Shown piece by piece: positions 1 to 20,803 of a stretch of DNA of 20,803 bases. The notes beneath the pieces were generated by a model. That model made no database searches. It was given only the letters and a program-made list of their open reading frames with translations, and was not told the DNA's origin. Position 1 is the stretch's first letter, and the number at the start of each line of letters is the position of its first letter. The translations under genes were made by a program, and so were the position numbers. The stretch comes from a virus, in IMG/VR virus record IMGVR_UViG_3300037189_009730, positions 1 through 20,803 of that record. One strand, given 5' to 3'.

Positions 1-2930
1 TCTTGGTCGCGATCGCTGAGCCCATAGCCGTATTCATCGTTGCTGAAGAAGTCTATGACCTGCTGTATGCTGTAGGCACGCTCGTCGTAGTCGTAGTCGG
101 GTTCTGGATCTAAGTCATCGCTGTTGCCCTGTGTGTCGCGGAATATGAGTTCGGCTTCAAAACCAGCACGTATGCCCTTTGCGGCAGGTGACGTGGCAAA
201 CTTTTCCAAGGCTCCAGGACTCATTTTTACTTCGTCCAGTTCCTCGTCTTCGGCCAGTTTCTGCTGGCGATACATCTGATACATTTTTACATAGTCTTGC
301 TCGCCGCGTGTGAGTGGACGGCCCATTCGAGCCTTGCCTACGATAAATTTATAGTATTGTTCAGCGTCTTGATTCTTGTTGATCGGAGCCTGTATGGCCT
401 CATCCACATTGTAAGTGGGATCAGTTTTGATCTTTTTGCCTGCAGGTTGACGGGGATCCACAGGATCAATGTCTGTGACATCCAGGCCTGTGGCTTCCAA
501 GTCTCGAATAAATTTGTGTTCGGTATCTTCGTCACCAAAACTGATAATACTGCTGGGTGGTCCTTGCCCAAAGTCATGCTGACCAAGGCCTTTCATGTTT
601 GAGATGTGCTGACCCAGTTTGTACCAGTCATACACATCGCTGACATCCACACGCACTGTGCCCTTGGGCATGGTAGGTCGGAACTCTGGACCCGGTGGCG
701 CATCGGGGCTGTAGTCTTCCGCGGTTTTGTATTGCTTATACTCGCGATAAAGTTCTTCAAACAAGCCGTTGGCTTGGGCCGTCTGTGGAACGCCTTGTCG
801 ATCGGTCTTTAATTTTAACTTGTTGGCTTCTTTGCCTACCTGTCCGGGCTTGATATCTTGTGTGAGTGCCATGCTGTAGCGTGGATCCCGGGCCTGCTTT
901 CGTGTTGGTATGTATCCTGACGCCGACTCCTTGAGGTTGGCACCAGGCGGCAAGGCTATGCGGCCTTGCGGATTCAGCATGTGTTCATAGGCCGCGGCTT
1001 CGACGCTGCCGGCACCTTTTTCCCGGGCCAATTGGGCCAAGACACCGGGACTGGTCTGGTAGGTCTGTGCCAACTGTCGTACCTTTTGCTTCCAGGCATG
1101 GGCTGGATCTACGGGTGCAGTTTCTTTGAGGTGGCTGGCCTGTGCTCGTGTTGGTATGTATCCTGAAGCACTTTCCATTACAGGCATTTTTCTAACATCC
1201 ACGATTGATTCTGCATATTTGATTTTTAACATCAACAAGAAATCATCAAAATCTTTACGTGAGGCAAATACCAATTGATTGTTCTTTGAATAGCCGTGAG
1301 TGCCAGTGCTGATTTTTAATACAAAATGCTGATCTGTTTCGCCTACATAATCAGCAGTTCCATAAAAAACAACAATCTTGTCAGCGGTTTGAGATGGCAT
1401 GGCCAAAATACAGGTGTTATTTTTTTTGGGTTTGATTACATTTTTGTTATATTCATTTAACCAGGCATCAAAATTAACGGCCTGTTCTGGATTGATCGAT
1501 TCAAACATTTTGGCAGGCCATAGATTGTCTGATCGTACACCAAATCCAATGCCTAGCCATGGATTATCCACAGACTCTTCCAGGTCCGCGGCCTGTCCCA
1601 CGGCAAAATATTCTGGGTGTAGTCGACCATAGTCGCGCATGAGCACACCAGCTCGTGCATTGGCTTCGTTTTCGTAGGCACTGCCGGTTTCGCCAGCACT
1701 TGGTGGAACTGCTTCACGCTCGTGTTGGTGCTTGTGTGTGAGTTCATGTGCCACGGTGCGTAGCACATCCATGATATGGCGCCTGCCCCAGGCCACTTCC
1801 AAGGTTTTGGCGTTGTCATTGTAGCGACCAAAGGTCTTGTGTACCGCGGGCCACTGTGGATCTCGGCGTAGCTTGACTCGGGGCATTTGCTCTATTTTTA
1901 ATTCGGCCACACAAAAATCTACAAAGTCTCGCAGTATTTCTTCGTCGGAGGTGTCTTGAGTTTCTGTGGTAAACATGGCTGTGGTAGGACTTACTCCCGA
2001 GGGTGTCATGCCAACATCTTCACTGGTAAACATGTCTGTGGTGGGATTTACACCATCCCAAGTCATGCCTGCATCTTCTCGGACACTTTCACCACCATCA
2101 CCACCACCATCACCACCTTCGGTTCCGGCCGGATGATCCTGTCCAGCATAGGCATATCCAGGATACCAATAGCCGCCATATCCATATCGCACTGATTTCC
2201 GTTTCTTCTTTTTCCGGCGTTCGTCCAGGCTCAGCAACTCGTCCTTGGCCGCACTTCTGGCATCGTATAACTTTTTGATCAGGCCCTGTGTTCTTAGTAT
2301 CTTGAATGCTAGATTTTCAGGGCCAAACTCTCCGTGAGCATCCAAGCCGGCTTGACGATAGTCTCGGATCTTGTCGGCCATGGCTGAAATCTTTTCATAG
2401 TCCTGGCTGGCAATGGCCGATTCAATTCTGTGACCAAGATCTTCAAATTTTGATTTTACAGAGATGTCATCCACGTCAGGTCTGCGACGTTTGGGCACTG
2501 ACACCCAGTCATTGTTCATTATGCTGTAGATGCCTTGGCTGTGATGAGTTTTGTTGGCATCTTGCACATACAGTTCTACATCATAGCCACCAATTTTTAT
2601 ATTGTGCTGTTCATTATAGGCATACTTTTTGGCATCAAACAGTTCACGATAAACTTCGTTGGCATCTGCTTGAGGTAAGTCTACCACCAGATGTAGATCT
2701 ATATCTGAGTGTGGAGTGTAGGTATAGGCTGCGTTGGAGCCTGAAACAGTGATGTCTTTGACTTCGACATCTATGCCCAGGAATTCGCGGAAATCATCGG
2801 CGATGCGTAGCAGTTGCTCACGCACCTCGGGGCGCATTTTTTCATTTGTGCCCCAGATGCGTGGATTTAGTCGGTCGTTGAACTTGACAGCATCGCTTAA
2901 ATCGTAGGAATCTAACTCATGGATGTTCAT
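1..2930 (-). CDS. Large multidomain phage protein, 3' end outside window: nucleotidyltransferase + HExxH metallopeptidase + probable amidoligase domain
   Basis: Reading frame open from ATG at 2930 to the window edge, 976 codons without a stop. Domains in order: a nucleotidyltransferase-like fold at residues about 40-125, with G64-S65, then SDID (D76, D78) and a further acidic YDVEL at 117-121; a basic KKKKRK stretch near 240; a Gly/Asp linker at 272-280; a tandem 19-residue repeat at 285-322; a zinc-metallopeptidase-like module at about 330-440 with HELTH at 395-399 and a downstream ENEAN (E420, E422) that could give the third, glutamate ligand; two copies of ASGYIPTR (588-595, 670-677); and at 921-930 the motif AGFEAELIF, resembling the start of amidoligase (glutamine-synthetase-like ligase) domains. 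The start has no Shine-Dalgarno but lies 5 nt after a late promoter core. Molecular role unknown. The NTase and peptidase motifs are clear; the amidoligase call is tentative because the domain is cut by the window end. Confidence 0.85.
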   Translation of the reverse strand, partial: MNIHELDSYDLSDAVKFNDRLNPRIWGTNEKMRPEVREQLLRIADDFREFLGIDVEVKDITVSGSNAAYTYTPHSDIDLHLVVDLPQADANEVYRELFDAKKYAYNEQHNIKIGGYDVELYVQDANKTHHSQGIYSIMNNDWVSVPKRRRPDVDDISVKSKFEDLGHRIESAIASQDYEKISAMADKIRDYRQAGLDAHGEFGPENLAFKILRTQGLIKKLYDARSAAKDELLSLDERRKKKKRKSVRYGYGGYWYPGYAYAGQDHPAGTEGGDGGGDGGESVREDAGMTWDGVNPTTDMFTSEDVGMTPSGVSPTTAMFTTETQDTSDEEILRDFVDFCVAELKIEQMPRVKLRRDPQWPAVHKTFGRYNDNAKTLEVAWGRRHIMDVLRTVAHELTHKHQHEREAVPPSAGETGSAYENEANARAGVLMRDYGRLHPEYFAVGQAADLEESVDNPWLGIGFGVRSDNLWPAKMFESINPEQAVNFDAWLNEYNKNVIKPKKNNTCILAMPSQTADKIVVFYGTADYVGETDQHFVLKISTGTHGYSKNNQLVFASRKDFDDFLLMLKIKYAESIVDVRKMPVMESASGYIPTRAQASHLKETAPVDPAHAWKQKVRQLAQTYQTSPGVLAQLAREKGAGSVEAAAYEHMLNPQGRIALPPGANLKESASGYIPTRKQARDPRYSMALTQDIKPGQVGKEANKLKLKTDRQGVPQTAQANGLFEELYREYKQYKTAEDYSPDAPPGPEFRPTMPKGTVRVDVSDVYDWYKLGQHISNMKGLGQHDFGQGPPSSIISFGDEDTEHKFIRDLEATGLDVTDIDPVDPRQPAGKKIKTDPTYNVDEAIQAPINKNQDAEQYYKFIVGKARMGRPLTRGEQDYVKMYQMYRQQKLAEDEELDEVKMSPGALEKFATSPAAKGIRAGFEAELIFRDTQGNSDDLDPEPDYDYDERAYSIQQVIDFFSNDEYGYGLSDRDQ
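901..1166. repeat. 20-bp perfect direct repeat (901-920 and 1147-1166) encoding a duplicated peptide motif
   Basis: The 20-mer CGTGTTGGTATGTATCCTGA occurs at 901-920 and again at 1147-1166, inside the large minus-strand gene. It encodes SGYIPTR within the sequence (E)SASGYIPTR(A/K)QA, present twice 82 residues apart. The second protein copy is followed by DPRYSMALTQDIKPG. Similar ASGYIP-type segments are, from memory, common in marine T4-like phage proteins. Function unknown. Confidence 0.8.
1965..2078 (-). repeat. Two tandem 57-bp (19-residue) protein repeats
   Basis: Residues 285-303 and 304-322 of the large protein align without gaps: both follow the pattern EDxGMTxxGVxPTTxMFT. The nucleotide copies are 2022-2078 and 1965-2021 and have diverged, so the duplication is not recent. 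They follow a GGDGGGDGG linker encoded by the CCACCATCA-rich stretch near 2090-2115. Confidence 0.75.
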
Positions 2931-2935
2931 GAGTG

Positions 2936-2943
2936 TATTTACC
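2936..2943 (-). promoter_or_regulatory. T4-type late promoter core GGTAAATA
   Basis: GGTAAATA on the minus strand, 5 nt before the ATG at 2930. With T4 geometry (core at about -13 to -6) the transcript would start at the A of the ATG, giving a leaderless mRNA for the large protein. The core overlaps the end of the upstream gene. Confidence 0.6.
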
Positions 2944-2944
2944 G

Positions 2945-3850
2945 TTACTTGGCTTTGGCTTGTTTCTTGGGTTTTTTGCTTGACGCAATGGTTTTTGCCA
3001 CCACGGGCTGATCCACTGGCGGTGGCGCCTGTACTGTGTCTACCGGTGCTGCTACGCCATTGGCCTGGGCCATGGCATGCAGATCTTGGTATAATTTGTC
3101 CTGAGCCTGGAAATCAAACACATAGGTACCTGTGTGTTTCAGCAACACACGCTTGTCTACCCAGACCTTGCCGCCTAGATCACGCCAGTTTTCACAGAAG
3201 GTCCAGTCTTCTGAATAGTAGCGATTTTCACGCACTGCGGTGTCAAAGTAAGTTTTCATGTAGGAATTGAGTTCCTCAGGCAGGCCAATGTCGTTGGCAA
3301 ACGGGCGAGTGGCTGGGTGAGCATTTAACTTCTCAAACACTCCACGCTTGATCAACATGAATCCTGTGCCTGTTTTTGATACTTCTTGCAGGCCATCGGG
3401 TCCTTCTTCGGCACCCTCAAAACCGTTGACACACCATCTCACTGGCAGGCTTTTCATTGGGTAAAGTCCACCGATGACATCCACGTCACGGTTCAACATG
3501 ACCAACAAGTGCCATGGTTCCCAACCAATGTCAGCGTCAACGAACATCAAGTGAGTTGATTCTTTGTTGGCCAGAAACTTGGCTGTGAGTGTGTTACGGG
3601 CACGGCTGATCAAACTTTCATTGGTCATGGTTTCCATGGTCCAATCAATGCCCAATTCACGGCAAGTGTTGGCCCATTTGATATAGCTCATAAACGTTGA
3701 TTCTGTGAGCATGCCACCATAGCAGGGCATGCATATGTGGACTCGCGTGGTTCTCAAATAATCAATGTTGACCTGGATCTGTTGTTGTCCAGGATTGGCA
3801 CCCGCTTGCGGGGTTTGTGTGGTGGGCAATGCGTCGTTGGTTTCAGCCAT
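2945..3850 (-). CDS. GT-A fold glycosyltransferase
   Basis: 301 residues. After a flexible Gln/Pro-rich N terminus (1-25), the sequence VHICMPCYGGM (37-47) opens a glycosyltransferase 2-like fold, and FVDADIGW at 103-110 carries the DxD-type nucleotide-sugar/metal site (DAD 105-107). GTGFMLIKRGV at 161-171 resembles the acceptor-side segment of GT-A phage enzymes. The C terminus is a Lys/Ala-rich tail (KKPKKQAKAK). Start chosen because GAGGA lies 5 nt before the ATG in a roughly 20-nt leader behind a late promoter core at 3875-3882. The likely role is transfer of a sugar onto phage or host components; the substrate cannot be told. It lies 14 nt upstream of the large multidomain gene. Confidence 0.85.
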   Translation of the reverse strand: MAETNDALPTTQTPQAGANPGQQQIQVNIDYLRTTRVHICMPCYGGMLTESTFMSYIKWANTCRELGIDWTMETMTNESLISRARNTLTAKFLANKESTHLMFVDADIGWEPWHLLVMLNRDVDVIGGLYPMKSLPVRWCVNGFEGAEEGPDGLQEVSKTGTGFMLIKRGVFEKLNAHPATRPFANDIGLPEELNSYMKTYFDTAVRENRYYSEDWTFCENWRDLGGKVWVDKRVLLKHTGTYVFDFQAQDKLYQDLHAMAQANGVAAPVDTVQAPPPVDQPVVAKTIASSKKPKKQAKAK

Positions 3851-3874
3851 GTTGTCCTCTAGTAAAGTGTCAGA

Positions 3875-3882
3875 TATTTACT
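3875..3882 (-). promoter_or_regulatory. Late promoter core AGTAAATA
   Basis: AGTAAATA on the minus strand, 24 nt before the glycosyltransferase ATG at 3850. It leaves a leader with a GAGGA ribosome binding site, unlike the leaderless-type promoters nearby. Confidence 0.55.
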
Positions 3883-3899
3883 GACTATTATACAGTGGT

Positions 3900-4745
3900 T
3901 TATTTTTTCTTGCGACCAGCGCAGTGTGCCTTTTGGCTGAATCCTTGGGGCCTGGCACAGTTGATACTGCGTTTATACTTACGACTCCATTTTTCATCAA
4001 TGTAGTCCATGCTATTGCGCAATTCTTGCAGGCGTTGTTGTAGATATTGTATATTTTTACGCAGGCTGGCCAGGCGTTCTTCACGCATGACGCTGACAGG
4101 ATTATCGCCGGCATATATGCGTTCTTGCCCGTAGATAATGCCTTCGGCAGGTTGGTCCACACCCAGACGTTGATCAAATGTAGCTCGAAGTTCTAGATCT
4201 GGCTCACCGTAGAGATCTGCAATGATTTGATCGCGATCATTGTCGTTGCCTGCTGTGTAAAGTTTGCGGATTTGGCTGGCACTGTTGGCATCTACACCTT
4301 TGACCCGAAAGTTTACGGTAGGAGTTATAGCAACATACCCGTGCTGGGTCATTGGCTCGATGCCTTTTTTATTGTCGGGCAAGGGCTGTAAGTAACCGGG
4401 TGAGCCATCTTTCTTTGGAGAAAAATTAAATCGTTCAGCATCTTTGGCGCTGACAGCAAATACCAACACAGTGTTGGCCTTTTGTTCATCTGACAGTGCG
4501 GACGTGATTTCTGTGGCCTGATAGGGATTCTTTACCTTGACAATTTGTCCCGACGGAACACCCAATTTGGTAGCCATTTTTACCTTGTCTGCATATTTAA
4601 ATGGACTGGTCTCGGCATCTTGCTTGTCACTGCTGGCTATAAACACTGAGTTTTCTCCAAACTGCTGGGTCAACCAATCATAGCTGGCCTTGTGACCTAG
4701 ATGGAACGGATGGAATCTGCCGGGATATATTACAAGATAGTTCAT
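3900..4745 (-). CDS. Nucleotidyltransferase (NMNAT/cytidylyltransferase-like HxGH family)
   Basis: 281 residues. GRFHPFHLGH at 9-18 is the hallmark (H/T)xGH motif of the nucleotidylyl-transferase superfamily (NadM, cytidylyltransferases), and SASQIR at 155-160 matches the second superfamily motif (S-x-S/T-x-x-R). These enzymes transfer a nucleotide from NTP with release of pyrophosphate; whether the acceptor is NMN or a sugar/alcohol phosphate cannot be decided. After a coiled-coil-like stretch (about 225-250) there is a basic C-terminal tail with INCARPQGFSQKAHCAGRKK, containing C263, H274 and C275. I associate this tail with several marine T4-like phage proteins. Transcribed from a late core at 4753-4760, 7 nt before the ATG, with no Shine-Dalgarno. 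Confidence 0.85.
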   Translation of the reverse strand: MNYLVIYPGRFHPFHLGHKASYDWLTQQFGENSVFIASSDKQDAETSPFKYADKVKMATKLGVPSGQIVKVKNPYQATEITSALSDEQKANTVLVFAVSAKDAERFNFSPKKDGSPGYLQPLPDNKKGIEPMTQHGYVAITPTVNFRVKGVDANSASQIRKLYTAGNDNDRDQIIADLYGEPDLELRATFDQRLGVDQPAEGIIYGQERIYAGDNPVSVMREERLASLRKNIQYLQQRLQELRNSMDYIDEKWSRKYKRSINCARPQGFSQKAHCAGRKKK

Positions 4746-4752
4746 TGTAACA

Positions 4753-4760
4753 TATTTATG
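4753..4760 (-). promoter_or_regulatory. Late promoter core CATAAATA
   Basis: CATAAATA, close to the T4 late consensus TATAAATA, 7 nt before the ATG at 4745. The predicted start site leaves only about 2 nt of leader. Confidence 0.65.
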
Positions 4761-4761
4761 G

Positions 4762-5199
4762 TCACATGTTTTCTAAAAGCCAGAGATAAACAGGAGTGCT
4801 AAATTTAAGACTTACTGTGCCGTTGCAACCCATTGTTCCATAAAACTTGTCTTGAGTTTGGTTGCCAGTACCGTTGAAATCGTGGCTGTAAGTTGCAAGT
4901 TCTATAAACATATATCCAAGTTGTATTTCATCAAAGGTCAGATCGCTTATGATCAGGCAAGCATCTTTGATGATATTTCCAGCATCGTCAATGGCTGTGT
5001 GTTCAGCTGTTTTGTTTTTCAAAACAAACCGCAGTTCGTGTTCAGCATCATCATCGGACAGTTCATGCGTGAATGCTGTTGTTTCTGCCACGCGATCTTG
5101 GTCAAAAATCAACTGATCATCCAGCCAAATTTCCATGCCCAGTGGCACACTTGAGTCAGATGCAGAAATATTACAACCAATTTTTATAGTGCTTTGCAT
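4762..5199 (-). CDS. Conserved phage protein of unknown function, beta-rich
   Basis: 145 residues, acidic, no signal peptide or membrane segment. The alternation of short hydrophobic stretches (GMEIWLDDQLIF, HELRFVLKNK, LGYMFIELATY) suggests a beta-sandwich, as in phage tail or carbohydrate-binding modules. The end, CNGTVSLKFSTPVYLWLLENM, is distinctive but I cannot tie it to a named domain. The ATG follows the previous stop by 1 nt with no clear ribosome binding site, so translation is probably coupled to the 122-residue gene. Its position in a run of three small genes of structural type suggests a virion component; this is inference. Confidence 0.7.
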   Translation of the reverse strand: MQSTIKIGCNISASDSSVPLGMEIWLDDQLIFDQDRVAETTAFTHELSDDDAEHELRFVLKNKTAEHTAIDDAGNIIKDACLIISDLTFDEIQLGYMFIELATYSHDFNGTGNQTQDKFYGTMGCNGTVSLKFSTPVYLWLLENM

Positions 5200-5200
5200 G

Positions 5201-5569
5201 CTAGTAAGACACAGTGACAGATTCTATAGTGCCTTCGTCAAACGCTTCGACACGAGCACGAAGCCAACTAAAATTTCCGGTCACGGTAGAACCACTGATT
5301 CCGCTGTCTGGAGTGCTGCCATCGCCGCGCTCGCTGATGTCAACCCATTGTGCCTGATCTGGCAGATCATTCAGTGTGGCCTGTATGGTGATTATGCCCA
5401 CAAATCCTACCAGCACATATCTTAAAGTTTGTATGTTGCCATTGCCAGCATAGTAGTTGGCCGCAGGCACAGCGTTGCTGTAAAACAGCAGGCTGCTACC
5501 GTCGTAGTTGCCGGATGCAGAGCCATACTCCACGTTTTCCAACATGGTCACAGTGTTGAATGTGGTCAT
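5201..5569 (-). CDS. Small phage structural-type protein
   Basis: 122 residues. Tyr/Ser/Gly-rich N terminus, then a hydrophobic segment YVLVGFVGIITIQATLND and the end NFSWLRARVEAFDEGTIESVTVSY, a pattern typical of beta-sandwich virion proteins that I recall next to tail/baseplate genes in marine T4-like phages. The ATG overlaps the stop of the upstream 54-residue gene (ATGA), so the two are translationally coupled. Exact role unknown. Confidence 0.72.
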   Translation of the reverse strand: MTTFNTVTMLENVEYGSASGNYDGSSLLFYSNAVPAANYYAGNGNIQTLRYVLVGFVGIITIQATLNDLPDQAQWVDISERGDGSTPDSGISGSTVTGNFSWLRARVEAFDEGTIESVTVSY

Positions 5570-5730
5570 GCCTGACGGATCTCTACCAAGGTACCGGAAC
5601 CAGCCAATTCGCTTACTACTGCTTCCAGCTGTGCCACAACTTCTTGGTTGAGCAAGGCCGACGTAGGAGCATCGTCTTTGACCAATTGACTCACAGTGAT
5701 TATCAGGGTTTGTTCGTTGATTTTTGCCAT
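5566..5730 (-). CDS. Small phage protein, 54 residues
   Basis: Short ORF from ATG 5730 to TGA 5566. The product begins MAKINEQTLIITVSQLVKDD and ends GTLVEIRQA. It is supported as a real gene by its late promoter core 7 nt upstream (5738-5745), by ATGA overlap with the next gene, and because it fills the otherwise empty space between the 235- and 122-residue genes. It has a mixed helix/strand pattern, no membrane segment and no recognised family. Probably the leading gene of the small structural-type trio. Confidence 0.7.
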   Translation of the reverse strand: MAKINEQTLIITVSQLVKDDAPTSALLNQEVVAQLEAVVSELAGSGTLVEIRQA

Positions 5731-5736
5731 AGTGTT

Positions 5737-6444
5737 TTATTTAGCAGTGATTATGTGCATAGTTTTTCTTATGATTCCAGGCTGAACCAGGCTCAACAAG
5801 GTACACCAGCTTTCCGCATCGTGATCCACAAAAAAATAATCCTGCGTGCGATTAAAGGGTTGATCAATCCAGCGTGTCAGGGCTGGACTCAAACGCACAT
5901 GAGCACTTTGCGTGATTAAAAATTCTTCCAGGCGGTATCGTTGGTCTGCAGTCAACTTGCACATGATCAAATAGGTGCGGAATTGATGTCGTGGATTTCG
6001 CAATTGGATTGTGTTTTTGGGCCTGACTATTTGGGCCTGGGTATAGGTTTTATAGGTCAGTTCGGGCATGTTGTTTAACTGTTCCAACAAGTCTAGGTCA
6101 TTGCTGTAGACATAGCCTTGATTCATGCTGACCACCAGTTTGAAATCAACTGACGTGTTCAACAATGCTTCTGCTAGGGTGTGCAGATCTTGCACAGTTT
6201 TTTCTGTGATGTCTTTCCAGCGCCGGCTCATGATAATGCCGTGATTTCGGCGGCCCGAGACCCAGCGTTGTTGAGCTATTTCGCGCCACTGTTTCCTGCG
6301 TTCAATCATGTCGTCTATGTGAGCATGATCCAACACTCGTAGACAACTGATTTCGTCTAAATGAAACCCCAAACAGTGAGTGAATCGATCATAAAACCGT
6401 CGATCTTTGCGGACAGGTTTAAACTTGAGGTTTGTCAAGAACAA
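5737..6444 (-). CDS. Conserved phage hypothetical protein (TTG start)
   Basis: 235 residues, basic, Arg- and His-rich, no membrane segment. The frame begins at a TTG codon (6444) inside the 3' end of the clpA-like gene (26-nt overlap), with AAGGA 4 nt before it; no in-frame ATG lies near. Notable segments are YSNDLDLLEQL, HQFRTYLIMCKLTADQ and YFFVDHDAESWCTLLSLVQPGIIRK. I recall this type of protein in marine T4-like phages without a function. The overlap with the chaperone gene suggests co-expression. No catalytic motif identified. Confidence 0.75.
   Translation of the reverse strand: MFLTNLKFKPVRKDRRFYDRFTHCLGFHLDEISCLRVLDHAHIDDMIERRKQWREIAQQRWVSGRRNHGIIMSRRWKDITEKTVQDLHTLAEALLNTSVDFKLVVSMNQGYVYSNDLDLLEQLNNMPELTYKTYTQAQIVRPKNTIQLRNPRHQFRTYLIMCKLTADQRYRLEEFLITQSAHVRLSPALTRWIDQPFNRTQDYFFVDHDAESWCTLLSLVQPGIIRKTMHIITAK
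5738..5745 (-). promoter_or_regulatory. Late promoter core GCTAAATA
   Basis: GCTAAATA on the minus strand, 7 nt before the ATG at 5730, within the last codons of the 235-residue gene. Predicted near-leaderless transcript for the small structural-type trio. Confidence 0.6.
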
Positions 6445-8689
6445 TGTATCCTTGCTCGTCTACCATGGGCATCGCTGTGGATTGATCTATCTGGAATTCA
6501 ACTTGGTCATTGATCATGTCAGCCTGTATGTTACAGTTTTCCAATTGGTCAAACAAGATGCGTTTGCTGAGTGGCACACGGATCAGTTCATCAATCTTGC
6601 GGTTCAAGGGTCTAGCACCCATCTTGGGATCATAGCCTTTGTCGGCCAGCATGTCTATGACACTTTCGCTGAGATTGAGACGTATGTTTTTGTTGGCCAG
6701 GCTGGACTTGAGTTCATCCACAAACTTGATCACAATCTTCTTGATGGCAAGTGTGTCTAACTTGGCAAACCGGCATACTTGATCAATACGATTGCGTAGT
6801 TCGGGTTTGAAAAAGTCTTTCATGGCTTTATCTTCTGAACCTGTGCGTTCCAGGCTCTGACCAAATCCAATGTTGTTGTTTTCATTGTCTCTGGCACCCA
6901 GATTTGACGTCATGATAATGATGCAGTTTTTGAGGTTTACAGTCTTGCCATTGGCACTGGTAATTCTAGCTTCGTCTAGGATCTGCAACATGATGTTGAT
7001 CACATCTGGATGCGCTTTTTCAATTTCATCAAACAGCAACACAGCATAGGGATTCTTTGACACATCCGAAATCAACTTGCCACCACCTACATTGCCATCT
7101 TCAAAGCCCACATAGCCCGGAGGAGCACCAATCAGACTCGATACTGTGTGACGCTCTTGATACTCACTCATGTCATATTTCAGCAGTTTCATGTCAAGAT
7201 TTTCTGCCAGCAACTTGGCCAGTTCTGTTTTGCCTGTGCCAGTGGGGCCTAAAAACAAAAAGCTGGCAATGGGCCGCCGGTCGTTGCCAATGCCAGAGAA
7301 GTTGATGTACACACGGTCCAACACACTATCTACCGCGGCATCTTGCCCGTAGAGTTTTTGTTTGATATTGCTTTCCAATTCCATGATCTTGACACTGCGT
7401 TCATTTTGCAAACGATCCACAGGCACATCAGTGGTGCGACTTAGCTGTGCCATGATCATGTCGCGGGTCACTGTGATTAGTCCAGCGTCTTTGACTCGCT
7501 CTCGAGCACAGGCTCCGTCCAGGAGATCAATGCTCTTGTCTGGATTCTTGCGGTCATGTATGTAACGACCCGACAGTTCTACTGCGGCTGTGATGGCTTC
7601 AGTGTCTATGAGCACGTTGTGGAACAGTTCCAGTCTGGGACTCAACCCAATCAAGATCTGTTCAGTGGTTCCAGCATCGGGCTCGTCTATGGCCACACGA
7701 TGGAATCGCCGCATGAGCGCACGATCTTTTTCAAAACTTTCGTAGTATTCTTCCCAAGTAGTATTAGCAATTACCTTTAACACGCCCTTGGTAATAGCCG
7801 GCTTGATCATGTTGGCCATGTCTAGTGTGCTTTGACTCGATGAACCGGCACCTTTCATGGTGTGTGCCTCGTCAATGAACAGTATACACTTTTTCTTGGC
7901 ACTGAGAGCACCAATGACCTGTTTGAACTTTTCTTCAAACTCGCCGCGATACTTTGATCCGGCCAACAAGCTACCCACTTCTAAACTCCATAGTTCGTGA
8001 TCCTTGAGAAAGTTGGGCACACGACCTGCCACCATCTCCTGGGCTAGGCCTTCCACTATGGCGGTTTTGCCCACGCCCGGATCTCCAACCATGAGCACGT
8101 TGGCCTTGAACTTGCGGGCCAACACTGTGATCATTTCGTCTAGTTCTTCACTGCGACCAATCATGGGTTCCAGGCGATCTTCCTTGGCCAGGGCAGTGAG
8201 GTTCACACAGTGCTCTGTGAGTATTTCTGTGGCCTGCTGATCTGTGAACACCACGTCACTTTGTTTGTAATTGGCTTGCCAAAATTCCACAAACTCGGCT
8301 TTTTTAACTCCGTATTTGAGAAGAAAATAATGAGCATGGCTATTGTTTTCAGCCATCATGGCCAGGTATAGATCCAAGGTGCTGACAGTTCTACGGCCTG
8401 TGAATAACACCTGTGTAAGGGCGCGATTAAAAACCCTTTCGAGAGCATTGGTCTTTTTGGGTTGCACTTCTTTGGTAGTGATCAAGCTGGCACAGCTTTC
8501 CAAATAGGCATCTAGTTCTTGATCAAACAAGTTGAGGTCTGTGCCAAATTTTTCCAGCACACGACGAAACGGTTCGTGGCGTATCATGCTCAACAACACA
8601 TGTTCAGTCATCACATACTCGTGGCGACGATCTCGGGCCAGCTTGACAGCGGCATCAATGATTTGTTCAATTTCGGGATTGTTTTGCAT
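6419..8689 (-). CDS. clpA-like: ClpA-like AAA+ protein unfoldase
   Basis: 756 residues from the ATG at 8689, matching E. coli ClpA length. This start is preferred over the in-frame ATG at 8746 because AAGGA stands just upstream and the Clp N-domain begins here (EIEQIIDAAVKLARDRRHE). Order: N-domain 1-140; first AAA+ with Walker A GDPGVGKT (202-209) and Walker B ILFIDEAH (269-276); second AAA+ with GPTGTGKT (481-488) and VLLFDE (550-555); C-terminal small domain to 756. There is no ClpB middle domain. A tripeptide IGF at 607-609, in NNNIGFGQS, sits where ClpA has its IGL ClpP-docking loop. It therefore probably unfolds proteins and may feed host ClpP. It follows dnaJ and has its own sigma70-type promoter. 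Confidence 0.93.
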   Translation of the reverse strand: MQNNPEIEQIIDAAVKLARDRRHEYVMTEHVLLSMIRHEPFRRVLEKFGTDLNLFDQELDAYLESCASLITTKEVQPKKTNALERVFNRALTQVLFTGRRTVSTLDLYLAMMAENNSHAHYFLLKYGVKKAEFVEFWQANYKQSDVVFTDQQATEILTEHCVNLTALAKEDRLEPMIGRSEELDEMITVLARKFKANVLMVGDPGVGKTAIVEGLAQEMVAGRVPNFLKDHELWSLEVGSLLAGSKYRGEFEEKFKQVIGALSAKKKCILFIDEAHTMKGAGSSSQSTLDMANMIKPAITKGVLKVIANTTWEEYYESFEKDRALMRRFHRVAIDEPDAGTTEQILIGLSPRLELFHNVLIDTEAITAAVELSGRYIHDRKNPDKSIDLLDGACARERVKDAGLITVTRDMIMAQLSRTTDVPVDRLQNERSVKIMELESNIKQKLYGQDAAVDSVLDRVYINFSGIGNDRRPIASFLFLGPTGTGKTELAKLLAENLDMKLLKYDMSEYQERHTVSSLIGAPPGYVGFEDGNVGGGKLISDVSKNPYAVLLFDEIEKAHPDVINIMLQILDEARITSANGKTVNLKNCIIIMTSNLGARDNENNNIGFGQSLERTGSEDKAMKDFFKPELRNRIDQVCRFAKLDTLAIKKIVIKFVDELKSSLANKNIRLNLSESVIDMLADKGYDPKMGARPLNRKIDELIRVPLSKRILFDQLENCNIQADMINDQVEFQIDQSTAMPMVDEQGYIVLDKPQV

Positions 8690-8719
8690 ATGGTCCTTGT
8701 TTTGTTTCGCCCAACTTAT

Positions 8720-8748
8720 AGTATATACTAATTTACTGCAAATCACAA
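8720..8748 (-). promoter_or_regulatory. Sigma70-type promoter for the clpA-like gene
   Basis: TTGTGA (8743-8748), 17-nt spacer, TATACT (8720-8725) on the minus strand: a 4/6 -35 box and a 5/6 -10 box at optimal spacing. The start would fall near 8713, leaving a leader of about 24 nt with the AAGGA ribosome binding site. This suggests recognition by host RNA polymerase before the late switch. Confidence 0.55.
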
Positions 8749-8758
8749 TCTATAAGGA

Positions 8759-8766
8759 TATTTATT
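8759..8766 (-). promoter_or_regulatory. Possible late promoter core AATAAATA upstream of clpA-like gene
   Basis: AATAAATA on the minus strand overlapping the dnaJ stop codon, about 70 nt before the clpA-like ATG. It matches the late core but is AT-rich and far from the gene, so it is weaker evidence than the others. Confidence 0.3.
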
Positions 8767-9556
8767 TGGTAGTTTTTTCTATCATAGCCATGAGTTCTGG
8801 ATCGATGTGATCTGGAATACGGGCCTGTAATTTGACCAATAAATCACCAGATGATTTGTCACGCCCGGTCAATCCTCGTCCACGCAAACGCACTGTGGTT
8901 CCAGGTTGCGTCCTTGCTGATATGGTCAGATCCAACGAATTACCAAGAATATCTTTGACAATGGTATTTCCTCCGGTGATCAACTGCCAGATGTCCACAG
9001 GGTGTTCCAAATAGAGATTCAATGCTTGTCGTGTAAATCGAGCATCTGGATGTACACGATAGGTTATCACAAGGTCCATGCCGGCCATTGGACCAGCACC
9101 GGGGTACTGCACAGTGTCACCATCATCTATGCCAGGAGGAATTTCAATTTCCACTGCCTGTGTACCTTGTTGGGTGCCCACACCAATGGTTCGTCGGCCA
9201 CCTTCGGCTATGTCTCGCAAGGTTATCCACAGGCTCATCCTGGCCTGCTGATGTCGTTGTTGCTGTTGTTGCCCTGGATGTTGGAATCGTGTGCCAAATA
9301 TGTCAAATATGGTCTGAAAGTCAAACGGCGCATCTGCTCTAAAGCCTCCGCCCATGCCACCAAAGCCGGGATTGTCATGGGCCGCACGACGATTGGGATC
9401 ACTCAAGGTATCGTAGGCTGCTTGTATGTCTTGAAAAGTTTTGGTGTCACCACCGCGGTCAGGATGATGCTGACTGGCCAACTTGCGATAGGCACGTTTG
9501 ATTTCGTCTGGACCGGCGTTGCGATCAACGCCCAGGGTTTGGTAGGGATTTTGCAT
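8762..9556 (-). CDS. dnaJ-like: DnaJ/CbpA-type J-domain co-chaperone
   Basis: 264 residues. The J domain (about 3-65) has the HPD tripeptide at 31-33 in SQHHPDRGGD, needed to stimulate DnaK ATPase. A Gly/Phe-rich linker (about 62-95, GFGGMGGGF, FDIFGTRF) leads into a DnaJ C-terminal substrate-binding region (about 105-255) with IPPGIDDGDTVQYPG and RLRGRGL. The CxxCxGxG zinc finger is absent, so it resembles CbpA rather than canonical DnaJ, and it is shorter than CbpA (about 306). No Shine-Dalgarno is seen before the ATG. A perfect TATAAT box stands at 9583-9588. It lies directly upstream of the clpA-like gene, suggesting a chaperone/unfoldase pair. Probably recruits host DnaK. Confidence 0.92.
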   Translation of the reverse strand: MQNPYQTLGVDRNAGPDEIKRAYRKLASQHHPDRGGDTKTFQDIQAAYDTLSDPNRRAAHDNPGFGGMGGGFRADAPFDFQTIFDIFGTRFQHPGQQQQQRHQQARMSLWITLRDIAEGGRRTIGVGTQQGTQAVEIEIPPGIDDGDTVQYPGAGPMAGMDLVITYRVHPDARFTRQALNLYLEHPVDIWQLITGGNTIVKDILGNSLDLTISARTQPGTTVRLRGRGLTGRDKSSGDLLVKLQARIPDHIDPELMAMIEKTTK

Positions 9557-9582
9557 AAAAAGAAATGGCAGACAGCATTGTA

Positions 9583-9611
9583 ATTATACTGTGTGCTGAT
9601 CCCTAATGCAA
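9583..9611 (-). promoter_or_regulatory. Sigma70-type promoter for dnaJ-like gene
   Basis: Perfect TATAAT at 9583-9588, 17-nt spacer, TTGCAT (3/6) at 9606-9611, minus strand. The predicted start is near 9576, about 20 nt before the ATG. It stands just after the stop codon of the 60-residue gene. The strong -10 and correct spacing support it; the weak -35 limits confidence. Confidence 0.5.
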
Positions 9612-9794
9612 TTACTTCTTGGCCGGAACTGGTGTGCCTTCAAGTTTTTTGTGTACTTTGATGTCTTTGCACACTTCTTTTTTGGTTTTTTCGTCCTTTT
9701 TGCAAACACGTTTGGTTTCACCAGCGGCCGTGGCCACTGTGATCAAGCTCATAGCAATTACTGTGGCCCAACATATTTTCATTATAGAGTTCAT
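9612..9794 (-). CDS. Small secreted, Lys-rich protein
   Basis: 60 residues. The N terminus MKICWATVIAMSLITVATAA has the basic start, hydrophobic core and Ala-x-Ala-type end of a signal peptide, with cleavage predicted near residue 24. The mature part of about 36 residues is very Lys-rich and holds two cysteines (C31, C42) that could form a disulfide in the periplasm. AGGA lies 7 nt before the ATG. It is the last gene of the lipoprotein-to-holin unit, so a role in the envelope during lysis is possible, but no family is recognised. Confidence 0.72.
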   Translation of the reverse strand: MNSIMKICWATVIAMSLITVATAAGETKRVCKKDEKTKKEVCKDIKVHKKLEGTPVPAKK

Positions 9795-9806
9795 GATATT
9801 TTCCTT

Positions 9807-10283
9807 TTAGATTTCTGGATGTGGCGGCTGTTGTGGTGCTCCAAATGCTGGTGCTGGTGCTGGTGTTGTTTTTGCTGCAGGTGCTCCAAATGCGGGAACA
9901 GTGCTGACTGAGTTCCCACCTAGCGGTGCCGAACCAAAACTAGGTGCAGGCGCGGCTATTGCAGGTGTAGGCGGTGCGATACCACCCACATTGGCACCGT
10001 TGAGTTTTTCTTGTGTGCGACCATAAGCGGCGATACCCAAGATAGCACCCATACTTATGTGGAACAGTCCCGCACCTTGCAGTGTAATAGGCATCCACTG
10101 GCTTTCTACCTTGCCGTCGCCAATGGTTTGAACCAGGCTCCATAGGATAGGAAATATCACAAAGTCCATTATGCAGGTAAGCATATAGACGTATCCCATA
10201 AGCGGTCTCCACTTTGAGTTCATCCAGTCTTCTTTTTTCTTTTCGCTATCACTCATTTTAGCATAATCTTCGGCTGTGGGCAT
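9807..10283 (-). CDS. Holin-like membrane protein (3TM/GTA-type) with Pro/Ala-rich tail
   Basis: 158 residues. SKWRPLMGYVYMLTCIMDFVIFPILWSL (about 23-50) and LQGAGLFHISMGAILGIAAYGRT (68-90) are two strong hydrophobic segments in the layout of the 'holin of 3TMs'/GTA-holin type, where a K/W-R-P-motif precedes the first helix. Holins form inner-membrane lesions that release or activate the endolysin. Residues 98-158 form an unusual Pro/Ala/Gly tail with FGSAP, FGAP and FGAP repeats. AAGGAG stands about 7 nt before the ATG. The endolysin and spanin genes lie 5 kb upstream in a separate unit, so the lysis genes are split. Confidence 0.75.
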   Translation of the reverse strand: MPTAEDYAKMSDSEKKKEDWMNSKWRPLMGYVYMLTCIMDFVIFPILWSLVQTIGDGKVESQWMPITLQGAGLFHISMGAILGIAAYGRTQEKLNGANVGGIAPPTPAIAAPAPSFGSAPLGGNSVSTVPAFGAPAAKTTPAPAPAFGAPQQPPHPEI

Positions 10284-10295
10284 GTCGGCTCCTTG

Positions 10296-10499
10296 TTATT
10301 TTTTGAACGGATCTTTTGCATCTTTGACATTTTTTTCTAGCATGTCAATTTGTTGTTGCAATGTGTCAATTTCTCGTTGAAATTCTTGTTGCCGGCGTTC
10401 TGCGGCATCCTGGCGACACTGGTCTTCGGTCTGTTCCCATTTGACCCACAGGCCGATGACTACTGCTATTATTGCTACTGCGTATGCTATCAATTCCAT
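10296..10499 (-). CDS. Small membrane-anchored coiled-coil protein
   Basis: 67 residues. One N-terminal transmembrane helix (about 3-20, IAYAVAIIAVVIGLWV) is followed by a long charged coiled coil (about 24-62) rich in Gln, Glu and Arg. This N-in/C-out layout resembles inner-membrane spanins and other lysis accessories, but a fuller spanin-like protein exists at 15153-15617, so it may be a lysis regulator or simply an unknown membrane protein. AAGGAG stands 8-10 nt before the ATG. It lies 12 nt upstream of the holin-like gene. Confidence 0.72.
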   Translation of the reverse strand: MELIAYAVAIIAVVIGLWVKWEQTEDQCRQDAAERRQQEFQREIDTLQQQIDMLEKNVKDAKDPFKK

Positions 10500-10537
10500 G
10501 GTAGCCCGCTCCTTATTATTATTATATGCTACTATTA

Positions 10538-10798
10538 TTACACTGCCGAGGCTATAGCAACCAAGGCAGTTATAGCTGTATTTAATCTTTGCTTGGTTTC
10601 AAAATATGACATGTTTTCTGTTATTGTAATTTGCCGCTGTAGATCCAACAATAGCTCTGCGTATTCTCCTGGACTGATATTGCCAGCACGCAGTTCTTCC
10701 GTATATGCGGATGTGGCCGTGGCCACCATCCGAGTATTTTCATCATCGGAGTTGTTCAAGATGTGTAACACTTCTGTTTCCCATTGGCTCCAACTCAT
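10538..10798 (-). CDS. Small helical phage protein of unknown function
   Basis: 86 residues, acidic, predicted all-helical (WSQWETEVLHILNN, GEYAELLLDLQRQI), with a short hydrophobic C terminus (TAITALVAIASAV) that is probably too short for a membrane span. AAGGAGA stands just before the ATG, a strong ribosome binding site. It sits between the kinase-like gene and the coiled-coil membrane gene in the same operon. No family recognised. Confidence 0.7.
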   Translation of the reverse strand: MSWSQWETEVLHILNNSDDENTRMVATATSAYTEELRAGNISPGEYAELLLDLQRQITITENMSYFETKQRLNTAITALVAIASAV

Positions 10799-10808
10799 TG
10801 CTGTCTCC

Positions 10809-11558
10809 TTATAAACTGTAGGGGTCTACTATAACAAGATGACCGTTGTTTCTGCGGCCGAGATTTTCCACAGCTGAAAGATCCAAAGGTGCGGTTCCAC
10901 CCAAGGCACGCATCATGTGTTCGGTGGCCTGCAACAAACCTGTCAACTGCTTGGCGCCTATTTCATTGGGCACAGGGTTGGCTCGCACATATTCTGCGCC
11001 TTGCCCACGGTCCACAGCACTCATCAGCTTCTCAATATAGTCCAAGGTGGCTTCTTCGTTGGCCACATAGTTCACACGTTCCATTTCATACACAAAGTAG
11101 GTTTCGCCTGCCACAGTGAAGTCGCCGCTGTTGTATATTCTTGGGTAGAAAGGATTCCGTTGATTTTGTTCAAAAAACTTGACGTAACGCCGGACTACCT
11201 GTTCACGCTCGTCTTCGCCCGTGCCCAGCACTTTTACGATGGTGCCTCGCGGACTTTCAAAGGCCATTTGATCACGTCCTTCACCGGCCAAGTCATAGCC
11301 ACGTTGGAAAAAGTATTGTTGTATCTGATCACTGACTGTGAGTTCGTCGGGATAGTTTACTTCTTTCAACGTGTCAAACTTCTTGACCCAGGCAAATCTA
11401 GTGGTGTCCGGAATCCACTTGACTCCCATGTGGCTTTTTGTGTCTGGATTGGCGTTGATCAAGAAGTCGCCGTCTTGGTGCCGTAATATCTGCACTATTT
11501 GGCCAGTTTTTTCTATCTTGGCCATGACCCGGCCCTGTGTGAATTCTTCGGCTCTCAT
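10809..11558 (-). CDS. Protein-kinase-like fold phage protein
   Basis: 249 residues. Features of a kinase-like fold: GTIVKVLG (about residues 105-112) may hold the ATP-lysine strand, YFVYEMERV resembles the hinge, and the end DLSAVENLGRRNNGHLVIVDPYSL has the spacing of a catalytic-loop D...N followed by a DFG-like VDP. The HxD-type catalytic aspartate context is degenerate, so activity is doubtful. The N terminus MRAEEF resembles the capsid-targeting peptide of its neighbour (MRAQDFITE) but lacks the IxE cleavage site. The ATG overlaps the upstream stop by 4 nt (ATGA). I recall similar proteins in marine T4-like phages without assigned function. Confidence 0.72.
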   Translation of the reverse strand: MRAEEFTQGRVMAKIEKTGQIVQILRHQDGDFLINANPDTKSHMGVKWIPDTTRFAWVKKFDTLKEVNYPDELTVSDQIQQYFFQRGYDLAGEGRDQMAFESPRGTIVKVLGTGEDEREQVVRRYVKFFEQNQRNPFYPRIYNSGDFTVAGETYFVYEMERVNYVANEEATLDYIEKLMSAVDRGQGAEYVRANPVPNEIGAKQLTGLLQATEHMMRALGGTAPLDLSAVENLGRRNNGHLVIVDPYSL

Positions 11559-12034
11559 GGTGTTCCTATCCAGGCATTGACCCGCAATCCTTCAGGATGC
11601 AACCGGAAAGCAGCCATGGTCCTGTGCCAACCTTCCCATAGTTCCAGACCTCGGGCTGTTTTTAGCAAGATCACGGGTGGCAAATTCTCCATGCCATTCT
11701 CGCGCACCAACTCCAAGGCCTGTTCAAATCTTTCTCTATCTCTGGGAATCATGAAAGGATTCTTGTTGCCAAAGTCTCGTTTGATCTTCATGCGGTATCT
11801 GGTGTCAGCATTCAGCATGTCAAAAGTCAAGGGCATGTTCTGAACCAACTGCCAACGCTCTACCATGGTGGCCAACTCACGCACATGGTCCAGTTTCATT
11901 TCAAGATCCTGCGGTGATTTTATCTTGGCGATCACCATGTCCTTGAGCACATAGTCGGGCCAGTCCGGTAGTTCATCACGCAGGATGTCCATAACTCCGC
12001 GTTGCACTTCTGTGATAAAGTCTTGAGCTCTCAT
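11555..12034 (-). CDS. ParB/sulfiredoxin-like fold protein with T4-type capsid-targeting N terminus
   Basis: 159 residues. Residues 1-9, MRAQDFITE, closely resemble the T4 internal-protein capsid-targeting peptide MKTYQEFIAE, including the F-I-x-E end that the prohead protease cleaves. The C-terminal part has LPPVILLKTARGLELWEGWHRTMAA (about 117-141), where GWHR matches the GxHR/GxxR signature of ParB-like and sulfiredoxin-like folds. It overlaps both neighbours by 4 nt (ATGA at each end), so it is translationally coupled between the lipoprotein and kinase-like genes. Likely head-associated, possibly injected with DNA; nuclease, ATPase or other activity is not established. Confidence 0.75.
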   Translation of the reverse strand: MRAQDFITEVQRGVMDILRDELPDWPDYVLKDMVIAKIKSPQDLEMKLDHVRELATMVERWQLVQNMPLTFDMLNADTRYRMKIKRDFGNKNPFMIPRDRERFEQALELVRENGMENLPPVILLKTARGLELWEGWHRTMAAFRLHPEGLRVNAWIGTP

Positions 12035-12435
12035 CGTCTGGGTCGTCCTGCTGTGACACGCTGTATGAGTTCGGCGCTGTGTTCGATATTGTTGTATTTT
12101 AGTTTACAAAACACAGGGCTCACAGAGCCTCGACCGTAGGCAGTGTTGAGCCCTTGAGCAATTTCATTCAAAGCTCGTGAGGCTTTGATTCCATTGTCGT
12201 TCCTGGGTATGTATTGTTCATAGTGTTCAAACAGCTCAGTTCTAGCGGCCATGGCCTGTGCGTTGACTGGAGCCAGCACAGGATTGTCACACTGTTTTCT
12301 ATATTGTCCAGCTGCGGCACGGATCTCTGTGATCTGTAGGTATTCCGTGGCATCGTAGGGCGCCATCCGGTAGGCATCCCAAAGAGCACAACTGCTCAAC
12401 AACGCTGTGGAAAGTGCAAGGACAATTCGTTTCAT
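12031..12435 (-). CDS. Phage lipoprotein
   Basis: 134 residues. MKRIVLALSTALLSSCALWD is a lipoprotein signal sequence with lipobox LSSC and C16 as the lipidated residue. The mature part has two further cysteines and a largely helical pattern (QAMAARTELFEHYEQY, KASRALNEIAQGLNTAYG). It could be a second outer-membrane spanin or a superinfection-exclusion lipoprotein, but no family is recognised. It leads a multigene unit and is preceded, 5 nt before its ATG, by a late core with no Shine-Dalgarno. It overlaps the ParB-like gene by 4 nt. Confidence 0.78.
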   Translation of the reverse strand: MKRIVLALSTALLSSCALWDAYRMAPYDATEYLQITEIRAAAGQYRKQCDNPVLAPVNAQAMAARTELFEHYEQYIPRNDNGIKASRALNEIAQGLNTAYGRGSVSPVFCKLKYNNIEHSAELIQRVTAGRPRR

Positions 12436-12440
12436 AGCAG

Positions 12441-12448
12441 TATTTACT
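12441..12448 (-). promoter_or_regulatory. Late promoter core AGTAAATA
   Basis: AGTAAATA on the minus strand, exactly 5 nt before the lipoprotein ATG at 12435, inside the 3' end of the GT25 gene. T4 geometry places transcript +1 on the ATG. Confidence 0.62.
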
Positions 12449-13022
12449 TTCTCAGCGTACTTGTGCTAGATGACCCACGAGCAGGGTGCAACACCACCAA
12501 ATCACGGTGGTAAAATGTCCACGGAAGAACTAGATCGCCCAGGTGCTTGTCCACGGCTTGTGCGCCATGCGTTTGGGCATGTGTGATAAGGGTTTGGGCC
12601 TGTGCTGGAGTTAGGCTGTAGGCATGAGCACCTTTGCTCCATAGTCCAAAAGCAGGATTGGTTTTGCATTCTGCTGTGGTGAATAATTTTACCAGTTGTT
12701 TATCTATGTTCAAATCTTCAGGCCATGGCGCTGTAACCAAGGCATCATGTTCAAGAATCACCGCAGGCTCGTTGGTATCTGCACACTGTTGCCACAGGGC
12801 AAAATGACTCAGCCAACAACCTTGAGCGCCAGGACGACGTGTCATCTTTCCAGTTTGGCTCATGACTACATCAATCTTTTTCCAATCTTGTTCAGAGACC
12901 TGCGAGCCATCTACAGCAGGAAATATTTCGTATGACCAGCCATGCTTTTCAAGACTTTGCACACAGTCACCTATGACTCTAGATGACTTGTGTGCAATTA
13001 TGTAACACCTAGGTTGGTGCAT
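12444..13022 (-). CDS. Glycosyltransferase family 25 (LPS-type galactosyltransferase-like)
   Basis: 192 residues. The family-25 layout is visible: CYIIAHKSSR near the N terminus, FPAVDGSQVS (about 34-43), GCWLSHFALWQQC (about 68-80), then AVILEHDA (about 87-94) carrying the acidic ExDA site, and GAHAYSLTPAQAQTL at about 131-145. These enzymes add hexoses to lipooligosaccharide or proteins. In a phage it could alter host LPS to exclude competitors or decorate virion proteins; the acceptor is unknown. Its ATG overlaps the aceA stop by 1 nt (TGATG), so it is translationally coupled to isocitrate lyase. The length is close to short phage GT25 domains. Confidence 0.87.
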   Translation of the reverse strand: MHQPRCYIIAHKSSRVIGDCVQSLEKHGWSYEIFPAVDGSQVSEQDWKKIDVVMSQTGKMTRRPGAQGCWLSHFALWQQCADTNEPAVILEHDALVTAPWPEDLNIDKQLVKLFTTAECKTNPAFGLWSKGAHAYSLTPAQAQTLITHAQTHGAQAVDKHLGDLVLPWTFYHRDLVVLHPARGSSSTSTLRK

Positions 13023-14302
13023 CAGTGGAACTGTTCTTCTTCCGTGCTGCCTTTCAGGGCCTGCGTTGACGATGTGGCTTCGATGGTAGTTGTGACCCGG
13101 TCAAAATATCCTGTTCCAACTTCGCGTTGGTGCTTGACCGCTTCAAAGCCTCGGGCTCCGTCGGTGAATTCTCGTTGTTGTAGTTCCACAAACGCAGACA
13201 TGCCGTTCCTAGCATAGCCATGAGCCAGATCAAACATTCCGTGATTAAGAGCATGAAACCCAGCGAGAGTAATGAACTGGAACCGGTAGCCCATTGCTCC
13301 AAGTTCACGTTGGAAAACGCTGATTGTTGTATCATCTAAGTTTTTCTTCCAATTGAAACTTGGCGAACAGTTGTATGCCAGCATCTTGTTGGGATATCGG
13401 TCATGTATTGCATCTGCAAAACGCCGGGCGAAATCCAAATCTGGTGTGCCTGTTTCGCACCAGATCAAGTCGGCATAGGCCGCATAAGCAAGCCCACGGC
13501 TCACAGCCTGTTCAAACCCGTTGCGGGTCACATAGAAACCTTCCACTGTGCGCTCACCTGTGAGGAATGGACGATCATTTTCATCCACATCCGACGTGAC
13601 CAAGTTGGCAGCTTCAGCATCGGTGCGTGCCAACAACACTGTGGGCACACCCATGACATCAGCGGCCAGTCTTGCAGCATTGAGTTTGTTCACAGCTTCA
13701 CGAGTAGGGATCAAGACCTTGCCACCCATGTGTCCGCACTTCTTGGCCGAAGCCAACTGATCTTCAAAGTGTACGCCTGCGGCGCCGGCTTCGATCATGG
13801 CTTTCATTAATTCATATGCGTTCAGTACACCACCAAAGCCTGACTCAGCATCGGCCACTATGGGTTGGAAAAAGTCTAAATCGCCTGAGCCTTCCATCCA
13901 TTGAATTTGATCTGCTCGTGCAAATGTGTTGTTGATTTTGCGTACCATTTCTGGCACTGAATTCACAGCATAAAGACTTTGATCTGGATACATTTGCCCT
14001 GACGTGTTGGCATCTGCGGCCACTTGCCAGCCACTCAAGTAGATACCTCGGAGTCCGGCCTTGACCTGTTGCAGGGCCTGCATGCCTGTGAGTGCGCCCA
14101 AGGTGGCCACATATGGCTCTTCCAACAGACTCATCCATAACTTGTTGGCACCACGTTCGGCCAAACTGTACTCCACAGGATTACTTCCTTGCAGGTCTAC
14201 CACCTGTTCTGCTGTGTAGTTGCGTCGGATATGGTCCCAGCGTGGATTGCTTTCCCATTCTTTTCTGATGTGTGTGGCTCGTGCTTTTTTGTTCAACGAC
14301 AT
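13022..14302 (-). CDS. aceA: Isocitrate lyase
   Basis: 426 residues, essentially full length (E. coli AceA 434). It cleaves isocitrate to glyoxylate and succinate, the first step of the glyoxylate shunt. All main motifs are intact: [30 protein letters not shown], the signature KKCGHMGGK with catalytic C189, [33 protein letters not shown] and [11 protein letters not shown]; the end GSTEEEQF matches the bacterial enzyme. The start at 14302 (MSLNKK) is chosen over an upstream in-frame TTG (14317) because AAGGA lies 7 nt before it. It follows the o-spanin gene by 21 nt and overlaps GT25 by 1 nt, so it is embedded in the phage late unit. No host-type flanking genes, and apparently functional. Its partner malate synthase (aceB/glcB) is not in the window. 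Confidence 0.96.
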
Positions 14303-14323
14303 TTTGCTTCCTTTCAATGGTTA

Positions 14324-14593
14324 TTATTTGCCGATACTGTTGTAAATCTTTTGTTGATTGTCATACCACTGAGTCCAGCCGTCAGCACGATTCTTGCACT
14401 CGTAGTAGAGCGCATAGTTGGCCGTGACCACTTCCAAGAGACTACTTAGCTGGTGGTCTTGCGGGTTGACTTGTGCTAGGCTTGGGCAGGGTTCCCGCAG
14501 CTCCTGAGGACCTTCCGGAAATTTTATTTTGACTGGCACTGTTGAGCATCCAACAAGCGATACCAATGAGATAATAAGTAAAAAACTTTTCAT
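14324..14593 (-). CDS. Outer-membrane spanin-like lipoprotein (Rz1-like)
   Basis: 89 residues from ATG 14593 (an in-frame upstream start at 14608 is less likely; AAGG lies before the inner one). MKSFLLIISLVSLVGCSTVP is a lipoprotein signal with lipobox LVGC and C16. The short mature chain has Pro-containing N-terminal segments (VPVKIKFPEGPQ, EPCPSL) and the conserved-looking end VVTANYALYYECKNRADGWTQWYD, typical of phage Rz1/o-spanin lipoproteins. It would pair with the inner spanin to fuse inner and outer membranes at lysis. It is separated from the i-spanin gene by a homing endonuclease gene, whose stop it overlaps (ATGA). Confidence 0.85.
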   Translation of the reverse strand: MKSFLLIISLVSLVGCSTVPVKIKFPEGPQELREPCPSLAQVNPQDHQLSSLLEVVTANYALYYECKNRADGWTQWYDNQQKIYNSIGK

Positions 14594-15153
14594 TGGGCAA
14601 CCTTGCATTTGTCAAAATGCCAGCGTTTGGCATTACCAATATTCATTACTTTACGACAATGGGGACATTCTAAATCTCCGCCTAAATGTTGTCCTTTGAA
14701 CAAATCTTTTAAGCGTAAATAATGGTCTGGTTTGATTGCGTTTTGCCAGTTTCCTTTGCGACCTCTATTATAATTATTCAATGATATTTTAGTCTTGGTT
14801 TCTGATGTATGTTTTCTACCCAGAGCAGCGGTAGAGAGTTTTTGTATTGTTTCTTGTGAATAGCAGTCAGACTTTCCTTTGTTCCATGGCTCGGCCTGGC
14901 CACCAAATCTTTTGTTGTAGGTTTGTTCTGGAGTTTTTACAAGCTCTTTAATAAGTTTTTGCTCAACAAAAAAAGCTTCTTCGGCTGACCCTACAAACAA
15001 TATTTCTCGAGTAAAATCGTTTGGACGCTTGTAATACTCTTCAAGTAAATATTGTCCAGAACTGATGTAACCATCATCTGGAGTGCCTTTATGATATCCA
15101 ACATAAACTTTTCTAGTAACATTATCTGTCCATTGATAAACAAATGCTTCCAT
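14590..15153 (-). CDS. GIY-YIG homing endonuclease (Seg-like) with NUMOD3 motif and zinc finger
   Basis: 187 residues. The GIY-YIG domain (1-85) is in the variant form VYQ (5-7) ... YVGYHKG (17-23), with a metal-binding-type glutamate in FFVEQKLIKEL (about 61-71) and YNKRFGGQ closing the domain. A NUMOD3-type DNA-binding motif, GRKHTSETKTKIS, is at 112-124. A C2HC zinc finger at the C terminus uses C163, C166, H179 and C183. The gene is AT-richer than its neighbours, a sign of transfer. It overlaps the i-spanin stop by 1 nt (TAATG) and the o-spanin start by 4 nt (ATGA). It is free-standing: I see no intron. Probably spreads by cutting relatives that lack it. Confidence 0.9.
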   Translation of the reverse strand: MEAFVYQWTDNVTRKVYVGYHKGTPDDGYISSGQYLLEEYYKRPNDFTREILFVGSAEEAFFVEQKLIKELVKTPEQTYNKRFGGQAEPWNKGKSDCYSQETIQKLSTAALGRKHTSETKTKISLNNYNRGRKGNWQNAIKPDHYLRLKDLFKGQHLGGDLECPHCRKVMNIGNAKRWHFDKCKVAQ

Positions 15154-15617
15154 TATTTGGCCCCAGTAGTTTTATTTTGTGATGATTTATTATGTAAATC
15201 GATAGCAACATCAGGCACACGACACTCAGCGTCAATCTTGCTTGCATTAGCCCGCACGGCGGCTTGGTTTGCATTTTTTACTTCCTGTGTTAATTTTTTA
15301 TTCTGCTGGAGCTGATTATCTAACTTTTTATTTGCTTCAGCACTTTGTTTCTCTGCAATGACAATTTTGGCTTCTAGTTCCTTCACACGCTCACGCCATG
15401 CACGTTCTACGTCAGCACCACCTTTGAAGTAGACACCCAATACCAAACATATGACGCCAATGGCCTGTATGGGTCCGCGATACATGTTGAAATAAGGTAC
15501 CCAACGTGCGATCCACGCGGCACTTATGCCTACTAAACCCACGATGATGAGACCATTGACTAAAACTGTGATTAGCCAGTCGGGTATCAGGTTCCAAAGA
15601 AACGCCAACTGCCACAT
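15153..15617 (-). CDS. Inner-membrane spanin-like protein (Rz-like)
   Basis: 154 residues. Two hydrophobic segments (about 14-38 and 47-64) are followed by a long coiled coil (about 70-125, VKELEAKIVIAEKQSAEANKKL and on) and a Cys-containing periplasmic-type tail (AECRVPDVAIDLHNK). This is the architecture of inner-membrane spanins, although two helices instead of one is unusual and the N-terminal part could provide a holin or pinholin function. The gene starts 1 nt inside the endolysin stop (TGATG), forming the lysis unit with it. Its natural partner, the o-spanin-like lipoprotein, lies one gene downstream. Confidence 0.85.
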   Translation of the reverse strand: MWQLAFLWNLIPDWLITVLVNGLIIVGLVGISAAWIARWVPYFNMYRGPIQAIGVICLVLGVYFKGGADVERAWRERVKELEAKIVIAEKQSAEANKKLDNQLQQNKKLTQEVKNANQAAVRANASKIDAECRVPDVAIDLHNKSSQNKTTGAK

Positions 15618-16243
15618 CAGTGACCGCCAAACACATGTAATGCGTGCTGATAATGATTGATTCGGTCGGCCAATCCAATTGTGCCCCCATTTATTCTTTT
15701 GGTCATGGTCAGTATGTCATTCGTGTCGGCATACTGATTCAAGTTGTTGGTTTCCCAGAACCAGCAGGCACTTTGCACAGCGCCCTCGAAAGTTTCCAAG
15801 TAAGCACTGGTTTCCTCCACTGGTGTTTCTATTGAATCAGCAAAGTTTGAGTAGTTGCTCTTGCCTGTGAGCTGGATAAGGCCGCGACCACAATATCTAT
15901 AACCATCGCCCGACTCTTCTGGACCGTTGCCCATTCTGTTGGCATAGATCCTGTTGGCTATGGCTTCGGCCTTGTTGGGCAGGCTGGCATATTGATTGGC
16001 CAACTCATCTGTGGGAAAATACTTGGGAAATATCTTGCGCAGACTTGCGGCACGATAGTTCAAGTTTTCTTTAAGGAATACAAAGCCACCTGACTCATGG
16101 GCGCACTGTGCCAAAAAGGCAGCCACACGCTGTGGGGTGTCAATGCCGTAGTCGGGCAACAGCTTGTTTAGGGCACTACACCACTGATCAATGTAGGGAT
16201 TTTTGGGTATGATCTGGGCCAGTTGTTCTCTAGTAATTTGCAT
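15617..16243 (-). CDS. Endolysin, GH19 chitinase/lysozyme-type
   Basis: 208 residues, a single GH19 domain without signal peptide, hence holin-dependent. It starts MQITREQLAQIIP, then AAFLAQCAHESGGFVFLKENLNY (about 42-64) with the catalytic Glu in AHESGGF, GDGYRYCGRGLIQLTGKSNY (about 112-131), FWETNNLNQYA, and the C-terminal ITKR-type segment TKRINGGTIGLADR (about 182-195). This is the standard GH19 phage lysozyme layout that cleaves the peptidoglycan sugar backbone. AAGGA precedes the ATG in a leader of about 17 nt behind a late core (16266-16273). It opens the endolysin-spanin-aceA-GT25 unit. Confidence 0.93.
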   Translation of the reverse strand: MQITREQLAQIIPKNPYIDQWCSALNKLLPDYGIDTPQRVAAFLAQCAHESGGFVFLKENLNYRAASLRKIFPKYFPTDELANQYASLPNKAEAIANRIYANRMGNGPEESGDGYRYCGRGLIQLTGKSNYSNFADSIETPVEETSAYLETFEGAVQSACWFWETNNLNQYADTNDILTMTKRINGGTIGLADRINHYQHALHVFGGH

Positions 16244-16265
16244 GGGTGCTTCCTTGATATACCCA

Positions 16266-16273
16266 TATTTAGT
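16266..16273 (-). promoter_or_regulatory. Late promoter core ACTAAATA for the lysis/aceA unit
   Basis: ACTAAATA on the minus strand, 22 nt before the endolysin ATG; the leader has an AAGGA site. This promoter probably drives endolysin, i-spanin, endonuclease, o-spanin, aceA and GT25, since no convincing promoter is seen between these tightly joined genes. Confidence 0.6.
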
Positions 16274-16279
16274 TGCTTT

Positions 16280-16897
16280 CTATTGATAGACCTTGACTCT
16301 GACCTTGTGCTCTGCGTAGTTTTGTTGATATTGTTCTGGCGGTTGCCTTATCCCCAAACGATCACATAATTCCGTGTTGTTGTAAACAAAACTGGACAAA
16401 TCCCAAAAAGGACGCATGTCTGCATTTTGTCGGATTATTTGTTGATACATGTGTTCAATGTCTTTGTAATAGGGTCTATAATTGGGATAATCAATGTCGA
16501 ATCCTCCACAACGAACCCACCAACCCAAACAAGCATCGTCTCCGCGATGAACCAAAACTATTGGACAATCTGGCCAGGTGTGTTTTAAAAACGCTATGTG
16601 ATGCATGAACATGTGACTTTTTATTATTCGTACACCGTTTCCACTGAAAGGTCTATCAAATTCATGTTCGCATTCCTGTTGAGAATATTGATCCAATCGA
16701 TCAAACCATGTGCCAAATTCCATTCCGGGATCAAAATAGCTACCCTGGTGCATGGGTTGGCCAGCATAGGCCGTTTTGTGAGCATAACTTCGCTGGGCAC
16801 TATTGTCAGATCTATCAACCTCTGGACTGTAGTAAATGTTTTTGACTACCGAGCTCCATTTGGAACCCGGTGCGCCGGCTACAAAAATATATTTCAA
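16280..16897 (-). CDS. Sulfotransferase-like P-loop protein (TTG start)
   Basis: 205 residues, starting at TTG (16897) directly after the TctC stop (TAATTG, zero gap), so it is coupled to it. FVAGAPGSKWSSV (5-17) is a P-loop of the type that binds the 5'-phosphosulfate of PAPS, and PIVLVHRGDDACLGWWVRCGGF (about 121-142) resembles the 3'-phosphate-binding region of sulfotransferases. I recall close relatives in marine T4-like phages annotated as hypothetical or sulfotransferase. The role would be sulfation of glycans or another acceptor, which is unproven. A lone GTP- or ATP-binding function is the alternative. Confidence 0.75.
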   Translation of the reverse strand: MKYIFVAGAPGSKWSSVVKNIYYSPEVDRSDNSAQRSYAHKTAYAGQPMHQGSYFDPGMEFGTWFDRLDQYSQQECEHEFDRPFSGNGVRIIKSHMFMHHIAFLKHTWPDCPIVLVHRGDDACLGWWVRCGGFDIDYPNYRPYYKDIEHMYQQIIRQNADMRPFWDLSSFVYNNTELCDRLGIRQPPEQYQQNYAEHKVRVKVYQ

Positions 16898-17869
16898 TTA
16901 TTTCTCTATCTTAATATTTCGTGCTATGGGTGCAAATGTTGCCCTTAATTCTTCAGCATAGGTCATGACACCCCGGGGTGTTAATTCATCACGATCAATA
17001 ATTATATAGTTTTGTTCAGCCCAGTCTTGATATTCTCGTGACAGTATGGCTCGACTAAACCGGTCCACATACCAGTCTACGATAGTGTTGGGTGTATGTG
17101 GTGGTAACACCACGGTCCACCCTGCATATACTCGAAGCCCAGGAACAACATCACTGAGCAAGGGCACGTTTGGAAGAGCTTTCAACTGTGGACCGCCTGT
17201 GAGTCCAATGGGACGGACCTTGCCAGCTTCAATTAAGGGTCGAGCCACGGCCACGGGCATGATACCAAATTCTGTACCGGACCGACCATCGTAACTGGCC
17301 ACGCTCTGCACAGCAGGTGCTGGGCCTTGGAATGACACGCTTTGTACCTGTCGTGGATCAGCCCGGGTTTTCATCATGATGTATTCATAGGCCATTCTGT
17401 GTGCGCCGCCGCCTACTGCAATATTCACGGCGCGACCAGCAGTGATATATTTGACAAATTCCTGCGGAGTTGTTACCGAGCTTTTGCTCGAAGCCACCAA
17501 CACCAAGGGACTTTTGCCCAGAGTTACCACGGGCCGGAAACTGTTATATTCAAAACGTTTGACGTCACGTTGCCAAATGTCGTTGGTCACAAACAGGCTC
17601 ATGTGGCTAGGCACCATCAAGTGCAGGCCATCGCTGGCGGCTGTCATGAATGCGTTTGATGCCACAGCAGCATCTGCGCCCGGCCGGGTTTCTACAAAAA
17701 AGCTCACGCCAGGATTTTGTTTCATTACGATGTCGCTGGCTTTGCGGAAGCTGAGTTCGTTACCTGATCCAGGAGCAAATCCAATGGTAGTAGTCACGGT
17801 CCGGCTGGGAATCCACTGTGCCCATGCCAGTGCTGGAATCAATAGTAACGCGACTATGATATGTTTCAT
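16898..17869 (-). CDS. TctC/Bug-family solute-binding protein
   Basis: 323 residues, full length for the family. Signal peptide MKHIIVALLLIPALAWA followed by Q18, so it is exported. The tripartite-tricarboxylate-transporter receptor fold is recognisable: TTIGFAPGSGNE (about 27-38), VETRPGADAAVASNAF (about 58-73), DGLHLMVPSH, ITAGRAVNIAVGGGAHRMAYEYI, then GKVRPIGLTGG and LPNVPLLSDVVPG (about 217-245), where VRPIGLTG and LPNVPTL are Bug hallmarks. Such proteins bind citrate or other carboxylates in the periplasm for a TctAB permease, which is not encoded here, so it would have to use a host transporter. AAGGA lies 6 nt before the ATG. It is an unusual phage cargo gene. Confidence 0.88.
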   Translation of the reverse strand: MKHIIVALLLIPALAWAQWIPSRTVTTTIGFAPGSGNELSFRKASDIVMKQNPGVSFFVETRPGADAAVASNAFMTAASDGLHLMVPSHMSLFVTNDIWQRDVKRFEYNSFRPVVTLGKSPLVLVASSKSSVTTPQEFVKYITAGRAVNIAVGGGAHRMAYEYIMMKTRADPRQVQSVSFQGPAPAVQSVASYDGRSGTEFGIMPVAVARPLIEAGKVRPIGLTGGPQLKALPNVPLLSDVVPGLRVYAGWTVVLPPHTPNTIVDWYVDRFSRAILSREYQDWAEQNYIIIDRDELTPRGVMTYAEELRATFAPIARNIKIEK

Positions 17870-17905
17870 TTTAATCCTTAAAAAATTAGAGTAGTGCTGA
17901 AAATG

Positions 17906-17913
17906 TGTAAATA
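17906..17913 (+). promoter_or_regulatory. Plus-strand late promoter core TGTAAATA
   Basis: TGTAAATA followed by CTTA, on the plus strand, 55 nt before the methyltransferase start at 17969. The same 12-mer TGTAAATACTTA occurs upstream of the other plus-strand gene (20616-20627). Confidence 0.6.
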
Positions 17914-17942
17914 CTTATAGAAAATTTTAACAATGTTAAAAT

Positions 17943-17950
17943 TATTTATT
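17943..17950 (-). promoter_or_regulatory. Possible minus-strand late core AATAAATA for tctC-like gene
   Basis: AATAAATA on the minus strand about 73 nt before the TctC ATG, placed between the plus-strand core and the methyltransferase ATG. The region is AT-rich, so chance is a real alternative. Confidence 0.35.
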
Positions 17951-17968
17951 GAATACGGAAAAATTTTA

Positions 17969-18700
17969 ATGAACAACAAAATTTTTAATCTGGTTACAGA
18001 AAAGTTAGATCAGGCATTTGGACTAGCCAAGTACGATCATGTACGCACAAATTTAAACCTACAAACTGTGATTGAAGACCTGCCCTGGACTCCTGCACGT
18101 TATCGCAAGTTCCGAGATGCTGTAGAAGCCGAACTGGATCTAGCCTGTGACTGGTCCGGAACTGTGGAACAGATCGTGGACCAATTGGATCGTCAGTATC
18201 TCCGAAGATTCTTCGGAGAAATATGGAAACCTCGTACCGATGACTACAGTTATACTGGCTGGCCCTTGGCGGAAGAAATCAACCGACGCAATCCACAAAA
18301 TGTATTGGATGTGGGTTGTGGCTACAATCAATTTCAGGGCCGCATACCCAACTTGACAGGCATTGATCCCTACAATGACTGTGCTGACTACATGGTAGAC
18401 ATTTTGGATTATCATGTGCGTCCGGGCACACACGATCACATAATCTGTTTGGGATCAATCAACTTTAATTCACGCACTGACATTGAAGACAGATTTGCCC
18501 GTTGTGTGGATCTGCTGGCTTCAGGTGGCCGCATGTACTTTCGTGCCAATCCTGGTATACAATGGAAAAATGGTCCTTGGGTAGAAATATTTGCTTGGAA
18601 TTTCCAAGTGGTCAAAGAACTAGAAGAAAAGTACTCATTGAAACTGGAAACATTCAAACAGGACAATGACCGTTTGTACTTTGTTTACAGCAAGCCTTGA
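17969..18700 (+). CDS. Class I SAM-dependent methyltransferase-like protein
   Basis: 243 residues from ATG 17969; an in-frame ATG at 17933 would add 12 residues. The inner start is preferred because GGAA lies about 9 nt before it while the outer has no ribosome binding site, but the choice is uncertain. VLDVGCGYNQF at 112-122 is the SAM-binding motif I, GIDPYND (about 131-137) supplies the motif II acidic residue, and HIICLGSINF (about 157-166) and LLASGGRMYFRANPG (about 182-196) match later Rossmann strands. The substrate is unknown. It is one of only two plus-strand genes, with its own late promoter, and its end overlaps the converging SGNH-like gene by 16 nt. Confidence 0.85.
   Translation: MNNKIFNLVTEKLDQAFGLAKYDHVRTNLNLQTVIEDLPWTPARYRKFRDAVEAELDLACDWSGTVEQIVDQLDRQYLRRFFGEIWKPRTDDYSYTGWPLAEEINRRNPQNVLDVGCGYNQFQGRIPNLTGIDPYNDCADYMVDILDYHVRPGTHDHIICLGSINFNSRTDIEDRFARCVDLLASGGRMYFRANPGIQWKNGPWVEIFAWNFQVVKELEEKYSLKLETFKQDNDRLYFVYSKP
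18199..18219. repeat. Perfect 9-bp inverted repeat with 3-nt loop inside the methyltransferase gene
   Basis: TCTCCGAAG (18199-18207), loop ATT, CTTCGGAGA (18211-18219). It is a perfect stem within coding sequence. There is no T-run after it, so it is not a classical terminator for the plus-strand transcript. Confidence 0.6.
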
Positions 18701-19359
18701 TTTATCAGATAATCAGCAACAGCCTTGTGTGCATCTTCCAATGGGTGCCAGGCCTCTGATATAGCGTAACCATTTTTACGGCTCCAATCCAAGAAATTTA
18801 AATTGTCAAACGTAGTCATATACGGTTTGATATATTCTTGCAAATCTAACACCGCCGGAGTAGTGTGCCAGCGTTGATCAAATATTAGATCATCCATATA
18901 GGTCATTAAAAATGGAATGTTTTTCTGTTTAAGAGTATCTATGACCAATCGAATTGACATCAAGGTTGTTAATTTGTCTCGATATTCTGTGTGCAGACCC
19001 TGATAGTAAGTTTTTGCCAACGGCGTTGTATCAATGGGCATTATAGTACGCCAGTTTTCCCATTGAGCTGCTATCGGGTGATTATTAATTTGTGAATTTG
19101 TAAAATCAAATCGATCAATCCAGGTCCACCCAATTACAAACAAAGTGGAATCGTTGTCAACAGCGTGAGTTAATACCCGTTCAGCAATTTGTAAATTACC
19201 ACTACCTGGGCGAGCACGGCAGTCATATTCATAACCCAGATGTTGTGCTAAATGCGCAGGCCAAGTAAAATTGCTTGCGGTCGGAATTGGTAGATCACGG
19301 CCGTCATCGGCTAGTTCGGATCCAAAAATAAAACTACAGCCAAAACTTTTTAATTTCAT
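18685..19359 (-). CDS. SGNH/GDSL-like hydrolase
   Basis: 224 residues. SFGCSFIFGSEL (5-16) gives block I with a GCS variant of GDS and candidate nucleophile S9; ARPGSGNLQIAERV (about 49-62) resembles block II; LFVIGWTWIDRFDF (about 73-86) is in the position of block III; AWHPLEDAHKAVADYL (203-218) provides the block V histidine region (H205, D209, H211). It would act as an esterase or deacetylase on glycans or lipids. I recall such proteins near structural genes of marine T4-like phages. No Shine-Dalgarno is seen; a TATAAT stands only 5 nt before the ATG. It converges on the methyltransferase gene. Confidence 0.75.
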   Translation of the reverse strand: MKLKSFGCSFIFGSELADDGRDLPIPTASNFTWPAHLAQHLGYEYDCRARPGSGNLQIAERVLTHAVDNDSTLFVIGWTWIDRFDFTNSQINNHPIAAQWENWRTIMPIDTTPLAKTYYQGLHTEYRDKLTTLMSIRLVIDTLKQKNIPFLMTYMDDLIFDQRWHTTPAVLDLQEYIKPYMTTFDNLNFLDWSRKNGYAISEAWHPLEDAHKAVADYLINQGLL

Positions 19360-19391
19360 AGGTAATTATATACCTACTTTTGATACAGCTT

Positions 19392-19952
19392 TTAAATTAT
19401 GCCAGCAGCACTTTGGATGGTTTGTAGTGCTCGATCACGCTTGTCGTAAGTGGTCACAACCGGTATGCCTGCTGCCACACGCATTTCGTTGAGGTCTTTT
19501 TCGTACTTTTCTCTATAGGCTCGGGGACTCAATGGTACCGTGCTGTCAAAGACATCGCGGCTGAATGGAATTTCTTGTCCTCGATAATGCATGGTCCAGT
19601 CTTCAGCACCTTCAAATTCTGTAAGAGTGTTTAGGTCATTCAGCAACTGTTCTACGTTGCCACCGGCTGTGGAGCGGCGACGTATTTCCACATAGACCAA
19701 GTAGCGTCCGGGTTTGATTTCACCTGGGCTACGGTCGGCATCCAACACAAAGTCATAGCCCTTTTCAAACCACATCATGAGGTCCTTGGCTGCTTGATCG
19801 TTACGAACAAAGAAACTGACAACAATGATGTCATCATCATCGCCCATTTTGCTCGAAAACTCGTCCACATGCACGGTAGGCTTCATCAAGCCTTCCATGT
19901 CCTTGAATCCTAGGCTTTCAAATAGCTGGTTGTTGGAGTGTTTGTTGTGCAT
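19392..19952 (-). CDS. Conserved T4-like phage protein of unknown function
   Basis: 186 residues from the ATG at 19952 (AGG 7 nt upstream); in-frame GTG/ATG codons at 19970 and 19967 would extend it. The start lies within the end of the upstream gene (35-nt overlap). DDDDIIVVSFFVRNDQAAKDLMMWFEKGYDFVLDADRSPGE (about 38-78) is a distinctive, acidic alpha/beta segment that I associate with a protein conserved in marine T4-like phages and absent from T4 itself. A helical C-terminal part (RAYREKYEKDLNEMRVAAG) follows. No catalytic motif. Probably works with the 193-residue protein encoded just upstream. Confidence 0.8.
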   Translation of the reverse strand: MHNKHSNNQLFESLGFKDMEGLMKPTVHVDEFSSKMGDDDDIIVVSFFVRNDQAAKDLMMWFEKGYDFVLDADRSPGEIKPGRYLVYVEIRRRSTAGGNVEQLLNDLNTLTEFEGAEDWTMHYRGQEIPFSRDVFDSTVPLSPRAYREKYEKDLNEMRVAAGIPVVTTYDKRDRALQTIQSAAGII

Positions 19953-20499
19953 TTTTGGCCTGTTCATCACTTTGATAACTTTCTTGGTCCAGACCCTGCT
20001 CGTATGCCCGATCTAGGTCTTCCAAATCTATTTCTTCATCTTCCATTTCCACTGATCCTGTGCGTATATCCGTCATCAGTGCTTTGGGCATGGTGATTTC
20101 CACCAGCCAGATTTTCTTTTCTACCAATCTTGCCTTGTGTGTGCCAGGGCGATAGTCGTCAGGGCCTTCAATTTTCATGGGCACTTTCATGGCAGTTTTT
20201 TTGTACTTGACTTCACAGTCAAACGGCAACAATCTGCGGGCACCGCGTGGGTCGGGCATGAGTTTTTCTGGCCACATGAATATGCAGGTCACGCGGTATT
20301 TGCCAATTGTGGGTCCTGAAACCAATTCGCCAATGTACCAGTTTTTAAAAGCATACAAATCCAGCTCGTCCAGCACACGTTCAAAATCTAACAGCGTGAG
20401 CAAACTGCCTTCGCTCATGTAGATGTCTTTGATGTTTTCACTGACCTGCCAATAATCTTCGCCGGACTTGAAAATCGCCTGATCTATAGTTTTGCTCAT
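19918..20499 (-). CDS. Conserved T4-like phage protein of unknown function
   Basis: 193 residues. The block DIYMSEGSLLTLLDFERVLDELDLYAFKNW (about 25-54) and the following YRVTCIFMWPEKLMPDPRGARRL (about 68-90) are a pattern I recognise as highly conserved in marine T4-like phages, without known function. The C terminus is acidic (MEDEEIDLEDLDRAYEQGLDQ), then Gln/Asn-rich. A late core at 20505-20512 lies 5 nt before the ATG and there is no Shine-Dalgarno, so translation is probably from a leaderless mRNA. It overlaps the following gene by 35 nt. Confidence 0.82.
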   Translation of the reverse strand: MSKTIDQAIFKSGEDYWQVSENIKDIYMSEGSLLTLLDFERVLDELDLYAFKNWYIGELVSGPTIGKYRVTCIFMWPEKLMPDPRGARRLLPFDCEVKYKKTAMKVPMKIEGPDDYRPGTHKARLVEKKIWLVEITMPKALMTDIRTGSVEMEDEEIDLEDLDRAYEQGLDQESYQSDEQAKNAQQTLQQPAI

Positions 20500-20504
20500 A
20501 CAGT

Positions 20505-20512
20505 TATTTATG
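20505..20512 (-). promoter_or_regulatory. Late promoter core CATAAATA
   Basis: CATAAATA on the minus strand, exactly 5 nt before the ATG at 20499; predicted +1 coincides with the start codon. It forms one half of a divergent promoter region with the core at 20616-20623. Confidence 0.65.
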
Positions 20513-20615
20513 GTGATTTTGTTGTGCGGCAGATTTGGAGATTTTACAGCCTAGTCTCTTACTTATGATAATCTGTGCCAAATAACTAACCATATTAAAC
20601 TCCGCACTCGGCGTC

Positions 20616-20623
20616 TGTAAATA
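20616..20623 (+). promoter_or_regulatory. Plus-strand late promoter core TGTAAATA
   Basis: TGTAAATA followed by CTTA, the same 12-mer as upstream of the methyltransferase gene. T4 geometry predicts a start near 20629, the first base of a stem-loop. Confidence 0.6.
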
Positions 20624-20628
20624 CTTAC

Positions 20629-20645
20629 AACAGCATGAGGCTGTT
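20629..20645 (+). promoter_or_regulatory. Stem-loop at the predicted 5' end of the rightward transcript
   Basis: AACAGC (20629-20634), loop ATGAG, GCTGTT (20640-20645): a perfect 6-bp stem. It lies between the late core and the GGAGAG ribosome binding site (20665-20670), so it would form the extreme 5' end of the mRNA, where hairpins often slow decay. Confidence 0.45.
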
Positions 20646-20676
20646 ATTCAACCTTAACTACCACGGAGAGTTCGAC

Positions 20677-20803
20677 TTGAGTAGACAACGAGCAACAAAA
20701 GCACAAAGACGTCAGCAAATGACATACCAAGAAAACACCATAAGATTTGAACCTGCAAAGCCACAGAAACAACGGCCCATTGATATCGTGCCTAGAACAC
20801 GCA
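20677..20803 (+). CDS. N terminus of a phage protein cut by window end (possibly PhoH-like)
   Basis: Frame open to the right edge. The start is taken as TTG at 20677, because GGAGAG stands 6 nt before it; the in-frame ATG at 20635 lies in a hairpin loop only about 6 nt after the predicted transcript start. The first residues are SRQRATKAQRRQQMTYQ, followed by IRFEPAKPQKQRPIDIVPRTR. A basic N terminus followed by a Pro-x-x-Arg-Thr-Arg segment is what I would expect before the P-loop of a phage PhoH-like ATPase, but the P-loop itself is outside the window, so the family call is only a guess. Confidence 0.6.
   Translation, partial: MSRQRATKAQRRQQMTYQENTIRFEPAKPQKQRPIDIVPRTR

Follow-up and report, generated by a model that had tools for sequence, protein, structure and literature searches.

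A giant multidomain protein of T4-like jumbo phages with prohead-protease-type motifs at its module joins

The window analysed here, 20,803 bases long, makes up an entire IMG/VR record and is itself a fragment. Its genes include those for a holin, an Rz-like protein and an endolysin, a late-gene setting. Its minus strand carries a frame at positions 3–2930 that opens with an ATG at 2930 and runs for 976 codons with no stop into the contig edge at base 3, so that the 3′ end is missing. We refer to the product as P0001, a giant polyvalent protein. All the motifs that a first-pass annotation had picked out by eye were found in this frame: G64-S65, S75-D76-I77-D78, HELTH (395–399), ENEAN (420–424), ASGYIPTR (588–595 and 670–677) and AGFEAELIF (922–930). 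Scanning viral contigs with P0001 identified 21 loci, of which 20 are clear relatives; most full-length versions among them have 1,331–2,096 codons, two being short (503 and 808 codons). Full-length relatives overall are mostly 1,257–2,096 aa, and the best segments of three (L002, L003 and L004) are 77–89% identical to P0001. In an alignment of 19 sequences, G64, S65, S75, D76, I77, D78 and E119 are invariant, as are H395, E396, H399, E420, E422 and N424. SDID and the HExxH residues of HELTH, whose conservation the first reading depended on, are kept among these relatives. Because of this invariance, and because AGFEAE starts a conserved amidoligase domain, the motifs are not chance occurrences. 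Searching solved structures by sequence with all of P0001 returned no match. An AlphaFold model of the entire protein had a mean pLDDT of 56, useful for domain limits only; in it, the linkers between modules are predicted to be disordered.

The N-terminal ~240 residues match Pfam NTP_transf_2 (21.5 bits, E = 3e-4, cut-off 21) and phrog_36119 (E = 9e-43), and contain the GS motif, the DxD and the third carboxylate (E119) that define Pol-beta nucleotidyltransferases. The domain spans residues ~8–243 (positions 2202–2909, minus strand). Top ranks in Foldseek were led by Pol-beta nucleotidyltransferases such as AAD(9), AadA and the MNT antitoxin, at E > 1e-3; on the whole-protein model E-values exceeded 1e-3 even for this clear nucleotidyltransferase. 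With the Pfam score above cut-off and this set of structural matches, the nucleotidyltransferase suspected at first reading is borne out. Homologues lacking the other domains of the giant occur as separate genes in Synechococcus, Maribacter and Lak phages. The stand-alone cyanophage copies sit among replication or early genes, and a stand-alone cyanophage nucleotidyltransferase terminates at LSL, to be compared with LSLDE/RRKKKK in P0001 (here and below, a slash marks a candidate cut).

Residues 327–442 (positions 1605–1952, minus strand), modelled alone with AlphaFold2, gave a confident structure (pLDDT 88, pTM 0.82) in which a helix and a sheet of three strands are followed by the helices bearing HELTH and ENEAN. 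The zinc-binding HELTH (1734–1748, minus strand) has H-E-L-x-H invariant in the 19 sequences, and ENEAN (1659–1673, minus strand), with E420, E422 and N424 invariant, lies on the helix that probably supplies the third zinc ligand. The first four Foldseek matches of this model were minigluzincins (probability 0.98–1.0; jannalysin and abylysin at 0.99–1.0), and later matches include IrrE, Wss1 and CapP. A sub-threshold match to Pfam Peptidase_M78 was seen in one relative only. With a modelled zincin fold, an HEXXH helix and a downstream Glu helix, the domain is a predicted gluzincin peptidase. Its best structural matches and its HEXXH and Glu helices ally it to the minigluzincins (jannalysin, abylysin, selecase), from which it differs in being only 12–15% identical. 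The zinc metallopeptidase proposed from HELTH and ENEAN is thereby supported.

The third recognisable domain starts at residue 901 (VKMSPGAL...GFEAELIF; residues 901–976, positions 3–230, minus strand), assigned by alignment and by the Amidoligase_2 match of the relatives. The window covers only its first ~76 residues, the catalytic core lying outside the 20.8-kb fragment; by comparison with L002, L003 and L004 the catalytic part of P0001 is presumably an amidoligase as well. Amidoligase_2 (PF12224) is matched by the C-terminal part of relatives at 27–41.5 bits (cut-off 22), four of the five full-length ones (L003, L006, L018 and L020) exceeding the curated cut-off, and the motifs GFExE, EPDxS, GLExVSPP, TGxHMG and YIEFR are conserved. 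AGFEAELIF belongs to the conserved start of this domain, which matches Amidoligase_2 in full-length relatives, in line with the guess of the first-pass annotation. These scores and motifs tie it to Amidoligase_2, although here the domain lies inside phage polyproteins or leader-bearing phage genes.

Between and around these domains lie smaller modules, all on the minus strand. The repeated ASGYIPTR was correctly spotted in two copies, which we reread as the start of an SGYIP module: the first (1146–1169) is a truncated copy of that start, and the second (900–923) begins a full module. They are followed by a VDVSDVYDWYKLG module (residues ~706–840, positions 411–815), whose position shifts between relatives, and by a helical AIQAP/RPLTRGEQDYVKMYQ module (residues 845–893, positions 252–398). 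A census of architectures, covering amidoligase ORFs in 79 loci, found the SGYIP, VDVSD, AIQ, FAP, ISDE and NFADG modules to be inserted, missing or relocated among giants, and the peptidase domain to be present in nearly all of them. The module order is permuted among the 38 viral ORFs, some of them from near-identical contigs, in which nucleotidyltransferase, peptidase and amidoligase occur together. L014 carries a HAD phosphatase as a built-in module, whereas in L003 and L016 this enzyme has its own gene just downstream of the giant.

The co-occurrence of all three domains in 38 ORFs is what one would expect if the giant were a trifunctional enzyme acting sequentially on a common substrate, for example in making a modified peptide or protein. 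We regard this as very improbable: amidoligase is the sole detected module in ~40 ORFs of the census, the nucleotidyltransferases are separate genes in the cyanophages, Lak and Maribacter phages, the module order is permuted and the linkers are predicted to be disordered. A single enzyme pathway for the whole giant was rejected, as the modules occur apart and permuted. The three activities, earlier pictured as combined in one polypeptide, read better as separable modules, which are shuffled, found as separate genes and joined at [LIV]xE.

This last feature, which matches the motif cut by gp21, the prohead protease of T4-type phages, recurs along the whole protein. Candidate prohead-protease sites in P0001 (minus strand) are E237 at the end of the nucleotidyltransferase domain (LSLDE/RRKKKK, 2220–2222), E285 between this domain and the peptidase (SVRE/DAGMT, 2076–2078; IRE/S and IQE/S in relatives), E452 after the peptidase (DLEE/SVDNP, 1575–1577), E586 (VME/SASGYIPT, 1173–1175), E603 (LKE/TAPVDPA, 1122–1124), E668 (LKE/SASGYIPT, 927–929), E844 (NVDE/AIQAP, 399–401) and E900 at the amidoligase start (ELDE/VKMSPGAL, 231–233). 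At the latter join, [LIVMF]xE directly precedes the amidoligase in 81 of 81 homologous ORFs, whether the domain stands alone or is fused after unrelated sequence. Among distinct amidoligase contexts, P1 is E in 71/71 and P3 is L, I or V in 71/71, with P12–P8 variable. Stand-alone amidoligases have a leader of 10–25 aa, such as MRYKELLSEQQLDE/LRMSPGSL. Residues of the fold are unlikely to be the sole source of this motif, because unrelated modules show the same one: [LIV]xE stands right before FAP in 13/13, ISDE in 11/11 and AFN in 6/6 cases, and before NFADG in 36 of 40 contexts, with E in all 40. The SGYIP module is strictly preceded by it in 24 of 38 cases, some joins reading QNE or TNE; in nearly all, a glutamate lies at the module start or one residue away. 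Within giants, [LIVM]xE has a background rate of 1.5%.

We also used alignment breaks between giants as breakpoints, set without reference to any motif. Forty of 183 breakpoints lay no more than 5 residues from [LIV]xE[ASGTNV] (expected 10.3 ± 3.1), a number reached in 0 of 1000 circular shifts, and no enrichment was observed for [LIV]xD or [LIV]xK at the same breakpoints. The per-module test is the stronger of the two because related sequences are not independent. The presence of such a motif at nearly every join suggests, as far as sequence can, a T4-type cleavage tag, and points to a kit of enzymes that would be packed into the head and cut before injection.

Several modules of the giant also exist as separate genes with leaders resembling those of T4 internal proteins (MRAQEFLxE/). 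In T4, leaders combine targeting residues with a cleavage site (PMC9026906, PMC5694885); in the capsid targeting sequence of IPIII, targeting depends on the early residues and cutting on residues 8 and 10 (PMC9026906). In the window itself, one neighbour gene (11555–12034, minus strand) has the leader MRAQDFITE/V and another (10809–11558, minus strand), with a weak protein-kinase match, starts in a leader-like way with MRAEEF. Across 18 relatives, 46 of the 92 ORFs directly downstream of the giant have a leader (MRAQEFLAE/, MRSDEFISE/, MRFKEFITE/), compared with 10/328 and 11/308 ORFs genome-wide in two large genomes. Where a module exists both as a separate gene and in fused form, the two copies can be aligned from the glutamate onwards: MRLRE/FAPSP versus NVNE/FAPTP, MRACEFIAE/ISDER versus DLYE/VSDQR, MRAHEFVTE/NFADG versus EVDE/NFADG, and MRANEFVIE/AFDQP versus GLME/AFNAP. 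Fused copies have retained the cutting residues and lost the targeting residues. The N-terminus of the giant (MNIxELDSY), scored with a leader matrix trained on the neighbours, ranked 31/328 and 41/308, which does not support a leader or capsid targeting sequence there. Amidoligase ORFs that lack the nucleotidyltransferase open with leader-like MQIHEL or MKFREINKKLRE/A.

The lack of a convincing leader at the N-terminus of the giant would also fit another history, in which formerly leader-bearing modules were fused into a protein that works intact in the head or the infected cell, the LxE joins being uncut relics that linkers would tolerate. We consider this unlikely, since the P3 hydrophobic residue and the P1 glutamate are kept across very divergent joins from which the targeting part has been lost, a pattern that looks like selection on a cut.

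A candidate protease is encoded by the largest relatives. Head proteases of T4 and of giant phages cleave after glutamate (PMC5694885), and P1 DarA is cleaved by the P1 prohead protease (PMC12810830). We searched eight contigs no shorter than 280 kb, each carrying the giant or an amidoligase with a leader, and found gp21 (PF03420) in all 8. In the genomes G002 and G014 it lies within a T4-type portal–gp21–gp22–gp23 cassette, and gp23 reads YLRE/NASSG or YLKE/NASAG near its N-terminus. The head cassette is located away from the giant in the genome of relatives, with the leader-bearing cassette downstream of the giant; gp21 and head genes are absent from the 20.8-kb window.

Domains might instead be freed by the embedded minigluzincin, a route already put forward for other members of the polyvalent class (PMC5512222). 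The peptidase is found in nearly all giants, its modelled zinc site is intact, and a precedent has been argued for P1 DdrB. Even so, self-processing appears improbable to us, given that the same motif is found at the end of leaders on separate genes and in front of stand-alone amidoligases lacking a peptidase domain, as expected for a head protease acting in trans, and that each of the eight largest relatives has gp21. The first-pass annotation had offered self-processing, or a set of effectors packaged in the head, among its guesses. The direction was right, but release by gp21 in trans is likelier than self-processing, because the joins coincide with prohead-protease-type [LIV]xE and because separate genes carry the leaders.

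The giant belongs to an already known kind, the polyvalent proteins of phages and conjugative elements, so that the earlier statement that no described system has these parts was too strong. In those proteins a metallopeptidase (MPTase) is the hub, Pol-beta nucleotidyltransferases occur, and an analogy with polyproteins has been drawn, with processing credited to the embedded peptidase (PMC5512222). P0001 resembles them in being a large multidomain polypeptide with a zincin-like MPTase and a Pol-beta nucleotidyltransferase, in the three-stranded sheet, HEXXH helix and Glu helix of the peptidase, in its late-gene surroundings, and in being a predicted head-packaged effector. It differs in its setting in T4-like jumbo phages, in the amidoligase, a domain that the polyvalent-protein paper (Iyer et al. 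2017, PMC5512222) does not mention, and in having [LIV]xE at the joins. The second relevant group is formed by the T4 internal head proteins IPI–III and Alt; Alt is an enzyme that enters the host by injection and that gp21 cleaves at its two ends (PMC9026906, PMC5694885). Shared with them are the hydrophobic-x-E motif, leaders of module genes that end in [LI]xE, and the presence of gp21 (in each of the eight relatives that reach 280 kb). Unlike the T4 proteins, the giant joins many modules in one chain with repeated internal sites, and as a nucleotidyltransferase-first protein it has no convincing leader, whereas the separate module genes do. We found no description of this arrangement among open-licence papers. 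New here are the combination with amidoligase, the occurrence in T4-like jumbo phages, the connection of polyvalent modules to T4-type leaders, and the prohead-protease motifs at the joins.

Taken together, T4-like jumbo phages probably make the giant as a polyvalent effector polyprotein that arose by fusion of modules of the T4-internal-protein type, is cut by gp21 and is injected. The sequences themselves establish the modules and their shuffling, the existence of separate genes with leaders, the [LIV]xE motif at joins, and the presence of gp21 in relatives; packaging, cleavage, injection and all targets of the giant we infer. The protein would be synthesised late and incorporated into the prohead core, where a gp21-type prohead protease would cleave each join behind the glutamate of [LIV]-x-E; in the window, the cuts would follow E237, E285, E452, E586, E603, E668, E844 and E900. 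Cutting would free the nucleotidyltransferase, the minigluzincin peptidase, the amidoligase and several small modules, which would stay in the head with the DNA and be ejected into the next host, there to modify host molecules ahead of phage gene expression. Judging from family membership, the host targets may include a protein or RNA to which the nucleotidyltransferase adds a nucleotide, a regulator cut by the peptidase, and proteins or metabolites on which the amidoligase forms amide bonds. We lean slightly towards a true polyprotein strategy, in which fused internal head proteins of up to ~2,000 residues would be cut at [LIV]xE by the capsid-maturation protease and injected as a kit of fixed ratio.

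If this is true, a DNA phage stockpiles and rations its head-delivered enzymes as a polyprotein cut by the capsid protease, and amidoligase joins the enzymes of the first moments of infection. Module boundaries after hydrophobic-x-E, together with gp21, would then reveal an injected repertoire from sequence alone, a rule applicable to environmental T4-like and jumbo phages, in which this repertoire is now largely annotated as 'hypothetical'.

Besides the N-terminus of the giant, the placing of the cyanophage nucleotidyltransferases among replication or early genes weighs against the head-effector reading. So does the result that genome-wide in G002, N-termini with [LIF]xE[ASGN] were not significantly enriched (17 versus 12.9 ± 3.3). 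The start pattern M..[QHRNK]E[FLI] was found 11 times versus 1.1 in G002 and 5 versus 1.1 in G014; having been chosen post hoc, and with only moderate replication in G014, it was set aside as support. A point in favour comes from the cultured phage Atu_ph07, in which a stand-alone amidoligase, AUZ94978.1 and by accession order gp196, with the start MRWQDISSKKLTE/LKMNSSTL, lies two genes from the portal gene.

Directly 5′ of the giant gene lie a phrog_1574 gene and a HIGH-type cytidylyltransferase gene (window 2945-4745), and both are kept in the same place in the large genomes of two relatives, G002 and G014. The phrog_1574 product gave a weak match to Anp1 glycosyltransferase. A ClpB-type double AAA ATPase gene adjoins a DnaJ gene (window 6419-9556), and in both of these genomes, too, the pair lies 5′ of the giant gene.

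Between the nucleotidyltransferase and peptidase domains, the linker of the giant carries a tandem motif of 19 residues, DAGMTWDGVNPTTDMFTSE / DVGMTPSGVSPTTAMFTTE (residues 282-312; window 1995-2087, minus strand). When viral contigs were scanned with the giant protein, the similarity of locus L022 was confined to about this region.

A different giant, of 2,073 aa, is encoded by viral locus L018 (2818-9036), where a phrog_19290 region, a cytidylyltransferase, the nucleotidyltransferase domain known from the window's giant and an amidoligase are joined in a single chain; a KVDG stretch, judged by eye, possibly marks a covalent nucleotidyltransferase/ligase as well. Its N-terminus reads MINKTILNE/GGN, the slash marking a candidate cut after E by a T4-type prohead protease (motif [LIV]xE). 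The same motif precedes the NFADG module (NFADGK...GRVKRAGASC..SVTDLRRRAKNASG) in 36 of 40 contexts; this module, found at L020:11854-12054 and at the C-terminus of the L006 giant, is frequently close to the C-terminus.

The Agrobacterium phage Atu_ph07 hypothetical protein AUZ94978.1 (L067:8479-9981) is an amidoligase, encoded two genes away from the portal gene; judging from sequence, its N-terminus resembles the targeting leader of T4 internal head proteins.

A homing endonuclease gene (14590-15153; phrog_314, E 3e-25) sits amid the lysis genes of the window.

Follow-up and report, generated by a model that had tools for sequence, protein, structure and literature searches.

The window, i.e., the whole stretch of DNA analyzed here (20,803 nt), is an entire 20.8-kb virus record, in which an isocitrate lyase gene (aceA) lies among genes for lysis. 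The features referred to below are as follows.

9807-10283: holin-like gene (PF11351)
12031..12435, minus strand: small lipoprotein-like gene (g134), which bounds the cargo slot on the right and directly follows the spanin genes in contigs L182 and L196
12444..13022, minus strand: GT25-family glycosyltransferase gene, with a TGATG overlap between its start and the stop of aceA
13022..14302, minus strand: aceA, isocitrate lyase of 426 aa with an ATG start, identified by NCBIfam profile match and active-site alignment
14303..14323, minus strand: 21-nt leader with a Shine-Dalgarno-like GAAAGGAAG, between the o-spanin-like gene and aceA
14324..14608, minus strand: o-spanin-like lipoprotein gene (phrog_456; PHROGs profile match)
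14590..15153, minus strand: homing endonuclease gene (phrog_314; PHROGs profile match), GC 37%
15153..15617, minus strand: i-spanin-like gene (phrog_312; PHROGs profile match)
15617..16243, minus strand: GH19-like endolysin gene (phrog_181; 263.8 bits)
19392-20499: two virion proteins

On the strand of aceA, the endolysin, i-spanin-like, homing endonuclease, and o-spanin-like genes lie upstream and the GT25 gene lies downstream; the spanin-like matches have E values of 6e-5 (i-spanin-like) and 6e-6 (o-spanin-like). The 21-nt gap to the o-spanin gene and the TGATG overlap with the GT25 gene, both described in the original prediction, were confirmed. Terminator-like and sigma-70-like sites in this block of the window showed no excess over shuffles worth interpreting, and the window contains no T4 late promoter (TATAAATA). 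Given the common strand, the spacing, and the lack of terminator-like sites above chance, we infer that aceA is probably co-transcribed with its neighbors. In the window record only, among the lineage mates read, the homing endonuclease gene splits the i-spanin/o-spanin pair, and in L005 and L007 these two genes overlap each other. Elsewhere in the window, a ClpA-like AAA+ ATPase (6419-9556; 796.6 bits against a TIGR02639 cut-off of 993) adjoins a DnaJ-like protein, and this region is conserved throughout the window lineage.

The 426-aa protein matched the NCBIfam equivalog for isocitrate lyase, PRK15063, at 768.1 bits (cut-off, 562) and TIGR01346 at 604.6 bits (cut-off, 275.9). This full-length match above a curated equivalog cut-off places the protein in the AceA family and bears out the claim that the gene is a complete isocitrate lyase gene. 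Among solved structures, the Burkholderia isocitrate lyase 3I4E is the nearest (E 1.2e-211, residues 2-425 aligned), and a PHROGs profile search found no family for the protein. For the active site, we used a residue list in M. tuberculosis ICL numbering that comprises the catalytic Cys motif KKCGH and the Mg and substrate residues. When aligned to M. tuberculosis ICL, the window AceA retains all 22 of the checked substrate- and Mg-site residues, in agreement with the prediction that the catalytic residues are kept, and the same 22 positions are identical across 80/80 viral-collection copies and 80/80 bacterial copies. Here and below, the viral-collection copies are the best 80 of the 148 confirmed stretches from our virus scan.

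The prediction had gone further, stating that every visible catalytic motif is kept; the motifs that it named are indeed present, but there is a conservative A-to-S change at residue 154, which adjoins the catalytic-site residue E153. This residue is Ala in all 80 bacterial copies examined, where the motif reads VADAEAGFGG, and in 75 of the best 80 viral-collection copies; Ser occurs only in the window AceA and in its five lineage mates, L003-L007. Judging from its position, A154S could tune AceA activity. One could go further and regard A154S, which is fixed in the window lineage and found in none of the 80 bacterial copies, as the marker of a shifted specificity, e.g., toward 2-methylisocitrate. 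We consider this very unlikely, since the remaining ligand residues are all of the ICL type, Ala predominates among the viral-collection copies, and methylisocitrate lyase models fail; specifically, PrpB was rejected as the identity of the window AceA at 101.1 bits against a cut-off of 354.4.

By tblastn, aceA was found at the equivalent position, behind the spanin genes, in six other virus contigs from five other metagenomes, namely L003 (18 kb), L004 (337 kb), L005 (35 kb), L006 (320 kb), L007 (236 kb), and L059 (112 kb). In L003, aceA runs directly into the GT25 gene with the same overlap as in the window, and in L004 and L007 no GT25 gene follows aceA. This recurrence upholds the prediction that the gene does not owe its position to a contig join. 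Together with the GC3 of the window aceA, which resembles that of its phage neighbors, it led us to reject a chimera or host contamination. Flanked by endolysin, spanin-like, and virion genes, the window aceA is phage-encoded, as expected of an auxiliary metabolic gene.

The 337-kb and 320-kb records, G002 and G004, each encode a terminase and a Gp23 capsid protein of the T4 type. The closest cultured matches to the G004 capsid, at ~66% identity, are PA5oct-like Pseudomonas phages and Vibrio phage 2.275.O, and the PA5oct group also gives a 38.8% match to a virion protein of the window. These jumbo phages, although nearest in capsid, lack an AceA match: a tblastn search with AceA over 50,697 phage records matched nine records, none of them PA5oct-like or Vibrio phage 2.275.O. 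With the exception of Phage C48C1, the nine look like bacterial DNA, or like more remote lyases, entered under a phage name. Most likely, then, the window lineage consists of jumbo phages with a T4-type capsid that carry aceA as an auxiliary metabolic gene. The window also encodes a TctC-like tricarboxylate receptor that appears to have a signal peptide (16898-17869); G002 has five such genes and G004 has three, seemingly an unusual feature in phages. A link between aceA and this receptor was considered and rejected, a TctC-like gene being present in just 4 of 50 aceA records.

When 127 rows were placed in a tree, the window fell in a single virus-only group of 45 rows (SH-aLRT 96), and in a reduced tree of 56 rows, the 38 viral and 18 bacterial rows were split with 100/95 support. 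The proposed check that phage copies might form a clade apart from host genes was thus answered in the affirmative. The trees place the window AceA beside Burkholderiales-type AceA, and the best full-length bacterial identity, among the matches listed from the species-level collection and from 200 genomes of the order, is 76%, to Burkholderiales. Two partial bacterial copies at 78% (G171 and G223) lie at contig ends with GC-rich neighbors that looked bacterial; they were left out of the trees and not counted against clade exclusivity. Some viral rows fall outside the clade: L053 and L067 lie inside Oxalobacteraceae, L063/L065 lie near Alcaligenaceae, and L074-L082 and C48C1 form separate branches. 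These outlying rows, some of which may be host DNA, were not used for conclusions about the clade. To judge from their placement, aceA was probably acquired by phages on more than one occasion.

Among six aceA copies of the window lineage, dN/dS, the measurement of which had been suggested at the outset, is 0.033-0.073 at dS of up to about 1.6, and the AceA proteins of L004 and L006 are identical at dS 0.24. The gene is under strong purifying selection. With its placement beside Burkholderiales-type AceA, the window aceA has the profile of a host-derived gene maintained in this way.

The slot itself is optional. In L182 and L196, the gene order is kept, g134 directly follows the spanin genes, and aceA is missing. 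In L004 and L006, AceA is 96% identical to that of the window, and the spanins are just 30-57% identical. The leader upstream of the L004 aceA is near-identical to that of the window despite spanins of 30-36% identity, which suggests that leader and aceA move together. L059 presents the reverse arrangement, in that most of the lysis and late genes around its slot share 74-93% identity with those of the window and its AceA, at 74%, belongs to a different phage AceA subclade (grouping with the window lineage was rejected, AU p = 2.4e-5). In L005, aceA is followed by a small ORF, a class II aldolase gene, and then the GT25 gene, and the same ORF/aldolase pair adjoins aceA in other phages. Altogether, these gene orders show that the slot between the spanin genes and the small lipoprotein gene evidently serves as an exchange site for aceA cassettes.

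The original prediction had described aceA as built into a phage lysis operon. A functional relevance of that operon is not supported, given that the slot is empty in two contigs and filled from another clade in L059, and that aceA elsewhere sits beside nrdA/nrdB. Because slots can be empty, the L059 AceA has been swapped, and the same AceA occurs beside different spanins, the lysis position is one landing site, without a functional link to lysis. An optional slot and a gene swapped between phages might also be expected of a passenger host gene, i.e., a chimeric contig or a neutral hitchhiker without a role. However, recurrence in independent metagenomes, dN/dS near 0.04, catalytic residues conserved in all of the best 80 viral-collection copies, and GC3 like that of the phage neighbors make this extremely improbable, and it is largely refuted by these results. 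The window carries a complete, catalytically intact, and constrained aceA of a virus-only clade that moves between large phages.

We then consider the enzymes on either side of the AceA step. As predicted, malate synthase is absent from the annotated genes of the window, and it was above the cut-off in 0 of 50 related virus records; most of these are fragments, and the result holds in records of 316-361 kb. A complete phage-encoded glyoxylate shunt of the aceBA type was accordingly not found in these 50 records. Aconitase, citrate synthase, and serine hydroxymethyltransferase (the last above its cut-off) were likewise not found in 20 virus records, most of them fragments. Since aconitase and citrate synthase (20 records) and malate synthase (50 records) are absent, host enzymes must flank the AceA step. 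A malate synthase match was found in 39 of 60 Burkholderiales genomes, so that a Burkholderiales-type host could often finish the shunt, although the phage's own host may differ.

Elsewhere in the clade, aceA has other company. Of 62 clade contigs, 18 have nrdA/nrdB genes no more than 3 kb from aceA; in the ribonucleotide reductase operons of L009-L012 and L016, aceA lies exactly between the two genes, and in L013 they flank it less tightly. A class II aldolase gene is within 3 kb in 21 of the 62 and a DesA-type desaturase gene in 32. The aldolase is an uncharacterized member of the class II aldolase/adducin family that follows aceA at 21 loci (e.g., L018, L029, L036, and L005), often before a DesA-type fatty-acid desaturase gene. 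Such desaturase genes are common in phage contigs, with at least 598 confirmed stretches, frequently beside nrdA/nrdB (L254-L333). This commonness weakens a functional link between aceA and the desaturase, as does the finding that aceA lies within 5 kb in just 3 of the best 80 desaturase loci (of at least 598 confirmed).

The proximity to ribonucleotide reductase genes raises the possibility that glyoxylate is the key product, serving without malate synthase as a glycine and one-carbon source for purine and thymidylate synthesis, i.e., for nucleotide supply instead of carbon conservation. The lack of malate synthase agrees with this, as does a 2026 lake-sediment study that singles out viral aceA and nrdA as auxiliary metabolic genes without host homologues (PMC12783922). 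However, serine hydroxymethyltransferase is missing from the 20 records, no nucleotide genes lie close to aceA in the window, and the neighborhood seen elsewhere may merely reflect expression timing, so we consider this reading possible but unlikely. A lone isocitrate lyase without malate synthase would also draw isocitrate without completing the cycle. It could thereby withdraw isocitrate from isocitrate dehydrogenase and lower 2-oxoglutarate and NADPH, which would reshape nitrogen signaling or defense and bring no carbon gain. This appears quite unlikely, given that we identified no phage gene acting on isocitrate dehydrogenase and that the loci give no pointer to nitrogen control or defense.

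Our preferred reading, to which we assign a probability of about 0.72, is that the window aceA is an auxiliary metabolic gene of jumbo phages with a T4-type capsid, is maintained by these phages, and encodes a functional isocitrate lyase that would divert host isocitrate. In this scheme, aceA would be expressed together with the late genes around it, using a ribosome-binding site of its own. Isocitrate would come from the host's citrate synthase and aconitase, and AceA would split it into succinate and glyoxylate. Succinate would refill C4 acids, and glyoxylate would be converted to malate by host malate synthase or to glycine by host aminotransferases. The predicted effect is that carbon is spared from two decarboxylations and that C4 acids and nucleotide precursors are fed during infection. 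ICL generally has a lower affinity for isocitrate than isocitrate dehydrogenase has, and overexpression alone may therefore divert little flux. Also counting against this scheme, the lysis neighborhood implies late expression, when added flux has the least time to help; so do the lack of a T4 late-promoter consensus in the window and the possible effect of A154S on activity. In HP1-infected Pseudoalteromonas, no TCA-cycle genes are more strongly overexpressed than those of the host for aceA and aceB (PMC7082346), which indicates that infection can favor the isocitrate lyase branch and that at least one other infection uses it. More tentatively, and with somewhat less than even odds in our estimation, the phage-specific AceA family, kept and exchanged among large phages, may act alone, with no malate synthase, so that a single enzyme redirects the host TCA cycle toward precursors of nucleotides and C4 precursors, its cassette entering nucleotide-synthesis or lysis operons with its own ribosome-binding site.

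Compared with the bacterial AceA of ~430 aa (TIGR01346/PRK15063; Burkholderia 3I4E), the phage protein shares the full length, the checked active-site residues, and up to 76% full-length identity among the matches listed; it differs in its separate clade, in A154S in the window lineage, in its phage neighborhood, and in the lack of malate synthase in the virus records tested. Isocitrate lyase is less unfamiliar as a phage gene than originally supposed, since viral aceA had already been described in several studies (PMC4053976, PMC5332604, PMC10721903, and PMC12783922). In Pacific Ocean viromes, it was reported as an auxiliary metabolic gene and a glyoxylate shunt was proposed (Hurwitz 2013, PMC4053976); in contrast to our case, these were virome gene families with aceB, outside a phage-genome placement or phage clade. 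Viral aceA has also been reported in Antarctic viruses (PMC10721903). The 179-kb T4-like TARA_ERS478052_N000008 carries an aceBA operon (Nishimura 2017, PMC5332604) and, by description as opposed to sequence, resembles our case in that the carrier of aceA is a large phage whose structural genes are T4-like; its aceA is paired with aceB, whereas the window aceA stands alone among lysis genes.

In the open-license literature, we found no report of a solo aceA in jumbo phages, of a phage AceA clade, or of aceA in a lysis cassette. What is new is a large virus-only AceA clade under strong purifying selection, without malate synthase in 50 of 50 records and exchanged as a cassette. Viral isocitrate lyase, previously known from scattered reports, becomes a coherent and testable phage gene family, defined by one clade, strong constraint, the lack of malate synthase in the records tested, a repeated association with ribonucleotide reductase, and cassette exchange at defined sites for which empty-site controls exist. 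Dozens of other large viruses carry close AceA relatives of this family, and one can now ask whether a single enzyme at the isocitrate branch point alters the products of infected cells. The isocitrate lyase of Phage C48C1 (OQ984149, Kyanoviridae, 156 kb) is 57.6% identical, lies a few genes after the endolysin, and forms a long separate branch outside the phage AceA clade. Similarity identifies its coding sequence (L163; OQ984149.1 44175-45416, WJE87928.1) as that of an isocitrate lyase, although the annotation reads hypothetical protein.
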